From positions 6,072,001-6,136,000 of the forward strand of contig NZ_CP097484.1 of NCBI RefSeq assembly GCF_023546765.1: a stretch of 64,000 bases of DNA. The letters run 5' to 3'. Origin of the DNA: Methylobacterium tardum. Lineage in GTDB: Bacteria; Pseudomonadota; Alphaproteobacteria; Rhizobiales; Beijerinckiaceae. The notes below the pieces were generated by a model that searched no databases, was not told where the DNA came from, and saw only the letters and a program-made list of their open reading frames with translations. Shown here in pieces: positions 1 to 64,000 of this stretch (position 1 is the stretch's first letter; the number at the start of each line of letters is the position of its first letter). The position numbers and the translations under genes were made by a program.

Positions 1-506
1 CGGACGCCACCACTTGGACGGCCCGCTACGTGATGGTGGCGCAACTGGTGATGGTGCCGGTGGCGCTGTTCGCCGGATCGCTCGCGGACAAGCGGGGTCG
101 CCGCCAGATCTTGATGGTCGCCTTCGCGGTCTTGCCGGTGCGCGCGCTGATGTCGGGCCTGATTGACGATCCTGTCTGGCTCATCGCCGCCGAGGTGCTG
201 GACGGCGTGGCTTCTGGCATCGTCGGCGTGGCCGTGCCGGTGGTGGTGGCCGACCTGACCTGGGGCTCCGGCCGGACCCAGACGGCGCTGGGCAGTGTCA
301 ATGCGGTGCAGGGTGTCGGAGGCGCCCTGTCGAGCTGGTACGGCGGCTTGGCTTACAGCATGGTCGGCTGGACCGGCGCGTTTCTCGCCCTCGGGCTACC
401 GGCGCTGATTGCCCTCGCGCTGGTGATCTGGCTCGACGCAACCCCCGAGCCCGGCCGTCGCCGCCGTCGGCGGGAACGGCACGGCGCCGTCGTCCAGAGC
501 GCTTGA
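1..506 (+). CDS. MFS transporter, C-terminal part (5' end outside window)
   Basis: The frame is open from the window edge to a TGA at 504-506, giving 167 visible residues. They form several hydrophobic segments. An MFS-type loop between membrane segments reads AGSLADKRGRRQ (the G-x-x-x-D-R/K-x-G-R-R signature). A short basic tail (GRRRRRRERHG) ends the protein in the cytoplasm. The major facilitator superfamily moves small solutes across the inner membrane using ion gradients. The substrate cannot be told from this half. The first in-frame ATG in the window is internal and is not the start. Confidence 0.85.
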   Translation, partial: DATTWTARYVMVAQLVMVPVALFAGSLADKRGRRQILMVAFAVLPVRALMSGLIDDPVWLIAAEVLDGVASGIVGVAVPVVVADLTWGSGRTQTALGSVNAVQGVGGALSSWYGGLAYSMVGWTGAFLALGLPALIALALVIWLDATPEPGRRRRRRERHGAVVQSA

Positions 507-535
507 ACCGGCAGCGCGATCAGGGCGCCGCAGCG

Positions 536-650
536 ACCCGTCTTTGCGAGCGCAGCGGAGGCCTCGAAGGAGGCTCCAGCCAGCCGCGCGATCCCTGGTG
601 CCCTCCTTCGAGGCCCGCTGACGCGGGCACCTCAGGATGAGGGGGAGGGA
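536..650. repeat. Intergenic inverted repeat, family A copy 1
   Basis: A 13-base arm at 561-573 (GCCTCGAAGGAGG) is exactly complementary to 602-614, and the unit ends in CACCTCAGGATGAGG near 620-636. The same words recur at 9920-10030 and in part at 58711-58726. It is a dispersed non-coding repeat and could fold as a hairpin in RNA. The rest of the gap between the MFS gene and rpoH (507-846) holds only the rpoH terminator; I see no gene. Confidence 0.75.
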
Positions 651-802
651 TCGGGCACCGCGGCTCAGGATGCGGTCCTTTCCTCTGACCCAACGCGGTC
701 GGGAGCTAGATCGCGCTACGTTCTCGGCTTCTCGCTAACCCTGAGCCGCTTCACCACACGCGTTGAAGGCGGCGCAGCGAGCTGCTGAACCCAAGAAACG
801 CG

Positions 803-826
803 AAAGCCCGGCCGAGGCCGGGCTTC
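803..826 (-). terminator. Probable rho-independent terminator of rpoH
   Basis: On the minus strand AAGCCCGGCC pairs with GGCCGGGCTT around a tight loop, followed by TTTCG. It lies about 20 bases past the rpoH stop. The T tract is short, so strength is uncertain. Confidence 0.6.
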
Positions 827-846
827 GGGACGACGCGTCGTGCCGG

Positions 847-1722
847 TCAGCCGATATGCGGACTGCCGGTGGCGGCCGGGAAGCGATCGGCCAGGGCGCG
901 ACGCAGCTTCTCCAGGGCGCGGTTCTCGATCTGGCGGACCCGCTCCTTCGAGATGCCGAGACGCTGCCCGAGGGCTTCGAGGGTCGCCTGATCCTCGGCG
1001 AGGCGACGCTCGCGCAGGATGCGCAGCTCGCGCTCCGACAGCACGGTCAGCGCCTGCTGCAGCCAGCTGAGGCGACGCTCGCCGTCGACCGTCGCGCTCA
1101 CGGTCTCGTCCGGCAGGTCGGCACCGTCGACCAGGAAGTCCATCCGCTCGGAGGAGGCGTCGTTGTCCTCGCCCACTGGGGCGTTGAGCGACATGTCGGG
1201 ACCGGACAGGCGCGCATCCATCAGGGCGACGTCGTCGCGCGAGACGCCGATCGCGCTGGCTATGCGGCGGTGGATCTCATCGCCGACATGCTCCTCGGTG
1301 GATTGCATCAGCCGGGCGCGCAGCCGGCGCAGGTTGAAGAACAACGCCTTTTGGGCCGAGGATGTCCCGCCGCGCACGATGGACCAGTTGCGCAGGATGT
1401 AATCCTGGATCGAGGCCCGGATCCACCAGGTCGCGTAGGTCGAGAAGCGAACGTCCCGCTCCGGCTCGAAGCGGGCGGCCGCCTCCATCAGGCCGACATG
1501 CCCCTCCTGGACGAGATCGGCCATCGGCAGGCCGTAGTGACGAAAACGCCCCGCCAGGGCGATGACGAGGCGCATATGGGCTGAGATCAGGCGATGGAGG
1601 GCGCGCTCGTCACGATCGTCCTTCCAGCGGACGGCGAGGCCACGCTCTTCCTCCCGGGCCAGGAAGGGCGCCTCCATGGCAGTCCGTATGAACTGCCGAC
1701 GAATTCCCGCGATCTCAGCCAT
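847..1722 (-). CDS. rpoH: RNA polymerase heat-shock sigma factor (RpoH family)
   Basis: 291 residues from ATG at 1722. The open frame extends 31 codons upstream, but sigma homology begins only after this ATG (MAEIAGIRRQFI). Region 2 contains DLVQEGHVGLMEAA and ATWWIRASIQDYILRNWS. It is followed by QKALFFNLRRLRARL, matching the RpoH box that separates this family from RpoD. A C-terminal helix-turn-helix (LGISKERVRQIENRALEKL) is region 4.2, which reads the -35 element. It directs RNA polymerase to heat-shock and general stress promoters. Alphaproteobacteria often carry several rpoH copies; which paralogue this is cannot be decided here. Confidence 0.92.
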   Translation of the reverse strand: MAEIAGIRRQFIRTAMEAPFLAREEERGLAVRWKDDRDERALHRLISAHMRLVIALAGRFRHYGLPMADLVQEGHVGLMEAAARFEPERDVRFSTYATWWIRASIQDYILRNWSIVRGGTSSAQKALFFNLRRLRARLMQSTEEHVGDEIHRRIASAIGVSRDDVALMDARLSGPDMSLNAPVGEDNDASSERMDFLVDGADLPDETVSATVDGERRLSWLQQALTVLSERELRILRERRLAEDQATLEALGQRLGISKERVRQIENRALEKLRRALADRFPAATGSPHIG

Positions 1723-1980
1723 CCGCCTGCCTCTTGTTGTCGAGTGCTGTTGCGGCGCCGGACCTGCTGCCCGGCGCACAGGCGTCACCGAGGGGCGACG
1801 CCAGGCAACCGACAACGGAAGGCTGAACGCGAAAGTTCCGCCGCGTTGCCCCAGAATGCGACAGTCGGCCGGCCACGATTTCGTGTTCTCTCGGGATCAG
1901 ATGGGCTTCGCTGCCGCTCCGTCCAGTCCCGGATCGCTCGAAGATGTCCGGCCGGCTGGCGGCGGGCGCGTCAGCAGGCC

Positions 1981-2007
1981 AAAAAAACCCGGCCACGGGG
2001 GCCGGGT
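1981..2007 (-). terminator. Rho-independent terminator of carD
   Basis: Minus strand: ACCCGGCC, a five-base loop, GGCCGGGT, then a run of seven T (A7 at 1981-1987 on the plus strand). It lies about 30 bases after the carD stop. A strong, classical terminator. Confidence 0.9.
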
Positions 2008-2035
2008 CTGTCGTTGCTTCAGGGCGTGGCTGGCC

Positions 2036-2641
2036 TCAGGCCGCCTCTTCCTGAATGTCGTCGCCCTCGCTGTCACCCTCGGCTTCGGCCTCGGGCTCCG
2101 CCTCGCTCTTGGCCCGCCGCGGCGACTTCGCAAGGCTCTGCTCGATGAGCTTGAGGGCCTCCGTCTCGGTGATGCGGTTCACCGAGGAGATCTCGCGCAC
2201 GATCCGGTCGAGGGCAGCCTCGTACAGCTGACGCTCGGAATAGGATTGCTCGGGCTGAGCCTCGGAGCGGAAGAGGTCGCGCACCACTTCGGTGACGGCC
2301 AGCAGGTCGCCCGAGTTGATCTTGGCTTCGTATTCCTGGGCGCGGCGCGACCACATGGTGCGCTTGATCCGGGCGCGGCCGGTCAGCAGGTCCAGGGCCT
2401 TCTTTACCAGCTCCGGCTCGGCCAGCTTGCGCATGCCGACACTGTTGGCCTTCGCGGTGGGGACGCGCAGAACCATCTTGTCCTTCTCGAACGACACCAC
2501 GAACAGCTCAAGCTTGTAGCCCGCGATCTCCTGCTCCTCGATCGCGGTGATGCGACCGACGCCGTGGGCCGGATACACGACAGCCTCGCCGGTCTTGAAG
2601 CCCTGCCGGCCTGTGGTCGTCGTCTTCTTGGCTGTGGTCAT
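2036..2641 (-). CDS. carD: CarD family transcriptional regulator
   Basis: 201 residues from ATG at 2641 (MTTAKKTTTTGRQ). The N-terminal RNA-polymerase-interacting domain starts with FKTGEAVVYPAHGVGRI, the CarD/TRCF-RID signature. A helical DNA-binding domain follows (RAQEYEAKINSGDLLAVTEV). The tail is acidic (EAEPEAEAEGDSEGDD). CarD proteins bind the polymerase beta subunit and stabilise open promoter complexes, notably for rRNA and translation genes. The gene sits between fdxA and rpoH, the usual Rhizobiales order, and has its own terminator. An upstream in-frame extension of 35 codons shows no homology and is not used. Confidence 0.95.
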   Translation of the reverse strand: MTTAKKTTTTGRQGFKTGEAVVYPAHGVGRITAIEEQEIAGYKLELFVVSFEKDKMVLRVPTAKANSVGMRKLAEPELVKKALDLLTGRARIKRTMWSRRAQEYEAKINSGDLLAVTEVVRDLFRSEAQPEQSYSERQLYEAALDRIVREISSVNRITETEALKLIEQSLAKSPRRAKSEAEPEAEAEGDSEGDDIQEEAA

Positions 2642-3147
2642 GCGAGAAGGGCCTCCACTGGCGCGCAGCGTTTCGACGCCGCGCGAAACCGTGTTCTTCC
2701 GGGCGGGACACCCGGTTTGCCTCGCCGCTCCCAGGACTCTCGCCAAAGTGCGAGATCACGGGCGTTCCCCGGCGCGGCCGCGCAAAAGCCTGGAACGTCC
2801 GCCGAAGTCGCCTTCAGCGGTCGGTCGCGTACTACTCCTAACCCACGAAGATCGAAGGTGTTTCGGCTGGAGGAAGCACGTCAGGCGCAAGCGACGGCAG
2901 ACCGATTGTGTACCACAATCCGGCGCGCAGATCAAAGCATACCTGAAGACGCACACGCATGCCCGGCGCGGCGCTGAAGAGTTTTACACCGGCGCAGCCG
3001 GGCAGAAATGCCGCAGCTGCGGATCAGGGCTTCGTAAGACGCAGGCCGAGCAACGTCACCGCACGCGATGGTCTGCCAGCAAAACTCTGCCCACCGGGTC
3101 GGCTCGGGCGAGATGCAGTGGGAAAGCCTGTGGACCGGCTGCCCAGT
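2642..3147. other. Non-coding stretch between carD and fdxA
   Basis: About 500 bases with no ORF that looks coding on either strand. It must hold the carD promoter and leader on the minus strand and the 3' end of the fdxA message. I could not assign a convincing -35/-10 pair or terminator. Confidence 0.5.
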
Positions 3148-3486
3148 TCAGTCGCCGGAGCCGGGGTTGGGCGAGAAATGGGCTTCCAGTTTCCCCGTCT
3201 TGCCGTCCCAATCCTTAGCGTCGGCCGGGGCTTCCTTCTTCTGCGTGATGTTGGGCCAAGTCTTGGCATAGTCGGCGTTCAGCTTCAGCCACGTGTCGAG
3301 GTTCGACTCGGTGTCGGGCTTGATCGCCTCGGCCGGGCATTCCGGCTCGCAGACCCCGCAATCGATGCACTCGTCCGGGTGGATGACGAGCATGTTCTCG
3401 CCTTCGTAGAAGCAATCCACCGGACAGACCTCGACGCAGTCCGTGTACTTGCACTTGATGCAATTGTCGGTGACGACGTAGGTCAT
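3148..3486 (-). CDS. fdxA: 7Fe ferredoxin (3Fe-4S/4Fe-4S)
   Basis: 112 residues. The N terminus [20 protein letters not shown] is the hallmark of FdxA ferredoxins. Cysteines appear as C-x2-C-x4-C-x3-CP and then [12 protein letters not shown], giving one 3Fe-4S and one 4Fe-4S cluster. The C-terminal half lacks further cysteines and is acidic ([19 protein letters not shown]). It is a soluble cytoplasmic electron carrier. Partner enzymes are not visible nearby; position between carD and the S4/helicase pair is conserved in related genomes. Confidence 0.95.
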
Positions 3487-3700
3487 CGGATGTCTTCGTC
3501 CTAAAACACGACTTGGCCCGGGCGGAGCCTAGGGACGGCCCGCACGCCCGGGTGGCGCTGCGAGGGGACGCCGGTGAGGTCCGGCGCGGAGCCGGGCTTC
3601 GAAGGCCACGGCTCTAGACGCTGCCTCCCGGGCTGACAAGCGCGCGGGCGCCGCATGTTGCGCCGCCGATCGCTCTCCGGACGGTTGTGGCCCCGTCTCA

Positions 3701-3994
3701 TCACTTGGTCGGGTCCGCGTGAACGGAGCCGGCCGACAGATCGTCGTAGAGGAGCCGCGCCTCCGGGGCCGGCCCCCGCCGCGCGCCGAGGCCGAGAACC
3801 CGCACGGCCAGCGTGGCGTGCGGCGCGGCGACCGTCACCACGTCGCCGACGCCGATACCCTTCGCCGGGTTGTCGGCGCGCGTCCCGTTCACCCGCACGA
3901 AACCGTCCGAAGCCAGCCGCGCGGCGAGGGACCGCGTCCGCGCGAAACGCGCGAACCACAGCCATTTGTCGAGGCGCTGCCGGTCCTCCCGCAT
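3701..3994 (-). CDS. S4-domain RNA-binding protein (Hsp15-like)
   Basis: 97 residues. The S4 fold is seen at the start: QRLDKWLWFARFARTRSLA, then VRVNGTRADNPAKGIGVGD. This matches Hsp15/HslR, which in Escherichia coli binds stalled 50S subunits with peptidyl-tRNA. The start lies 9 bases after the helicase stop (4004), so the two are probably co-transcribed with the helicase first. The final 30 residues are unremarkable. Assignment to the S4 family is firm; the exact ribosome-rescue role is by analogy. Confidence 0.88.
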   Translation of the reverse strand: MREDRQRLDKWLWFARFARTRSLAARLASDGFVRVNGTRADNPAKGIGVGDVVTVAAPHATLAVRVLGLGARRGPAPEARLLYDDLSAGSVHADPTK

Positions 3995-4003
3995 GCGCGG
4001 GGA

Positions 4004-7000
4004 TCAGCGCTTCCCGCCGTCGCCGGCTTCGAGCTGCGCCTTGAGCGCGGCCAGCTTGGCGAAGGGCGAATCCGGATCCGGCGCCCGCTCCCGCCGCGGC
4101 GGCCGCTGATCGGGCCGCGGACCCGCATGGCGCTGCTCGGCACCGCGCTGATCGTCCCGGCGCTCCGGCCTTCCGCCCTCGAAGCGGTCGCGACGGGGGC
4201 CGCGATCCCGTCCCGGACGCGGTCCGCCGTCTCCGCCCTCGGCCGCCCGGCGGTGCTCCGGCCGGCCGCCCTCGGGACGTCCCTGTCCCGGGTGCTGACC
4301 CTGCTGGCCACCGTCGCGGCCGCGGCCGGCGCCGCGGGGACGGTTCTGCGGACGCTGATGGGCCGGGCGCTGATGGCGCTGCAGGCGCCATACCTCGATC
4401 TGCGGCACCTCTGCCGTCGGCTCGCCGTCCGGGGGCGCGGTTTCGGCCGCCGCCTCGGCGGTCACGTCGCCAGCCGCGTCGGCGCCGGCCTCGGCCGGCT
4501 CGGAAGCTGCCTCGCTCTCGGCCACGACGGGCGCCTCGGGCGCTTCGGCCGGCTGATCCACCTCGGCAGCGCCTTCCTCGGCCGGAGGCGTCTCCGCCGC
4601 CGGTTCCTCGACGGCCGCGATTTCGGTTTCCGGAGTTGGGATCTCGGCGGGGGGCTCCTCGGCTCCGCTCGCGGAGACCTCTTCCGCGGAGGCATGGACC
4701 TCCTCGGCGGAGCCTTCGCCGCGCTCGGCCGCGTCCGTGGAGGCCTCGTCGTCGGCCGGTTCGGCGGCATCCGCCTGCGCGGTGACCGCCTCATCGGAGG
4801 AGGCTTCGGCGGCCGCGGCCGGTACGGCCGGCGCGGTGGCGGCGGCCGGGACGAGCGGCACGGTTATGGCCGGGCCGGGGCGCGCCTCGGAATTGTAGCC
4901 GAGCGACTTCAGGATCGAGGCGAAATCCTCGCCCGAGCAGCCGACCAGGGAGGTCATGCCGACGGTGGCCACGAAGCCGTCGCCGTCGGCGGTGCCGTCC
5001 GGCGGGGCGCCCGGCGTGGTGCCGGGCCGGTAGGCGATCGCCGGGCGGATCAGGTCGGCGAGCCGCTCCAGGATGTCGACGCGCACGGCGCGCTCGCCGC
5101 TGACCCGGAAGCCGGCGGCGCGGTAGAGGCCCTTGGCGATCTCCCGATCGACCTTGATCGAGGTACGGCCGGAGCCGGCGAGATGCGCGATCTCGTCGAG
5201 GCCGCGCTGGTCGAGGCCGCCGTTGCGCAGGGCCCAGAGCTGGGCCGCGAGGGTGCGGGGCGCCGGCTTGAGCAGGGCCGGCAGGAAGATGTGATAGGCG
5301 CCGAACCGGACACCGTGGCGGCGCAGGGCGCCGCGGCCGTCCTGATCGAGGCTGCGCATCTCGTGCGCGACCTTCGAGCGCTCCAGCACGCCCAGCGCCT
5401 CGACCACCTGGTAGCCGATCCCCTTGGCGAGACCGGTGAGGTCGGCCGCGGTCTCGATCTCCATGAGCGGCCCGAGGAGGCGCACGATGGTGGCCTTCAG
5501 CCACGCGTCGAGGCGCGCTTCGACCTTCTCGCGATGGGCGCCGGTCAGGCTGTCGTCCGCCAGCAGACGGATCTGCGGGGCGAACAGCTTCTCGCCGGGG
5601 GTGAGCTTGGCGACGGGCGCGCCGGTCCAGCGGATCGTGCCGTCATGGGCGAGCACGAGGGTCGAATCGGCGGTGGCGCCGAACCGGTCGGCCCGCGCCT
5701 CGATCTCGCCGGCGAGCGCCTTCTCGGCGGCACTTCTCAGGGTCTTGGCTTCGTGCCCCTCAGCGCTGGCATCGGGAACGAACAGGAATCCGTGAAGGTG
5801 GCCGACATGCTGACCCTCGACGGTGACGTCACCGTCGGCGGTAATCTGGGCTTCGAGCATCGTGTTCTCTCTCAGGCGCCGCATCAGGACGCTTGTGCGC
5901 CGGTCGACGAAGCGGCTCGCGAGGCGTTCGTGCAGGGCGTCGGACAGCCTGTCCTCTACCCGACGCGTCTCGCCCTGCCAATGTTCTGGGTCGCGCAGCC
6001 AGTCGGGTCTGTTGGCGACGAACGTCCAGGTGCGTCCTTGGGCGATCCGGCGGGACAGGGTGTCGATGTCGCCGTCGGTGCGGTCGATCATCGCCACCTG
6101 CTCGGCGAACCACGTGTCGGGGATCCGCCCGGCCATGCCCTTCATGAGGAATCGGTAGAGCTGGGCCACGAGGTCGGCATGCACCTGCGGGTGGACCTTG
6201 CGGTAATCCGGCACGCCGCAGGTGTCCCAGAGCCGCCGAACCGTGGCGGCGCTCCGCGCCATGTCGCGGATGTCCTCCTCCTTCATCAGGATCTCGAGGG
6301 CCTGCTGGTCCTCGCCCATGGGGGCGCGGGTCAGGCCCGATTCGCGCGGGTGCTCGTCGAGGCTCGCCTGCAGCGCCTCCAGGTTGCCGAACGCGAGATC
6401 CGGATTGCGCCATTGCAGGATGCGCAACGGGTCGAAGTCGTGGCTCTCGAGGCGCTCCACCAGCTCGGGCTCGAAGGGCGGGCAGCGGCCGGTGGAGCCG
6501 AAGGTGCCGTCCGCGAGGTGCCGCCCGGCCCGGCCGGCAATCTGGCCCATCTCGGCGGGGGTGAGCTTGCGGAAGCGGGTGCCGTCGTACTTCCAGTTCG
6601 CCGCGAAGGCGACGTGGTCGACGTCGAGGTTGAGCCCCATCCCGACCGCGTCGGTGGCGACGAGGTAATCCACGTCGCCCGCCTGGTACATCTCGACCTG
6701 GGCGTTGCGCGTCCGGGGCGAGAGCGCGCCCAGCACCACCGCGGCGCCGCCGCGCTGGCGGCGGATCAGCTCGGCGATGGCGTAGACCTCCTCGGCCGAG
6801 AAGGCGACGATGGCGGTGCGGCGGGGCAGGCGCGAGAGCCGCTTCTCCCCCGCGAAGGTCAGCTGCGACAGCCGCGGCCGGGTGGTGGTGTGGACGTTCG
6901 GGATCAGGCTCTGGACCAGCGGCAGGATGGTCGAGGAGCCGATCAGCAGGGTCTCCTCCCGGCCGCGCACGTAGAGCAGGCGGTCGGTGAAGACGTGGCC

Positions 7001-7348
7001 GCGGTCCATGTCGGCGGCGAGCTGGATCTCGTCGATCGCCACGAAGGCCACGTCGAGGTCGCGGGGCATCGCCTCGATGGTGCAGATCCAGTAGCGCGGC
7101 CGGTCCGGTTTTATTTTCTCTTCCCCGGTCACCAGCGCGACCTTTTCCGGGCCGACCTTGGCGACGACGCGCAGGTAGACCTCCCGGGCGAGGAGCCGCA
7201 GGGGCAGCCCGATCATCCCGGTCGGGTGCGCGAGCATCCGCTCGATGGCGAGATGCGTCTTGCCGGTGTTGGTCGGCCCGAGGACCGCCGTGACGCCGCG
7301 GGCGCGGGCGTCTCGGGACAGCGAGCGGCTGGGCGAGGGGCGAAGCAA
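4004..7348 (-). CDS. Suv3-like DEAD/DEAH-box RNA helicase with long low-complexity tail
   Basis: 1114 residues from a TTG codon at 7348; the frame is open to 7441 but has no ATG. Helicase motifs are clear: Walker A GPTNTGKTH near residue 24, a Walker B-like element AIDEIQLAADMDRGH near 100, and QIAGRAGRHL near 270 (motif VI). This is the Suv3/MgpS-type helicase of mitochondria and alphaproteobacteria, which unwinds RNA for degradation. From about residue 800 the protein becomes Ala/Glu/Pro-rich, then Arg/Gly-rich (GRGRDGGQQGQHPGQGRPEG), and ends FAKLAALKAQLEAGDGGKR. The tail resembles disordered RNA-binding or protein-docking regions. The S4 gene follows 9 bases later. Start choice is uncertain. 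Confidence 0.88.
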   Translation of the reverse strand: MLRPSPSRSLSRDARARGVTAVLGPTNTGKTHLAIERMLAHPTGMIGLPLRLLAREVYLRVVAKVGPEKVALVTGEEKIKPDRPRYWICTIEAMPRDLDVAFVAIDEIQLAADMDRGHVFTDRLLYVRGREETLLIGSSTILPLVQSLIPNVHTTTRPRLSQLTFAGEKRLSRLPRRTAIVAFSAEEVYAIAELIRRQRGGAAVVLGALSPRTRNAQVEMYQAGDVDYLVATDAVGMGLNLDVDHVAFAANWKYDGTRFRKLTPAEMGQIAGRAGRHLADGTFGSTGRCPPFEPELVERLESHDFDPLRILQWRNPDLAFGNLEALQASLDEHPRESGLTRAPMGEDQQALEILMKEEDIRDMARSAATVRRLWDTCGVPDYRKVHPQVHADLVAQLYRFLMKGMAGRIPDTWFAEQVAMIDRTDGDIDTLSRRIAQGRTWTFVANRPDWLRDPEHWQGETRRVEDRLSDALHERLASRFVDRRTSVLMRRLRENTMLEAQITADGDVTVEGQHVGHLHGFLFVPDASAEGHEAKTLRSAAEKALAGEIEARADRFGATADSTLVLAHDGTIRWTGAPVAKLTPGEKLFAPQIRLLADDSLTGAHREKVEARLDAWLKATIVRLLGPLMEIETAADLTGLAKGIGYQVVEALGVLERSKVAHEMRSLDQDGRGALRRHGVRFGAYHIFLPALLKPAPRTLAAQLWALRNGGLDQRGLDEIAHLAGSGRTSIKVDREIAKGLYRAAGFRVSGERAVRVDILERLADLIRPAIAYRPGTTPGAPPDGTADGDGFVATVGMTSLVGCSGEDFASILKSLGYNSEARPGPAITVPLVPAAATAPAVPAAAAEASSDEAVTAQADAAEPADDEASTDAAERGEGSAEEVHASAEEVSASGAEEPPAEIPTPETEIAAVEEPAAETPPAEEGAAEVDQPAEAPEAPVVAESEAASEPAEAGADAAGDVTAEAAAETAPPDGEPTAEVPQIEVWRLQRHQRPAHQRPQNRPRGAGRGRDGGQQGQHPGQGRPEGGRPEHRRAAEGGDGGPRPGRDRGPRRDRFEGGRPERRDDQRGAEQRHAGPRPDQRPPRRERAPDPDSPFAKLAALKAQLEAGDGGKR

Positions 7349-7746
7349 GGCGTCGATGGTCGGCGATTCCTTCGGACCGGAAGGCCGTCGCGGCGCCGGC
7401 GGGGCGCGGAGCGGGGGATGCTGGGGCGGCCGGTCGCGTCAGGGACGATAGGGCCGGATCGATCCTCCCCCATATGGGATGCCGCCGCCGCCGGTCCAAC
7501 CTGCGGCGTGATGAGCGGGTAGACGTCGATCTGCGTCGTCGGCGTGCCCGGCTGGGGCGCCACATCGGCGCAGAGCGTGTCGGGCATCGCCACGAGCGGG
7601 CCGCGGCGGTGCTCGGCGATCTCGGCCGATGAGTAGGCGTCGCCGCCGCAACCGGATTCCGCAGTGCCGGCGGTCAGCGGCCGCGCGGCGGCCGGGCCGG
7701 CGAGGGCGATCAGGGCGAGGGCGATTCGGAGGGCAGACGGGCGCAT
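7213..7746 (-). CDS. Possible secreted hypothetical protein overlapping the helicase start
   Basis: 177 residues from ATG at 7746. The N terminus MRPSALRIALALIALAGPAA followed by ARP looks like a cleavable signal peptide. The next 70 residues (for example AMPDTLCADVAPQPGTPTTQ) look like a normal exported protein with two cysteines. The last third, which overlaps the helicase by 136 bases, is Arg/Pro-rich and looks like an out-of-frame shadow. The gene may end early through a frameshift, or the 3' part may be real but fast-evolving. Function unknown. Confidence 0.45.
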   Translation of the reverse strand: MRPSALRIALALIALAGPAAARPLTAGTAESGCGGDAYSSAEIAEHRRGPLVAMPDTLCADVAPQPGTPTTQIDVYPLITPQVGPAAAASHMGEDRSGPIVPDATGRPSIPRSAPRRRRDGLPVRRNRRPSTPCFAPRPAARCPETPAPAASRRSSGRPTPARRISPSSGCSRTRPG

Positions 7747-7848
7747 CCGCGGATTATCGCGCGGCGGATGAAGATTTCGTCCACAACCTCCGTCGCCGCT
7801 TCGCAGCGCGCGGTGCAGCGGCAAACGAAGGGTTCAACCGGAAGCGGT

Positions 7849-8139
7849 TCAATCCACGCCTTCGACCAGCACTACCTCGCCGATCCCCGCCGGCCGGCGC
7901 TTCTCGATCGCGGCCTGATACTCGGGCGAGAAGTAGTAGGTGCGCGCCGCCTCGTAGGATTCGAATTCCAGCACGACGTTGCGCGGCCGGGCCTCGCCCT
8001 CGAGCGCTTCGCTGCGGCCGCCGCGGACCAGCGGCTTGCAGCCATACTTGCGCATGGCCTCGGAGGCCATGGCGGCGTAGTCCTTGTAGGCGTCCGGGTC
8101 GGTGACCGTCATCCGGACGATGATGTAGCCTTTGGGCAC
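7849..8139 (-). CDS. DUF1330 family protein
   Basis: 96 residues forming a ferredoxin-like dimeric alpha-beta barrel fold: MPKGYIIVRMTVTDPDAYKD at the start, then RNVVLEFESYEAARTYYFSP, and ending near YQAAIEKRRPAGIGEVVLVE. These are the recurrent blocks of DUF1330. Members are small cytoplasmic proteins of unknown activity. It is a single-gene unit, with the secreted hypothetical upstream and the DUF3108 gene downstream on the same strand. Confidence 0.88.
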   Translation of the reverse strand: MPKGYIIVRMTVTDPDAYKDYAAMASEAMRKYGCKPLVRGGRSEALEGEARPRNVVLEFESYEAARTYYFSPEYQAAIEKRRPAGIGEVVLVEGVD

Positions 8140-8211
8140 TGGCTGACCTCCCTGGCGCGGCGGACGCGCCGGGCGGACGTGCCGGGAAAGCCGCCGCCGG
8201 TCAAACCGCCC

Positions 8212-9153
8212 TTACTGCCCGGCCAGGCTCGCCTGCGCGACGCTGCCGCCGGCGGCGCCGGCCGTCGCGGTCGTGGTCGGATTGCCGCCCTGGCTCCAGC
8301 GCGTGGCCTCGATGATGTTGGTGCCGATCGTGGTGAGCACGGAGATGCGCAGCGGGATCAGGACGCGCGTTCCCTCGACGGGGGCGAGCCAGACCGACAT
8401 CTCGCGGTTCTCCTCCATGAACTTCACCCCCGGCCGGTCCGGGCGGTGGCCGGCCACCGCCTGATAGCGGGCGTTGCACACGAGAACTTGCCCCGCATAG
8501 CCGGGCTTCTGCACCGGGCGGGTCTCGGCGTAGCTGAGCACCACATTGAAGCGGGTCGCGCCGTCGAAGACCGGCAGCGTCCGGTTGCAATTCTCCGGAT
8601 CGAGGGGCTCGCCGCGCCCCTGGGTCGGCATCAGCAGGGCGCTCACCGGGTCGATGATGCCGCGCTTGTTGGCCGGGGTCACCGGCACGCGGTCCTGCAT
8701 GTCGATGAGCGGCGGCGTGATCTCGGCCTGGACCACGTTCCCGTGTGCCAGGGCCATGCGCACTGCGATGCCGGAACTCGCCGTCTGTGTCGCGATGGCG
8801 AAGGCGCCGGGCTGGGGTGCGGCCGAGAAGCTCCCGGAGGCCCGGGCCGAGCCCTTGCCGCCGGTGATGGCGCCGACGAGGCCGGTGAGCACAGCCGACA
8901 CGTCCATCGCGTAGCGGTCGCGGTCGAAGGACCCGGCGAGACGCGCCGTGCCGATCGGCAGGCCGGCGAGGTTGATGCCGTAATCCACCGCCACGGTCGC
9001 GGCAGCCGGAGCGGCGCGTTTCCCGCGTGACCCGCGCGCGGCGGCATCGGCCGGGGCCGCGAGGGCCGCGACCGCGAGAAGGCTGCCCGCGAGGCGCCCG
9101 ACAGCGTGCTTCGTCACAGGCTTGATCATCCGACGGATTGGCGTGGCGCTCAT
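8212..9153 (-). CDS. DUF3108 periplasmic protein
   Basis: 313 residues from ATG at 9153 (MSATPIRRMIKPVTK); ATG at 9129 is an alternative. A signal peptide spans roughly residues 9-40 (SLLAVAALAAPADAAAR). The mature part begins VAVDYGINLAGLPIGTARLA, typical of DUF3108, and has alternating beta-rich segments. A cysteine pair (ENCNRTLPVF and LVCNARYQAV) may form a disulphide. The family is exported or outer-membrane-associated in alphaproteobacteria and often lies beside rpmB, as here. Function is not established. Confidence 0.85.
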   Translation of the reverse strand: MSATPIRRMIKPVTKHAVGRLAGSLLAVAALAAPADAAARGSRGKRAAPAAATVAVDYGINLAGLPIGTARLAGSFDRDRYAMDVSAVLTGLVGAITGGKGSARASGSFSAAPQPGAFAIATQTASSGIAVRMALAHGNVVQAEITPPLIDMQDRVPVTPANKRGIIDPVSALLMPTQGRGEPLDPENCNRTLPVFDGATRFNVVLSYAETRPVQKPGYAGQVLVCNARYQAVAGHRPDRPGVKFMEENREMSVWLAPVEGTRVLIPLRISVLTTIGTNIIEATRWSQGGNPTTTATAGAAGGSVAQASLAGQ

Positions 9154-9503
9154 GATCCGGATCGCATCCCAGGGCGGGCGGCCCAAGACACCCGCTCGAA
9201 CACACCCTCTCGAACACCCGCTCGTCGGCATCCTCTCGACGCCCGGAGCCGGGAGAGGCACCTTCCTGCAGGTGGAAGAAGGCTATATCCCGGCATCGTG
9301 GTTAACAGACCGTTGGACGGCTGAGGCGCCGCCTCTGCCCGCCGGCACCTTGACGCGGCGCGGCTTCGTCGCCTATAGGCTCGCGCCTTCAACAGGACTC
9401 CGCCGGACCTGGAACACGCAATGGGCGCCGCCCGCTGCGACGATGATCGCGCCGGTCGCGATCGGGTCTATTCGGGCGGAACGAGACGGGATCGTTTTTT
9501 ATC
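9154..9503. other. Intergenic region before rpmB
   Basis: No gene in these 350 bases between the divergent DUF3108 and rpmB genes. They hold the rpmB promoter (listed separately) and, on the minus strand, the start region of the DUF3108 gene. Confidence 0.6.
9350..9379 (+). promoter_or_regulatory. Putative housekeeping promoter of rpmB
   Basis: TTGACG at 9350-9355, an 18-base spacer, and TATAGG at 9374-9379, preceded by C in both boxes (CTTGAC and CTATAG), as common for alphaproteobacterial sigma-70 promoters. It lies about 125 bases before the rpmB ATG. Confidence 0.55.
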
Positions 9504-9806
9504 ATGGCGCGCCGCTGCGAACTCACCGGCAAGGCCGTTCAGGTCGGCCACCTCGTGAGCCACTCGAACCGCAAGACCAAGTGCCGGTTCCTGCCGAACC
9601 TGTGCAACGTCACCCTCCAGTCCGACGCGCTCGGCAAGCGGGTGCGCCTGCGGGTCACCGCGCACGCCCTGCGCTCGGTGGAGCACCGCGGCGGCCTCGA
9701 CGCCTTCCTGATCAAGGCCGGCGAGGGCGACCTGTCGCAGACCGCGCGCCTCCTGAAGCGCGAGATCCACAAGAAGCTCGCCGAGGCCCCGGCCGCCGCG
9801 GCCTGA
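9504..9806 (+). CDS. rpmB: 50S ribosomal protein L28
   Basis: 100 residues, start [20 protein letters not shown], followed by [18 protein letters not shown]. The CELTGK opening and the [20 protein letters not shown] block are diagnostic for the alphaproteobacterial form of L28, longer than the E. coli protein. It binds 23S rRNA in the large subunit. It is monocistronic, with a promoter upstream and a terminator just after the stop. Confidence 0.97.
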
Positions 9807-9838
9807 GGCTTCGGGCTTCACGCCCCTTATCGGACGGT

Positions 9839-9880
9839 TTAAGCCGCCGTGGCCATCGAGGCCGCGGCGGTTTCCGCTTG
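9839..9880 (+). terminator. Terminator of rpmB
   Basis: AAGCCGCCGTGGCC at 9841-9854 pairs with GGCCGCGGCGGTTT (9860-9873) with two G-T pairs and a five-base loop, then CCGCTTG. It starts about 35 bases after the stop. Confidence 0.75.
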
Positions 9881-9919
9881 CGCGGCGGGTGCATCTTATC
9901 GGGATATCCCGTCTGTGAC

Positions 9920-10030
9920 CCTCATCCTGATGTGCGGCTGAGCCGCCTCGAAGGAGGTCTCCAGGGATTGCGGTGGCCTCCGGAGGTCTCCTTCGAGGCC
10001 TCCGCTCCGCTCCGGCACCTCAGGATGAGG
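9920..10030. repeat. Intergenic inverted repeat, family A copy 2
   Basis: Nested palindrome. The outer arms CCTCATCCTGA (9920-9930) and TCAGGATGAGG (10020-10030) are exact complements. The inner arms GCCTCGAAGGAG (9945-9956) and CTCCTTCGAGGC (9988-9999) also match exactly. It shares both words with the copy near 561-636. It sits between the convergent rpmB and cobT genes. Confidence 0.85.
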
Positions 10031-10078
10031 CGCCGGACCGGATGCGCCTGAGGTCGGAGACGACCCGCTGGCGGGCCG

Positions 10079-11986
10079 TCAGCGCCGGCCGCCCGCCGCG
10101 CGCAGCATCCGGCCCGTCGGCGCCGGTGCGCCGTCCTCCTCGAACAGCTCGGCCAGCTTCTCGGTCATCGCCCCGCCAAGCTCCTCGGCGTCGATGATCG
10201 TCACGGCGCGGCGGTAGTACCGGGTCACGTCGTGGCCGATGCCGATGGCGAGAAGCTCCACGGGCGAGCGCGTCTCGATCTCCTCGATCATCCAGCGCAG
10301 GTGCCGCTCCAGGTAGTTGCCGGCATTCACCGACAGGGTCGAATCGTCCACCGGCGCGCCGTCGGAGATCACCATCAGGATCTTGCGCTGCTCCGGCCGC
10401 CCGAGCAGGCGCTTGTGCGCCCAGTCGAGCGCCTCGCCGTCGATGTTCTCCTTGAGTAGCCCCTCGCGCATCATCAGCCCGAGATTCTTTCGCGCGCGCC
10501 GCCAGGGTGCGTCGGCCGACTTGTAGACGATGTGGCGCAGGTCGTTCAGGCGACCGGGATTCGGCGGCTTGCCGGCGGCGAGCCACGCCTCGCGGCTCTG
10601 GCCGCCCTTCCAGGCGCGGGTGGTGAAGCCCAGGATCTCCACCTTCACGCCGCAGCGCTCCAGCGTCCGCGCCAGGATGTCGGCGCAGGTCGCCGCCACG
10701 GTGATCGGCCGGCCGCGCATCGAGCCCGAATTGTCGAGCAGCAGCGTGACCACTGTGTCGCGGAAATTGGTGTCCTTCTCCTGCTTGAAGGAGAGCGGCT
10801 GGTAGGGGTCGATGACCACGCGCACGAGCCGCGCCGGGTCGAGCTGACCCTCTTCCAGGTCGAAATCCCAGGCGCGGTTCTGCTGCGCGAGCAGACGCCG
10901 CTGCAGCCGGTTGGCGAGGCGCCCGACCACGCCCTGCAGATGGGAGAGCTGCTTGTCGAGGTAGGAGCGCAGGCGCGACAGCTCGTCGGCGTCGCACAGC
11001 TCCTCGGCGTGGATGACCTCGTCGAACCGGGCGTTGAACACCCGGTACTCGGGCCCGCGCGCCTCGTTGCCTTGCCGCTGCGGCGGGCGCGACGCCTCGG
11101 AGGCCTCCTCGGACTCGGCGTCCTCGGCCTCCTCCGGCAGCTCGCCCGAGGGGGCGTCCGCGGATTCCTGGGCGCCGTCCTCGATCTCGTCGGAAGCCTC
11201 CTCGGAGGTCTCGATCTCGGCGCGCTCGCCCTGGCTCTTCTCCTCCGAATCGCCCTCGCTGGGGTTCTGCTCGTCGTCCTGGGCGTCGTTCTCGTCGTCG
11301 TTCTCGTCGTCCTCGGCGTCGAACGGCGTCTCGTCCGACATGTCCAGCGAGGTGAGGAGGTCGCGCACCGAGCGGGCGAACTTGCGCTGGTCCTCGATCG
11401 AGCCGAGCAGCCCGTCGAGGTTCGGGCCGGCCTTGGCCTCGATATGCTCGCGCCACAGCTCGGCGATCTTGGTGGCGGCCTCGGGCGGCTTCTGGCCGGT
11501 CAGGCGCTCGCGCACCATCAGGGCGACGGCGTCCTCCATCGGGGCGTCGGCCCGGTCGGTGATGGTCTCGTACTTGCCGCCGCGGTGGTAGCGGTCCTCC
11601 AGCATCGCCGAGATGTTGCTGGCGACGCCGGCCATCCGCCGCGAGCCGATCGCCTCGACCCGGGCCTGCTCGACCGCGTCGTAGACCGCCCGGGCGGCGG
11701 CGTTCTCGGGGGCGAGGCGGCGGTGGACGGCCACGTCGTGGCAGCCGAGGCGCAGCGCCATGGCGTCGGCGTTGCCGCGCAGCACCGCGACGTCCTGCGC
11801 CGAGAGCTTGCGCGGCGGCTCGGGGAGGCGGGCCTTGTCGCCGGTCAGCGCCGGCCGGTCGGTCGCGTAGGTGACCTCGACCTCGGAGCGCCGGGCGATG
11901 GCGCGCAGGCACCCGGCCACCGAGCGCTTCAGGGGCTCGGCCACGGGTTCGCGGCGCTCGCCGGGCTTGCGGTTGGAGATGGACAT
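10079..11986 (-). CDS. cobT: Cobaltochelatase subunit CobT
   Basis: 635 residues. With CobN and CobS it inserts cobalt into hydrogenobyrinate a,c-diamide in aerobic cobalamin synthesis. The N-terminal half ends in a long acidic linker (residues about 215-300; [19 protein letters not shown]), a CobT hallmark. A C-terminal von Willebrand factor A domain carries a MIDAS motif ([13 protein letters not shown]) and [13 protein letters not shown]. CobT forms a ring complex with the AAA+ subunit CobS. The gene is 5 bases after the DUF29 gene, which follows cobS, so the three are one operon. The acidic linker is encoded by a TCGTC-rich low-complexity tract at 11260-11340. Confidence 0.96.
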
Positions 11987-11991
11987 GCGGG

Positions 11992-12501
11992 CTACTTCTT
12001 CGCGGAATCGAGATCGAAGGGGCGAGCCCGGATCTCATCCCAGCTGTAGGGACAGGCAGACGGAAACTCGTCCGGCATCAGATGGGTCTCGTCGGCGGCC
12101 CAGTCGCGCGCGTCCGGGTAGGCCTGTGCCAGAGCCTCCTCGAGGCGGGCCTTGAGGCTCGGGCTCTCGGTCAGCAGACGGTCGAAGCGGCGGCGTTGCT
12201 CGCGGATCGAGTAGATCCAGCTCGGCGTGCGGTGCTCGGGCTGCTGATCCCACTTCAGCATGTGCATCAGGAGGACGCGCAGACAGCTGTAGAGCTTGGA
12301 GAATTCGCGCCTCGACACGTCCTCCAGCTCCTCCGCGACGCGCTCGACGTCGATCTCGTCGAACCGGCGGGCGCGGAGCAGGGCGACCTGCTCCCGCGCC
12401 CAGCTGTGAAGGTCGTCCTCGTAGCGCGTGCGGATGGCCGCGGACGAGGTGTCCACGTCCATCACAGCGGTCTCGGCCGGACGCGCCACGGGCTCCTCCA
12501 T
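11992..12501 (-). CDS. DUF29 family protein between cobS and cobT
   Basis: 169 residues from ATG at 12501; the ATG at 12462 (MDVDTSSAA) is a plausible later start. The DUF29 signature is clear: [20 protein letters not shown], then [20 protein letters not shown], and [20 protein letters not shown]. The fold is all-helical. Family function is unknown; DUF29 genes are common in cyanobacteria and alphaproteobacteria. The coding region starts 5 bases after the cobS stop and ends 5 bases before cobT, so it is made together with the chelatase ATPase subunits. A structural or assembly role is only a guess. Confidence 0.9.
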
Positions 12502-12506
12502 GCGGG

Positions 12507-13490
12507 TCAGCTCAGCGCGACGTTCACCGCGCTCTCGGGCAGCTCCTTGCCGAAGGCGCGCTGGTAGAACTCGGCCACCAGCGTCCGCTCCAGCTCGTCG
12601 CACTTGTTGAGGAAGGTCACCCGGAAGGCGAAGCCGATATCCTTGAAGATGTCGGCGTTCTCGGCCCAGGTGATCACCGTGCGCGGGCTCATGACCGTCG
12701 AGAGGTCGCCGTTCATGAAGGCGTTGCGGGTCAGATCCGCCACGCGCACCATCCGGTTGACGATGTCGCGGCCCTGGTCGCCCCGGTAATGGGTCGCCTT
12801 CGAGAGCACGATGTCGACCTCGCGGTCGTGCGGCAGGTAGTTCAGCGTGGTGACGATCGACCAGCGGTCCATCTGGCCCTGGTTGATCTGCTGCGTGCCG
12901 TGATAGAGGCCCGACGTGTCGCCGAGGCCCACCGTGTTGGCCGTGGCAAACAGCCGGAAGGCCGGGTGCGGGCGGATCACGCGCTTCTGATCGAGGAGCG
13001 TCAGGCGGCCCGACAGCTCCAGCACGCGCTGGATCACGAACATCACGTCCGGGCGGCCGGCATCGTATTCGTCGAACACCAGCGCGACGTTGTTCTGCAG
13101 CGCCCAGGGCAGGATGCCGTCCTGGAAGGCGGTGACCTGCTTGCCGTCCTGGAGGACGATCGCGTCCTTGCCGACGAGGTCAATGCGCGAGACGTGGCTG
13201 TCGAGGTTGATCCGGATGCACGGCCAGTTCAGCCGGGCCGCGACCTGCTCGATATGGGTCGACTTGCCGGTGCCGTGATAGCCGGTGACCATCACGCGGC
13301 GGTTGCGGGCGAAGCCGGCGAGGATCGCGAGCGTCGTCTCCCGGTCGAAGATGTAGTCGGGATCGAGATCCGGCACGTGCTCCTCAGCCTCGGCATAGGC
13401 CGGGACCTTGAGGTCGAGGTCGATGCCGAAGACATCGCGGACGGAGACGGTGCGGTCGGGGAGCCGGGCGGGCGTATCGTCAGAGAGCAT
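12507..13490 (-). CDS. cobS: Cobaltochelatase AAA+ subunit CobS
   Basis: 327 residues from ATG at 13490 ([20 protein letters not shown]); the open frame runs far upstream but without homology. The AAA+ core is visible: Walker [14 protein letters not shown] near residue 80, Walker [15 protein letters not shown], and sensor region [20 protein letters not shown]. CobS hydrolyses ATP to drive cobalt insertion by CobN, in complex with CobT. Length fits the family. First gene of the cobS-DUF29-cobT operon. Confidence 0.96.
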
Positions 13491-13698
13491 TCGGAACCTC
13501 GTGAGGCGCGGGCGCTCCACTCCCAAACAGTGAAGCATCCGCGCGGAAGAACGTCGAGCCGGGCCTCCGCGGCGGGGCGGAGCCATCCTTAGACGGCAGC
13601 GCGCTCGGGCGCCACCGACCGGCATGAGTCCCATATAGGGTCCCATCGCGCGGTTTTCCCTATCCTGGGATTGAACCGGCGTGCATCCTTCGTGCCGT

Positions 13699-14325
13699 TC
13701 AGCAGAGTCCGGCCGCGCGCAGGACGTCGTGGGCGCGGATGATGTCGCGCAGCCGCTCCTCGAAGGAGCGGTCGCCGCCATTGGCGTCGGGGTGGAAGCG
13801 CTTCACCAGCACCTTGTACTGCGCCTTGATGGCGGCCGAATCGGCGTTCTCCTCGAGTCCCATCACGTCGAGGGCGCGGCGCACCGTCGCCGAGTGTTTG
13901 GGCTTGCGCGGCTCCTCGGGCTGGCGGGCGCGCCGGCGCGCGTCGCCGACACCCTCGCCGCGCAGGATGCCGAGCGGATCGACATACGCCCAGTCGCGGA
14001 CCGGCTCGTCCGCCGGCTTGGCCTCGCCGGTCCGGTTCACGCCCATCGCCCAGGTCGGGCGATGCCCGATGATCGCGTCCTTCTGGTAGGCCTGCACGGC
14101 GGCGTCGTTCATGCCGTCGAAGTAGTTGTAGGTGGCGTTGTAGGCGCGGACATGGTCGATGCAGAAGCGCCAGTACTGGCCCTCCGCCTTCCGACCCTTC
14201 GGCGCCCGGTACAGGCCCGGCTGCGTGCAGCCCGGACTCTCGCAGACGCCCTCGGCCGCCGCCTTCGGCTCGTCGCAGGACGGCTTGATCCGGATGCTGT
14301 CGAACAGGCGCGAGTTGAGATCCAT
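13699..14325 (-). CDS. J-domain (DnaJ-like) protein
   Basis: 208 residues from ATG at 14325 ([15 protein letters not shown]). The N-terminal part contains CDEPK and [15 protein letters not shown] plus YWRFCIDH, a cysteine-rich segment that may bind zinc. The C-terminal 65 residues form a J domain ([20 protein letters not shown]) with the HPD tripeptide in [12 protein letters not shown] domains stimulate Hsp70 ATPase activity. This arrangement, with the J domain at the C terminus next to bolA and cobS, is the conserved alphaproteobacterial one. The client is unknown. Confidence 0.9.
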
Positions 14326-14434
14326 GACGGGCCGATTATGAGGGGGCGGACCTGAGACACAAGGGCACCGGGCCTGATGACGCATGCGCGAGATCGGGCT
14401 TGACGGGCACCCACGAACACGACGCGAGGGCACG

Positions 14435-14731
14435 ATGGCGGACGGTGCGGGCGCGGGCGGCACCCTGCGGGACTGGATGGAGGCGCGGCTGCGCGAGCAG
14501 CTCGCGCCGGCGCGCCTCGGCGTGATCGGCGAGTCGCATCTGCATGCCGGCCATGCCGGGGCACGGCCGGGGGGCGAGACCCATTACCGGCTCGACATCG
14601 TCGCGTCGGCATTCGAGGGCAAGAGCCGCGTCGAGCGGCACCGCTTGGTGAACGCGCTTCTGGAGGATGCGTTCAAGCGCGGCCTCCACGCCCTCGCGCT
14701 TCGGGCCCGCACGCCGGCCGAGGCCGCCTGA
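14435..14731 (+). CDS. BolA family protein
   Basis: 98 residues from ATG at 14435 (MADGAGAGGTLRDWM); an upstream in-frame start at 14384 overlaps the divergent J-domain gene and is less likely. The class II KH-like fold is seen in ARLGVIGESHLHAGHAGA, where the conserved histidines near GESHLHAGH can bind a [2Fe-2S] cluster shared with a monothiol glutaredoxin. VERHRLVNALLEDAF is the other family block. BolA proteins act in iron sensing and cluster transfer. Confidence 0.93.
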   Translation: MADGAGAGGTLRDWMEARLREQLAPARLGVIGESHLHAGHAGARPGGETHYRLDIVASAFEGKSRVERHRLVNALLEDAFKRGLHALALRARTPAEAA

Positions 14732-14880
14732 ACCTTAATGTCGCGCGCGTCGTTGCCGACGCGCGCGGCTCGCAGGAGGAATATGGTGATCGTGGCCGCG
14801 TCCCGCACTTCCGCGATCGCCGCGCCCCAGCTTGGATCCGCGACGCACCGCGCCTCGCGTCCGCCCCGCCGGAGGCCGCC

Positions 14881-15312
14881 ATGCCCCTGAGGGTGACCCC
14901 GCGCATCGCCATCGGCGACGACGAGATCGAGCTGTCCTTCATGCGCGCCTCGGGCGCCGGCGGACAGAACGTCAACAAGGTCGAGACCGCGGTTCAGCTC
15001 CGCTGGGCGGCGCTGGATTCACCGTCCGTGGACGACCGCGTCAAGGCGAACCTCGTGCGGCTGGCCGGACGGCGGATGACCAAGGACGGCGTGCTCGTCC
15101 TGGCGGGCCAGCGGCACCGGACGCAAGAGCGTAACCGGGCGGACGTCCTGCAGCGCCTCGTCGATCTCGTGGCCGAGGCCGCCAAGCCGCCGCCGCCGAT
15201 CCGCCGGCCGACGAAGCCCACCCGGGGCTCGCAGGAGCGGCGCATCGGCGCCAAGAAGAACCGCGCCACGATCAAGCAGGGCCGGGGCAGCGTCCGGGAT
15301 TCGGACGGCTGA
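14881..15312 (+). CDS. arfB: Alternative ribosome-rescue factor / peptidyl-tRNA hydrolase ArfB
   Basis: 143 residues. The catalytic GGQ motif occurs early (ASGAGGQNVNKVETAVQLRW), as in class I release factors. The tail is basic and rich in K and R (TKPTRGSQERRIGAKKNRAT), which enters the empty mRNA channel of stalled ribosomes. ArfB releases the nascent chain from ribosomes without a stop codon. It lacks the codon-recognition domains of RF1/RF2, which separates it from those. It may form a unit with bolA 150 bases upstream. Confidence 0.95.
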   Translation: MPLRVTPRIAIGDDEIELSFMRASGAGGQNVNKVETAVQLRWAALDSPSVDDRVKANLVRLAGRRMTKDGVLVLAGQRHRTQERNRADVLQRLVDLVAEAAKPPPPIRRPTKPTRGSQERRIGAKKNRATIKQGRGSVRDSDG

Positions 15313-15336
15313 GCGGCCCCGGAGCGTCGGCTCCGC

Positions 15337-16131
15337 TCAGTGGATCGCGTCGATCACCTCGGCCTTCGGGCTCGCGTCGGGCGCGGGCGCCGAGCCCGCC
15401 ACCAGGGTACTGCCCGGCTTCGCGATCGTGAGGGCGATGGCGATCAGCGCCAGGATGGCGGCGAGCGCCGCCGGGAACAGGAACGCCGATTCGCCGTAGC
15501 GCATGTCGAGCAGACCACCCAGCACCGCGCCGGTGCTGAGGCCGGCCCAGAGCGGCGCCTGGATCCAGAAGGAGGGCGCCACCGTGCCGAGCAGCAGGTT
15601 GGCGCAGCCGGTGCCGAAGCGCACGACCGCGCCGGTGACGTAGGTCAGCGCCAGGGAGCGACCGCCCTCGTCCTGGAGCGTGGCGTTCTGGAGTCCCAGA
15701 GCCAGCACGATCGGGTAGGCGTGCAGCGGGTAGGCGAAGGTGCCCCAGGGCATCAGCAACCCGCCGGCGAGCAGCAGCGCCTGCAGGGTCAGCAGGACGG
15801 CCAGGCGCCAGCGTCCGACCCAGGCGGCGATCAGAGTGCCCAGGAAGGCGCCGAAGCAGAAGACGCTGATGGTGCTGGCAACGCGCGTGACGTTCTCCCA
15901 GTCGGCATTGGCCACCGCGACGCCGAAGCGCGTGGTGTTGCCCGACATGAACGACATGAACAGCTGCGAGAATTCCAGGAAGCCGATGGAATCGGCGCAG
16001 CCCGCCAGGGTGGCGAGCGCGATGGCGAAGGGAATCCGCGTGCGCGGATCGGCCGGAAAGGAGCGGTCCGCCGGCGGATCGGGCTTCCGCTCGGGCGCGT
16101 CGGCCCCTGTCCTGCTACCGTAATCCGCCAT
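15337..16131 (-). CDS. YoaK/DUF1275 family membrane protein
   Basis: 264 residues from ATG at 16131 (MADYGSRTGADAPERKP). After a hydrophilic N terminus there are about six membrane helices. The block ALATLAGCADSIGFLEF followed by FMSFMSGNTTR is the DUF1275 signature, and ALTYVTGAVVRFGTGC is the second one. Family members are inner-membrane proteins of unknown transport or signalling function. It is convergent with arfB and tail-to-head with the methyltransferase gene upstream. Confidence 0.88.
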   Translation of the reverse strand: MADYGSRTGADAPERKPDPPADRSFPADPRTRIPFAIALATLAGCADSIGFLEFSQLFMSFMSGNTTRFGVAVANADWENVTRVASTISVFCFGAFLGTLIAAWVGRWRLAVLLTLQALLLAGGLLMPWGTFAYPLHAYPIVLALGLQNATLQDEGGRSLALTYVTGAVVRFGTGCANLLLGTVAPSFWIQAPLWAGLSTGAVLGGLLDMRYGESAFLFPAALAAILALIAIALTIAKPGSTLVAGSAPAPDASPKAEVIDAIH

Positions 16132-16199
16132 GCTGATCCCCCGATTCAGCGGCCGCGCCTGTCGCAGCCGACTGACAATGGACGAACAGCAAAGCAGTT

Positions 16200-17147
16200 T
16201 CATGCTGCTGTGCGGCGCAACACAACGACGCGCCCCGGCACCGGCCGGCCGGCCTCGCGCCGGACGTCGGCGGGCCGCAATGCCAGGATCGCAAGGCCGG
16301 CTCCGGCGGCCGCCGCCGCGACATGGGCGTCGGCGTGGGCGTAGCGGCCGTCCGGGCCCAGGGCGGCGCCCGTTCCGTCGTGGGACTGCACCGTGAAGGC
16401 GGCGAGGCCCCCCGGCCGCAGCACGCGGCCCATCTCGGCCAGGACAGGGCCGAGATCGGCCACGTAGATCAGGACGTCGGCGGCGAGGCAGAGATCGGCG
16501 GAGACTGCCGGCTCACCGACCAGGAACGCGGTCAGCTCGCCCTCGACCAAGCGGTCGTAGAGCGGTCGCGCGTTCTGGAGCTTGGCCCGGGCCAGGGCCA
16601 GCATGCCGGGCGAGAGATCGACCCCGGCGAGATGACCGACGCGGTTGCGGATCGCCGCGCCCATCAGGCCGGTGCCGCAGCCGAGATCGAGCGCCGTTCC
16701 CAAATGCGGGGGCTCGGGCGGGAGCGCGTCCCGGACGAGGTCCGGGCCGACATAGCCCAGGCCCTCGACCAGATGGCGCTCGAAGCGCGGCGCGTAGCCG
16801 TCGAACAGAGCCCTGACATAGGCTGGCGAGAGGGCTGGAAGGCCGTCGCTGCTGCCCAGGCGCACGAGGTGCGCCCGCACGCCGAGGGTGTCGTCCGGGT
16901 CGATGTCGAGGGCGCAGGCATAGGCGCGGGCCGCCGCGGCCCGCTGGTCCGGATCGCCGCCGGGCTCGGCCAAGCCTTCCCGGGCTCGGCCGAGGAGCAG
17001 CCAGGCTGGCGCGTAGCGGGGGGCGATCTCCAGGACCTGCTCGGCGAGATCCGCTGCCCCGGCATGGTCGCCCTCCGCCAGACAGGCTTCCGCGTAACGA
17101 TAGCGGCGATCGGCGAGGAGATCGCCGGAACTGAGCTGCGAGGCCAT
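16200..17147 (-). CDS. TPR-containing class I SAM-dependent methyltransferase
   Basis: 315 residues from ATG at 17147 (MASQLSSGDLLADRRYR). Residues about 15-105 contain tetratricopeptide-like helices (YAEACLAEGDHAGAADLAEQ, then APAWLLLGRAREGL). The methyltransferase fold starts with ALDLGCGTGLMGAAI (motif I) near residue 160, followed by AGVDLSPGMLALAR. This matches the predicted methyltransferases with TPR repeats grouped as COG4976. Substrate unknown. The gene is divergent from the exonuclease gene, with 69 bases between. Confidence 0.85.
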   Translation of the reverse strand: MASQLSSGDLLADRRYRYAEACLAEGDHAGAADLAEQVLEIAPRYAPAWLLLGRAREGLAEPGGDPDQRAAAARAYACALDIDPDDTLGVRAHLVRLGSSDGLPALSPAYVRALFDGYAPRFERHLVEGLGYVGPDLVRDALPPEPPHLGTALDLGCGTGLMGAAIRNRVGHLAGVDLSPGMLALARAKLQNARPLYDRLVEGELTAFLVGEPAVSADLCLAADVLIYVADLGPVLAEMGRVLRPGGLAAFTVQSHDGTGAALGPDGRYAHADAHVAAAAAGAGLAILALRPADVRREAGRPVPGRVVVLRRTAA

Positions 17148-17216
17148 GCGTCTGCCGGATCCGGGAGCGCCTATATATCGGGGCTTCCGCCGGACTCCAC
17201 CGGTAGCACGGGCCCG

Positions 17217-18260
17217 ATGCCGATACGCGCCAGCGATCTCCTCACCCTGACCCGCGAGGGTCTCTACTGCCCGCTCGGGCGCTTCCACGTCGATCCGACC
17301 TGGCCGGTGGAGCGCGCGCTGATCACGCACGGTCATGCCGACCATGCCCGGTCGGGCCACGGCCACGTCCTGGCGACCCCCGAAACCCTGCAGATCATGG
17401 CGGTGCGCTACGGCGCGGATTTCTGCCGCCAGCGGCAGGAGGCCCGGCTCGGCGAGTCCATCCGCATCGGCGAGGTCACCGTTCGCTTCGCGCCGGCCGG
17501 ACACGTGCTCGGCTCCGCGCAGATCGCCATCGAGCGGGACGGGGTTCGCGTGGTGGTCTCGGGCGACTACAAGCGCGCGCCGGACCCGACCTGCCTGCCC
17601 TTCGAGGTGGTGCCCTGCGACGTGTTCATCACCGAGGCGACCTTCGGCCTGCCGGTGTTCACCCATCCCGACACGCGCGGCGAGGTCCGCAAGCTCCTCG
17701 ACTCGGTGGCGCTGTTCCCGGAACGCGCCCACATCGTCGGCGCCTACGCGCTCGGGAAGGCGCAGCGGGTCATGGCGCTGCTGCGCGAGGAGGGCTGGGA
17801 CCGGCCGATCCACCTGCACGGCGCCATGGAGAAGCTGACCGCCCTCTACAAGGACGAGGGTGTGCCGCTAGGCGACACGCCGAAGGTGGTGGCCGCTGAG
17901 CGCAAGGATCTGCACGGGGCGATCGTGATCTGCCCGCCCTCGTCGATCCAGGACCTGTGGTCGCGCAAATTCCCCGACCCGGTGACCTGCTTCGCCTCGG
18001 GCTGGATGCGCGTGCGCGCCCGCGCCCGCCAGAAGGGCGTCGAGCTGCCGATGGTCATTTCCGACCATTCCGACTGGCCGGACCTGTGCCGGACCATCCG
18101 CGACACCGGCGCCGAGGAAGTCTGGGTGACCCACGGCCAGGAGGACGCGCTGGTCCACTGGTGCGGGACGCAGGGCATCCGGGCGAAGCCGCTGCACCTT
18201 CTGGGCTACGGCGACGACGGTGAGACCGAACCCGGCATCGGGGCGGAGGCGGCCGCGTGA
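17217..18260 (+). CDS. Ligase-associated DNA exonuclease (metallo-beta-lactamase/beta-CASP fold)
   Basis: 347 residues from ATG at 17217 (MPIRASDLLTLTREGLYC). The metal-binding motif ITHGHADHARSGH (H-x-H-x-D-H) lies near residue 40; later metal ligands are seen in VVSGDYKRAPDP and in MVISDHSDWPDL. This is the exonuclease found beside ATP-dependent ligases in many proteobacteria and related to SNM1/Pso2 and CPSF73 nucleases. Its stop overlaps the GTG start of the ligase by 4 bases (GTGA), so translation is coupled. Proposed role: end trimming in DNA repair. Confidence 0.92.
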   Translation: MPIRASDLLTLTREGLYCPLGRFHVDPTWPVERALITHGHADHARSGHGHVLATPETLQIMAVRYGADFCRQRQEARLGESIRIGEVTVRFAPAGHVLGSAQIAIERDGVRVVVSGDYKRAPDPTCLPFEVVPCDVFITEATFGLPVFTHPDTRGEVRKLLDSVALFPERAHIVGAYALGKAQRVMALLREEGWDRPIHLHGAMEKLTALYKDEGVPLGDTPKVVAAERKDLHGAIVICPPSSIQDLWSRKFPDPVTCFASGWMRVRARARQKGVELPMVISDHSDWPDLCRTIRDTGAEEVWVTHGQEDALVHWCGTQGIRAKPLHLLGYGDDGETEPGIGAEAAA

Positions 18261-19975
18261 ACGACTTCGCCCAACTCCTCGACCGCCTCGCCTACGAGCC
18301 GCGCCGCAACGCGAAGCTGCGCATGCTCCAGGATTACTTCGCGCGCACGCCCGATCCCGAGCGCGGCTTCGCGCTGGGCGCCATGACCGGGACGCTGAGC
18401 TTCCGCGAGGCCAAGCCGGCCCTGATCCGGGGATTGGTGGAGGAGCGGATCGACCCGGTTCTGTTCCGGCTGTCGCACAATTATGTGGGCGACCTCGCCG
18501 AGACCACGGCGTTGATCTGGCCGGGACCGACGGAGGCGCCGCGGGAGCCGGGCCCCGGCCACAACAACCCGCCGCCGCATGTCCCGACCCTCGCCGAGGT
18601 CGTGGAGACGCTGGCGACCATCCCCAAGCGCGAGCTGCCCGGCCATCTCTCGGACTGGCTCGACGCCCTCGGCGAGACCGGGCGCTGGGCGCTCCTGAAG
18701 CTCGTCACCGGCAACCTGCGGGTCGGCGTCTCGGCCCGTCTCGCCAAGACCGCGGTCGGCGCGCTGGGCGGCCACGACGCCGATGCGGTGGAGGAGGTCT
18801 GGCACGGGCTGACCCCGCCGTTCGAGACCCTGTTCGCCTGGGTCGAGGGCCGGGCCGAGCGGCCCGAGACCCTCAACCCGGCCCCGTTCCGGCCGCCGAT
18901 GCTGTCGCACCCGATCGAGGAGGAAGCCGATCTTGAGAAGCTGGAGCCGGAGGCGTTCTCGGCCGAGTGGAAATGGGACGGCATCCGCGTCCAGCTCGTC
19001 GGCGGTCGCGACCGGGCCGGCCATCAGGTCGGGAAGGTCTATTCCCGCACCGGCGAGGACATCACCGGGGCGTTCCCGGATCTGGCCGAGGCGATCACCT
19101 TCACGGGCGCGCTCGACGGCGAGCTTCTGATCCTGCGCGAGCGGCGGGTCCAGTCGTTCAACGTCCTGCAGCAGCGGCTGAACCGGAAGGCGGTCACGGC
19201 CAAGCTCCTGGAGGAGTTCCCCGCCCATGTGCGGGCCTACGACCTCCTCACCCTGGAAGGCGACGACCTGCGGGCCGAACCCTTCGCAACGCGCCGGGAG
19301 AAGCTGGAAGCCCTCGTCACGCGCCTCGACCACGCGCGGATCGACATCTCGCCGCTGGTGCCCTTCGCGGATTGGGAGGCGCTGGCCGCCGCCCGGGCCG
19401 ATCCGGCTTCCGTCGGCGCCGGCGAGGATGCCGACGCCATCGAGGGCGTGATGCTCAAGCGCCTCAACAGCCCCTACCTGCCGGGCCGGCCGAAGGGGCC
19501 GTGGTGGAAGTGGAAGCGCGAGCCGCACATCGTCGACGCGGTGATGATGTACGCCCAGCGCGGGCACGGGAAGCGCTCGTCCTTCTACTCGGACTACACG
19601 TTCGGCGTCTGGCGCGCGGCGCCGGAGGGCGGGGACGAGCTGGTGCCGGTGGGCAAGGCCTATCACGGCTTCACCGACGCCGAGCTCGCCAAGCTGGACC
19701 GCTATGTCCGCAACAACACCACCAAGCGCTTCGGCCCGGTACGCGAGGTCGCCCACGGGCGCGAGGCCGGCCTCGTCCTGGAGATCGCGTTCGAAGGGGT
19801 GCAGCGCTCGACTCGGCACAAGTCGGGCGTGGCGATGCGCTTTCCGCGGGTCAGCCGCATCCGCTGGGACAAGCCGCCCTCGGAGGCCGACCGGATCGAC
19901 GTGCTGGAACGGATCCTCGCCCGCGGCGAGCGCGAGGTCGCGCCGGGCGCGACGCTGCTGGAGAAGAGCGCATGA
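18257..19975 (+). CDS. ATP-dependent DNA ligase (cisplatin-resistance type)
   Basis: 572 residues from a GTG. The N-terminal 200 residues are a helical DNA-binding domain. The adenylation motif AEWKWDGIRVQL puts the AMP-accepting lysine at residue 239. Later nucleotidyltransferase motifs are ALDGELLI, GVMLKRLNSPYLPGR and PWWKWKRE. An OB-fold domain ends the protein. It belongs to the family linked with ligase-associated exonuclease and helicase, distinct from the essential NAD-dependent LigA. A related helicase gene is not present here; instead yjbQ follows with a 4-base overlap. Confidence 0.93.
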   Translation: MNDFAQLLDRLAYEPRRNAKLRMLQDYFARTPDPERGFALGAMTGTLSFREAKPALIRGLVEERIDPVLFRLSHNYVGDLAETTALIWPGPTEAPREPGPGHNNPPPHVPTLAEVVETLATIPKRELPGHLSDWLDALGETGRWALLKLVTGNLRVGVSARLAKTAVGALGGHDADAVEEVWHGLTPPFETLFAWVEGRAERPETLNPAPFRPPMLSHPIEEEADLEKLEPEAFSAEWKWDGIRVQLVGGRDRAGHQVGKVYSRTGEDITGAFPDLAEAITFTGALDGELLILRERRVQSFNVLQQRLNRKAVTAKLLEEFPAHVRAYDLLTLEGDDLRAEPFATRREKLEALVTRLDHARIDISPLVPFADWEALAAARADPASVGAGEDADAIEGVMLKRLNSPYLPGRPKGPWWKWKREPHIVDAVMMYAQRGHGKRSSFYSDYTFGVWRAAPEGGDELVPVGKAYHGFTDAELAKLDRYVRNNTTKRFGPVREVAHGREAGLVLEIAFEGVQRSTRHKSGVAMRFPRVSRIRWDKPPSEADRIDVLERILARGEREVAPGATLLEKSA

Positions 19976-20439
19976 GGCAGGGCAAGATCGGTCCGGTGGA
20001 GATCCTGGCCTCCGGCCGGGTCGAGCGTCACGCCAGCGGGCGCCTGACCATTGCGACCGCCGGTCAGGGATTCACGGACTTTTCCGGCGCAGTCGCGGAG
20101 TTCGTGCGCGGGAGCGGCATCCGCGACGGCTTGGTCACGGTGTTCTGCCGGCACACCTCGGCCTCGCTCACCATCCAGGAAAATGCCGATCCGGACGTGC
20201 AGACCGACCTAATGACCGCACTGGACGGGTTCGCGCCGCGCAACGCCGGCTACGTCCATGGGGCCGAAGGGCCCGACGACATGCCCGCCCATATCCGCAC
20301 GATGGTCACCGATTCGGCACTCAGCATCCCGCTGGTCGAGGGACGGCTCGCGCTGGGCACGTGGCAGGGCATCTACCTGATCGAGCACCGCGACCGGCCG
20401 CACCGGCGAGAGATCGTGCTGAGTGCTGTCGGCGCCTGA
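19972..20439 (+). CDS. YjbQ/UPF0047 family protein
   Basis: 155 residues from ATG at 19972, overlapping the ligase stop (ATGA). The family signature is VTVFCRHTSASLTIQENADP, with later conserved pieces HIRTMVTDSALSIPLVEGRL and LGTWQGIYLIEHRD. YjbQ proteins form trimers with a metal site; some show thiamine phosphate synthase-like activity, but the cellular role is open. Translational coupling to a DNA ligase suggests co-expression, not necessarily shared function. Confidence 0.92.
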   Translation: MRQGKIGPVEILASGRVERHASGRLTIATAGQGFTDFSGAVAEFVRGSGIRDGLVTVFCRHTSASLTIQENADPDVQTDLMTALDGFAPRNAGYVHGAEGPDDMPAHIRTMVTDSALSIPLVEGRLALGTWQGIYLIEHRDRPHRREIVLSAVGA

Positions 20440-20446
20440 CCCGTCG

Positions 20447-20545
20447 GTCCCGTCATCGCGCGCGCAGCGCAGCGACCCAGGGCGGAGCGTCTTCCGCGGC
20501 GTGGCGCTGCTGGATTGCTTCGCTTCGCTCGCAAGGACGGTGGCG
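20447..20545. repeat. Intergenic inverted repeat, family B
   Basis: CCCGTCATCGCGCGCGCAGC at the left and GGATTGCTTCGCTTCGCTC followed by GCAAGGACGG at the right are imperfect complements (the familiar CGTCATTGCGAGCGCAGCG type unit). A piece of the same family (TCTTTGCGAGCGCAGCGG) occurs at 541-558. Non-coding, between yjbQ and the flagellar gene. Confidence 0.65.
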
Positions 20546-20663
20546 GCGCTCGCACCCGGCCTCAAGCCCGCAACACTCCGTCACACACGGCCGGTTAACC
20601 ATAGTGGGCGCTTATGCTTCTCCGTCGGATCGGTTCCTGCCGGTCTCACGGACGGAGACCCCG

Positions 20664-21455
20664 ATGAGCCTCTACGACGCGCTCTCGAATTCGATTTCCG
20701 GCGCCTCGGCGCAGTCGCTGGCGCTCAACAACATCTCCGGGAACATCGCCAACACCCAGACGGCGGGGTTCAAGACCACGGAGACGAGCTTCGCCGACAT
20801 GCTGGCGCAGTCGGCGAAGGCTCCGCAGCAGGCCGGCGGCGTGGCGACGAGCACCCGCAACAGCCTGAACATCCAGGGCACGGTGCAGTCGACCAGCGTG
20901 CCGACCAACCTCGCCATCTCGGGCAACGGCTACTTCATCGTCCGCGAGAATACCGGGACGGATCAGAGCCCGACCTTCTCCGGCGAGACCGGCTACACGC
21001 GGCGCGGCGACTTCTCGGCGGATGCCAACGGCTACCTCGTCAACGGCGCGGGCTATTACCTGTTCGCCGGGCCATCCGCGACGGCGCCCGTCACGGTTCC
21101 CACCGGCGCGAACACACTGGCGAGCCTCGCCGTCTCGCCGGCCGGCACCCTGACCGGCACCAAAGCGGACGGCAGCGCCCTGCCGCTGGGCACGCTGACG
21201 CTCGCGCAGTTCGGCCAGCAGGACAACCTGACCGGGCTCGACGGCGGGACCTACGTGGCCAACGGCCAGTCCGGGACGCCGAGCTACGGCCTCAACGGCG
21301 CGACCGTGACGGCCAGCGCCGTGGAGCAGTCGAACGCCAGCATCACCGACCAGTTCTCGAAGATGATCGAGACGCAGCAGGCCTACACGGCCAACACCAA
21401 GGTCATGAGCACCGCCGACCAGATGCTGCAGGACGCGATCGCGATGTACGCGTGA
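20664..21455 (+). CDS. Flagellar hook/basal-body rod-type protein
   Basis: 263 residues. The N terminus carries the rod/hook motif ALNNISGNIANTQTAGFKTT, and the C terminus the matching coiled-coil (QFSKMIETQQAYTANTKVM then STADQMLQDAI). The middle contains GYFIVREN and a YTRRGDFSADANGYLV block, the FlgE/F/G beta domain. The length is near FlgF or a short FlgE rather than a full hook protein of 400 residues or more. No other flagellar gene is in the window, so it stands apart from a flagellar operon. It would be exported by the flagellar type III apparatus. I cannot decide between FlgF and a short FlgE-like protein. Confidence 0.87.
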   Translation: MSLYDALSNSISGASAQSLALNNISGNIANTQTAGFKTTETSFADMLAQSAKAPQQAGGVATSTRNSLNIQGTVQSTSVPTNLAISGNGYFIVRENTGTDQSPTFSGETGYTRRGDFSADANGYLVNGAGYYLFAGPSATAPVTVPTGANTLASLAVSPAGTLTGTKADGSALPLGTLTLAQFGQQDNLTGLDGGTYVANGQSGTPSYGLNGATVTASAVEQSNASITDQFSKMIETQQAYTANTKVMSTADQMLQDAIAMYA

Positions 21456-21467
21456 CGCGGCCGCGCG

Positions 21468-23003
21468 TCACAGCACCTTCAGCGGGTCCTTCTCGGGCGG
21501 CGGCGGCGCCACGTCGGCGCGGTTCCACCAGCCGCCGCCCAGCGCCACGAACAGGGCCGCGGTGTCGGCATACTGGGTGGCGCGCGCGCCCGCCGAGGTG
21601 ACCAGGGCCGAGAGGTAGCCCTGCTGGGCGATCAGAACCTGCGAGGAGGTGATCGCGCCCGCGGTGTACTGCTTGCGGATCAGCCCGAGGCTCTGGTTGG
21701 TGGCGCTCACCGCGGCATCGGCTGCGGCCACCGCCTTGGCGTCGGCCTGGAGCGCCCGCAGGGCGTCGGCGACGTTCTGGAAGGCGGTGATCACCGTCGC
21801 CTTGTACTGCGCCTGCGCTTGCGTCAGCGATTCCTCCGACGCGCGCTGGCGCCGGAACAGGGTGCCGGCATCGAAGATCGGTGCCGTCGCCTGCCCGATG
21901 ATCGTGAAGAACGCCGCGCCCGGATTGGTCACCTGCGCGATCCGCGTCGCGCTGGAGCCGCCCGTGGCCGTGAGACTGAACTGCGGCAGGCGGTTGGCCA
22001 CCGCGACGCCGACATTGGCGCTCGCCTCCTGCACCAGCGCCTCGGCCGCCTTCACGTCGGGCCGCTGCTGGACCAGCCGCGAGGGCAGGCTCACCGGCAG
22101 CTTGGTCGGCAGGCGCAGGGCGGCCAGGTCGAAGGTCTCGCTGATCTCGTCGGAGGGCAGCCGGCCGGCGAGCGCCGTGAGCAGGTTGCGCTGCTGGGCG
22201 AGGGCCTTCTCCAGCGGCGGCAGCAGCTGCTGCGACAGCGCCAGCGCGGCCTGCTGCTGGATCACGTCGGCGCCGGCGATCTGCCCCAGGGAGAGCTGCT
22301 TGTTGTAGAGCTGCAGAACCTCGGTCTGGGCCTGGATCACCTTGCGGGTGGCGTCGATCTGCGCCCGCAGCGCCGCCTCCTGGATGGCGGCGGCGACGAC
22401 GTTGGCGGTCAGGCTCAGATAGGCCGCCTCGAGCTGGAAGCGCTGGTTCTCGGTGGTGGCCTCCAGGGACTCGATCTGGCGGCGATTCCCGCCGAACACG
22501 TCCGGATTGTACGAGACCACCGCTTGCGGCGTGGCGAGGCTGTAGAGGTAGTTGGTCTGGTTGTTGAGCGGCGATTGCAGGTCGAGGCCGGGGGCGAGGT
22601 TGCCCTGGATCTGCGGGGTCGCGGTCAGGCTCGGGTAGAGCGTGCCCTTCTGGGCGAGCACGTTCTGCTGCGCCACCCGCAGCGAAGCCTGGGCCGCCTC
22701 CAGCGTCGGGTTGTTGGCCAGCGCCTGCTCGGCGACCCGGTTCAGCGCCTTCGAGTGGAACAGGGTCCACCACTGGCCCGGGATGTCGGCGCCCGAGACG
22801 AAGCTCTGGTCGGCCGAGCCGCCCTGCCGGGTGCGGATCTTGTCGGCGGCCGACGGGTTCTTGAGCGGCTCCTTGGTGTAGCGGCTGACCGGCGGATCCT
22901 CCGGCGGCACGAAGTTCGGGCCGACCGCGCAGGCCGACAGGGACAGGGAGGCCGCCAGCCATGCGGCCGCCCGTCCGCACCTGTTCGGCCCAACGCTCAC
23001 CAT
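21468..23003 (-). CDS. RND efflux outer-membrane lipoprotein (NodT/TolC type)
   Basis: 511 residues from ATG at 23003 (MVSVGPNRCGRAAAWLA). The lipobox LSAC in AASLSLSACAVGPNFVPPED shows lipid anchoring. Two outer-membrane efflux (OEP) repeats follow, with the long helices VAEQALANNPTLEAAQASLR and AEALVQEASANVGVAVANRL. The protein forms the trimeric exit duct for the RND pump. It is the last gene of the adaptor-permease-channel operon, 134 bases after the permease. Confidence 0.93.
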   Translation of the reverse strand: MVSVGPNRCGRAAAWLAASLSLSACAVGPNFVPPEDPPVSRYTKEPLKNPSAADKIRTRQGGSADQSFVSGADIPGQWWTLFHSKALNRVAEQALANNPTLEAAQASLRVAQQNVLAQKGTLYPSLTATPQIQGNLAPGLDLQSPLNNQTNYLYSLATPQAVVSYNPDVFGGNRRQIESLEATTENQRFQLEAAYLSLTANVVAAAIQEAALRAQIDATRKVIQAQTEVLQLYNKQLSLGQIAGADVIQQQAALALSQQLLPPLEKALAQQRNLLTALAGRLPSDEISETFDLAALRLPTKLPVSLPSRLVQQRPDVKAAEALVQEASANVGVAVANRLPQFSLTATGGSSATRIAQVTNPGAAFFTIIGQATAPIFDAGTLFRRQRASEESLTQAQAQYKATVITAFQNVADALRALQADAKAVAAADAAVSATNQSLGLIRKQYTAGAITSSQVLIAQQGYLSALVTSAGARATQYADTAALFVALGGGWWNRADVAPPPPEKDPLKVL

Positions 23004-23137
23004 TCCGCCCCCGAAAGCCTCACCCTGGTAGAGCGGCGCGGCGCGCATCCAAGTCAATGCGACTGTCCCCAGGTCGCGCGCGCGGCGCGGGCGTTGTGGC
23101 CCCCCTGCAACGCGCTGCGCCGGCTTCCTCAGCCGGC

Positions 23138-26100
23138 TCACGCGGCGACCCGATGCTCGGTCCGCGCCCGTGCGTCCGGGTTCGGGCGCCGCCGCGAGAA
23201 CAGCGAGATCAGCACCGGCACGACCACGAGGATCAGGTTCGGCGCCAGGATGATGCCGCCGACCACCACGAGCGCCAGCGGCTTCTGCACCTGCGAGCCG
23301 ATGCCGGTGGAGACCGCTGCCGGCAGCAGGCCGACGCAGGCCGCCACGCAGGTCATCATCACCGGGCGCATGCGCACCACGGCGGCCTGCCAGACCGCCT
23401 CCTGCTTCTTCCAGCCCTCGTCGAGGAGCTGGTTGTAGTAGGCGAGCAGGATCACCCCCTCCATGGTCGAGATGCCGAACAGCGCGATGAACCCGATCGC
23501 CGCCGAGATCGAGAACGGCGTGCCGGTCAGGAACAGCGCGAAGATGCCGCCGATCATCGCCATCGGGATCACCGACAGGGTCAGCAGCATGTCGGCCACC
23601 GACGAGAAGTTGATGTACAGGAGCAGCGCGATCAGCAGCAGCGTGAGCGGCACCACGAGGCTGAGCCGGGCCGCCGCCTCCTTCAGGTTGGTGAACTGCC
23701 CGACCCATTCCAGGCGGTAGCCCGGCGGCAGGTCCACGGCGTCGGCCACCTTCCGCTGGGCTTCGAGGACGGCGCTGCCGAGGTCGCGGCCGCGCACCGA
23801 GAACTTCACCGGGATGTAGCGCTCCTGGTCCTCGCGGTAGATGAACGAGGCGCCCGAGACGAGGTCGACGTCGGCGATCTCGGAGAGCGGTACCTGGATC
23901 ACGCCGCCATTGGGGTTCTGCGCCCCCACCGCGATGTTGCGGATGCCGGCCAGCGACGAGCGGTACTCCTTGGCGAGCCGCACCCGCATGGGGAAGTGGC
24001 GGTCCGAGCCGTACTCGTAGAGGTCGCCCGCGGTCTGGCCGCCGATCGCCGCCTGAATCGTGGTGTTCACGTCGCCGATGGACAGGCCGTAGCGGGCGGC
24101 CTTGTGGCGGTCGACGTCGATCCGGACCGTCGGCTGGCCGAGGGATTCGAACACCGACAGATCGGTGACGCCCTGGACGGTGGCCAGCGCCGCCTTGACG
24201 GCATTGGCGGTCTTGGTGAGCTGCGCGAGGTCGTTGCCGTAGATCTTGACCGAGTTCTCGCCCTTCACGCCCGAGGCGGCTTCCTGGACGTTGTCCTCGA
24301 TATACTGGGAGAAGTTGAACTCGATCCCGGGAAATTCGGAGGCCAGCTGCTTGCTCAGGTCCTGGATCAGCGTCTCCTTGTCGAGGCCCTTCCGCCACTG
24401 GTCGATGGGCTTGAGCGGCGCCAGGAACTCGACGTTGAAGAAGCCGGTGGCGTCGGTGCCGTCGTTCGGGCGGCCCTGGTGCGACAGGACGGTGGTGACC
24501 TCCGGAACCTCCTGGAAGATCTTGCGCATGCGCTGGACGTAGGCATTGCCGGCCTCCAGCGAGATCGAGGACGGCATCGTCCCGCGCACGTAGAGGTTGC
24601 CTTCCTCGAGCCGCGGCAGGAATTCCAGGCCGAGATTGCGGGCCGTCAGTCCCGAGACCAGCAGCACCGCCAGCATCACGGCGAGGGCCAGGACCCGGTT
24701 GCGCAGGCCGAAGGCCAGCACGCGCTCGTGGCCGACGCGCAGCACCCGCACGATCAGCGTGTCGCGCTCCTCCAGGTTCTTGGGCAGCATCAGGGCGGAG
24801 AGCGCGGGCGAGACCGTGAAGGTCGCGAGCAGGCCGCCGAGCAGCGCGTACGCGTAGGTCTTGGCCATCGGCCCGAAGATGTGGCCCTCGACGCCGGTCA
24901 TCGTGAACAGCGGCAGGAAGCCGACGATGATGATCGTCGCCGAGAAGAAGATTGCCCGGTTCACCTCGCGGCCGGCGACCGCGATCGTGCCGAGCCGCCC
25001 GGTCAGGCCGCCCGGCGGGACCTCGCCCTTCACGTGGTCGGGCTCGGCGATGTGGCGGAACACGTTCTCGACCATGATCACGGTGGCGTCGACGATCAGG
25101 CCGAAATCGATCGCGCCGAGCGACAGGAGGTTCGCCGAATCGCCGCGGATCACCAGGATCAGGATCGCGAAGCCGAGGGCGAACGGGATCGTCGCCGCCA
25201 CGATGATCGCGCTGGTGAGCGAGCCGAGGAACAGCCACTGCACCACGAAGACCAGCACCACGCCGAAGACGAGGTTGTGCATCACCGTGTGGGTGGTGGT
25301 GTGGATCAGGCCCGAGCGGTCGTAGATCCGCTCGATCTTCACGTCGGGCGGCAGGATCGTGGAGCTGTTGATCTTGTCGATCTCGGCCTCGACCCGCTCC
25401 AGCGTCGGCAGGCTCTTGCCGCCGCGGGTCATCAGCACGATGCCCTCGACGATGTCGCGCTGGTCGTCGTGGCCGACGATGCCGAGGCGCGGCGCGTTCG
25501 ACACGCGCACCTCCGCCACGTCCCGCACCAGCACCGGGGTGCCGTTGACGAGGCTGATCATCGTGTCCCGGATGTCGTCCATGTCGCGGATCAGGCCGAT
25601 GCCGCGCACCACCGCCGATTGCTGGCCGACATTCAGCGTCTGGCCGCCGACGTTGATCGAGGCGTTGTTCAGCGCATTGGTCAGTTGCACCAGGGTCAGG
25701 CCCTGGGCCTGGAGGCGGTTCAGGTCGACCGCGACCTCGTATTCCTTGGCCTTGCCGCCGAAGGCCGTGACGTCAACCACGCCGGGAATCGCCTTGAACC
25801 GGCGCTGCAGCACCCAGTCCTGCAGGGTCTTCATGTCCATGGGCGAGTAGCCCGCCGGACCGACGAGCTTGTAGCGCATGATCTCGCCCACCGGGCTCGT
25901 CGGTGAGATCTGCGGCGTGGCGCCGTTGGGCAGCGTCGGGGCCTGCGACAGGCGGTTGAGCACCCGCTGCAGGGCCTGCTCGTACGTGTACTCGTAGTTG
26001 AACTGGACCTTCACGTCGGACAGGCCGAACAGCGAGATCGTGCGCACCACCTGGGCGTTGGGGATGCCGGCCAGCGCCACCTCGAGGGGAATCGTGATGT

Positions 26101-26287
26101 AGCGCTCGATCTCGTCGGCCGACTGGCCCGGGTTCTGGGTGATGACGTCGGCGAGCGGCGGGACCGGGTCGGGATAGGCCTCGATGTTGAGCTGCGTATA
26201 GGCTCCGTAGCCGATGCCCAGCATCACCACGAACATCAGCACCACCAGCACGCGCTGGCGGAGCGAGAAGACGATCAGGCTGTTCAT
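23138..26287 (-). CDS. Heavy-metal RND efflux permease (CzcA/CusA type)
   Basis: 1049 residues with about 12 membrane helices and two large periplasmic loops. The N terminus MNSLIVFSLRQRVLVVLMFV and the intramembrane segment AIDFGLIVDATVIMVEN identify the heavy-metal (HME) RND class. DFGLIVD holds the charged proton-relay position. The second half has SVIPMAMIGGIFALFLTGTP. HME-RND pumps export divalent (Co, Zn, Cd, Ni) or monovalent (Cu, Ag) ions from the periplasm or cytoplasm. The metal cannot be fixed from sequence alone. It is 16 bases after the adaptor gene. Confidence 0.94.
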   Translation of the reverse strand: MNSLIVFSLRQRVLVVLMFVVMLGIGYGAYTQLNIEAYPDPVPPLADVITQNPGQSADEIERYITIPLEVALAGIPNAQVVRTISLFGLSDVKVQFNYEYTYEQALQRVLNRLSQAPTLPNGATPQISPTSPVGEIMRYKLVGPAGYSPMDMKTLQDWVLQRRFKAIPGVVDVTAFGGKAKEYEVAVDLNRLQAQGLTLVQLTNALNNASINVGGQTLNVGQQSAVVRGIGLIRDMDDIRDTMISLVNGTPVLVRDVAEVRVSNAPRLGIVGHDDQRDIVEGIVLMTRGGKSLPTLERVEAEIDKINSSTILPPDVKIERIYDRSGLIHTTTHTVMHNLVFGVVLVFVVQWLFLGSLTSAIIVAATIPFALGFAILILVIRGDSANLLSLGAIDFGLIVDATVIMVENVFRHIAEPDHVKGEVPPGGLTGRLGTIAVAGREVNRAIFFSATIIIVGFLPLFTMTGVEGHIFGPMAKTYAYALLGGLLATFTVSPALSALMLPKNLEERDTLIVRVLRVGHERVLAFGLRNRVLALAVMLAVLLVSGLTARNLGLEFLPRLEEGNLYVRGTMPSSISLEAGNAYVQRMRKIFQEVPEVTTVLSHQGRPNDGTDATGFFNVEFLAPLKPIDQWRKGLDKETLIQDLSKQLASEFPGIEFNFSQYIEDNVQEAASGVKGENSVKIYGNDLAQLTKTANAVKAALATVQGVTDLSVFESLGQPTVRIDVDRHKAARYGLSIGDVNTTIQAAIGGQTAGDLYEYGSDRHFPMRVRLAKEYRSSLAGIRNIAVGAQNPNGGVIQVPLSEIADVDLVSGASFIYREDQERYIPVKFSVRGRDLGSAVLEAQRKVADAVDLPPGYRLEWVGQFTNLKEAAARLSLVVPLTLLLIALLLYINFSSVADMLLTLSVIPMAMIGGIFALFLTGTPFSISAAIGFIALFGISTMEGVILLAYYNQLLDEGWKKQEAVWQAAVVRMRPVMMTCVAACVGLLPAAVSTGIGSQVQKPLALVVVGGIILAPNLILVVVPVLISLFSRRRPNPDARARTEHRVAA

Positions 26288-26303
26288 CGGACCGAATCCT
26301 CGC

Positions 26304-27626
26304 TCAGGACGCCTTCTCGCCGCTCGCCGCCCGGTCGATGAACAGGGCGCCGCGGGTCACCACCTGCTCGCCCGGGCGCAAGCCCTCGACCACCTGGGCA
26401 TTGTCGCCGTTGATCAGCCCGAGCTTGATGTCCCGTGCCTCCACGGCTCCGTCCGGCCGCGCCACCCAGACGTGGGTGCGGTCGCCTTCGTACACGACGG
26501 CGCCCACCGGCACGCTCGGGCTCGGCTCGCCCTTGCCGGTGACGATCGTATAAGTGGCGAACATCTCCGGGCGCAGCACCCGGTCGGGATTGTCGACCTC
26601 GCTGCGCACCGCGAGCCGCCGCGTCGCCGGGTCGAGGCTGGAGGCCATGTAGTTGACCCGGGCCTTGAACACCCGTGCGCCGAAGCCCGCCACCTTCGCC
26701 TCGACCTCCTGGCCGATGCGGATCTTCGGGATCTCGCTCTCCCGGACATTGGCGATGAGCCAGACGGTCGACAGGTCGCCGATCACGAAGACGGGGTCGC
26801 TGGACGCCGATAGATATTGCCCGGTGCCGACCTTGCGCTGGACGATCGTGCCGGCGATCGGGGCCCGGATCTGGGTCTCGGGGCTCATCGTGCCCTTCTT
26901 CTCGAAGGCGGCGATCTCGGCATCGGTCTTGCCCAGCAGCCGCAGGCGGTTCTTCACGGCGTCGAGGGCGGCTTCCGCGGTCTTCAGGTCGCTCTGGGCG
27001 GCGATCACGTCGTTCTGGGCGGATTGGTAGTCCTTCAGCGCCGTCGCGTGCGCCTGGAACAGTTCCTGCTGGCGCTGTGCGATAGTCTGGTCGAGCTTCA
27101 GAAGCGCCTGCTGCTTCTGAAGAGTGTTCAGGGCCGCCTGGTAGTCGTTCTGCGCCTGGACCATGTCGGTGGCCTCGAGCGTCAGCAGCACGTCGCCAGC
27201 CTTCACGTCGTCGCCCGCGCGGGCCAGCACCTTCGTCACCCGGCCCGCATAGGGCGACACGACCGGGACGTTGTCGTCCTCGTTGAGGGCGATGCGCCCC
27301 TCCGCGGTGCCCTCCGGACGGAAGACCTGCGTGGCGACCGGCAGGATCTCGAAGGCGGCGCGCTGCTCCTTGGTGGGCCGGAAGATCCGCTCCACGGCCC
27401 CGGCCTTCTCCGCATCGATCCCGGGATCCGGATTGCTCGGCGCGAACAGGCCGGTCAGCGAGGCGACGAGGCCCGACGTGGCCTCGCGAACCCGGTCGGA
27501 GAAGGCGAACGCCGCCCCTGCCGCGGCCGCGAGCAGCAGGAGGATGAGGAGGAGCCCCGGCCCCCGGCGCTTGCGGCGGGGTGCGGAGATCGCCTCATCC
27601 TGGTCCAGCGGATTTCGGGCGTCCAT
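26304..27626 (-). CDS. RND efflux periplasmic adaptor (CzcB/CusB type)
   Basis: 440 residues. A basic N terminus (PRRKRRGPG) precedes one membrane helix at about 24-43. Then come the lipoyl/barrel-sandwich pieces VVSPYAGRVTKVLARAGDDV and IRAPIAGTIVQRKVGTGQYL, flanking a long coiled coil (residues about 160-240). The beta-barrel and membrane-proximal domains follow (VWLIANVRESEIPKIRIGQ). It links the inner-membrane pump with the outer-membrane channel. First gene of the operon; its start faces the CobW-family gene across 292 bases. Confidence 0.93.
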   Translation of the reverse strand: MDARNPLDQDEAISAPRRKRRGPGLLLILLLLAAAAGAAFAFSDRVREATSGLVASLTGLFAPSNPDPGIDAEKAGAVERIFRPTKEQRAAFEILPVATQVFRPEGTAEGRIALNEDDNVPVVSPYAGRVTKVLARAGDDVKAGDVLLTLEATDMVQAQNDYQAALNTLQKQQALLKLDQTIAQRQQELFQAHATALKDYQSAQNDVIAAQSDLKTAEAALDAVKNRLRLLGKTDAEIAAFEKKGTMSPETQIRAPIAGTIVQRKVGTGQYLSASSDPVFVIGDLSTVWLIANVRESEIPKIRIGQEVEAKVAGFGARVFKARVNYMASSLDPATRRLAVRSEVDNPDRVLRPEMFATYTIVTGKGEPSPSVPVGAVVYEGDRTHVWVARPDGAVEARDIKLGLINGDNAQVVEGLRPGEQVVTRGALFIDRAASGEKAS

Positions 27627-27852
27627 GCGAATGATCTTCCGGGTCCGGGCGAAGAGACCGGGTTGACTGACAAGTGTACGATTCGCGCCGGGACGAGGCC
27701 CACATCAATGCGATCGTCGGTGCTTTTCTATGGCGTACCGCGCGGAAGAGTCCGTGCGGCATCATGTGCCTAGAGCAAAGCTTGTCCGACGCGCAATCGA
27801 TCGGGAGCCGTGGTCGCGAAACCGTGTGGCTCCGTCTTCCTTTGACGGGATT

Positions 27853-27867
27853 TGTTACAATATGACA
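27853..27867. promoter_or_regulatory. Probable Zur (zinc uptake regulator) operator
   Basis: TGTTACAATATGACA is near-palindromic and agrees at 13 of 15 positions with the Zur consensus TGTTATAATATAACA. Its TACAAT (27856-27861) could be the -10 element of the CobW-family gene, whose ATG lies 52 bases downstream. Zn-Zur bound here would block transcription under zinc sufficiency. It also lies in the shared divergent region with the RND operon, 227 bases from that start. Confidence 0.65.
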
Positions 27868-27918
27868 ACGCTCATGGGCGCACCGCGCCCGTCCGCTGAC
27901 CCCATCGAAGAACCCGCC

Positions 27919-28920
27919 ATGACCGACACGAGCCCCGTTTCCGCCCAAGCTGGATCCACGGCCGGGAAGATCCCGGTGACCGTGCTCACCGGCTATCTCG
28001 GCGCGGGCAAGACCACGCTCCTCAACCGGATCCTCACCGAGAACCACGGCAAGCGCTACGCCGTGATCGTCAACGAGTTCGGCGAGATCGGTATCGACAA
28101 CGACCTCGTCGTCGGCGCGGACGAGGAAGTGTTCGAGATGAACAACGGCTGCGTCTGCTGCACGGTGCGCGGCGACCTGATCCGGATCATGGACGGGCTG
28201 GTGAAGCGCCGGGGCAAGTTCGACGCGATCATCGCCGAGACCACCGGCCTCGCCGATCCGGCGCCCGTGGCGCAGACCTTCTTCGTCGACCAGGATGTGG
28301 GCGACGCCGCCCGGCTCGACGCCGTGGTGACGGTGGCCGACGCCAAGTGGCTGTCCGACCGGCTGAAGGACGCGCCCGAGGCGAAGAACCAGATCGCCTT
28401 CGCGGACGTGATCCTGCTCAACAAGAGCGATCTCGTGTCGCCCGCCGACCTCGACCGGGTCGAGGCCGAGATCCGCACCATCAACCCGCTGGCGAAGCTC
28501 CACCGCACGCAGAACTGCGCCGTCCCGCTCGACGCCGTGCTGGAGCGCAATGCCTTCGACCTCGACCGGATCCTCGACGTGGAGCCCGACTTCCTGGAGG
28601 AGGGACACCACCACCATCACGATTCCGACATCCGGTCGCTCTCGGCGAAGATCGAGGGCGAGGTGGATCCCGAGAAGTTCATGCCCTGGATCTCGAACCT
28701 GACCCAGGTCCAGGGGCCCGACATCCTGCGCTGCAAGGGGATCGTGGCCTTCCCGAACGAGCCGAAGCGCTTCGTCTTCCAGGGCGTGCACATGATCCTC
28801 GACGGGGACGTGCAGGGCGATTGGGGACCGAATGAGCCGCGCGTCTCCCGGGTGGTGTTCATCGGACGCAACCTCGATGAGGCGGCGATCCGCGCCGGGT
28901 TCGAGAGCTGCCGGATTTGA
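27919..28920 (+). CDS. CobW/COG0523 family metal-handling GTPase
   Basis: 333 residues from ATG at 27919 ([14 protein letters not shown]). An earlier ATG at 27862 lies inside the Zur-like site and is unlikely. Motifs: Walker [15 protein letters not shown] near residue 25, the metal-binding [13 protein letters not shown] (CxCC), [10 protein letters not shown], and the NKSD base-recognition motif ([10 protein letters not shown]). A histidine-rich loop ([10 protein letters not shown]) near residue 235 fits zinc or cobalt handling. COG0523 GTPases deliver metal to target proteins; members under Zur control work in zinc starvation. No cobalamin gene is adjacent, so a zinc chaperone role fits better than CobW proper. 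Confidence 0.93.
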
Positions 28921-28957
28921 GGTGAGGCGCGTCGAGGCGCGCGTCCACGAAATGACA

Positions 28958-28988
28958 AGGCTCCCGCGGAAGGAATCCGCGGGAGCCT
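28958..28988. terminator. Bidirectional hairpin between the CobW-family gene and lanM
   Basis: AGGCTCCCGCGGA (28958-28970) and TCCGCGGGAGCCT (28976-28988) are exact complements around a five-base loop. It lies 37 bases after the CobW-family stop and 38 bases after the lanM stop. It can end both messages, although there is no clear T run. Confidence 0.75.
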
Positions 28989-29026
28989 CAATCCTTGAGC
29001 ACGCGACGTTGAGCGTCGCGGACGTC

Positions 29027-29440
29027 TTACTTGATGAGGGCGAGCAGCGCCTTGCCGGCCTTGGAGTTCAGCTCCTTGGCGTCGAGGGTGCCGTCGTTGT
29101 CCGGATCGGCCAGCTTGAAGCGCTCGCCAACCGCAGCGAGGTACTCCTTCTTGTCGAGGGTGCCGTCGTTGTCCGGATCGGCCTGCTTCACGCCGGCCTG
29201 GCTCAAGCGGCCCTTCAGCTCCTTGGCGTCGAGGGTGCCGTCGGCGTCCTTCTCCAGGCGATCGAAGGTCGCCGAGGCCACCGCCTCCACTTCCTTCAGG
29301 TCGACCGTGCCGTCGTTGTCGGTGTCGATCATCTTGACCGCGCTCGCACCCGTCGCCGGCTTCGCCAGCGCGGCCGGGACCGAGAGGCCGGACAGCGCGA
29401 GGGTCACCGCTGCGAAACCACTGATAAGACGAAGGGCCAT
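29027..29440 (-). CDS. lanM: Lanmodulin-like EF-hand lanthanide-binding protein
   Basis: 137 residues from ATG at 29440. A signal peptide is seen at 1-26 (ending VPAALA). Four EF-hand loops follow: 39-50 DTDNDGTVDLKE, 63-74 EKDADGTLDAKE, 88-99 DPDNDGTLDKKE, 112-123 DPDNDGTLDAKE. They are separated by only 12, 13 and 12 residues, the compact spacing that marks lanmodulin and separates it from calmodulin-type proteins. Lanmodulin is a periplasmic protein binding rare-earth ions with very high affinity. Hands 3 and 4 keep the characteristic proline at loop position 2. Hand 1 has Thr and hand 2 has Lys there, and hand 2 starts with Glu instead of Asp. Weaker or changed binding by hands 1 and 2 is inferred. 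Confidence 0.9.
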   Translation of the reverse strand: MALRLISGFAAVTLALSGLSVPAALAKPATGASAVKMIDTDNDGTVDLKEVEAVASATFDRLEKDADGTLDAKELKGRLSQAGVKQADPDNDGTLDKKEYLAAVGERFKLADPDNDGTLDAKELNSKAGKALLALIK

Positions 29441-29817
29441 TGCCAGATGCTCCCGAATTTGTCTGCCCGAGCGTCCTAGCTCGCAACTAGCTTTGCTGCA
29501 AGTGCGAAATTGCCGATTCCTCCCGGGTTGCCATGTCTCGGGACGGGCCGGCACAGACAAGGAAAGGCCGGCGTGAGCCGGCCTCTCAGAAGCGACGAGT
29601 GATCGGAAGGCGTGCGGCGGGCCGAATCAGTATCCGGTCCCGCGGCCGACAGGGCATCGATTGCGCCTGCCGCAGAATTGGCATGTCGAGGCGGTCGCCG
29701 TCCTCAAGCACAGGCGGTTCAGAACTTGCCGCGTCGGCCTGTAGGGCTCCCGGGCTCCGCTGCGCGGCCCCGGGATGTCGGAGGCGAGACGAGGCCGTCC
29801 CGCCGCCTTGAGCCTGG
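29441..29817. other. Intergenic region upstream of lanM
   Basis: No gene seen. On the minus strand TTGCAG (29496-29501), a 17-base spacer and TAGGAC (29473-29478) could be the lanM promoter, with a GGGAG ribosome-binding site before the ATG. At 29749-29779 lies a single-arm copy of repeat family C (GCTCCGCTGCGCGGCCCCGG). The end of the binding-protein gene borders the right side. Confidence 0.4.
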
Positions 29818-31437
29818 TCAGGCGAGCGTGGCCAGATCCTGGAACCAGTGCTGCGCCTGGACATAGTTCTTCACCCGCGGCGAGAGCGCGTGCGGATTGG
29901 TGTCGTGCACGACCCAGACCTGTACCGCATCATCGGCGACGATCTCGTGGATCCGCGCCAGCAACCGGTTCTGCTCGTCCGTGTCGAGGCTCGCCTTGAC
30001 CTTGTCGCAGAGGGAATCGACCTCCGGATTGCGGTAATGGCTCCAGTTGACCCCATTCGGGGCGATCTGCTTCGAATCGTAGAAGCGCAGGATCGCGTAG
30101 AACGGGTCCGAGGTGACGTAGGCGATGTTGCCGGCGCTGACCCCCTTGAGGCTCGGATCCGCCGCTCCCTGGCGCCAGGCCGTGTAGGCCACCTCCAGCT
30201 CCACGGTCTTGAATTCGACCTGGATGCCGACCTCGGCCCAGCTCTGTTGAACGTATTCGTTGATCGGCAGGGACAGCATCTGCCCGGTGCCGCCGGTCGG
30301 GATCAGGACCGTCGCCTTGACCGGGTTCTTGACCGAGAAGCCCGCCTCCTCGGCGAGCTTGCGCGCCGCGTCGACGTCCGTCTTGATCTGGAAGCGCGGC
30401 TTGCCGAACCACGGGCTCGATTGCTGCACCTGCCCGATTGCGGGCTGGGCGAGACCGCCCATCAGCTCGGCGACTCCGGCCCGGTCGATGGCGAGGTTGG
30501 CGGCCTTGCGCAGGCGCAGGTCCCGCCAGGGCGAGCCCTCCAGCATCGAGAGATGGTAGTTCCAGACATGGGGCGTATCGTTGCCGACGACGCGCATGCC
30601 GGCGGCCTTCAGGCGCGGCACGGCATCGGGCGCCGGCGATTCGATCAGGTCGACATTGCCGGACAGGAGCGCGTTCACCCGGGCGAGGTCCTCCGGAACG
30701 CAGGTCAGCGTGAGTTTCGACAGCTTCGGCACCCGCTTGGGGTTCCAGTAGCCGGCATTCGGCAGCAGCTCGAGGCGTACGCGCGGGACGAGCTGCCCCA
30801 TCCGGAACGGTCCCGTGCCCGAGGGCTCGAAGGCGAACTTCGCCCAGTCCCGGCCCACCTTCTCGTACTGGGCCGGCGAGGAGATCAGGAACCAGAGCAT
30901 CTGGTAGGGGAACAGACTGTCGGGCGTCTTGGTCGTGACCTGGACGGTCTTGGCGTCGAGCTTCCGGTAGCTCGCCACGCCGGGCAGCCGCGGGCGGACC
31001 TGGGCGGCCTGGCGCTGGTCGAAATGCGGCGCCTCCTTGTTGAGCACCTTGTCGAAGTTCCAGATCACCGCGTCGGCATCGAAAGCCGAGCCGTCGTGGA
31101 ACGCCACGCCCTCGCGCAGGTGGAAGGTCCAGACCTTGGGATCGGCCGGATCGCTCTCCCAGGACGTGGCGAGCCCGGGCACCATCTTGCCCGGCCGGTT
31201 CGCGACGTCGAGTTCCCAGGCGACCAGGGGGTCGTACAGGGTCAGGCCGGTGAACTGGTAGCCGCCCGCGCCCCGGTCGGGCTGTCCGGTGGTGAGCGGC
31301 AGGTCGGTCATCGAGATGCCGTAGGTCAGGCTGCCGGGGGCCGCGCCCTGCGCGCCGGCCCGGCCCGCCGCCCCGAGGGCAGCGAGCGCCGCGCCTCCGG
31401 CCATCAGTGAGCGGCGTGTCGGCTTGAACAGGTCCAT
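29818..31437 (-). CDS. ABC transporter substrate-binding protein, peptide/nickel family 5
   Basis: 539 residues from ATG at 31437. A twin-arginine signal is seen (KPTRRSLMAGGAALAALGAA) with likely cleavage after RAGAQ. The family 5 body is clear: LTLYDPLVAWELDV, then VWTFHLREGVAFHDGSAFDA and GTGPFRMGQLVPRVRLELL. These periplasmic proteins bind oligopeptides, nickel complexes, opines or similar solutes. No permease or ATPase gene lies next to it, so it is an orphan that must serve a pump encoded elsewhere. Its location 380 bases from lanM is suggestive but proves nothing about metal complexes. Confidence 0.9.
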   Translation of the reverse strand: MDLFKPTRRSLMAGGAALAALGAAGRAGAQGAAPGSLTYGISMTDLPLTTGQPDRGAGGYQFTGLTLYDPLVAWELDVANRPGKMVPGLATSWESDPADPKVWTFHLREGVAFHDGSAFDADAVIWNFDKVLNKEAPHFDQRQAAQVRPRLPGVASYRKLDAKTVQVTTKTPDSLFPYQMLWFLISSPAQYEKVGRDWAKFAFEPSGTGPFRMGQLVPRVRLELLPNAGYWNPKRVPKLSKLTLTCVPEDLARVNALLSGNVDLIESPAPDAVPRLKAAGMRVVGNDTPHVWNYHLSMLEGSPWRDLRLRKAANLAIDRAGVAELMGGLAQPAIGQVQQSSPWFGKPRFQIKTDVDAARKLAEEAGFSVKNPVKATVLIPTGGTGQMLSLPINEYVQQSWAEVGIQVEFKTVELEVAYTAWRQGAADPSLKGVSAGNIAYVTSDPFYAILRFYDSKQIAPNGVNWSHYRNPEVDSLCDKVKASLDTDEQNRLLARIHEIVADDAVQVWVVHDTNPHALSPRVKNYVQAQHWFQDLATLA

Positions 31438-31585
31438 CGTGTCTCTCGGCTGAAAGCGGGTGCGCCGCATGGAGCGGCGCACGCCGTTCAGGCGCGCGGC
31501 GGACACCTCAGTGCCGCGGATCCATGCTGCATACGGCATGATGCACGCATCATGCCTATTGGGGCGGCAGCCGATCCGCCGGCGT

Positions 31586-32647
31586 TCAGGCTTGCCAGAC
31601 CTGACCGGGCCGCAAAGCGACGAACCGCTCGGGCGGAAGCGCCGCCTCCGCGAGCGCCGCCGTCAGCGCCTCCGCGGGCCGCTCCACACCCTCGTCGGTC
31701 AACTGGAACGTGCCCCAGTGGTGACCGAGCCCCTGCTCGGCGCCGAGCAGCACGAAGGCCTCGACGGCCTCGGCCGGATTCACGTGCTGCGCCCGCATGA
31801 ACCAGCGCGGCTCGTAGGCGCCGATCGGCAGGGTCGCCAGCCGGGGCGGCCCGAAGCGGGCCCGGATCTCGCGGAAGAGCGCACCGTCGCCGAAGCCGGT
31901 ATCGCCGACGTGATAGTGCACGCCCCGGGGCGAGGTGATCACGAAGGCGCACCACAGCGCCATGCGCCGGTCGTTGACGCCCCGGGCCGACCAATGGTTC
32001 GCGGGCGTCAGGTGGACCTGCAGGCCGTCGCCGAGATCGACCGACTGGCCCCAGTCGCGCGTCTCGACATGCATCGTGTCATCGTAGCCGCGCAGGATAG
32101 CGTCGTTGCCCAGCGGCGCCACGATCAGCGGCTGGTGCGCCTGCCAGATCCGGGCAAGGTTCGGCCCGTCGAGATGATCGTAGTGGTTGTGGGTGATCAG
32201 CACCGCGTCGATGGGCGGCAGGTCGGCCAGCGCGATTCCCGGCGGGTTGACCCGCTTCGGCCCGGCGAAGCGGACCGGGCTCGCGCGCTTGGCGAAGACC
32301 GGATCGATCAGGATGTTGCGGCCGGCGACCTGCACGAGGTAGCTCGCATGGCCGATCAGCACGACCCGCAGCCCGGAGACGCGCTCGGGCGGCCGGTCCG
32401 CCGGAAACGGGCTCGGGAACGATTTGGGCCAGGGCTCGCGCTGACGCTTGGCCTGCCAGCGGAGCACGTCCGGCAGCGACTTGTCGGTCGCCTGATCGGG
32501 CGAGAAAAACCGCAGCCCATCGAAATGGTCCGAGGTCGGCCCGCCATAATACGGGTTCTTGCCGCGCCGGTGCGCGGCATAGCCGACACCGCCGAGCGTC
32601 ATCACCGTGGCCGCGCTGGCGACCGTGAGCAGGCTGCGCCGTTTCAT
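31586..32647 (-). CDS. MBL-fold metallo-hydrolase (UlaG/NAPE-PLD-like)
   Basis: 353 residues. The N terminus MKRRSLLTVASAATVMTLGG is a signal peptide or membrane anchor. The zinc motif ITHNHYDHLDG (H-x-H-x-D-H) lies near residue 150. Other ligands sit in TPANHWSARG, YHVGDTGFGD and LGHHWGTFQL. GHASYLVQVAGRNILIDPVF is the usual strand before the active site. This architecture is found in the NAPE-phospholipase D/RomA-like group. It is likely exported and membrane-bound; substrate unknown. Confidence 0.9.
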   Translation of the reverse strand: MKRRSLLTVASAATVMTLGGVGYAAHRRGKNPYYGGPTSDHFDGLRFFSPDQATDKSLPDVLRWQAKRQREPWPKSFPSPFPADRPPERVSGLRVVLIGHASYLVQVAGRNILIDPVFAKRASPVRFAGPKRVNPPGIALADLPPIDAVLITHNHYDHLDGPNLARIWQAHQPLIVAPLGNDAILRGYDDTMHVETRDWGQSVDLGDGLQVHLTPANHWSARGVNDRRMALWCAFVITSPRGVHYHVGDTGFGDGALFREIRARFGPPRLATLPIGAYEPRWFMRAQHVNPAEAVEAFVLLGAEQGLGHHWGTFQLTDEGVERPAEALTAALAEAALPPERFVALRPGQVWQA

Positions 32648-32733
32648 GGACCGGAGATGGCCGATCGCGGGCTCCGGTCAAGTTCTCAGGCGTTGCGGCA
32701 GCGAGACCCAGGGCGGGGCCGTCGCCGGATCGC

Positions 32734-32970
32734 TCAGTCGACCATCTCGGCGGCGAGGGACAGCCGCGCCCGGTAGACCACCTTGCCGACGCCGTCGCGC
32801 ACGCAGGCCACGTAATCCTGACGCTCGACATCCGGCAGCATGTCGCGGGCGATCGCCGACATGATCCGGGTGACCTTGGCGCGCGCGGCCGGCAGGTCCG
32901 GCAGTTCGAAGCCGACCTCGTCGTGGATCGGCTGCAGGCCGTCATGAAGGTCGATGAAGAAGCGGGGCAT
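32734..32970 (-). CDS. Small DUF6894-type protein
   Basis: 78 residues: MPRFFIDLHDGLQPIHDEVG, then FELPDLPAARAKVTRIMSAI, and a C-terminal strand VVYRARLSLAAEMVD. The opening PRF(F/Y)ID and the D-x-x-G-x-E/xL-x-D-x-x-A-A-R spacing match the short single-domain DUF6894 proteins, abundant in Methylobacterium and Bradyrhizobium. No known function. Monocistronic and flanked by AT-richer sequence at 32990-33050 that probably holds its promoter. Confidence 0.82.
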   Translation of the reverse strand: MPRFFIDLHDGLQPIHDEVGFELPDLPAARAKVTRIMSAIARDMLPDVERQDYVACVRDGVGKVVYRARLSLAAEMVD

Positions 32971-33077
32971 CGGCGCGAAGCGTCCCAGAAGAGGTACTGC
33001 GCCGTAATGATTGCTCTTGGTATGGTTAATAGGGTCTTAAATCACGGGAGAGGCGCGGTTCGACGTTTGCCCCGCTC

Positions 33078-34211
33078 TCAGGATCGCCAGCGCAGCTCCC
33101 GACGCTCCAGCGGGTTCGTGAACGGTCGATCATCGCGAGCGGATTCGAGCGCCTCGCGCTTCAGGCGGAAATACCATTGCGACGGCAGGTCGCCCTGGCC
33201 GAACAGCACCATGGTCGGCTTGCGGTCGAGCCCGTCCTGCGCGTGCTGGAGCACCTGCTGGTCCTGGGTGAGGAACTGGCGCATCAGCGGGCGTGCGACG
33301 GGCTTCAGCAGGTTCAGCGCCGGCATGCTCCAGTACAGGGCGTTGGTGAGCAGCGTCCGGTCCGGCGTGAGCGGGGTCGCGAAGGTGTAGTTCGCGACCC
33401 GCTTGGCGCCCGCGCGGATCCGCTCGAGGCGGACGCCCGGCAGGCGGAACTCGATCTCGACCTCGGGCACCCCGCCGAGCAGGCGATAGACCGGCGAGCT
33501 CGTCGTGGTGGCGTGGCTCGTCATGACGAAGCCGTGGGGGACCGGCTGGAAGGTCTTCACCTTCTCGCGGAGCTGCTTGGAGGGCCGGAACCACCAGGAA
33601 TCGTGGACGAAGGCGACATGGCCCGGATCCACGAGGCTCAACGTCGTGAGATCGAAGGAGGCCTCGACCACGAGCTCGACCACGAGGGATCCCGCCGGCG
33701 CGAAATCCAGCTCCGGAACGGCCGGCACGTCGCCGGCGGCAGGCCCGATATGCGGGTTCACCCAGAGGAAGCCGGCGCTCTCGCGGATCGGGAAGCGCTG
33801 CACCTGGATGCGGGAGAAGTCGGCGGCGTCGTGCTCCGACAGGGTCGGGACGTCGCGGCAGCGCCCGTCCGTTCCGAAGCGCCAGCCGTGGAAGGGACAC
33901 ATCAGCGTGTCGCCGTCGAAGCGGCCCTTCGACAGGGCCATGCCGCGGTGGGGGCATCGGTCGCGCAGCGCGAACGGATTGCCGTCCGGGGCGCGGCCGA
34001 TCACGATCTGCTCACCGTTCAGCGCCACGGCCCGGAGGCCGGTCTTGTCGCCCGCCTGGCCCAGGCTCCGGGACTGGCCGACGCAATACCACGCGTTGCC
34101 GAGCGGCTGGCGCATCGCGTCGGGATCGAGCGCGGCCTCGTCGGCGGGACGTGGCGGATTCGTGAAAGGCGCGTTCAAGGCGGTTCGGGCTGACTGCGGG
34201 GCGCCCGTCAT
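33078..34211 (-). CDS. Rieske [2Fe-2S] ring-hydroxylating oxygenase, large subunit
   Basis: 377 residues from ATG at 34211 (MTGAPQSARTALNAPFT); ATG at 34115 (MRQPLGNAWYCVG) would also keep the whole catalytic region. The Rieske motif is DRCPHRGMALSKG (C-x-H) and LMCPFHGWRFG (C-x2-H). Mononuclear iron ligands are probably in LVDPGHVAFVHDSWWF. The layout fits vanillate demethylase-like or pheophorbide-oxygenase-like monooxygenases. No reductase gene is adjacent, so electrons must come from elsewhere. Substrate unknown. Confidence 0.9.
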   Translation of the reverse strand: MTGAPQSARTALNAPFTNPPRPADEAALDPDAMRQPLGNAWYCVGQSRSLGQAGDKTGLRAVALNGEQIVIGRAPDGNPFALRDRCPHRGMALSKGRFDGDTLMCPFHGWRFGTDGRCRDVPTLSEHDAADFSRIQVQRFPIRESAGFLWVNPHIGPAAGDVPAVPELDFAPAGSLVVELVVEASFDLTTLSLVDPGHVAFVHDSWWFRPSKQLREKVKTFQPVPHGFVMTSHATTTSSPVYRLLGGVPEVEIEFRLPGVRLERIRAGAKRVANYTFATPLTPDRTLLTNALYWSMPALNLLKPVARPLMRQFLTQDQQVLQHAQDGLDRKPTMVLFGQGDLPSQWYFRLKREALESARDDRPFTNPLERRELRWRS

Positions 34212-34325
34212 ACGCCCGGCCGCCCGGGCGGCAAAGCGTCGGCGCGGGGGAGGACAAACGGGCGCAGGCACGGGGCTTCACAAGCCGGGCGCGGCCACCT
34301 ACCTTCGCTTCATCCGCAACCAACG

Positions 34326-34340
34326 AAAGGAGGTGATCCA
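34326..34340 (+). promoter_or_regulatory. Extended Shine-Dalgarno sequence, perfect 16S match
   Basis: GAAAGGAGGTGATCCAG spans 34325-34341 and is complementary over 17 bases to the usual 3' end of 16S rRNA. Most genes match 4-6 bases. GGAGG ends 7 bases before the GTG of the small ORF, the ideal distance. Confidence 0.75.
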
Positions 34341-34412
34341 GTGTCTCATTGTCATCAGCCGTGTGTCTCGGCTCATCGGACCTGGACCGTCGCCTCCGGC
34401 GTGTCGTTCTAA
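34341..34412 (+). CDS. Predicted 23-residue peptide with very strong ribosome-binding site
   Basis: GTG start and TAA stop; the product reads (M)SHCHQPCVSAHRTWTVASGV then SF. It has two cysteines and three histidines in the first 12 residues (H-C-H-x-x-C), a possible metal or redox site. The ribosome-binding site is perfect, and a rho-independent terminator follows 58 bases after the stop, so this is a self-contained short transcript divergent from the Rieske gene. I do not recognise the peptide. It may act as a peptide, as a leader, or the transcript may act as a small RNA. Too short for routine gene finders. Confidence 0.5.
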   Translation: MSHCHQPCVSAHRTWTVASGVSF

Positions 34413-34470
34413 GACGCGTCAGAGCCCCGATCTCGGGACAGTTCCGCCGGACATCACGGTTCGGCAATGG

Positions 34471-34505
34471 AAGGGCCACCCTCTCGGGTGGCCCTTCGGC
34501 TTTTC
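34471..34505 (+). terminator. Rho-independent terminator of the small transcript
   Basis: AAGGGCCACCC (34471-34481) and GGGTGGCCCTT (34486-34496) pair perfectly around TCTC, then CGGCTTTT. It also lies just beyond the coiled-coil gene's stop (34526, other strand) and could serve both. Confidence 0.85.
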
Positions 34506-34525
34506 AGGGTTCCGTCAGGGCGCCT

Positions 34526-35152
34526 TCAGCGCTTCTGGCTCTGGAACAGCGGTTGGGCCAGCGCCTCCGTACGGGCCCGCCACAAATCGCGCTCCTCGCG
34601 CAGGGCATCGCGCTCGCCCGCCAGGGTGAGGCGCTCTAGCCGAAGCGTGTCGCGCTCGGTGATCGCCCGGTCGCGCTCGGCCCGCATCTCTTCCCGCTCG
34701 ATGCGGAACCGCTCGCGCTCCCGGCGGAACTCGTCGCGCTCCGCACGGATCTCCTCCTGCTCGGCCCGCAGATCCTCCATCGAGCCGATCTCTTCGCGGA
34801 TATGCTCGCGCAGCGTGCGGATCTCCTCGGCCAGGATCGCCTGGAGTTCATCCTGGCGCTCGGCTTCCACGCGAAGCTTGGCCTTGAGCATCAGATTCTC
34901 TGCCATCAGCTCGGACACGTCGGCATCCTCGGCGACGGCACGGGGCGCCTCGGCCGGTTGCACGAGCCGCGGCGACCACGTCTCGGCCGGGCGGCCGGCC
35001 TTCGGCTCGGAATGCGTCTCCTCGGTTCGCGCGTCGCCGCGCAGCTCGGCCGGAGACTGGGACTTCATGGCGGCGAGCCAGTCGCGGAGCGGACCGGGCG
35101 CGGAGCGCCCGCCGGCCTCGAGCGGCGGTGTGGAGCGGGCGGGTTCCGACAT
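34526..35152 (-). CDS. Hypothetical protein with long charged coiled coil
   Basis: 208 residues from ATG at 35152 (MSEPARSTPPLEAGG); an ATG at 35197 (MLRLSLPGIRSGRLP) would add 15. The first 90 residues are disordered-looking. From about residue 95 the chain is an unbroken E/R/A-rich heptad coiled coil (for example LRAEQEEIRAERDEFRRERE). No transmembrane segment or known domain is visible. Such proteins act as structural or polar organisers, but nothing here points to a specific role. It is divergent from the ffh operon. Confidence 0.75.
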   Translation of the reverse strand: MSEPARSTPPLEAGGRSAPGPLRDWLAAMKSQSPAELRGDARTEETHSEPKAGRPAETWSPRLVQPAEAPRAVAEDADVSELMAENLMLKAKLRVEAERQDELQAILAEEIRTLREHIREEIGSMEDLRAEQEEIRAERDEFRRERERFRIEREEMRAERDRAITERDTLRLERLTLAGERDALREERDLWRARTEALAQPLFQSQKR

Positions 35153-35464
35153 CGGCAGGCGTCCTGAGCGAATACCTGGCAATGACAATCGCAACATGCT
35201 TAACGATCGGTAAAAGTTAATTGCGATGGGCCGCCCCGTTTCGGGCCTTGCAGGCTTGGCCTCGAGTCCCCGCGGAACGAAAAATTGACTTTCTGCCCCA
35301 TCGCGGCTACCCCCCGCCCTCCCGATCCGTAGTAGATCGACCGATGCCAAGCCGACCGGTCCCGTGAGACCGGAGGTCAACGCCCGACAGCGCGTCTGCG
35401 CCCTCGGGCGCGATGGGTGTTGGCCCGATCCGCCGCGACGGGATTCGCCGGCCGAGGCACACGC
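35153..35464. other. Intergenic region upstream of the YHS-like gene and ffh
   Basis: About 310 bases with no gene. An AT-richer patch at 35185-35225 (upstream of the coiled-coil gene) and TTGACT at 35285-35290 hint at divergent promoters, but I cannot place a good -10 for either. I looked for an SRP RNA near ffh and did not find its conserved core. Confidence 0.4.
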
Positions 35465-35683
35465 ATGACGCGAGATCAAGAAGCGTTGAAGATCGAGGAC
35501 GCGATCAACGAGACCTGCCCGTGGTCGGGCAAGCCGATCTCGGCCGACTCGCTGACGCTCTACAACGGCGCCGTAGTGGGCTTCTGCAACCCGGAGTGCC
35601 GGGACAAGTTTGCCAAGGCCGTGCGCAGCTTCGAGGCCGCCCTCCAGGCGCGCCGCGTCGAGCGCGCCGGGCTCGAGCAGTAA
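35465..35683 (+). CDS. Small YHS/TRASH-like metal-binding protein
   Basis: 72 residues from ATG at 35465 (MTRDQEALKIEDAINET). CPWSGKPISADSLTLYNGAV and GFCNPECRDKFAKAVRSFE place cysteines as C-P-x-x-G ... F-C-x-x-x-C-R-D-K-F, the pattern of YHS/TRASH zinc-ribbon-like domains that bind transition metals. It ends 18 bases before ffh and is probably co-transcribed. Similar proteins are sometimes labelled glutathione S-transferase, which the sequence does not support. Confidence 0.75.
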   Translation: MTRDQEALKIEDAINETCPWSGKPISADSLTLYNGAVVGFCNPECRDKFAKAVRSFEAALQARRVERAGLEQ

Positions 35684-35701
35684 CGGCGGGGCGTCAGGAT
35701 C

Positions 35702-37272
35702 ATGTTCGAAGGCCTGTCCGATCGCCTCTCCGGCATCCTCTCGGGGCTGACGCGCCGCGGCGCGCTCACCGAGGCCGACGTCACCGCCGCCATGCGCGAG
35801 GTGCGCCGCGCCCTGCTGGAGGCCGACGTCGCCCTCGAGGTGGTTCGCGGCTTCACCGACAAGGTGCGCGAGAAGGCGGTGGGCGCCGTCGTGCTCAAGT
35901 CGGTGACGCCCGGCCAGATGGTCGTGAAGATCGTCAACGACGAGCTCGTGGCGATGCTCGGCACGGACGCCGAGACCGTCGATCTCAACGCCCCCGCTCC
36001 GGTGCCGATCCTGATGGTCGGCCTGCAGGGCTCGGGCAAGACCACCACCACCGCCAAGATCGCCCGGCGCCTGGCCGAGCGCGAGAAGCGCAAGGTGCTG
36101 CTCGCCTCCCTCGACACGCGCCGCCCGGCCGCCATGGAGCAGCTCGCGGTGCTGGCGAAGCAGGTGGGCGTCGAGTCCCTGCCGATCGTCGCCGGCCAGT
36201 CGGCGGTGCAGATCGCCAAGCGCGCCATGGACGCTGCCCGCCTCGGCGGCTTCGACGTGGTGATGCTCGACACCGCCGGCCGCACCACGGTGGACGAGGG
36301 CCTGATGGCCGAGGCCGCCGAGGTGAAGGCCGCGACCCGGCCGCACGAGGTGCTGCTGGTCGCCGACGCGCTGACCGGACAGGACGCGGTCAACACCGCC
36401 CGCGCCTTCGATGAGCGGCTCGGCGTCACCGGCATCGTGCTGACGCGCATGGACGGCGATTCCCGCGGCGGCGCGGCGCTCTCGATGCGGGCCGTCACCG
36501 GCAAGCCGATCAAGCTCGTCGGCGTCGGCGAGAAGGTCGACGCGCTGGAGGAATTCCACCCGGCCCGCGTCGCCAACCGCATCCTCGGCATGGGCGACAT
36601 CGTCTCGCTCGTCGAGAAGGCCGCCGAGACCATCGACCACGAGCAGGCGCTCCGCACCGCGGAGAAGATGCGCAAGGGCAAGTTCGATCTCGAAGACCTG
36701 TCCATGCAGCTCGCCCAGATGGAGAAGATGGGCGGCATCGGCGGCCTGATGGGCATGCTGCCCGGCATGGGCGCGATCAAGAAGCAGGTCGAGGGGGCCA
36801 ACCTCGACGAGAAGATGTTCAAGCGCCAGCGGGCGATCATCTCGTCGATGACGCCGCAGGAGCGGAAGAATCCCGACCTCCTCAAGAACAGTCGCAAGAA
36901 GCGCATCGCGGCCGGCTCGGGGGTCGATGTCTCGGAGATCAACAAGCTCCTGAAGATGCACCGGACCATGGCCGACATGATGAAGGCGATGGGCCAGGGC
37001 AAGCGCGGGATCGGGCAGGCGCTCGGCTCGATGTTCGGGCTCGGCGGCGGCATGGGGGTGGAATGGGCGGCGGCATGCCCGGCCTTCCGCCCGGCATGCC
37101 GGAGCCGACGCCGGAGCAGATCGCGCAGCTCGAGAAGCAATTCGGCGGCAAGCTGCCGCCGATGCCGCCGGGCCTGGGCGGGGGCGGGATGCCCAAGCTT
37201 CCGGGGCTTCCGGGCCTCGGCGGTGCCAAGCTCCCGGGTCTCGGTGGGTTCATGCCGGGGAAGAAGAAATGA
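35702..37272 (+). CDS. ffh: Signal recognition particle protein Ffh, frameshifted near the C terminus
   Basis: Start [20 protein letters not shown]. The NG GTPase domain has [45 protein letters not shown] and [15 protein letters not shown]. The M domain is Met-rich ([15 protein letters not shown]) with the RNA-binding motif [11 protein letters not shown]. Ffh with SRP RNA targets nascent membrane proteins to FtsY. The frame breaks at the G run 37054-37058: one extra G would join MGG to [15 protein letters not shown] and the normal tail ending GFMPGKKK at 37272. As written, the ORF instead reads on in a wrong, Arg-rich frame to 37600. The stop overlaps the chorismate mutase ATG by 4 bases. Confidence 0.9.
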
Positions 37273-37600
37273 GCGTGCTCGCGGCGCAGGCCGTCGATCC
37301 CGAACTCGCGCGCCTGCGGGACAGCATCGACAATTTCGATGCGGCGCTGATCCATCTCCTCGCCGAACGCTTCCGCTGCACGCAGCGGGTCGGCGAGCTC
37401 AAGGCCCGAAAGGGGATCCCCCTTCCGATCCGGACCGGGAAGCCCGTCAGGTCGCCCGGCTCCGCAAGCTCGCGGTCGAGGCCAAGCTCGACCCCGACTT
37501 CGCCGAGAAGTTTCTGGCCTTCGTGGTCAAGGAAGTCATTCGGCACCACCAGTCGATCAAGGCGGACCACGAGTCCCAGATCGAGCAACAGCGAAAGTAG
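37269..37600 (+). pseudogene. Chorismate mutase, split by a single-base frameshift
   Basis: The first half ([20 protein letters not shown], then [20 protein letters not shown] and [11 protein letters not shown]) is an AroQ-class chorismate mutase helix 1 with the catalytic-site arginine and lysine. The second half ([20 protein letters not shown], then [20 protein letters not shown]) continues in another frame. The break is at the C run 37418-37422; one more C restores a protein of about 110 residues ending at TAG 37598-37600. The enzyme converts chorismate to prephenate for Phe and Tyr synthesis. A real loss would need a second mutase elsewhere. A sequencing error is equally possible. Confidence 0.8.
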
Positions 37601-37607
37601 TCAGACC

Positions 37608-37970
37608 ATGGCCCTCAAGATCCGTCTCACCCGCGGCGGCGCCAAGAAGCGCCCCTACTACCGCATCGTCGTCGCCGACGCCCGCGCCCCGCGCGACGGC
37701 CGCTTCATCGACAAGGTCGGCGCCTACGATCCGATGAAGGCCAAGGACGATCCGGCCCGCATCATCCTCGACAACGAGAAGATCCAGAGCTGGCTCGCCA
37801 AGGGCGCGCAGCCGACCGATCGCGTCCTGCGCTTCCTCGATGCGGCCGGCCTCGCCAAGCGCCCGACCCGCAACAACCCGCAGAAGGCGGAGCCGGGCGA
37901 GAAGGCCAAGGAGCGTGCCGCCAAGCGCGCCGAGAAGGCCGCGGCGCCCGCCGAGGACGCCGCCGCGTAA
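37608..37970 (+). CDS. rpsP: 30S ribosomal protein S16
   Basis: 120 residues from ATG at 37608 ([20 protein letters not shown]). The block [20 protein letters not shown] is diagnostic. The tail beyond residue 85 is Lys/Ala/Glu-rich ([20 protein letters not shown]), an extension typical of alphaproteobacteria. S16 is needed for small-subunit assembly. It is followed by rimM after 11 bases, as in most bacteria. Confidence 0.97.
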
Positions 37971-37981
37971 GGCGCTCGGTC

Positions 37982-38677
37982 ATGGCGCGCCGCCCCGCAG
38001 GTCCCACGCCCCGCGACGGCGGCCGCCGTGGCCGCACGAGCACGGCGATCGGCGCGATTGCGCCGGGCGCCGCAACCTCGCCCAAGGCACCGGCGCCCAA
38101 GCCGGCGCCGCCGCCCGTGCCGCCCGATCCGAACCTCGTCCTTCTGGGCGAGTTCGGGCGGGCGCACGGTCTCACCGGCGAGGTCCGGCTCAAATCCTAC
38201 ACCGGCGATCCGCGGGCGATCGCGGGCTACGGCCCCCTGCAGACGGCGGACGGGCGGACGCTGACGCTCGCCGAGGTGCGCCCTGCTCCGGGCTCATCGC
38301 CCGACATGCTGATCGCCCGGGTCACCGGCATCTCCGGCCGTAACGCCGCGGAGACGCTCAACCGCGTCGCCCTGTTCGTTCCCCGCGACCGCCTGGCCGC
38401 GCCCGAGGATGACGAGGAGGTCTATGCCGCCGACCTGATCGGCGCCACGGCGGTGGATGAGGCCGGGGCGACCATCGGGGTGATCGTCGCGGTGCCGAAT
38501 TACGGCGGCGGCGACCTGCTGGAACTGCGCCCTCCGGGCGGCGGCGCCACCGCACTCCTTCCCTTCACGAAGGCCTTCGTGCCGGTTCTCGACCTGGCGC
38601 AACGCCGCGTCACCGTGGTCGCGCCGGAGGACCTGTTCGCCCCGCCCGGCGAGAAGCCCGCCGACGATCCAGGCTGA
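37982..38677 (+). CDS. rimM: 16S rRNA processing protein RimM
   Basis: 231 residues. After an unusual Pro/Ala-rich N-terminal extension of about 50 residues ([16 protein letters not shown]) the RimM domain starts: [20 protein letters not shown]. The C-terminal PRC-barrel carries [19 protein letters not shown] and [11 protein letters not shown]. RimM helps 30S head maturation and binds S19. Normally trmD and rplS follow; here the next genes are on the other strand, so the operon ends at rimM. Confidence 0.94.
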
Positions 38678-38845
38678 GGCTGCCGGTCGAAGCCCTCGGT
38701 CCCTGAAGCGCGCGTTACCATCGCGCGTGTCGGGAGCGACCTCGGGCGGCCCGTCGGCGTGGTGCAGGCCGGATAGCGTCGCTCCGCCGCTGTCGGCGAA
38801 GCCATCGGCCGGGGAGGGGCTCCGGCCCACAACCCGTATCCGGGC

Positions 38846-39073
38846 TTACGCCGCGCGCAGCTGGCGAATGGCGCGCAGGGCGGTTGCGCGCTGGACCTCC
38901 AGACGCCGGATCAGCGGCATCAGGTCGGCGCCCGCATGGGCGGCGGCCTCGACCTCGCGGCACAGGCTGGACAGGCCGACGAAGCCCAGGAGCCCCGCCG
39001 CCGCCACGAGCGCGTGCGCGTCGTGGGCGATTTGCAGCCGGTCGGTCTCGCTCGGCCGGAACCGCTCCGACAA
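38846..39073 (-). pseudogene. Hpt domain cut off from the hybrid histidine kinase by a frameshift
   Basis: The 75-residue piece contains AHDAHALVAAAGLLGFVGLS, which aligns with the Hpt phosphotransfer helix; the second His of AHDAHAL is the likely phosphoacceptor. Its apparent TTG start is not real: reading back across the junction in this frame gives [16 protein letters not shown], which continues the kinase sequence FGSDRVSA directly. Removing one base from the GGG at 39095-39097 (CCC on the coding strand) joins both. So this is the C-terminal domain of the kinase gene at 39075-42188. Confidence 0.75.
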
Positions 39074-39074
39074 T

Positions 39075-42000
39075 TCATTCGCCAGGAGATAGAAGGGCGG
39101 ACACGCGGTCGGATCCGAAACTCACCTCCATCTCGCCGAGCACCGCGGCGTCGAGGATGGCGGAATCGATCTGTGCCCTGCGGCGTGGCTCCTCCGAGCG
39201 TGCCGGGCGGCGCGCCCCCGGTGCCGTCCAGCGGCTGATCGTGGCGAAGAGGTCGGCCCGGCGGAAGGGCTTGCCGACATGATCGTCCATCCCGGCCTCG
39301 CGCAGCTCCTCGAGCTGCGCCGGCAGGACGTTGGCGGTCATCGCCACGATCGGGATGTCACAGGCCGGCGGCGCGAGCGCGCGGATCCGGCGGGTGGCGG
39401 TCAGCCCGTCTACGAGGGGCATCTGGACGTCCATCAGGACGAGGTCGTAGGCGCGGCCTGCGGCGACCGATGTCCCGACTGCCGTGATCGCTTCGGCCCC
39501 GTCCCCGGCGACGTCCACCGCGTAGCCCTGCGATTCGAGGACCGCGCAGGCGAGTTCCTGGTTGAGCGGCACGTCTTCCACGAGGAGCAACCGGAGCGGC
39601 GCCGCTTTCGCAGCCGCTGGGGCCGCGGCTTCCACGACCGGCGGCGATCGCCGCGCCGCGGCCGTGTCGTCGCCGGCGGGCGCGCCGTTCGCGTCGGCGA
39701 CCTCGGCGCTTCGCGGCAGGATGAGCCGGAACCAGAAGGTCGATCCCTCACCCTCGCGGCTCTCGACCCCGATCTCGCCGCCCATGAGCGTGACGAGGTG
39801 GCGGGAGATCGCGAGGCCGAGGCCGGTGCCGCCGAAGCGGCGGCTGATCGAGCCGTCGACCTGGCTGAAGCGCTTGAACAGCCGGTCCTGCTGCGCCGGC
39901 GCGATGCCGATTCCGGTATCGGTCACGGCGAACCGGACGACGTCGCCGGGACTGCCGTCGGGCGCGAGGCTCTCACCCTCCCGCTGCACGGTCACGGTGA
40001 CGGAGCCGGCGGGGGTGAACTTCACGGCGTTGTTGAGGAGGTTCAGCAAGACCTGCCGCAGGCGGCCCGGGTCGCCGACCACGAAGTTCGGGAGCGCCTG
40101 ATCGATCCGGGCCTCGATGGCGAGGCCGCTCCGGATCGCGCTGCCGCGCACGATCGAGACCGTGCTGTCTACGATCGAGATCAGCGGGAAAGGGACCGGA
40201 TCGAGGGCGAGTTCGCCGGCCTCGATCTTCGAGAAGTCGAGGATGTCGTTGACGACGGTGAGCAGCGCCGCGCCCGAGCTCTGGATCAGCTCCAGGCGGC
40301 GCCGGTCCTCGTTCTGGATGCTGCTCTCGTCGAGGAGAAGATCGGCGTAGCCGAGGATGCCGTTCAGCGGCGTGCGGATCTCGTGGCTCATGGCGGCCAG
40401 GAACTCGCTCTTGGCTACGCTCGCCCGCTCGGCCTCGGCGCGTGCTGCCTCCGCGTCCCAGGTGGCCGCGCGCAAAGCCGCCTCGGCGGCCTTGCGTTCG
40501 GTGATGTCGAGATGCAGGCCGACCATGCGCTGCGGCTGGTCCTCGGGCCCGAACACGGTGCGCCCGCGGGCGTAGAGCCAACGCTCGCCCACCCGAAACT
40601 CGGCCGTGTAGGCGGTGGAGGTCTCCACCGCCCGCCGGATCTCGTTCCAGACATCGCCGACATCGTCGGGATGGAGGAGCGCCGTCCAGTCCGCCGCGGC
40701 GAGCGTGTGGGGTTCACCGGAATCGGGGAGGCCGTGCATGCGCGCGCTTTCCGGGCTCAGGGTCGCGAGCCCCGTGCGCATGTCCCAGTCCCAGGTGCCG
40801 GCGCCCGCGGCATCCAGGGCGATCCCCAGCAGGCCGCGGGCCTCCTCAACCGCCAGCCGCGCCGTGACGATGTCATCGACGTCGAGGGCGGTCCCGAGCC
40901 ACTCCGCCACCGCCCCGTTGGCGGGATCGAGCCGGATCGGAATCAGCGCGATCTTGTGCCAGCGATAGACGCCGTCGTGGCGCCGGATCCGCCACTGGCC
41001 GCTGTAGCCCGTGCCGGTCTCGACGGCCCGGTTCCAGGCCGCCTCCATGGCGGCGGCATCCTCCGGATGGTTGCGGACGAGGCGCTCGGCCCGCTCCGGC
41101 CCGATCGGTCCGTAGTAGCTGTGGAACTGCGCGTTGGCGTAGGTCGCCTGCCCGTCGCCGACCCGCATGGTCCAAACCAAGAGCGGCAGCGTCTCCGCGA
41201 GGCCGCGGTAGCGCAGCGCGCTGCGGCGGACCTCGTCCTCGGCGCGCCGACGTTCGGTGACGTCGATCAGCACGCCGACGAGGCCGCCGACCGCGCCATC
41301 CCCGCGGACCATCCCGCGGACGACTACGTGGCGGGTCTGACCGTCGGGCCGCAACAGCCGCGCCTCGAAGTCGAAGCTCCTGCGGTGGGCGATGGCGTCC
41401 GCGACGATCGCCTCGATGCCGGGCCGGTCGTCGGCATGGTAGATCTGCGCGAAGTCTGAGAGGCGCGGTGGCGGCGTCTCGAGGTCGCGACCGGCGATCG
41501 CGTGGAGGCTGGCCGACCAGACCTGATGGCCGTCGGCGAATTCGACGCGCCAGTTGCCGATGCTGGCGAGCTGCTCGGCCATGGTGAGCTGGTGGTTCAC
41601 GGCCTCCTGGGCGCGGGCGCGGGCGTTGATCTCGCGGTGCTGCTCACGGATCAGGGCCTCGCGGATCGCGCCCTGCTCGATCTCGCGGCCCCGGCGCGCA
41701 TTGGCCTCGGTCAGGCGCAGATGGGCGACGACGATCTCGGCGAGGTCGCGCAGAGCCGCCCTGTCGGCCTCCGAGAAGGTGGCGCGGGGCTCGGGATCGG
41801 AGAGGCAGAACGTGCCGACCCGCAGCCCCTTCTCAAGGCTCAGCGGGACGCCCGCGTAGAAACGGATCCCGTCCGCGCGGGTCACCAGGGCCAAGTCGCG
41901 AAATCGTGGATCGAGCCGGGCATCGGGAACGACGAGCAGGGCATCGCCGCGGATCGTATGTTGACAGAAGCTCTCCGCGCGCGGCATCCGGGCCGGAACG

Positions 42001-42188
42001 TCGGCGCAGGGCGTCTTCAGCCATTGATGCGTGTCGTCGATCAGCGCCACGAAGGCGCTGCGCACGCCGAACAGGCGGCGGGCGGTGCGGCAGACGGCGT
42101 CGAAATGCGGCTCGGGCGGGGTGTTCAGGATCCCCAGGGCGTGCAGGGCCGCGAGCCGATCCTCCTCAATGTCCGGCTGTGTCGTCAC
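39075..42188 (-). CDS. Hybrid sensor histidine kinase (GAF, three PAS, HisKA, HATPase, receiver)
   Basis: 1037 residues from a GTG at 42188, ending prematurely. Order: GAF (about 20-165), three PAS/PAC units (about 200-590, each ending near [10 protein letters not shown] or [10 protein letters not shown]), HisKA with [20 protein letters not shown], HATPase with [15 protein letters not shown] and [13 protein letters not shown] receiver follows with [13 protein letters not shown] as phosphoacceptor site and KPFRRADL. Then comes the beginning of an Hpt domain. There is no membrane helix, so it is a cytoplasmic sensor; the GAF and PAS domains could bind small ligands or cofactors. The frameshift at 39095-39097 removes the Hpt domain and would interrupt the phosphorelay. 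Confidence 0.9.
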
Positions 42189-43527
42189 GTACCGCCTCCC
42201 GGTGCGGCTGCGCCGCTCGGCGATCAGCTCGGCCGCGGGCCAGCGATGACCCGGCCGCGGCCGCGTTACAAGCGCGCCCGGCCTGCGGCGTGCCAGCGCG
42301 CACCCGCGCGGCCTCCAGCGCCCAGACCATGCCCAGCATCATGTAGACGTGACGCCACTTCTCGATGTCGATCTGGAAGGCCTGCAGGAAGAACATCAGC
42401 AACGCCGGCCAGACGATCTGCGCGTGCGCCCGGACGGGCGACGGCCGCATCAGGAGCCGGAAGCCGACCACGCTCGTGGTCAGCACCAGCCCGATGAAGA
42501 CCGCGCCCCCGAGCCAGCCGCCATTGGCAAAGGATCCGATGTAGGAATTGTGCGGCTCCAGCCCGAAGATCAGCCGCCAATGCATCGGCCCCATCCCGAA
42601 CGGGCGCTCCAGCAGCATGGCGAAGCCCCGGATCTGGTTGCCGAAGCGGCCGGTCTCGCCCTGATCGTAATCCTGGGTCAGGGCGGCGCGGGTCTCGAAC
42701 ATCTTGTGGACGTGGTCGACCGAGAGCAGGGCGATCACCGCCACGGTGCCGAGCACGATCGTCGCGAGCGTCAGGAACGTGATGCGGCGGCGCAGGCGGG
42801 GCGAGGTGCTGCCCGCGTAGACCGATCCCACCATCAGCAGCACCGCCACGACGCTGCCGCCCCAGGAGCCGCGCGAGAACGACAGGAAGATGCCGGCGAC
42901 GATGATCAGGAGCCCGGCGAGCGATACCAGCGGCCGCCGCGTGGAGCCGGTGAGCAGGCCGTGCATCAGGTAGAGGGCACCCAGCGTCAGGAAGGAGCCG
43001 AACACGTTCGGGTCCTGGAATGTCCCCGAGGCGCGGTCGTACTTGTAGAACAGGTCCTCGATCCCGAGCCATTGCAGGTAGCCGACGATGCCGAGCGCCG
43101 CCGAGAACACGCAGCTCGCCGTGTAGGCCTTGAGCGCCAGCTCCATCCGGGCGTGGGTGTCGTCCGCGAAGAACATCGCGAAGAAGATGCAGGTGACCGT
43201 GAGGTAGATCAGCTGGATCGTCCAGGTGACCGGGAAATCCTCGTTGAGATACGGCAGCAGCGCCGTGACGATCGCCGCGAGGTAGAGCAGCAGGAGCGCG
43301 AGCAGCGGCACGGTCCCGCGGTGGAGGCGCACGCCGAGGCAGAGCCACAGCACGATCGTGGGGATCGCCACGGCGTCGTAGGGCGACGTCTCGGAGAAGG
43401 CGAAGCAGGCGAAGAAGATGAAGGCCGCGAACAGCGCCTTGGCCAAGCCCTCGATGGCCGCCAGGAGCGGGATGCCGGCCGTCACCCCGGACGGAACCGG
43501 GGCGCCGGGCGCTGCGGTATGGGCCAT
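42166..43527 (-). CDS. O-antigen ligase/polymerase family membrane protein
   Basis: 453 residues from ATG at 43527 (MAHTAAPGAPVPSG). There are about 11 hydrophobic helices and a central Wzy_C-type loop with SFSRGSWGGSVVAVLL and a periplasmic region containing FGMGPMHWRLIFGLEPHNSY. H-N-S-Y and the preceding arginine are the conserved ligase-site residues. The family joins O-antigen to lipid A core or polymerises surface glycans. No other polysaccharide gene is adjacent. The last 23 bases overlap the kinase start, suggesting co-transcription. The final 40 residues are Arg/Ala-rich and cytoplasmic. Confidence 0.87.
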   Translation of the reverse strand: MAHTAAPGAPVPSGVTAGIPLLAAIEGLAKALFAAFIFFACFAFSETSPYDAVAIPTIVLWLCLGVRLHRGTVPLLALLLLYLAAIVTALLPYLNEDFPVTWTIQLIYLTVTCIFFAMFFADDTHARMELALKAYTASCVFSAALGIVGYLQWLGIEDLFYKYDRASGTFQDPNVFGSFLTLGALYLMHGLLTGSTRRPLVSLAGLLIIVAGIFLSFSRGSWGGSVVAVLLMVGSVYAGSTSPRLRRRITFLTLATIVLGTVAVIALLSVDHVHKMFETRAALTQDYDQGETGRFGNQIRGFAMLLERPFGMGPMHWRLIFGLEPHNSYIGSFANGGWLGGAVFIGLVLTTSVVGFRLLMRPSPVRAHAQIVWPALLMFFLQAFQIDIEKWRHVYMMLGMVWALEAARVRAGTPQAGRACNAAAAGSSLARGRADRRAAQPHREAVRDDTAGH

Positions 43528-43641
43528 GATACGCGGGCTCCGCGGGCCGGTCACGCAGGCCCGCAGCCGTCAGACTGGCAGTCAATGGTTGAGAATCGGC
43601 TTCTGGGTCGAGGCGCGAGAGTCCGGATCGCGCCGAGCCGT

Positions 43642-44439
43642 TCAACCTCCTGACGTGTTGCGGTCGAGGAAGGCGCGGAGATAGCCGCCGGCGGCTTCGG
43701 CGCGCTCGACGGCCAGCAGATGGGCGGCCCGGGGCAGGACCACGAGCTCGGCCTGGGGAATTCCGTCGCAGATCTCCTGAGCCATCGCGGGAGGCGTCGA
43801 CGGATCGTCACGCCCGGCGATCACCAGGGTCGGCGCCGTGATGGCCGAGAGGGCCGGCCGCAGATCCATGCGCCCGATCGCGCCGCAGCAGACCGCGTAA
43901 CCCGCCGGGTCGCAGGCGAGGAAATGATCGCGGATCGCCTGCACCGTCTCCGGCGCGCGCTGCGAGAATTCCGCGGTGAACCAGCGCCCCAGCGTCGCCT
44001 CGGCGACCGCCGCGGTTCCCTGGGTTCGCACGGTCTCGGCGCGCTCGTTCCAAGTCTGCGCGCTCGGCATGGAGGCGGCGGTCGCCATGAGGGTCGCGCT
44101 GAGCGGCCGCGCGGGATCGGCGCTCGCGAGCGCCTGCACGGTCATGCCGCCGAGCGACAGGCCCACCAGATGGGCCCGGCCGAGGCCGAGGGCATTGAGC
44201 AGCCCCGCCAGATCCTGGGCCAGGGTGGCGATCTCCGTGGGCGCGTCGCGGGTCTCCGAGCCGCCGTGGCCGCGCGTGTCGTACCGGAGGGTCCGGTACC
44301 GTCCGCCAAGTGCCGGCAGCAGCGCGTCCCACATCTCCAGCGTCGCACCCAGCGAGTTCGAGAAGGCGACGACCGGGGCTCCCTCGGGCCCCTCGAGGAG
44401 GTACCGGAACGAGAGTCCGCCGATGGTGATCTGCGGCAT
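43642..44439 (-). CDS. pcaD: 3-oxoadipate enol-lactonase (PcaD-like alpha/beta hydrolase)
   Basis: 265 residues. The catalytic serine lies in LVGLSLGGMTVQALAS (G-x-S-x-G). The aspartate is in VIAGRDDPSTPP and the histidine in LPRAAHLLAVERAE. The N-terminal block VAFSNSLGATLEMWDALLPA is typical of PcaD, which hydrolyses 3-oxoadipate enol-lactone in protocatechuate breakdown. No other pca gene is in the window, so the enzyme stands alone; a different lactone substrate is possible. Confidence 0.85.
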   Translation of the reverse strand: MPQITIGGLSFRYLLEGPEGAPVVAFSNSLGATLEMWDALLPALGGRYRTLRYDTRGHGGSETRDAPTEIATLAQDLAGLLNALGLGRAHLVGLSLGGMTVQALASADPARPLSATLMATAASMPSAQTWNERAETVRTQGTAAVAEATLGRWFTAEFSQRAPETVQAIRDHFLACDPAGYAVCCGAIGRMDLRPALSAITAPTLVIAGRDDPSTPPAMAQEICDGIPQAELVVLPRAAHLLAVERAEAAGGYLRAFLDRNTSGG

Positions 44440-44830
44440 GCGATGATCTCCGAGTGCAGGTCCGGACCACGGCGCGTCACGCCGTCAGGAGGCAGGTTCC
44501 GTCAAGATAGGCCCCGCGCCGGCGTGTCGAGGCTTCCGACGATGCGCCCGTTCACGGCCTTGGCGATCGAGCCGGGGCGCTCTCCGCGGATTTCGCCGCT
44601 GTACGTCCCCCAGGTGCGAGGTCGCCGTAAGCTGGCAAACCATCGGACGGGATGTCGGTCCCCTGCCGTGTGTCGGGACCGACCTCGACCCCGTGCCGCG
44701 CCGCCCCGCGATGACGATGCAGTGAGCCGCGCGCTGCGGAGGGGCGATCCCGGCCCGGCCTTCAACATGGGTCAATGCGGCCCCTCCCGAATGGCCCGAC
44801 AAGCCGCCCGTGAGCCGGAAGGGACGAGCG
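44440..44830. other. Intergenic stretch with no recognisable gene
   Basis: About 390 bases. Short open frames on both strands are Arg/Pro-rich and look like GC-driven shadows. I see no repeat or clear terminator. Confidence 0.45.
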
Positions 44831-45100
44831 ATGCACGAGCCTTCGATCGGGGAGTCCATGGGAAACGCTGCCGATTTCTGGGACTCGGTTGCCGGAACGG
44901 TGACCGCCAAGGTCGAACCGGTGATCGGCCGGGGCGAGAAGCAGCGCGGCCCGGTGATCGACTACCTGCGTGACCTCGAGGTGCTGGCCCGGCGTCAGTG
45001 CGGCAGTCGGGAGACGGTACAGATCATCGCCTCGGGCCGGCGGCTTCTCGGCGATCGCAGCGAGATCGGGCCGCCGGACGGGTCGTTCACGCGGGGCTGA
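44831..45100 (+). CDS. Small hypothetical protein
   Basis: 89 residues from ATG at 44831, with GGAAGGGACG just upstream as ribosome-binding site. Sequence pieces: MHEPSIGESMGNAADFWDSV, VIDYLRDLEVLARRQCGS, RRLLGDRSEIGPPDGSFTRG. Composition is balanced and codon use fits the genome, so it is probably real. No signal, membrane helix or known domain is visible. Confidence 0.6.
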   Translation: MHEPSIGESMGNAADFWDSVAGTVTAKVEPVIGRGEKQRGPVIDYLRDLEVLARRQCGSRETVQIIASGRRLLGDRSEIGPPDGSFTRG

Positions 45101-45122
45101 GCACTGCGGCGCCGACGGGAGA

Positions 45123-45500
45123 CTAGGGGCGGCGTCCCAGCGCGGCGGCCGGGAGCCGTGCTGACCGCGATCGAATCACGTAGAGCGCGGCCGCCACTGC
45201 CCAGGCCGCGCAGGTCGGCGCGAGCCATTGCTGCAGGTTCGGCAGGGACCAGCCGTACAGGAACTCGGCGCCGAGATGCGCCTGAACCGCGTCCCAGCCG
45301 GCATGCTTGATGTCGTGCTCGCGCTGTCCGGCCTCGCGGCCGTAATAGTAGGTCGAGACCAGGAGCGCCGCGGTGCCCTCGGGACGGGGCGTGCGCAGGA
45401 GGATCAGGGCCGCGGCCATCCCGGCGGTCTCCAGAACCGCCGTCATCGCGTGGCTCGCCGCCGGGTTCGCGATCATGAAGCTGATGAGGATTCCGAGCAT
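45123..45500 (-). CDS. Small membrane protein of unknown function
   Basis: 125 residues with hydrophobic helices at about 1-37 and 90-112 and a hydrophilic middle (YYYGREAGQREHDIKHAGWD). The YYY-G-REAGQ-x-x-HD motif may be a conserved loop. The C terminus is basic (IRSRSARLPAAALGRRP). I do not recognise a family. It ends 23 bases past the stop of the convergent small hypothetical gene. Confidence 0.6.
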   Translation of the reverse strand: MLGILISFMIANPAASHAMTAVLETAGMAAALILLRTPRPEGTAALLVSTYYYGREAGQREHDIKHAGWDAVQAHLGAEFLYGWSLPNLQQWLAPTCAAWAVAAALYVIRSRSARLPAAALGRRP

Positions 45501-45558
45501 GGCGGCCGCTTACACCAGGGCGGCCGGTGCGTCAGGGACCGATGTTGAGGAGCACCGC

Positions 45559-45987
45559 ATGGCCGAGCCCTACGATCTCGACCGTTTCGTCGCCGCGCAG
45601 GAGGGTGTGTACGCCCGCGCCCTCGCGGAGCTGCAGGCCGGGGCGAAGCGCAGCCATTGGATGTGGTTCATCTTCCCGCAGATCGCCGGCCTCGGCTCCA
45701 GCCCGATGGCGCAGCGCTACGCGATCGAATCCCTGGGCGAGGCGCGCGCCTATTGCGCGCATCCGGTTCTCGGCGCGCGGCTGCGCAGCTGCACGGAGGC
45801 CGTCAACGCCGTGGCCGGGCGCTCGGCGCACGCGATCTTCGGCGCGCCCGATGACGTCAAGTTCCGCTCCAGCATGACGCTGTTCGCCGCCGCCGCGCCG
45901 GACGAGCCGCTCTTCGCCGAGGCGCTGACGCGCTATTTCGACGGCTCGCCCGACCCGCTGACGCTCGTCAAGCTCGGCCGGGCCTGA
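45559..45987 (+). CDS. DUF1810 family protein
   Basis: 142 residues from ATG at 45559. The DUF1810 signature is complete: YDLDRFVAAQEGVYARALAE, then KRSHWMWFIFPQIAGLGSSP and LGARLRSCTEAVNAVAGRSA. The fold is helical and cytoplasmic. It belongs to the calpastatin-named family of unknown role that occurs near ADP-ribose metabolism genes in some genomes; nothing of that kind is adjacent here. Confidence 0.92.
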   Translation: MAEPYDLDRFVAAQEGVYARALAELQAGAKRSHWMWFIFPQIAGLGSSPMAQRYAIESLGEARAYCAHPVLGARLRSCTEAVNAVAGRSAHAIFGAPDDVKFRSSMTLFAAAAPDEPLFAEALTRYFDGSPDPLTLVKLGRA

Positions 45988-45991
45988 CGCC

Positions 45992-48193
45992 CTACCGGCC
46001 CCACAGGCCGACCCGCTCGGCCCGTGCCTGCTCCTCGGCCCCGAGCAGGTCCGGCGGCGCATCCTCCGCGGCGCGTGCGCCGCCCGCCGCCAGGATCAGC
46101 CCGGCGAGGTCGTCGCCCTCGATGCGGCAGCGGGCCTTGGCCCCGTCGGAGACGGCCGTGCAGACCACCTCGCGCCGCCGCAGGTAACTCGCGAGCTGAC
46201 GGGCGAGATGTCCGCGCTCGCCCTCCACCCCGAGAAGGCGCACGACGCGGCCGCGCAGGTTCAGGGTCCCGGTATCGATCACCTCCGGTACGCCCCGGAC
46301 CTCGCCGGCCGGGGACGGATCGGCCGCGGTCGCGACCGCCCGGGCCGGCTCGGCCCGCTCCGCCGAGGGGCGCGGCTTGCCCTTGGCAAGCTTCTCCGCC
46401 GCCCGCTGGACGAAATCGTGGAAGATCCCGGCCGGCATCTCGCCGCCGAACATCCGGCTCATCGGGCTGTCGTCGTCGTTCCCGATCCAGACCCCGACCA
46501 CGAGGTCCGGCGTCATGCCGACGAACCAGGCGTCGCGGAAATCCTGGCTCGTACCGGTCTTGCCGCCGATGATCTGGCCGGGCACCCGCGCCGCCCGGCC
46601 GGTGCCGGACTCGACCACCGCCTGAAGCGAGTCGAGCATCATCGTGCGCGGCTCCTGCGCGAGCGTCGCCCCGGGTGCCGGATCGGTCTGGACGTAGAGC
46701 GGCTGCGGCGCCCCTCCGCGGATCGCCTGGATGCCGTAGGCCTGGAGCGGGGTGCGGCCGGAGAGGACCGATCCGTAGGCGCGGGTGATCTCCAGGAGGC
46801 TCACGCCGCCGGAGCCGAGGACGAGGCTCGGCACGTTCGGCAGGTCGGACTGGATGCCGAGCCGGCGCGCGGTGGCGATCACCGCGGGAATGCCGACCTC
46901 CTGGCCGAGCTGGGCCGCCACCGTGTTGATCGAGAGCGCGAAGGCGGTCCGCAGCGGCACCGGGCCGCGATAGCGCCCGTCGTCGTTCTCGGGCTCCCAA
47001 TTGCCGATCTGGACCGGACGATCGACCAGGACGGATTCGGGGCTGTAGCCGTTCTCGTAGGCGGTCAGGTAGACCAGCATCTTGAACAGCGAGCCCGGCT
47101 GGCGCTTGGCCTGGACGGCGCGGTTGAACTGGCTGTCCTCGTAGTCGCGGCCGCCCACCATGGCGAGGATCGCGCCCTCCTTCGACAGCACCACCATCGC
47201 CGCCTGACCGACCTTGCGGCGGCGCCCGTCCTTGTCGAGCCGGCGCGCCACGACGCCTTCGGCGAGGCTCTGCAGGTCTAGGTTCAAGGTCGAGCGGACG
47301 GTGACGTCGCCGTCCTTGCCGGCGAGGCGCTTCACGTCGCCGGCGATCATGTCGAGGAAGTAGTTGGTCCCGGGCGGCGCCTCTGGCGGCGTCTTCAGGG
47401 TCACGCTCTGCCGGCGGGCCGTGTCGGCCTCTCCTTGCGTGATTGCGCCGGTCTCGACCATGGCCTGGAGCACCACGTCGGCCCGCTCCTTGGCGCCGCC
47501 GAGGTTGCGGGTCGGCGCGAGCTGTGAGGGTGCGCGCACGAGACCGGCCAGCATGGCCGCCTCTGGAAGACTCAAGGCCTTGGCCGGCTTGCCAAAATAG
47601 CGCCGTGCTGCCGCATCCGCCCCGTAGGCGCCGGCGCCGAAATAGGCGGTGTCGAGGTAGCCGAGCAGGATCTCGTCCTTGCTCATCGTCGCCTCGACGC
47701 GCAGGGCCAGGAACGCCTCCTGGACCTTGCGCCAGAGCGTCTTCTCCTGATTGAGCGAGGTCAGGCGCGCATATTGCTGCGTGATCGTCGATCCGCCCTC
47801 GCGCACGCCGCCGCCCGTGACGTTGCGCCACGCCGCCCGGGCGAGCCCGCGCAGGTCGAGGCCCCAGTGGCTGTAGAAGCGCCGGTCCTCGATCGCCACG
47901 ATCGCCTGCGCGAGATGCGGCGGCAGGTCGGCGGCGGTGAGCTTCTGGCCGCGGAAGCTTCCGCGCGTGGCGAAGACGCGCCCGTCATCGGCCTCGACGG
48001 TGATCGCCCGCTGACCGGTCTCGGCGACGGCCCCGCCGAGCGGCGGCAGGGTCAGGAGCGCGGCGAGCAGGTAGAGCGCCAGCGCCAGGGCCGGCAGCAG
48101 GATCGCGGCACCAGCCGCGAGCAGGACCGGCCGCCGCCGCACCGGTCCGCCCCAGCGCGTCCCCGCTTCGGCGGCAGGCCGGTCGGCGGGCAC
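45992..48193 (-). CDS. Class A penicillin-binding protein 1A with an added C-terminal SNase-like domain
   Basis: 733 residues from a GTG at 48193. One membrane helix (about 22-52) precedes the glycosyltransferase domain: IEDRRFYSHWGLDLRG with catalytic Glu, GGSTITQQYARL, and YLDTAYFGAGAYGADA. The transpeptidase has QPGSLFKMLVYLTA (S-x-x-K), LSINTVAAQ (S-x-N) and GGKTGTSQDFRDAWFVG (K-T-G). It polymerises and cross-links peptidoglycan. After about residue 620 comes a Pro/Ala linker and a 100-residue segment (GRVVRLLGVEGERGHLARQL, then CRIEGDDLAGLILAAGGARA and ARAERVGLWG) that resembles staphylococcal-nuclease-like domains. The true start may be upstream at 48462 with a frameshift (see findings). 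Confidence 0.88.
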   Translation of the reverse strand: MPADRPAAEAGTRWGGPVRRRPVLLAAGAAILLPALALALYLLAALLTLPPLGGAVAETGQRAITVEADDGRVFATRGSFRGQKLTAADLPPHLAQAIVAIEDRRFYSHWGLDLRGLARAAWRNVTGGGVREGGSTITQQYARLTSLNQEKTLWRKVQEAFLALRVEATMSKDEILLGYLDTAYFGAGAYGADAAARRYFGKPAKALSLPEAAMLAGLVRAPSQLAPTRNLGGAKERADVVLQAMVETGAITQGEADTARRQSVTLKTPPEAPPGTNYFLDMIAGDVKRLAGKDGDVTVRSTLNLDLQSLAEGVVARRLDKDGRRRKVGQAAMVVLSKEGAILAMVGGRDYEDSQFNRAVQAKRQPGSLFKMLVYLTAYENGYSPESVLVDRPVQIGNWEPENDDGRYRGPVPLRTAFALSINTVAAQLGQEVGIPAVIATARRLGIQSDLPNVPSLVLGSGGVSLLEITRAYGSVLSGRTPLQAYGIQAIRGGAPQPLYVQTDPAPGATLAQEPRTMMLDSLQAVVESGTGRAARVPGQIIGGKTGTSQDFRDAWFVGMTPDLVVGVWIGNDDDSPMSRMFGGEMPAGIFHDFVQRAAEKLAKGKPRPSAERAEPARAVATAADPSPAGEVRGVPEVIDTGTLNLRGRVVRLLGVEGERGHLARQLASYLRRREVVCTAVSDGAKARCRIEGDDLAGLILAAGGARAAEDAPPDLLGAEEQARAERVGLWGR

Positions 48194-48462
48194 CCTCGGC
48201 CGAGCCTCCGTCCGAGCCCGATCGCGTCTGCGCGCCAGGAGTGCGCCGGAGCGGGCAGATGCGGCACCCCCGAGGCGCGCGACCCCGCGGCCGCCCGCGG
48301 CGAGCAGGACCCACAGGTGCCGGAGGAGATCGAGAGCAGCGCGCCGCGCCTCGCGGGCGGCCGGCGCGGGTCGGGCGCATCGCTCTTCGCTGGGCGCGCG
48401 GCCTTCGGATCTGACGGTGTCGGCCCGTCGGTCGGGGCGCGCTCCGGCGCGTCGGGCGTCAT
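48194..48462 (-). other. Possible frame-broken N-terminal extension of the PBP1A gene
   Basis: In the PBP frame the sequence is open upstream to 48520 without ATG and reads RRAALDLLRHLWVLLAAGGR then GVARLGG, which looks protein-like. An ATG at 48460-48462 in a neighbouring frame opens MTPDAPERAPTDGPTPSDPK then AARPAKSDAPDPRRPPAR. Joining both by a one-base shift near 48335-48372 would give a natural Pro/Ala-rich cytoplasmic tail. Between 48462 and the HdeD-like gene stop (48612) I see nothing else. Confidence 0.4.
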
Positions 48463-48611
48463 CGCATTGCAGGGTCCGGGACCGGCCGCTCCGGTCGACG
48501 CGGTGTTCTAGGCTGCTTCAGGCCGCGTGTCCCGCAATCACCGCGGCGTGATCGAACCCGGATGACGATCGCACCGCGGCCGTGTGGATCGGGCCACGGA
48601 TCCGGTTCGGA

Positions 48612-49265
48612 TCAGCGCCCGGTCGGGGTGATGGACGACCCGGCGGCCCCGTGCCGGCTCCGAAGCTGGAAGGCCAGGATCAGCAGGAGCACGCCGAATG
48701 CGAAGGTGTAGGAGCCGATCCACCACGTCAGCACCAGGGCCGACATGCCGGGCTCGAGGATCAGCGCGATCCCGAACAGGATCGACACGATGCCGCCGAG
48801 AACGAGCCACCAGCGGCCGTAATGGAGATGAAGCCGGAAGGCCGCGGCGATCATCAGCCCGCCGGTCACCAGCGCCCAGACGGCGAGCAGCAGCACGAAG
48901 GCCCAGACCGCCGCCGCCGGGACCAGAACCGCCGCGACACCCACGATGATGTCGGCGAGGCCTTCCAGCAGCAGGAAGCCCCAGCGCTCGTGACGCTGCG
49001 CCGCCCGGACCGCGCCGATGATGGCGAAGACGCCATCGGCGACCATGTAGGCGGCGAAGAACAGCACCAGCGAGAGCACGAAGGCGCCGGGCGCGATGAA
49101 GGCCACGGCGCCGAACAGGATCGCGATGACCCCGCGCAGGGCGATGAGCCACCAGTTGCGGGCGAGCGCCGCGCTCATGGCGTCGAGGCGCGCGGCGCCG
49201 ACGAGCGGGACGCCGGACGGAGACGTGGCCGTGGGGCCGGAATTCGGTGTCGGACTGCTGGTCAT
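48612..49265 (-). CDS. HdeD/DUF308 family membrane protein
   Basis: 217 residues from ATG at 49265 (MTSSPTPNSGPTATSPS). Six predicted helices are arranged as three repeats of the DUF308 pattern, for example LRGVIAILFGAVAFIAPGAF, ADIIVGVAAVLVPAAAV and LGGIVSILFGIALILEPGMS. HdeD in E. coli is linked to acid resistance at high cell density; in other bacteria the role is open. Monocistronic, divergent from the EmrA-like gene. Confidence 0.9.
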   Translation of the reverse strand: MTSSPTPNSGPTATSPSGVPLVGAARLDAMSAALARNWWLIALRGVIAILFGAVAFIAPGAFVLSLVLFFAAYMVADGVFAIIGAVRAAQRHERWGFLLLEGLADIIVGVAAVLVPAAAVWAFVLLLAVWALVTGGLMIAAAFRLHLHYGRWWLVLGGIVSILFGIALILEPGMSALVLTWWIGSYTFAFGVLLLILAFQLRSRHGAAGSSITPTGR

Positions 49266-49458
49266 GGCGGAACTCCGAACCTGGCAGCCGTGAGCGGCAG
49301 AGGTTCCCGGCGCAGAACGCCGCAGTGCGGCAAGCGTTCCTGGGGGCGACTGCCGCGCCATGGAACCTTGGGCCAGCGCTCGGCTTTTGCAGTGCGAGGC
49401 GGGCGATATGCACTGTCCGGCCACCCTCGGGGGCCGGCCCACCGGGCGACGATTTCCC

Positions 49459-50730
49459 ATGTTTGACGATCAGCGGCAGGCCTCCGAGGCGGCGGCGCGC
49501 GCGCGGCCGGCCGATGGCCGGGCCGAGGCGGTCGACCGCGATGTCGTCGACCGCGATGTCCTGGATCTCGGCCGGCCCACGCAGGAGCGCGAGACCGCGC
49601 GCAAGCCCGGCGCGGACGGCGAGGATCAGGAGGCGGATCAGGACGCGCCGAAGGAGGAGACCGACGACGGGGCGGACGATCAGGAGGACGAGGAGCGCCG
49701 CCCCAACATCCTGCGCCGCCACCCGTTCGCGTTCCTGCTCGGCGCCCTCGCGGTCGTCGCTCTGTGCGTCGGCGTGTTCTTCTACTGGCTCCTGTACATG
49801 CACCCGTACGAGAGCACCGACGACGCCTTCGTCGACGCGCGCAGCATCTCGATCCAGCCCAAGGTCGGCGGCTACCTCGCCGATGTGCCGGTCACCGACA
49901 ACCAGCACGTCGAGGCCGGGCAGATCCTCTTCCAGATCTACCAGCGCGACTATCAGATCGCCCTGGAGCAGGCGAAAGCCCAGGTCGAGGCCGACGAGGC
50001 CGCGATCAAGAACATCGATGCCCAGATCCAGGCGCAGTACGCCAACATCGACGTGTCGAAGGCGCAGGTCGCCACTGCCGAGGCGGCGCTGAAATTCGCC
50101 CAGGAGGATGCGGCCCGGTACAAGGACCTCGCCGAGCGCGGCTCGGGCTCGATCCAGCAATCGCAATCGGCGACCTCGACGCTGCAGCAGCGGCAGGCCT
50201 CGCTGCAGAGCGCCAATGCCAGCGTGGTCGCCGCGCAGAAGCAGATCGGCTCGCTGCAGGCGCAGAAAGCCTCGACCCAGGCGCAGCTCGCCCGCGACAA
50301 GGCGCAGGTGGAACAGGCGGAACTGAACCTCGGCTACACCACAATCCGCTCCGTGCAGTCCGGCCGTGTCGTCCGGTTGACCGGCGGCATCGGTCAGCTC
50401 GCCCAGGCCGGGCAGACCCTCTCGACCTTCGTGCCGGACGACATCTGGGTGACGGCGAACTACAAGGAGACGCAGATCACCGACATGCGTCCGGGCCAGC
50501 CGGTCGACATTGCGATCGATGCCTACCCGAGCCGCAAGATCCACGGCACGGTGGCCTCGGTGCAGCCGGGCTCCGGCACCGCCTTCAGCCTGTTGCCGGC
50601 GCAGAACGCCACCGGCAATTACGTGAAGGTGACGCAGCGCATCCCGGTGAAGATCGTCGTCAGCGACTGGCCGACGGACGTCTCGATCGGCCCGGGCATG
50701 TCGATCGTTCCGACCGTCACGGTCCGGTGA
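49459..50730 (+). CDS. EmrA/HlyD-family multidrug efflux adaptor
   Basis: 423 residues from ATG at 49459. The first 85 residues are strongly acidic (EDQEADQDAPKEETDDGADD) and cytoplasmic, an unusual length for this family. One membrane helix (about 95-115) is followed by YESTDDAFVDARSISIQPKV, the EmrA opening. A coiled coil follows, then LGYTTIRSVQSGRVVRLTGG and VTANYKETQITDMRPGQPVD. With EmrB it forms a pump for hydrophobic drugs to an outer-membrane TolC-like channel. The EmrB gene starts 5 bases later or overlaps by GTG at 50727. Confidence 0.93.
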   Translation: MFDDQRQASEAAARARPADGRAEAVDRDVVDRDVLDLGRPTQERETARKPGADGEDQEADQDAPKEETDDGADDQEDEERRPNILRRHPFAFLLGALAVVALCVGVFFYWLLYMHPYESTDDAFVDARSISIQPKVGGYLADVPVTDNQHVEAGQILFQIYQRDYQIALEQAKAQVEADEAAIKNIDAQIQAQYANIDVSKAQVATAEAALKFAQEDAARYKDLAERGSGSIQQSQSATSTLQQRQASLQSANASVVAAQKQIGSLQAQKASTQAQLARDKAQVEQAELNLGYTTIRSVQSGRVVRLTGGIGQLAQAGQTLSTFVPDDIWVTANYKETQITDMRPGQPVDIAIDAYPSRKIHGTVASVQPGSGTAFSLLPAQNATGNYVKVTQRIPVKIVVSDWPTDVSIGPGMSIVPTVTVR

Positions 50731-50735
50731 GCGCG

Positions 50736-52406
50736 ATGGCCGCCAAGGGCGGGTCGGCCGCGCCCGGGCGGAAGCCGAACGCGGACAAGCCGCGGACGGG
50801 CAAGTCCGCTGCGAGCAAGTCCGCTTCGGGCAAGGCGCCGGGCGGCCACAATCCCTGGCTGATCGCCGGCGTGGTCGCGCTGGCGACCTTCATGGAGGTG
50901 CTCGACACCACCATCGCCAACGTGGCGCTCCGCTACATCTCGGGCGGCCTCGCGGTCGGGCCCGACGAGGCGGCCTGGGTGGTGACGAGCTACCTCGTGG
51001 CCAACGCGATCACGCTCACGGCCTCGAGCTTCCTGGCCAAGCGCTACGGCCGCAAGGCGTTCTTCATGTGGTCGGTGGGGCTGTTCACGATCTCGTCGAT
51101 CCTGTGCGGTTTCGCCTGGAGCCTCGAATCGCTCCTGCTGTTCCGGGTGCTGCAGGGGCTCGGCGGCGGCGGCATGGCCCCGCTCGCCCAGTCGATCCTG
51201 GCCGATTCGTTCCCGCCGGCGAAGCGCGGTCAGGCTTTCGCGCTCTACGGCGTCGCCATCGTCGTGGCGCCGGTGATCGGGCCGACGCTCGGCGGCTGGC
51301 TTTCCGACAACGCCTCCTGGCACTGGTGCTTCCTGATCAACGGCCCCGTGGGCGTGATCGCGCTGGGGCTGATGTACTGGCTGATCGAGGACAGCGAGGC
51401 GGCCAAGAAGGAGCGCCGGGCCCTGTCCCGCAAGGGCATCCGCTTCGACATCGTCGGCTTCGTTCTGGTCGCCCTGTTCCTCGGCTCGCTGGAGGTGATC
51501 CTCGGCGAGGGCCAGCGGAAGGACTGGTTCGGCACCTCGACTCTGATGAACGTTTCCGGCGTGCTGATGGTGGTCTCGTTCGCGGCCATGATTCCGTGGC
51601 TCCTGAACAAGAAGAACCCGATCGTGGACCTGAGCCTGCTGGGCAATCGCCAGTTCGGCTCCTGCTTCCTGGTGATGATGTTTACCGGCGCGATCCTGAT
51701 CTCGACCACGCAGTTCATCCCGCAGATCACGCAAGAATATTACGGCTACACCGCCACCCTGTCGGGCCTCGTGCTCGGGCCCGGCGGCATCGTCACGGTG
51801 GTCATGATGTTCCTCACCGGCCGGGTCTCGGCCTACGTGCAGCCGAAATGGCTGATCGCCACCGGCATGACCATCGTGGCGCTCGGGATGTATGACCTGA
51901 CGCGGCTCAACGGCACGACGACCTTCGCGTTCTTCGCGTGGTCGCGGGTCTATATCGGCATCGGCCTGCCGATGGTGTTCCTGTCGATCACCTCGGCTTC
52001 CTACGAGGGCATCCGCAAGGACCAGACAGATCAGGCTTCGGCCCTGATCAACGTCGCCCGCAACGTCGGCGGCTCGATGGGCGTCTCGCTCGCCCAGAAC
52101 ATCCTGGCCTATCGCAGCCAGTTCCATCAGAGCCGGCTGGTCGAGAGCATCAATCCGGCCGAGCCCGCCTACCAGGAGACGATGCGACGCGCGACGCAGT
52201 ACTTTTCCGAGCACGGCTATGTCGGCGTCGAGGCCCAGAACCAGGCAACGGCCTGGATCGGCAGCGTGCTGAGCACCGAGGTCGCCTACTGGGCCTATAT
52301 CGACGTGTTCTGGGTGCTGGGCATGGTCGCCGCCTGCGCGGTGCCGCTGGCGCTGAGCCTGAAGAGCGTCAAGCTCGGCGGCGGTGCGCCGGCCGGCGGG
52401 CATTGA
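50736..52406 (+). CDS. DHA2-family MFS multidrug transporter (EmrB/QacA)
   Basis: 556 residues from ATG at 50736; GTG at 50727 would overlap the adaptor stop. After a Lys/Ser-rich N terminus there are 14 helices. Motif C-like and DHA2 signatures: TFMEVLDTTIANVALRYISG, WVVTSYLVANAITLTASSFL, RVLQGLGGGGMAPLAQSIL, and YGVAIVVAPVIGPTLGGWL. It exports hydrophobic compounds by proton antiport together with the adaptor. The substrate is not predictable. The operon ends here; repeat family C follows. Confidence 0.94.
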   Translation: MAAKGGSAAPGRKPNADKPRTGKSAASKSASGKAPGGHNPWLIAGVVALATFMEVLDTTIANVALRYISGGLAVGPDEAAWVVTSYLVANAITLTASSFLAKRYGRKAFFMWSVGLFTISSILCGFAWSLESLLLFRVLQGLGGGGMAPLAQSILADSFPPAKRGQAFALYGVAIVVAPVIGPTLGGWLSDNASWHWCFLINGPVGVIALGLMYWLIEDSEAAKKERRALSRKGIRFDIVGFVLVALFLGSLEVILGEGQRKDWFGTSTLMNVSGVLMVVSFAAMIPWLLNKKNPIVDLSLLGNRQFGSCFLVMMFTGAILISTTQFIPQITQEYYGYTATLSGLVLGPGGIVTVVMMFLTGRVSAYVQPKWLIATGMTIVALGMYDLTRLNGTTTFAFFAWSRVYIGIGLPMVFLSITSASYEGIRKDQTDQASALINVARNVGGSMGVSLAQNILAYRSQFHQSRLVESINPAEPAYQETMRRATQYFSEHGYVGVEAQNQATAWIGSVLSTEVAYWAYIDVFWVLGMVAACAVPLALSLKSVKLGGGAPAGGH

Positions 52407-52449
52407 GGCGGACGATCAACCTCGGGATGCGCCGCGCTCCCGGCTCCGT

Positions 52450-52556
52450 CCTTCCGGGGCGCCGCAGGCGAGCCCGGAATCGAGAAACACCGCCCGTGTC
52501 AGGACCTGACGCATCGGCGGCTCTGGATTCCGGGTTCCGCTGCGCGGCCCCGGAAT
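52450..52556. repeat. Intergenic inverted repeat, family C
   Basis: The arm at 52453-52481 (TCCGGGGCGCCGCAGGCGAG and CCCGGAATC) is imperfectly complementary to 52526-52554 (GATTCCGGGTTCCGCTGCGC and GGCCCCGGA). A one-arm copy lies at 29749-29779. It separates the convergent emrB-like and transglycosylase genes and may act as terminator for either. Confidence 0.7.
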
Positions 52557-52621
52557 GACAGGCTGATGCCCGTGATGCCTCAATCACGATACCCTTGCGC
52601 GCCAGGATGGAGACCCGATCC

Positions 52622-53845
52622 TCACACCCCGTCCGGCGGCAGCGCTTCCGTGACCTGCACGCGGCGGTTGCCCGCAGCCTGGCCTGCCTCGTCGGCGGCG
52701 ACCTCGGTCTGAGCCGGCGTTTTGTCCAGGGCCTCGGCCACCGCCGCGACGCCCTTGTAGCGCGTCAGCCGCCGGTCGATCATGTCCTCGATCCGCCCGT
52801 GCAGTTCGGCCACGGTCAGGCTGCGGCGCTTGCCGCCGGCCTTCTCGGTGAACAGGCTGCGATTGGCCCGGGCCGCGCTGCGGAACTCCCGCCCCGCGAC
52901 CTCGTCGGGCCTCTCGGAGGAGAGCGACAGGAAGCGTCCGGCGCTGGCCGTGCCGAGGAAATGCGCGAGGTAGAGCTCGGTGGTGGAGAGGGCCCGACCG
53001 ACCCGCGCCTCGATCCGCTCGCGGTCGCGCTTGATCAGCTCGGCCGCCATCAGCGCCGCCACGCGCGGATCGTTGCGCAGGCCGAGGACCCGGGTGCGCA
53101 TCCCGGCCGTGACGGTGATTGCGGAGCCGCGGCCCTTCACGGCGGCGGCTTCGTTGGCGAGCCCGTAGCGGGCGCCGTAATCGCGGATCATCTCCAGCCA
53201 GGTGCGGGCGACGAACTGAAACAGGCCCTGCGCCGAGGAAGTCGCGGCCTTCGCGTCGGTGTCGAAGCTCGATTCCTTGTCGGCCAGCGCCATCATGTAG
53301 ACGGGATCGACACCAGCCTCGTCCGAGGCCTTCACGATCGTGTCGACCACCTTGCCCGGCACGCTGCGCTGGCCGAATCGGACGGCGGCCTCGCCCTGCT
53401 CCTGGGTCACGCGCGGCAGGGCGGCGAGGTTGTCCTGGATCAGCGCCGTGGTGGCCGGCTCCTGCTCCGGAACGGGCAGTCCGCTCCAGGCGGCGTAGGC
53501 TTCGGATGAGGCCTCGATCGGCGCGGCGTCCATCGCGGAGCGGGCGAGCGCCTGCGCGGCACGCGGGCTGGTGTCCACCCGGTCGTGAGCCTGTGCGGCG
53601 GGCGCGAAATAGGCCGGCGCGAAGGCCGCCTGCGGCAGGCCGAACCCGGCGATCAGGCCCAGGACCAGCGTTCCGGAGAGCCGGCGGATCCCATTCTGGC
53701 CTGTGCGGCGAAGTGACCGGCGCTCCGTTCCGCGTCCGGCCCGCGGCAGCCACGCCACGGTTTCATCCTCGATATGGCTCGCGGTCGGCGCGAGTCGGCT
53801 CACGTCGTCGGCGCAACGCGCCGGCTCCGGGAAAACCCCCATCAC
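52622..53845 (-). CDS. Lytic transglycosylase SLT-domain protein
   Basis: 407 residues from ATG at 53845. A hydrophobic segment at about 55-80 (SGTLVLGLIAGFGLPQAAFA) looks like a late signal peptide or anchor. The SLT-like catalytic part holds MMALADKESSFDTDAKAATS then SAQGLFQFVARTWLEMIRDY; the Glu in DKESSF is the probable catalytic acid. These enzymes cut peptidoglycan with formation of 1,6-anhydro ends. The C-terminal 100 residues contain a helical region (VAELHGRIEDMIDRRLTRYK). Confidence 0.88.
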   Translation of the reverse strand: MMGVFPEPARCADDVSRLAPTASHIEDETVAWLPRAGRGTERRSLRRTGQNGIRRLSGTLVLGLIAGFGLPQAAFAPAYFAPAAQAHDRVDTSPRAAQALARSAMDAAPIEASSEAYAAWSGLPVPEQEPATTALIQDNLAALPRVTQEQGEAAVRFGQRSVPGKVVDTIVKASDEAGVDPVYMMALADKESSFDTDAKAATSSAQGLFQFVARTWLEMIRDYGARYGLANEAAAVKGRGSAITVTAGMRTRVLGLRNDPRVAALMAAELIKRDRERIEARVGRALSTTELYLAHFLGTASAGRFLSLSSERPDEVAGREFRSAARANRSLFTEKAGGKRRSLTVAELHGRIEDMIDRRLTRYKGVAAVAEALDKTPAQTEVAADEAGQAAGNRRVQVTEALPPDGV

Positions 53846-54162
53846 TGGTCCTCTTCAGATTTTTCCTTTGTCGGCCCGGCGTCTGGCGGCCGGTCCTTGG
53901 AAGCGGCGGCCGTATCGGCGCCGGCCGTGACCAGAATGGGACGGCTCCGTGATCCAAGCGTGGCACGGTCAACGAAGGGTTAACCCTGCTTTTTAAGGCC
54001 GCCGTAACGCCGTGATCGCGCCGCGCTCCGAGGGGCGGAGGCGCAAAGTTGTCGCATTCGGCTTGGAACGCCGCACGTCCGAGCCAGTTAGGTACCGCCC
54101 GGGGGGGCCGAACTCTCCGTCCCAAGACGCCACCCGCGTCCCCACAAGGACATCAGTTTCCA
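53846..54162. other. Divergent intergenic region upstream of the inositol/YcaO cluster
   Basis: About 317 bases without a gene. It must hold promoters for the transglycosylase (minus) and the cluster (plus). TTAACCCTGCTTTTTAAGG at 53980-53998 is the AT-richest part; a convincing -35/-10 pair was not found. A purine-rich ACAAGGACATC at 54143-54153 precedes the ino1 start, rather far from it. Confidence 0.4.
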
Positions 54163-55353
54163 ATGAGCATGCAGTCCGGTCGCCGCGTCGGTGTCGCGTT
54201 CGTTGGCATGGGGGGCGCCGTCGCCACCACCGCCATCGCCGGCATCGAGATGATCAAATCCGGCTCGAACCGGCTCGACGGACTGCCGCTCGCCGGCCTC
54301 TCCGTGGCGGGCACGGCCGATTACAAGGATCTCGTCTTCGGCGGCTGGGACCTGAACGGCGACGACCTCGCCTCGGCCGCGAGTGGCCACGGCGTGCTTT
54401 CGAAAGACGACATCGAGAACGGCGCCCAGGTCCTGAAGGGCATCACCCCCTGGCCGGCTGTCGGCAGCGCCAAGTTCTGCAAGAACATCGACGGCCAGAA
54501 CCGCATCGTCGCCAAGGACCACCGCGAGGCGGTCTCGGTGATCGCCAACGACCTCCGCCGCTTCCAGAAGGAGAGCAACCTCGGCGACGTGGTCGTGGTG
54601 AACCTCGCCTCCACGGAGCGCTGGCCCGACCTGAACGACCCGACCCTGAACTCGACCGCGGCCTTCGAGAAGGGGCTCGATTCGAGCGACGAGGCGATCT
54701 CGCCGGCGATGCTCTACGCCTACGCGGCGATCAAGAGCGGCATCCCCTACGCCAACTTTACCCCGAGCGTGGCCGCGGACGTCCCGGCACTCCTGGACCT
54801 CGCCAAGGAGCTGAACGTCCCGGTGGCCGGCAAGGACGGCAAGACCGGCCAGACCATGATGAAGACGGTGCTGGCCCCCGCTTTCAAGGCGCGCGCCCTG
54901 CACGTCGACGGCTGGTTCTCGACTAACATCCTCGGCAACCGCGACGGCCTGGCGCTGAACGACCCGAACTCGCTGCAGTCCAAGCTCAACACCAAGGGCA
55001 CGGTGCTCGACTCGATCCTCGGCTACCCGGTCGAGGACCACCTCGTGCACATCCACTATTACCGGCCGCGCGGCGACGACAAGGAAGCCTGGGACAACAT
55101 CGACGTCACCGGCTTCATGGGCCAGCGGATGCAGATCAAGGTGAACTTCCTCTGCAAGGACTCGATCCTGGCCGCCCCGCTGGTCATCGAGATCGCCCGC
55201 GTCCTCGACCTCGCCAACAAGCGCGGCGACGGCGGCGTGCAGGAGCAGCTCTCGACCTTCTTCAAGGCGCCGATGGTCAAAAACGGCCACGGGCCGGAGC
55301 ACGCCTTCGGCAAGCAGGAGAAGATGCTCCACGACTGGCTGGGCGTGCACTGA
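54163..55353 (+). CDS. ino1: Inositol-3-phosphate synthase
   Basis: 396 residues from ATG at 54163. The NAD-binding motif VGVAFVGMGGAVATTAIAG opens the protein. Family blocks follow: VVVVNLASTERWPDLNDPTL, YANFTPSVAADVPALLDLAK, AGKDGKTGQTMMKTVLAPAF (catalytic lysines), GWFSTNILGNRDGLALNDPN, and CKDSILAAPLVIEIARVLDL. The enzyme converts glucose 6-phosphate to inositol 1/3-phosphate by an internal NAD redox cycle. Inositol is rare in bacteria outside actinobacteria, so this gene implies a dedicated inositol product. It is the first gene of a plus-strand cluster. Confidence 0.95.
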   Translation: MSMQSGRRVGVAFVGMGGAVATTAIAGIEMIKSGSNRLDGLPLAGLSVAGTADYKDLVFGGWDLNGDDLASAASGHGVLSKDDIENGAQVLKGITPWPAVGSAKFCKNIDGQNRIVAKDHREAVSVIANDLRRFQKESNLGDVVVVNLASTERWPDLNDPTLNSTAAFEKGLDSSDEAISPAMLYAYAAIKSGIPYANFTPSVAADVPALLDLAKELNVPVAGKDGKTGQTMMKTVLAPAFKARALHVDGWFSTNILGNRDGLALNDPNSLQSKLNTKGTVLDSILGYPVEDHLVHIHYYRPRGDDKEAWDNIDVTGFMGQRMQIKVNFLCKDSILAAPLVIEIARVLDLANKRGDGGVQEQLSTFFKAPMVKNGHGPEHAFGKQEKMLHDWLGVH

Positions 55354-55377
55354 ACGGGCGCTGACGCACCACAATGT

Positions 55378-55410
55378 ACGCTCCTCCCCCCACGGGGGAG
55401 GAGGCGCGCG
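55378..55410 (+). terminator. Hairpin between ino1 and the HD-like gene (repeat family D, short)
   Basis: CTCCTCCCCC (55381-55390) pairs exactly with GGGGGAGGAG (55394-55403), then GCGCGCGTTTCG. It could reduce read-through from ino1 to the next gene. The same words occur in the large inverted repeat near 61267-61374. Confidence 0.55.
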
Positions 55411-55502
55411 TTTCGACCTTCGTCGGTTGGCGAGCCGGAAGGGTCCTTGGGGCGTTCGGTGAAGACCTCACCCGAACTGCTGCACGCCGTCTGAAAGAAA
55501 CG

Positions 55503-56432
55503 ATGCCGAGCGAGAACCACCCGTCCCCCTCCGGCGCCGCCGCGCCGGAGGCGTTGCGCGACCTTCTGGTCGAGATGAACGACCTCAAGCGCGTCCGCTC
55601 GGCGGGCCGCCCGGGGTCGATCGCCGAGCGGCTGTTCGCGCAGGGATGGGGACTCCTCACCGGCGGCGCCGCGCCCGATGACGTCGCCCTCGACATCACC
55701 GCGACCACCCTCGCGGCGACACGCCTCTGCGACCTCGACGCGGCCTTCCTGACCGCGGCGGGGCTCTCCGACGCGGACGCCTCCACGGTGCTGGTGGCGG
55801 GCTTCGACGCCGTCACCAGAGAGCTCGATCCGGAGCTCCGCGAGCGCTTGCGCGCGCGGCTCGCGCCGCGTCCGGCCGGCCGGCCCGGGCCGCTGCCGGG
55901 CTTCGTCGGCGCCCTGGCGCAGCAGCCGCGGGCGGGCGTCACCTGCCCCGGCCGCGCCCGGATCCTGCTGGAGCCGCCAGAGAACCACGCCGAGCACTGC
56001 CTGATCGTGGCGGTCTACGGCGTCTGCCTCAGCCCGTTCTACCGGGCCGATCCCGGCACCGTGTTCCTGGCCGCGATGGCCCACCACTTCCACAACGCCG
56101 CGATGCCGGATGCCGGCTTTACTGGCGAGATGCTGCTCGGCGATCATCTGGGCCCGATCATGGCGACCACCACCGCCTGGGCGCTCAATGAACTCGGCGA
56201 ACCCCTGCGCGGCGAGGTCGAGCGCGCCCGCGCGGTCCTGCCCGACGACGCCACCGCCGAGGGCCGCGCCTTCCACGCGGCCGACTGCATCGACCGGGTC
56301 CTGCAGATCGCCCAGCATCTCCGCGGGGCCTCGACCACGATGGGGATGGTGCTCGGCGAGTGGGAGCTGGTCCATGCCGGCCCGGTGAAGGGCTTCCACG
56401 ATCGTGTCCTCGCCGACATGCGCATCCCTTGA
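55503..56432 (+). CDS. HD-domain-like protein with altered metal motif
   Basis: 309 residues from ATG at 55503. The C-terminal half resembles an HD phosphohydrolase: an early histidine in PPENHAEHCLIVAVYGV, the central element LAAMAHHFHNAAMPDAGF, where HD is replaced by HH, and a late Asp/His (EMLLGDHLGPIMA). The N-terminal 180 residues are helical with no known domain. Classical HD enzymes remove phosphate from nucleotides or small molecules; here the metal set may differ or the fold may serve another reaction. It lies between ino1 and a methyltransferase and is probably part of the same pathway. A role on inositol phosphates is only a guess. Confidence 0.65.
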   Translation: MPSENHPSPSGAAAPEALRDLLVEMNDLKRVRSAGRPGSIAERLFAQGWGLLTGGAAPDDVALDITATTLAATRLCDLDAAFLTAAGLSDADASTVLVAGFDAVTRELDPELRERLRARLAPRPAGRPGPLPGFVGALAQQPRAGVTCPGRARILLEPPENHAEHCLIVAVYGVCLSPFYRADPGTVFLAAMAHHFHNAAMPDAGFTGEMLLGDHLGPIMATTTAWALNELGEPLRGEVERARAVLPDDATAEGRAFHAADCIDRVLQIAQHLRGASTTMGMVLGEWELVHAGPVKGFHDRVLADMRIP

Positions 56433-56476
56433 TCGCCGGACCCGGTCGCCCATCTGCCCGGGCGGCCCCGAGAACC

Positions 56477-57658
56477 ATGATCCCGTTCGAACTCAGATCG
56501 CCGGACACCGGCAACCCGCTGAAGGCCGACGGCCCGCACGCCCTGCGCGACGCGGAGACCGGCGCGCGCTGGCCCGTGATCGACGGCATCCCGTACCTGC
56601 GGATCAACCGCGCGGCCCTGGTCGAGCGGGTGCTCGCCCATCTCGATGCCGGCGAGCCCGACGAGGCGCTGGCCGCCCTGCTGGTCGATCAAGACGATTG
56701 GTGGAACGGGCCGCCCGCCGATCCCGCCGGGATCATCCGCCTGATCAAGGAGCGCCGCACCGCGACCCTGCGCGACGCGGTCGAACTCCTCGGCTGGGGC
56801 CGCGTCGGCGACTACTTCCTGCACCGCTGGAGCGACCCGACCTTCCTGGCTGGCCTGTCTCTCCTGGAAGCGCACTGGAACGAGCCCGTTTGCGTCTTCG
56901 AATTCGCCTGCGGCATCGGCCACTACCTGCGGGAGCTGCAGCGGCGCGGCTGCAAGGTCGCTGGGGCCGACGTGGTCTTCGCCAAGCTCTGGGTGGCGCG
57001 CCACTGGGTCGTGGCCGAGAAGGCCCAGCTCGTCTGCTTCGACGCCGGCTCAGCCCACTGGCCGATCGCCGGGGCTCCGGTCGACCTCGTCGTGTGCAAC
57101 GACGCCTTCTACTTCCTCGGCGACAAGGCGGTGCTGCTCGAGTGCCTCCGCCAGAATGCCGGCGACGACGGCTGGCTGGCGCTGAGCCACATCCACAACC
57201 GCGACTGCCCGGGCTTCTCGGCCGGACGGGCGGTGACGGCCGAGGAGATCGCCGAGCTGTTTCCCGACGCCCTGGTGTACGACGACGCGGAGTTGACCCG
57301 GGCGCTCGTCGAGGCGCGGGCGCCGGGCCCGCAGGAGCCGGCGGCCCTGCGCACCTGCGAGGCGTTCTCGGTGGTGTGCGGCCCCGGCATGCGCCCGGCG
57401 CCGCGCGCGCTTGTCGACGGCCTGACCCTGCCGAAGCCGAGGACCGTGCTGCGGCTCAACCCGCTCTACGCGCCAGAAGGCGACGGTTACGTCATCCGCT
57501 GGCCCTCGGAGCGCTACGAGGCGGAATACGGCCCCCGCGCCACCTACCCGCTGCACTCGCCGGGACCCGAGACGCTGACCTTCGGCGAAAACCTCGATGC
57601 GTCGGAGACGCAGCGCGTGCGCGTACGCGAATTCGTCGACCTCCCGGAGCGGTGGTGA
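56477..57658 (+). CDS. SAM-dependent methyltransferase with Trm112-like N terminus
   Basis: 393 residues from ATG at 56477. The first 50 residues (MIPFELRSPDTGNPLKADGP ... PVIDGIPYLR) resemble the Trm112/zinc-ribbon-like head found on many natural-product methyltransferases, although the cysteines are absent. The Rossmann motif is VCVFEFACGIGHYLRELQRR near residue 140, then KVAGADVVFAKLWVARHWV and VDLVVCNDAFYFLGDKAVL. A 100-residue C-terminal extension is unassigned. Its stop overlaps the start of the oxidoreductase (TGATG), so both are translated together. The acceptor is unknown. Confidence 0.82.
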   Translation: MIPFELRSPDTGNPLKADGPHALRDAETGARWPVIDGIPYLRINRAALVERVLAHLDAGEPDEALAALLVDQDDWWNGPPADPAGIIRLIKERRTATLRDAVELLGWGRVGDYFLHRWSDPTFLAGLSLLEAHWNEPVCVFEFACGIGHYLRELQRRGCKVAGADVVFAKLWVARHWVVAEKAQLVCFDAGSAHWPIAGAPVDLVVCNDAFYFLGDKAVLLECLRQNAGDDGWLALSHIHNRDCPGFSAGRAVTAEEIAELFPDALVYDDAELTRALVEARAPGPQEPAALRTCEAFSVVCGPGMRPAPRALVDGLTLPKPRTVLRLNPLYAPEGDGYVIRWPSERYEAEYGPRATYPLHSPGPETLTFGENLDASETQRVRVREFVDLPERW

Positions 57659-58653
57659 TGGACGCCGTCGGCTGGGGCATCGTCGGCTACGGCTGGGTCG
57701 CCCGCGACTTCATGGAGCCGGGCATCCGCGCCGCCGGGCACCGGCTGGTGGCGGTCAGCGATCCGAATCCGGAGAGCCGCGCGGCCGCCGAGCGGGCGGG
57801 CGCCCGCGGTCACGCCGACCTTGCCGCCCTGATCGCCGAGCCCGAGGTCGAGGCGGTCTACGTGGCGACGCCGAACCACCTCCACCGCATCGCCGTCGAG
57901 GCGCTGGCCGCCGCCGGCAAGGCGATCCTGTGCGAGAAGCCCATGGCGGCGACGCTCGGGGACGCCGAGGCCATGGTCCGCGCGGTCGAGTCGCAAAACA
58001 TCTTCTACGGGACGGCCTTCGACCAGCGGCATCACCCGGCCCACCGGACGATCCGCGCTCAGGTCGAGGCCGGCCGGCTCGGCACCGTGACGGCGGTGCG
58101 GATCGTCTACGCCTGCTGGCTCGGCCGAGACTGGTCGGAGGCCGGGCAGCCCAACTGGCGGATCGACGCCGCCCAGGCCGGCGGCGGCGCCCTGATGGAC
58201 CTCGCCCCGCACGGGCTCGACCTCGTGGACTTCCTGGTGGGTGAGCCGATCACGGATCTCGCGGCGCTCACGCAGTCCCGCGTGCAGGACTACGCCGTCG
58301 GCGACGGCGCCCTGCTGATCGGGCGGACCGCGGGCGGTGCCCTGGCGAGCCTGCACGTCGCCTACAATTGCCCGGACGCGCTGCCCCGCCGCCGCCTGGA
58401 GGTGGTCGGCACGAAGGGCCTGCTGGTCGCCGAGAACACGATGGGCCAGACGGCCGGCGGGTCGCTGACCTTCATAGACGGCGCCAGCGGGCGCGCCGAA
58501 CCGCTCGCCTTCGACGCCGACAGCTCGCCCTTCACCGAGCAGGTGCGCGCCTTCGGCTCGGCCCTGCGCCGGCCCGAGGAGCGGGCGGCGTACTCGGCGT
58601 CCCGAGACCTTCACACGATGCGGCTCGTCGCCCGCGCCTACGGGCAGGGGTAG
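57658..58653 (+). CDS. Gfo/Idh/MocA family NAD(P)-dependent oxidoreductase
   Basis: 331 residues from ATG at 57658 (GTG codons at 57652 and 57655 are alternatives). The NAD motif is WGIVGYGWVARDFMEPGI. VYVATPNHLHRIAVEALAA precedes the conserved E-K-P (ILCEKPMAATLGDAEAM). Catalytic residues of the sugar/inositol dehydrogenases are probably in GGGALMDLAPHGLDLVDFLV (D-x-x-x-H). Family members oxidise a ring hydroxyl of sugars or inositol. Beside ino1 and an IolE/IolI-like isomerase, an inositol or inositol-glycoside substrate is a reasonable guess. Confidence 0.9.
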   Translation: MDAVGWGIVGYGWVARDFMEPGIRAAGHRLVAVSDPNPESRAAAERAGARGHADLAALIAEPEVEAVYVATPNHLHRIAVEALAAAGKAILCEKPMAATLGDAEAMVRAVESQNIFYGTAFDQRHHPAHRTIRAQVEAGRLGTVTAVRIVYACWLGRDWSEAGQPNWRIDAAQAGGGALMDLAPHGLDLVDFLVGEPITDLAALTQSRVQDYAVGDGALLIGRTAGGALASLHVAYNCPDALPRRRLEVVGTKGLLVAENTMGQTAGGSLTFIDGASGRAEPLAFDADSSPFTEQVRAFGSALRRPEERAAYSASRDLHTMRLVARAYGQG

Positions 58654-58710
58654 CAACCGCCGGACAGGATGACACAACACCGAGCCGCGACCCGATCCAC
58701 CTCACCCGCG

Positions 58711-58726
58711 CCCTCATCCTGAGGTG
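58711..58726. repeat. Fragment of repeat family A
   Basis: CCCTCATCCTGAGGTG matches the outer arm of the copies near 9920 and 636. It lies between the oxidoreductase and YcaO genes, which argues that the YcaO start is downstream of it. Confidence 0.6.
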
Positions 58727-58779
58727 GGTGGATGGGGGCAGGGGCATGGCGCACGGCTCGCGGCAGACGGGAACACGAC

Positions 58780-60381
58780 TTGACCCAAGCAGACGCCTTC
58801 CACGACCAGGACGACCGCGCCCGCCACGAGCGGATCAAGGCGCCGCGACCCTACCGCTTCGGGGCCAAGCGGCCGATCGAGGGCCTGCCCGAGACCCTGC
58901 CCGACGCGGTCAAGGCCTATCTCGACGTCCTGCCGGAAGGCCGCATCGTCGGCTTCCCGCTGGCACCGCTTGATCGCACCGGCATCCCGGTCTGGTTCGT
59001 GGCCCTGTTCCTCGGCGACCCGTTCTTCGTGGGCGCAATGCCGTCGGGCATCGGCTACGGCGCCACCGACGACGAGGCGCTGATCGGCGCCGTGGCGGAG
59101 ATCGCCGAGAATTTGATGCCGTCACTCGCGGTGCTGCCGCGGGCCAAGGAGCGGGCGAGCTACGCCGACCTCGTGCGCGTCTACGGCACCAAATCCGTCG
59201 CCGACCCGCTGACCCTCTGCCTCCCGGCCGGCTCTCCGGTCGGCCGCGACACGGTCCTCGAATGGACACCGTCCGTGCGGCACGCCACGGGCGAGATCGT
59301 GCTGATGCCGCTCGACATCGCGGCCACCGACTATTTCGAGCTGTCGGAGGGCTACAAGCCCTTCACCAACCTGATCACCAACGGGCTCGGCGCAGGGCCC
59401 GACGTGCCCTTCGCCCTGGGCCACGGCGTGCTGGAACTGCTGCAGCGGGACGGCAACGGCCTGCTGTTCCGGGCCCTCGACCAGGGCGTGATGCTCGACC
59501 TCGACGGCATCGGCCCGGAGAACGCCGCGATGCTGGCCCGGCTGAAGGAGCTCGGGATCCGCGCCCTGCCGAAATTCGCCACCGACCAGTTCGGGCTGAC
59601 CAACCTCTACGTCGTCGGCTACGACGAGGATCCGGCGCGGACCCCGGCACCGATCGCGCTCTCGGCCTGCGGCGAGGCCTGCGATCCGGACCGGGAGCGG
59701 GCCCTGCGCAAGGCGCTGCTGGAGTTCCAGGCGGCGCGGGTGCGCAAGACCTTCGGGCACGGTCCCCTCGACATGGCCGCCACGGTGACGCCGCCCGGCT
59801 ACGTCGACGCGTTCATCCAGAAGGCGCTCCCCAGCCTGGACTTGGAGGAGAGCCGCGCTCTCCAGGCGATGCTCGAATGGATCGAGATGCCGGCGGCCGA
59901 CCTGCGCGGCGTGCTGGCCGACACGGTCTATTCCGAGCGCAGCACCAAGCGGTTCGCCGAGCTGCCCTCGACCCCGGCCGCCGACGGCCATGCCCGGGGG
60001 AAGATCGCCTGTGACCGGCTGCTGGAGGCCGGGTTCGATGTCCTCTACGTCGACTGCACCCCATCCGGCGGCGGGGTCGGCGTCGTGAAGGCGATCGTGC
60101 CGGGGCTCGAGGTCGAGACCATGAGCTACTACCGGATCGGCGAGCGCAACACGAAGAAGCTCCTCGACCGCGATCACCCGCTGATCCGCTTCGGCACCGA
60201 GAGCGAGACCCTGCGCCCGGTGCGGCTCACGCCGGAGGCCCTGGAGCGGTTCGGCGGCCAGCCGCTGTTCGACACGGCCCTGGCCGAGACGATCGTCGGT
60301 CGGCACTATCCGCTGTACCGCGAGCCGGAATCGCACCATGCGCCGTTCCGCCTCGCCCAACGGCAGGGGAGGGCGGCGTGA
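58780..60381 (+). CDS. YcaO-fold ATP-dependent cyclodehydratase-like enzyme
   Basis: 533 residues from TTG at 58780 (LTQADAFHDQDDRARHE). An ATG at 58732 would add 16 residues but overlaps repeat-derived sequence. YcaO features: YGATDDEALIGAVAEIAENL; GYKPFTNLITNGLGAGPDVP then FALGHGVLELLQRDGNGL, the region holding ATP-binding acidic residues; PKFATDQFGLTNLYVVGYDE; and ACGEACDPDRERALRKALLE then FQAARVRKTFGHG. YcaO enzymes activate amide backbones with ATP, giving azoline rings, thioamides or amidines. No E1-like, TfuA, dehydrogenase or precursor peptide gene is seen in this cluster. The stop overlaps the next gene's GTG by 4 bases. Confidence 0.85.
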   Translation: MTQADAFHDQDDRARHERIKAPRPYRFGAKRPIEGLPETLPDAVKAYLDVLPEGRIVGFPLAPLDRTGIPVWFVALFLGDPFFVGAMPSGIGYGATDDEALIGAVAEIAENLMPSLAVLPRAKERASYADLVRVYGTKSVADPLTLCLPAGSPVGRDTVLEWTPSVRHATGEIVLMPLDIAATDYFELSEGYKPFTNLITNGLGAGPDVPFALGHGVLELLQRDGNGLLFRALDQGVMLDLDGIGPENAAMLARLKELGIRALPKFATDQFGLTNLYVVGYDEDPARTPAPIALSACGEACDPDRERALRKALLEFQAARVRKTFGHGPLDMAATVTPPGYVDAFIQKALPSLDLEESRALQAMLEWIEMPAADLRGVLADTVYSERSTKRFAELPSTPAADGHARGKIACDRLLEAGFDVLYVDCTPSGGGVGVVKAIVPGLEVETMSYYRIGERNTKKLLDRDHPLIRFGTESETLRPVRLTPEALERFGGQPLFDTALAETIVGRHYPLYREPESHHAPFRLAQRQGRAA

Positions 60382-61250
60382 CGCTCCGGTTCGCCTACAA
60401 CACCAACGGCGCGGCCAACCACCGCCTCGGCGACGCGCTCCATCTGATCAAGGCGGCGGGCTACGATGGCGTGGCCCTGACGCTCGACATCCACCACCTC
60501 GATCCGTTCGCCGAGACCTGGGCGGCCGAGGCCGGCCGGGTGGCGAGTCTCTTGGAGAAGCTGGAGCTGACCTGCGTCATCGAGACCGGCGCCCGCTTCC
60601 TGCTCGATCCCAACGCCAAGCACGAGCCGACGCTGGTGACGGCCGACGCCGCGGGCCGCGCCCGCCGGGTCGGCTTCCTCAAGCGGGCCGTCGAGATCGG
60701 CGCCATGCTCTCCGCCGAGGCGGTGTCGTTCTGGGCCGGCGTGCCCAAGCCCGGCGTCGATCATGGCGAGGCCCGGCGCTGGCTGGTCGAGGGGCTGCAC
60801 GAGGTCGCGACCTTCGCCACCGAATCCGGGGTCGTGCCGTGTCTGGAGCCGGAGCCCGGCATGCTGATCGAGACGCTCGGCGATTATGCGGCCCTCGACG
60901 TGCCGGGGCTCGCGCTCGCCCTCGACACCGGCCACTGCCTCGTCACGGGCGAGCGCGAGCCCGCGGCGGCCGTGCGGGAATTCGCCGACCGGATCGGCAC
61001 TGTGGCGATCGAGGATATGAAGCGCGGCAGTCACATCCACCTGCCCTTCGGCGAGGGCGACATGGACGTGCCGGGCGTGTTGGAGGCGCTGGAAGAGGTC
61101 GGCTTCGGCAAGCTGATCTGCGTCGAGCTGTCCCGCGAGAGCCACCGGGCCGACGTGATGATCCCTCAGGCGCTGGACTACCTCCGTGGCTGCCGGCGCC
61201 CTGGCCCGGTGCTGGCGGGCGAGCAGGAGACGCGGCGGCAATGGCCGTGA
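60378..61250 (+). CDS. TIM-barrel sugar-phosphate isomerase/epimerase (IolE/IolI/EboE-like)
   Basis: 290 residues from GTG at 60378. The xylose-isomerase-like TIM barrel is clear: LRFAYNTNGAANHRLGDALH, then AAGYDGVALTLDIHHLDPFA. Metal ligands are likely the Glu in VVPCLEPEPGMLIETLGDY, the Asp/His in ALALDTGHCLVTG, the IEDMKRGSHIHLPFGEGDMD segment, and CVELSRESHRAD. Related enzymes include inosose dehydratase/isomerase (IolE, IolI) and EboE. Coupled to the YcaO gene. The substrate is probably a cyclitol or ketose. Confidence 0.85.
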   Translation: MTLRFAYNTNGAANHRLGDALHLIKAAGYDGVALTLDIHHLDPFAETWAAEAGRVASLLEKLELTCVIETGARFLLDPNAKHEPTLVTADAAGRARRVGFLKRAVEIGAMLSAEAVSFWAGVPKPGVDHGEARRWLVEGLHEVATFATESGVVPCLEPEPGMLIETLGDYAALDVPGLALALDTGHCLVTGEREPAAAVREFADRIGTVAIEDMKRGSHIHLPFGEGDMDVPGVLEALEEVGFGKLICVELSRESHRADVMIPQALDYLRGCRRPGPVLAGEQETRRQWP

Positions 61251-61261
61251 GGATGGCGGCC

Positions 61262-61378
61262 CGCCTCTCCTCCCCCTTGCGGGGAGGAGCCGGAGGTGGG
61301 GGTGGTGCAGAATTGAGCGATCGGGTGCCTCCTGCACCACCCCCACCTCTACCCCTCCCCGCAAGGGGGAGGGGATTC
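61262..61378. repeat. Large inverted repeat, family D
   Basis: The arms at 61267-61310 and 61332-61374 are nearly complementary over 43 bases (for example GGAGGTGGGGGTGGTGCAG against CTGCACCACCCCCACCT), separated by about 21 bases. It is the longest hairpin in the window and lies inside the cluster, between the isomerase and glycosyltransferase genes. A short relative is at 55381-55403. Confidence 0.85.
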
Positions 61379-61410
61379 CGACCGGCCCGCACTCCGCATC
61401 GCGTGCAACG

Positions 61411-62649
61411 ATGAGAATCCTCTTCCTCAGCCGTCGCTACTTCCCGGCGATATCGGGCATGAGCGTCTACGCGCAGAACCTGCTGCGCGAGCTGGTCGAT
61501 GCCGGCCACGACGTGACGATGATCTCGCAGTACCGGGGCGACGCCTTCGGCACCCGCGTCTACGGCGGCGGGCCGCCGCCGCCGGTGCCGGGCGTGCGGG
61601 TGATCGGCCTGGAGCAGCTCGGCGAGCAGACCTCCGGCGATTTCGAGCGCGACATCGACACGATGGTGGACGCCATCGGCCGAGAGCATGCCGAAAAGCC
61701 CTTCGACGTCCTGCACGCGCAGTACGGCTACCCGACCGGCTGGGCGGTGCTGCTCGCGGCGCGCAAGCTCGGGGTGCCGAGCGTCGTCTCGATCCAGGGC
61801 GGCGACGGTCACTGGGTCGGATCGTGCTGCGAGACGCACCGCGTCGCCATGTGCGAGGTCCTGGCCCACGCCAACGCGCTGCTGATCGGCGGCGCCTCCT
61901 TCGTGGACGAGGTCTGCGAGCGGCTGGGATCGGATCCCGCCCGCTTCACCATCGTGCCCGGCGCGGTGGACACCGACCGCTTCGCGCAAGGGACGCCCGA
62001 CGGGCTGCCCGCGCCTCATGCCGGGCCGGTGCGGCTGTTCTACCATGGCCGGGTCGACCGCCGGAAAGGCGTGCTCGACTTCATCAACGCCCTGGCGATC
62101 CTGCGCGAGCAGGGCACGCCCTTCGCCGCAACGATCTCGGGCATCGGACCGGATGTGGATCCGGCCCGGGCACTCGCCGCGGAGCTGGCCTTCTCGGATC
62201 GCGAGATCGCCTTCACGGGCTACGCCGAATACGGCTCCGTGCCCGACTTGTACCGGCGCGCCGACGTGTTCGTCTCGCCGACCTACGCGGAGGGGTTTTC
62301 CAACACGATCCTGGAGGCGCTTGCGGCCGGGCTCGCCACGGTGTCGTGCCACGCGGTCGGCGTCTCGGACTGCCTGCGCGACGGCGAGAATGGGCTGCTG
62401 GTCGATCCCGGCGACGTGCCCGCGCAGGCCGCCGCGCTCACCCGGGTGATCACGGATGCGGGCCTGCGCCGCCGCCTGGCGACCGCCGGCCTGGAGGAGT
62501 GCAGGCGGGTCTATTCCTGGCATGCTGTCGGGCGGCAGATCATGGACGTCTACGCCCGGGTGCGCGACGAACGGCCCGCCACCGACTTCGCGACGGACCT
62601 GCCCCACGATCCGACCTGCCGGTTCCGCGCCGAGCCGCATCTGCTCTGA
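61411..62649 (+). CDS. GT4-family glycosyltransferase
   Basis: 412 residues from ATG at 61411. The N-terminal Rossmann domain opens RILFLSRRYFPAISGMSVYA with the glycine-rich loop; VSIQGGDGHWVG and VPGAVDTDRFAQGTPDG follow. The C-terminal donor domain holds LFYHGRVDRRKGVLDFINAL and the E-x7-E element EGFSNTILEALAAGLATVSC. These are retaining GT-B enzymes using nucleotide sugars. MshA, which glycosylates inositol phosphate with GlcNAc in mycothiol synthesis, is in this family, as are many unrelated enzymes. The gene pairs with a PIG-L gene downstream, as mshA with mshB. Confidence 0.9.
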   Translation: MRILFLSRRYFPAISGMSVYAQNLLRELVDAGHDVTMISQYRGDAFGTRVYGGGPPPPVPGVRVIGLEQLGEQTSGDFERDIDTMVDAIGREHAEKPFDVLHAQYGYPTGWAVLLAARKLGVPSVVSIQGGDGHWVGSCCETHRVAMCEVLAHANALLIGGASFVDEVCERLGSDPARFTIVPGAVDTDRFAQGTPDGLPAPHAGPVRLFYHGRVDRRKGVLDFINALAILREQGTPFAATISGIGPDVDPARALAAELAFSDREIAFTGYAEYGSVPDLYRRADVFVSPTYAEGFSNTILEALAAGLATVSCHAVGVSDCLRDGENGLLVDPGDVPAQAAALTRVITDAGLRRRLATAGLEECRRVYSWHAVGRQIMDVYARVRDERPATDFATDLPHDPTCRFRAEPHLL

Positions 62650-62753
62650 AGGCGCTTCAGTCTTGGATATCCAACCCGCGGCCTCCGCTGCGCTCCGGCG
62701 CCTTAGGGTGCGGTGACGGGTTGGAGCTCGCACCAGCCGATAGACCCTGAACC

Positions 62754-63512
62754 ATGCCCACCGCGCTCGCCCTCTCGCCCCATCTCGGCGATGCGGCCTT
62801 CTCCTGCGGCGGCCTTCTGGCGAGCCTCGCGCAGGCCGGTTGGCGCGTGGTGATGGCGACCCTGTTCACCGGCAGCGTCGCCGACCCGCAAGGCTTCGCG
62901 CTGGCCTGCCAGCTCGACAAGGGTCTGGCGCCAGATGTCGACTACATGGCTCTGCGCCGGGATGAGGATGTTCGCGCCGCCGCCGCGCTCGGCATCGCGC
63001 CGCCCGTGCACCTGCCGTTCCGGGAGGCGCCGCACCGGGGCTACGGCTCGGCGCCGGAGCTTTTTTCGGACACCCGCGCCGACGACGGCATCGCGGCCGA
63101 GCTCGCACCCGCGCTCGCGGGCCTGATCGCCGCGGAGAGCCCCGATCTCCTCCTCGCGCCCCAGGCGATCGGCGGCCATGTCGATCACGTGCAGGTCGTC
63201 CGGGCGCTCCGAAGCCTGGACGTCGCGGCGCCGATCCTGTGGTGGCGCGACTTCCCCTATACGGTGCGGGAGGACGCGCCGAAGGAGCCCCTCGTCGGCC
63301 TGTTCGCCACCCTCGCCGAGGCGAAGATGCGCCTGGATCCGGACGCGCAGGCCCGGAAGCGCGCGGCCTGCGCAGCCTATGCCAGCCAGATCGGCTTCCA
63401 GTTCGGCGGCGAGGCCGGACTGAACGCGCGCCTGGCCCGCGAGGCGGGGATCGAGCGCTTCCGCCTCTCGGGCCGGCTCGGCGCGGCGATCCCGGGTCTC
63501 GATGAAGGCTGA
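62754..63512 (+). CDS. PIG-L (LmbE/MshB-like) deacetylase-fold protein with altered active site
   Basis: 252 residues from ATG at 62754. The N-terminal motif reads ALSPHLGDAAFSCGGLLASL; in active relatives it is S-P-H-L-D-D-A or A-H-P-D-D-E. His10 and Asp13, the zinc ligands, are kept, and the third ligand is probably in AIGGHVDHVQVVRAL. The first Asp of the pair, the proposed catalytic base, is Gly12. Members remove acetyl from N-acetylglucosaminyl compounds (MshB, BshB, PIG-L). Next to a GT4 and ino1, a glucosaminyl-inositol substrate is plausible, but activity must be doubted. The stop overlaps the next gene by 11 bases. Confidence 0.87.
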   Translation: MPTALALSPHLGDAAFSCGGLLASLAQAGWRVVMATLFTGSVADPQGFALACQLDKGLAPDVDYMALRRDEDVRAAAALGIAPPVHLPFREAPHRGYGSAPELFSDTRADDGIAAELAPALAGLIAAESPDLLLAPQAIGGHVDHVQVVRALRSLDVAAPILWWRDFPYTVREDAPKEPLVGLFATLAEAKMRLDPDAQARKRAACAAYASQIGFQFGGEAGLNARLAREAGIERFRLSGRLGAAIPGLDEG

Positions 63513-64000
63513 GCCGCAGGCGCCGAAGGCGCTGGCCGATCCCGATGCCCTCGCGGCGCGCCGCGCCCTGATCGGGGCGCCGCACATCGCGCCGATCCGG
63601 GCGCTCGCGGACCGGATCGCGGCGGAACGCGGGGCGCCGGTCCCCGTGCCGGACCCCCTGGACGGCGGCGTCGGGGCGCGGATGCTCCTCCTCCTCGAGA
63701 CGCCCGGCCCGGCCGTGCTGCGCACCGGCTTCGTCACCCGCGACAGCGCGAACGGCACCGCCGCCAACCTGTTCCGCTTCCTCGCCGAGGCCAGCATCGC
63801 CCGGGCCGACACGCTGATCTGGAATGTCGTGCCCTGGCTGATTCACGAAGCGGGCGCCCTCAACCGCGCCCCCCGCCGGGCCGAGGTCGCGGCCGCCGCG
63901 CCGTATCTGGCCCCGCTCCTCGACCTGCTGCCGCGCCTAGCCGTCGCGGTGCTGGCCGGCCGCTTCGCCGGCGAGGCGGCGCCGGCTGTCGCGGCGATCC
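63502..64000 (+). CDS. Uracil-DNA-glycosylase-fold protein (3' end outside window)
   Basis: 166 visible residues from ATG at 63502, overlapping the PIG-L stop. MLLLLETPGPAVLRTGFVTR resembles the first UDG motif, and NGTAANLFRFLAEASIARAD then TLIWNVVPWLIHEAG the middle of a UDG domain (N-V-V-P-W). The UDG superfamily removes damaged bases from DNA. Position as the last gene of a biosynthetic cluster is unusual; it may be a separate repair gene translated by coupling, or a UDG-fold protein with another task. The remainder, including the catalytic C-terminal His motif, lies outside the window. Confidence 0.75.
   Translation, partial: MKAEPQAPKALADPDALAARRALIGAPHIAPIRALADRIAAERGAPVPVPDPLDGGVGARMLLLLETPGPAVLRTGFVTRDSANGTAANLFRFLAEASIARADTLIWNVVPWLIHEAGALNRAPRRAEVAAAAPYLAPLLDLLPRLAVAVLAGRFAGEAAPAVAAI

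Follow-up and report, generated by a model that had tools for sequence, protein, structure and literature searches.

A conserved YcaO gene cluster with inositol-phosphate synthase, glycosyltransferase and PIG-L genes in Methylobacterium tardum and in bacteria of different phyla

The window analysed here, a stretch of 64,000 nucleotides from the 6.94 Mb genome of Methylobacterium tardum, ends in a run of nine genes on the plus strand. The first, ino1 (54163..55353), encodes a myo-inositol-1-phosphate synthase (PF07994, 212 bits; PF01658, 120 bits) and is followed by genes for an HD-domain phosphohydrolase-like protein (55503..56432, with an earlier ATG possible at 55374), a SAM methyltransferase (56477..57658; PF13489, 39 bits) and a Gfo/Idh/MocA oxidoreductase (57658..58653; PF01408 and PF22725). 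Next come a YcaO-family enzyme (58780..60381, with an earlier ATG possible at 58732), an AP_endonuc_2 TIM barrel of the sugar isomerase/epimerase/dehydratase type (60378..61250; PF01261, 111 bits), a GT4 glycosyltransferase (61411..62649), a PIG-L family deacetylase (62754..63512; PF02585, 62 bits) and a UDG-superfamily protein (63502..64131; PF03167, 41 bits with the full-length protein), whose gene runs beyond the window end at 64000. Reading frames and searches against Pfam and NCBIfam showed all nine genes to be open and bore out the families originally named for them, and the coupled starts described there are real, each having been located in the sequence: TGATG at the methyltransferase/Gfo junction (57656-57660), GTGA at the YcaO/TIM barrel junction (60378-60381) and an 11-base overlap of the PIG-L and UDG-fold genes (63502-63512). 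For the HD-like protein the assignment held in part: the model resembles HD phosphohydrolases, but the cut-off of Pfam HD_3 was missed (16.2 against 22.5 bits). In the NCBIfam search an equivalog cut-off was reached by none of the nine proteins, which weighs against a confident naming of substrates.

The cluster ino1 looks like a dedicated, divergent paralogue, because the host genome carries a second, different Ino1 gene elsewhere (G000:C1:1954724; approximately 31% identical to the cluster gene), and the HD protein is a candidate phosphatase of the pathway. Residues of the downstream enzymes were read from alignments A2 to A6, of 14 or 15 chosen rows each. Over 15 chosen rows, the invariant residues are E93-K94-P95, D181 and H185 for the Gfo protein, E157, D183, H186, H221 and E250 for the TIM barrel, and K219, E294 and E302 for GT4. 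The best NCBIfam model for the Gfo protein is inositol 2-dehydrogenase IolG (121 against 355 bits). The nearest solved structures to the PIG-L protein are glycopeptide pseudoaglycone deacetylases; the protein of the window reads HLGD (G12) at a motif that is HLDD in all 72 readable relatives from the best 80 of 249 loci, a substitution that may leave it with weak activity. The YcaO gene has a single match in the host genome, and its nearest named relatives are from Methylobacterium species. Its product possesses a complete YcaO domain and fold and, as a member of that family, would be ATP-dependent.

When 84,980 species genomes were scanned with a YcaO alignment, 249 stretches were confirmed, from which the best 80 were kept and 169 left out. 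When the ordered gene set was sought in these 80 loci, ino1-HD-methyltransferase-Gfo-YcaO-TIM-GT4-PIG-L was found in that order on one strand in 74, with the UDG-fold gene after PIG-L in 70 of the 74 complete eight-gene loci. In five of the six loci without the full order, the stretch measures 4.7 to 12.5 kb and breaks off at a contig end within the cluster. Microvirga L112, the sixth, shows YcaO with none of its partners over a stretch of 20.9 kb and counts against the unit; with this one exception, this clade of YcaO did not show the pattern that would have spoken against a shared pathway (scattered homologues and YcaO without its partners). The largest gaps between matches in loci of the Methylobacterium type are 310 bases (Gfo to YcaO), 417 (TIM to GT4) and 829 (GT4 to PIG-L). 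Nearly all hosts of the 80 loci are Methylobacterium or Methylorubrum; as most loci come from one genus and 169 of the 249 were left out, this synteny partly reflects shared descent, and evidence from distant taxa therefore weighs more.

Co-occurrence was followed in 199 genomes of the family. The YcaO gene is present at 50% identity or above in 22 of them, including all ten members of the genus, and eight more have weak matches only. Alignment A1 comprises 20 of these 22 YcaO genes; it omits that of L012, which has an internal stop, and the cut one of L023. Cluster-type ino1 (at least 58% identity) was identified in 20 genomes, of which 19 are among the 22 with YcaO and one is not, so that the predicted co-occurrence of ino1 and the YcaO gene was borne out; HD was identified in 21, with 20 among the same 22 and one elsewhere (Fisher p for YcaO of 1.9e-22 with ino1 and 3.3e-24 with HD, kinship being ignored). 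Weak, second-type Ino1 matches alone were seen in 35 more genomes. Among the mismatched genomes, G145, G149 and G186 have contigs that end inside the cluster, and G086 has no cluster ino1 and keeps the second-type Ino1. Of 385 genomes surveyed across the class, three match YcaO strongly and these three are also the ones that match HD; 17 others have weak YcaO matches only. In 72,556 plasmid records HD has four matches, and the same four carry the cluster YcaO (46-50% identity over at least 97% of the query) among the 30 of 100 YcaO matches listed.

Five loci (L148 to L152) were read in detail: four contain all eight genes, while L151, from Lichenihabitans psoromatis, lacks only ino1. L152 belongs to Lichenibacterium dinghuense and L148 is Skermanella-like, its YcaO being 92% identical to that of Skermanella sp. 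TT6. HD is split into two frames in L148, as are both ino1 and HD in L149. The cluster is plasmid-borne in Roseomonas haemaphysalidis and in Hymenobacter volaticus, which belongs to the Bacteroidota; in the latter copy (L166), Gfo and GT4 each lie in two frames and no match to the methyltransferase was found. Eight to ten enzyme genes move as a group among bacteria of leaves, lichens and air that belong to different phyla. A shared pathway, as originally proposed, is well supported by the conserved order, the co-occurrence and this presence in different phyla; the ATP-activated amide, thioamide or amidine of that proposal is conjectural.

The nine genes of the original member list stand; what it overlooked are a partner with an MBL fold, the likeness of Ino1 and the TIM barrel to ebo-type operons, and the DNA-repair neighbours. 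In Roseomonas, Hymenobacter, L148 and L150 the MBL-fold gene stands between those for Gfo and YcaO; in L149 and L151 it is found close to the cluster. Its product has an N-terminal stretch rich in CxxC, judged by eye, with a weak rubredoxin-like match below the cut-off. In the genome of the window it is unlinked to the cluster (719021-719848); the genes next to it there look like nitrile hydratase beta subunits. Among 34 chosen genomes it was identified at 37% identity or above in all 21 of the other YcaO-positive genomes (in two pieces in G186), as it was in the window's own genome, and in none of the 13 YcaO-negative ones, six of which have matches of 24-29%. One of these 13, G145, in which ino1, HD, methyltransferase and the start of Gfo lie at a contig end, has no MBL match. 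The UDG-fold gene (at least 50% identity) occurs in 17 of the 199 family genomes, 16 of them YcaO-positive. It adjoins the MBL gene in G127, G160 and G186, going by the coordinates, and also adjoins the Skermanella-like cluster. Our reading is that the MBL-fold protein belongs to the pathway and that the UDG-fold gene is co-selected.

Comparison with known systems places parts of this set. Three ebo-type operons on Streptomyces plasmids encode an Ino1 that is 35-37% identical, and a nearby TIM barrel that is 46-49% identical, to those of the window, and the cyclase and TIM-barrel gene pair that is a feature of ebo is present in the window cluster. A gene of the ScyD/ScyE family lies beside two of the three operons. 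Both Ino1 and the TIM barrel (33%) also occur in an ebo-like region with UbiA and TatD genes on a Halocatena plasmid, and the pair stands alone on unannotated Gemmatirosa and Embleya plasmids. Klicki et al. 2018 (PMC6282210) describe the ebo cluster as serving scytonemin export in Nostoc and suggest cyclitol formation. Unlike ebo, the nine genes of the window include no UbiA prenyltransferase (EboC), EboA or TatD (EboB) in Pfam searches, and have GT4, PIG-L, Gfo, HD and YcaO instead. Because the Ino1/TIM pair is found in ebo-type operons as well, this family pair looks like a reusable cyclitol module, to which the present cluster would add sugar transfer and a YcaO reaction in place of prenylation. 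GlcNAc transfer to a cyclitol and subsequent deacetylation by GT4 and PIG-L enzymes are also the pseudodisaccharide steps of aminoglycoside synthesis, from which the nine genes differ in having no aminotransferase and in having YcaO. With the YcaO MJ1094 of M. jannaschii, the McrA thioamidation type and the TOMM cyclodehydratases, the protein has the fold and the whole YcaO domain in common; in contrast to those systems, no TfuA or E1-like gene was found among the nine genes or annotated in the Roseomonas operon, and the conserved MBL-fold gene takes that place.

The operon is proposed to make a glucosaminyl-cyclitol on which YcaO would exchange an oxygen, a reading to which we assign a probability of roughly 0.55. 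We infer the reactions, their order and the product from the gene families, and Ino1, Gfo, TIM barrel, GT4 and PIG-L together are most economically read as making a modified cyclitol glycoside. Ino1 would convert glucose-6-phosphate to inositol phosphate, the HD protein would strip off the phosphate, and Gfo would oxidise a ring hydroxyl to a ketone that the TIM barrel, presumed to be metal-dependent, would isomerise or dehydrate. GT4 would then attach an N-acetylhexosamine (most probably GlcNAc), whose amine PIG-L would release. YcaO would phosphorylate a carbonyl-type oxygen, that of an amide or a vinylogous acid, on the small molecule, allowing nitrogen or sulphur to replace the oxygen; the MBL-fold protein would probably take part at this step or close to it, and the methyltransferase would be an optional tailoring enzyme. 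Two observations on GT4 count against a glucosaminyl-cyclitol: EpsE is its best NCBIfam model (97.7 bits) and MshA only the fifth (76 bits), and in a profile comparison with the PDB Tll1590 is the best match and MshA the third. MshA does belong to the nearer of the structurally characterised relatives of GT4. The nearest enzymes to YcaO, which we take to act on proteins or peptides, count against a small-molecule substrate.

Other products would use the same families. Mycothiol synthesis follows the logic of Ino1, GT4 and PIG-L deacetylase, and bacillithiol synthesis that of GT4 and PIG-L. A thiol or redox buffer like mycothiol could accordingly be built on a GlcN-inositol from Ino1, GT4 and PIG-L, with YcaO adding a sulphur group in place of a Cys ligase; the three enzymes match the logic of the first half of mycothiol synthesis, and a phmmer search of the PDB with GT4 ranks an inositol-3-phosphate glycosyltransferase first. 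We consider this improbable: the window proteins fall far below the equivalog cut-offs for mycothiol (mycothiol_INO1, 44.7 against 638 bits; MshA, 76 against 462.5) and bacillithiol (BshA, 63.7 against 273.7; BshB1, 25.4 against 182.5), Pfam and NCBIfam reveal neither an MshC-type cysteine ligase nor an acetyltransferase among the nine genes, and of the additional YcaO, Gfo and TIM barrel the last two would be left without explanation. It is similarly unlikely that GT4 and PIG-L form a glycolipid containing inositol, or a sugar of the envelope, that is borne by a lipid or exported together with one and aided by the LPG_synthase_TM protein (PF03706) encoded downstream in 72 of the best 80 of 249 loci. 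The solved structures closest to GT4 include PimA (2gej), and a GT2 gene lies next to the plasmid cluster of Roseomonas, but the LPG_synthase_TM query has no match in the stretches covered of L148 to L152 or of the Roseomonas and Hymenobacter plasmids, the conserved core contains no lipid-attaching enzyme, and YcaO would again be unexplained.

We give equally little credence to a YcaO that modifies a protein or peptide, forming a thioamide or azoline, and merely shares the operon with a separate sugar pathway. The enzyme misses the NCBIfam cut-offs of both the SagD-type cyclodehydratases (80.5 against 219.25 bits) and the McrA type (48.6 against 365 bits), and it co-occurs tightly with Ino1 and HD. 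Furthermore, the Roseomonas genes overlap from HD to the last gene, so there is no room for a precursor peptide gene between them, which favours a substrate that is a small molecule or a housekeeping one; the larger gaps in loci of the Methylobacterium type may still offer space for small open frames. Synteny inside one genus alone proves little, and might suit chance neighbours with unrelated roles. Such an explanation is barely credible, being contradicted by clusters that cross phyla: largely the same set is found in several alphaproteobacterial genera and one member of the Bacteroidota, partly on plasmids. The arrangement is not chance, the order of eight genes being kept in 74 of the best 80 loci and most of it across phyla.

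What the glucosaminyl-cyclitol product might be for can be suggested only tentatively. In the mycosporine-like amino acid pathway a cyclitol core is combined with an O-methyltransferase and with an addition of nitrogen that consumes ATP. The proposed cyclitol, methyltransferase and ATP step of the cluster would be analogous, whereas the cyclase and ATP-grasp enzymes of that pathway are absent from the nine genes and the ring would come from inositol. The UVA absorbers of Methylobacterium are reportedly polar, and Yoshida in 2017 is reported to have detected them in no other genus isolated from leaves. One report (PMC9664959) has methylobacteria making UV-absorbing compounds that include methylobamine, and another (PMC12573535) has them containing UVA absorbers. 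It is conceivable, if rather doubtful, that the cluster makes such compounds (methylobamine or its kin) by a route convergent with that of mycosporines: oxidation and dehydration of inositol would give a cyclohexenone-type ring, and the amine freed by PIG-L would attack a vinylogous acid phosphorylated by YcaO, yielding a conjugated nitrogen chromophore. The island would then move between sunlit bacteria of different phyla, in some of its hosts with genes for UV or DNA repair. Two annotated spore photoproduct lyase genes, one of them checked in Pfam, lie beside the Roseomonas cluster, two more and UvdE lie less than 8 kb from the lone YcaO of Microvirga, and the UDG-fold gene is a recurring repair neighbour in Methylobacterium. 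Against this, six of the YcaO-positive genomes among the 199 have no close UDG (at least 50% identity), and no repair gene was seen in the frames viewed in the flanks of L149 to L152 (by eye, first 70 residues; the frames of L150 are poorly called).

A literature search, with subscription papers mostly outside it, found no link of YcaO to inositol in Methylobacterium, no YcaO gene cluster with a glycosyltransferase and PIG-L, no work linking YcaO to mycosporine and no UV-absorbing gene cluster in Hymenobacter. Among the matches listed, queries combining YcaO, inositol and glycosyltransferase, or inositol-phosphate synthase and Methylobacterium, brought up only unrelated literature, and no title dealt with genes for the UVA absorbers of Methylobacterium. 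To our knowledge, YcaO enzymes have been studied almost only on peptides and proteins. The product of the set described here is probably an amino-sugar compound based on inositol, and it may be a sunscreen; if this is true, the involvement of a YcaO enzyme in a pathway to cyclitols and amino sugars, in two phyla or more, would extend YcaO chemistry to free small molecules.

The cluster is bordered upstream by a transglycosylase gene (window positions 52622-53845, minus strand) and downstream by a gene for an LPG_synthase_TM protein together with a sensor histidine kinase gene (positions 1188-3666 of DNA stretch L032), and these neighbours flank it in 71-73 of the 80 loci compared (the best 80 of 249). 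The MBL-fold gene, which is unlinked to the cluster in the window's genome, is adjoined there by two nitrile hydratase beta-like genes (L168, 268-2484).

Codon 12 of the PIG-L gene (window positions 62754-63512) lies in a motif that reads HLGD in M. tardum, whereas all 72 readable relatives among the 80 loci possess HLDD. The position that differs holds the catalytic base in MshB.

Several cluster genes of relatives are split between two frames, namely ino1 and the HD gene in genome G035 (L149, 4200-6359), the HD gene in the Skermanella-like genome G543 (L148, 4436-5313), and the Gfo and GT4 genes in Hymenobacter (L166, 10072-11120 and 14341-15572); these splits reflect either sequencing errors or decay. 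An in-frame stop codon was also seen inside the TIM-barrel stretch of Methylobacterium variabile (L098, 11551-12420).

Microvirga arabica encodes a YcaO of the window's clade (61%), and the other cluster genes were absent from the 20.9 kb searched around it (L112). The surroundings of this YcaO gene (L112, 2630-11509) include a pair of genes for spore photoproduct lyase, one for a UvdE and one for a DHH protein. YcaO relatives (P0138-P0240) with 51-57% identity to the Skermanella-like copy were identified among myxobacteria (Archangium, Corallococcus and Cystobacter), Planctomycetes (Tundrisphaera and Gemmataceae) and Burkholderiaceae.
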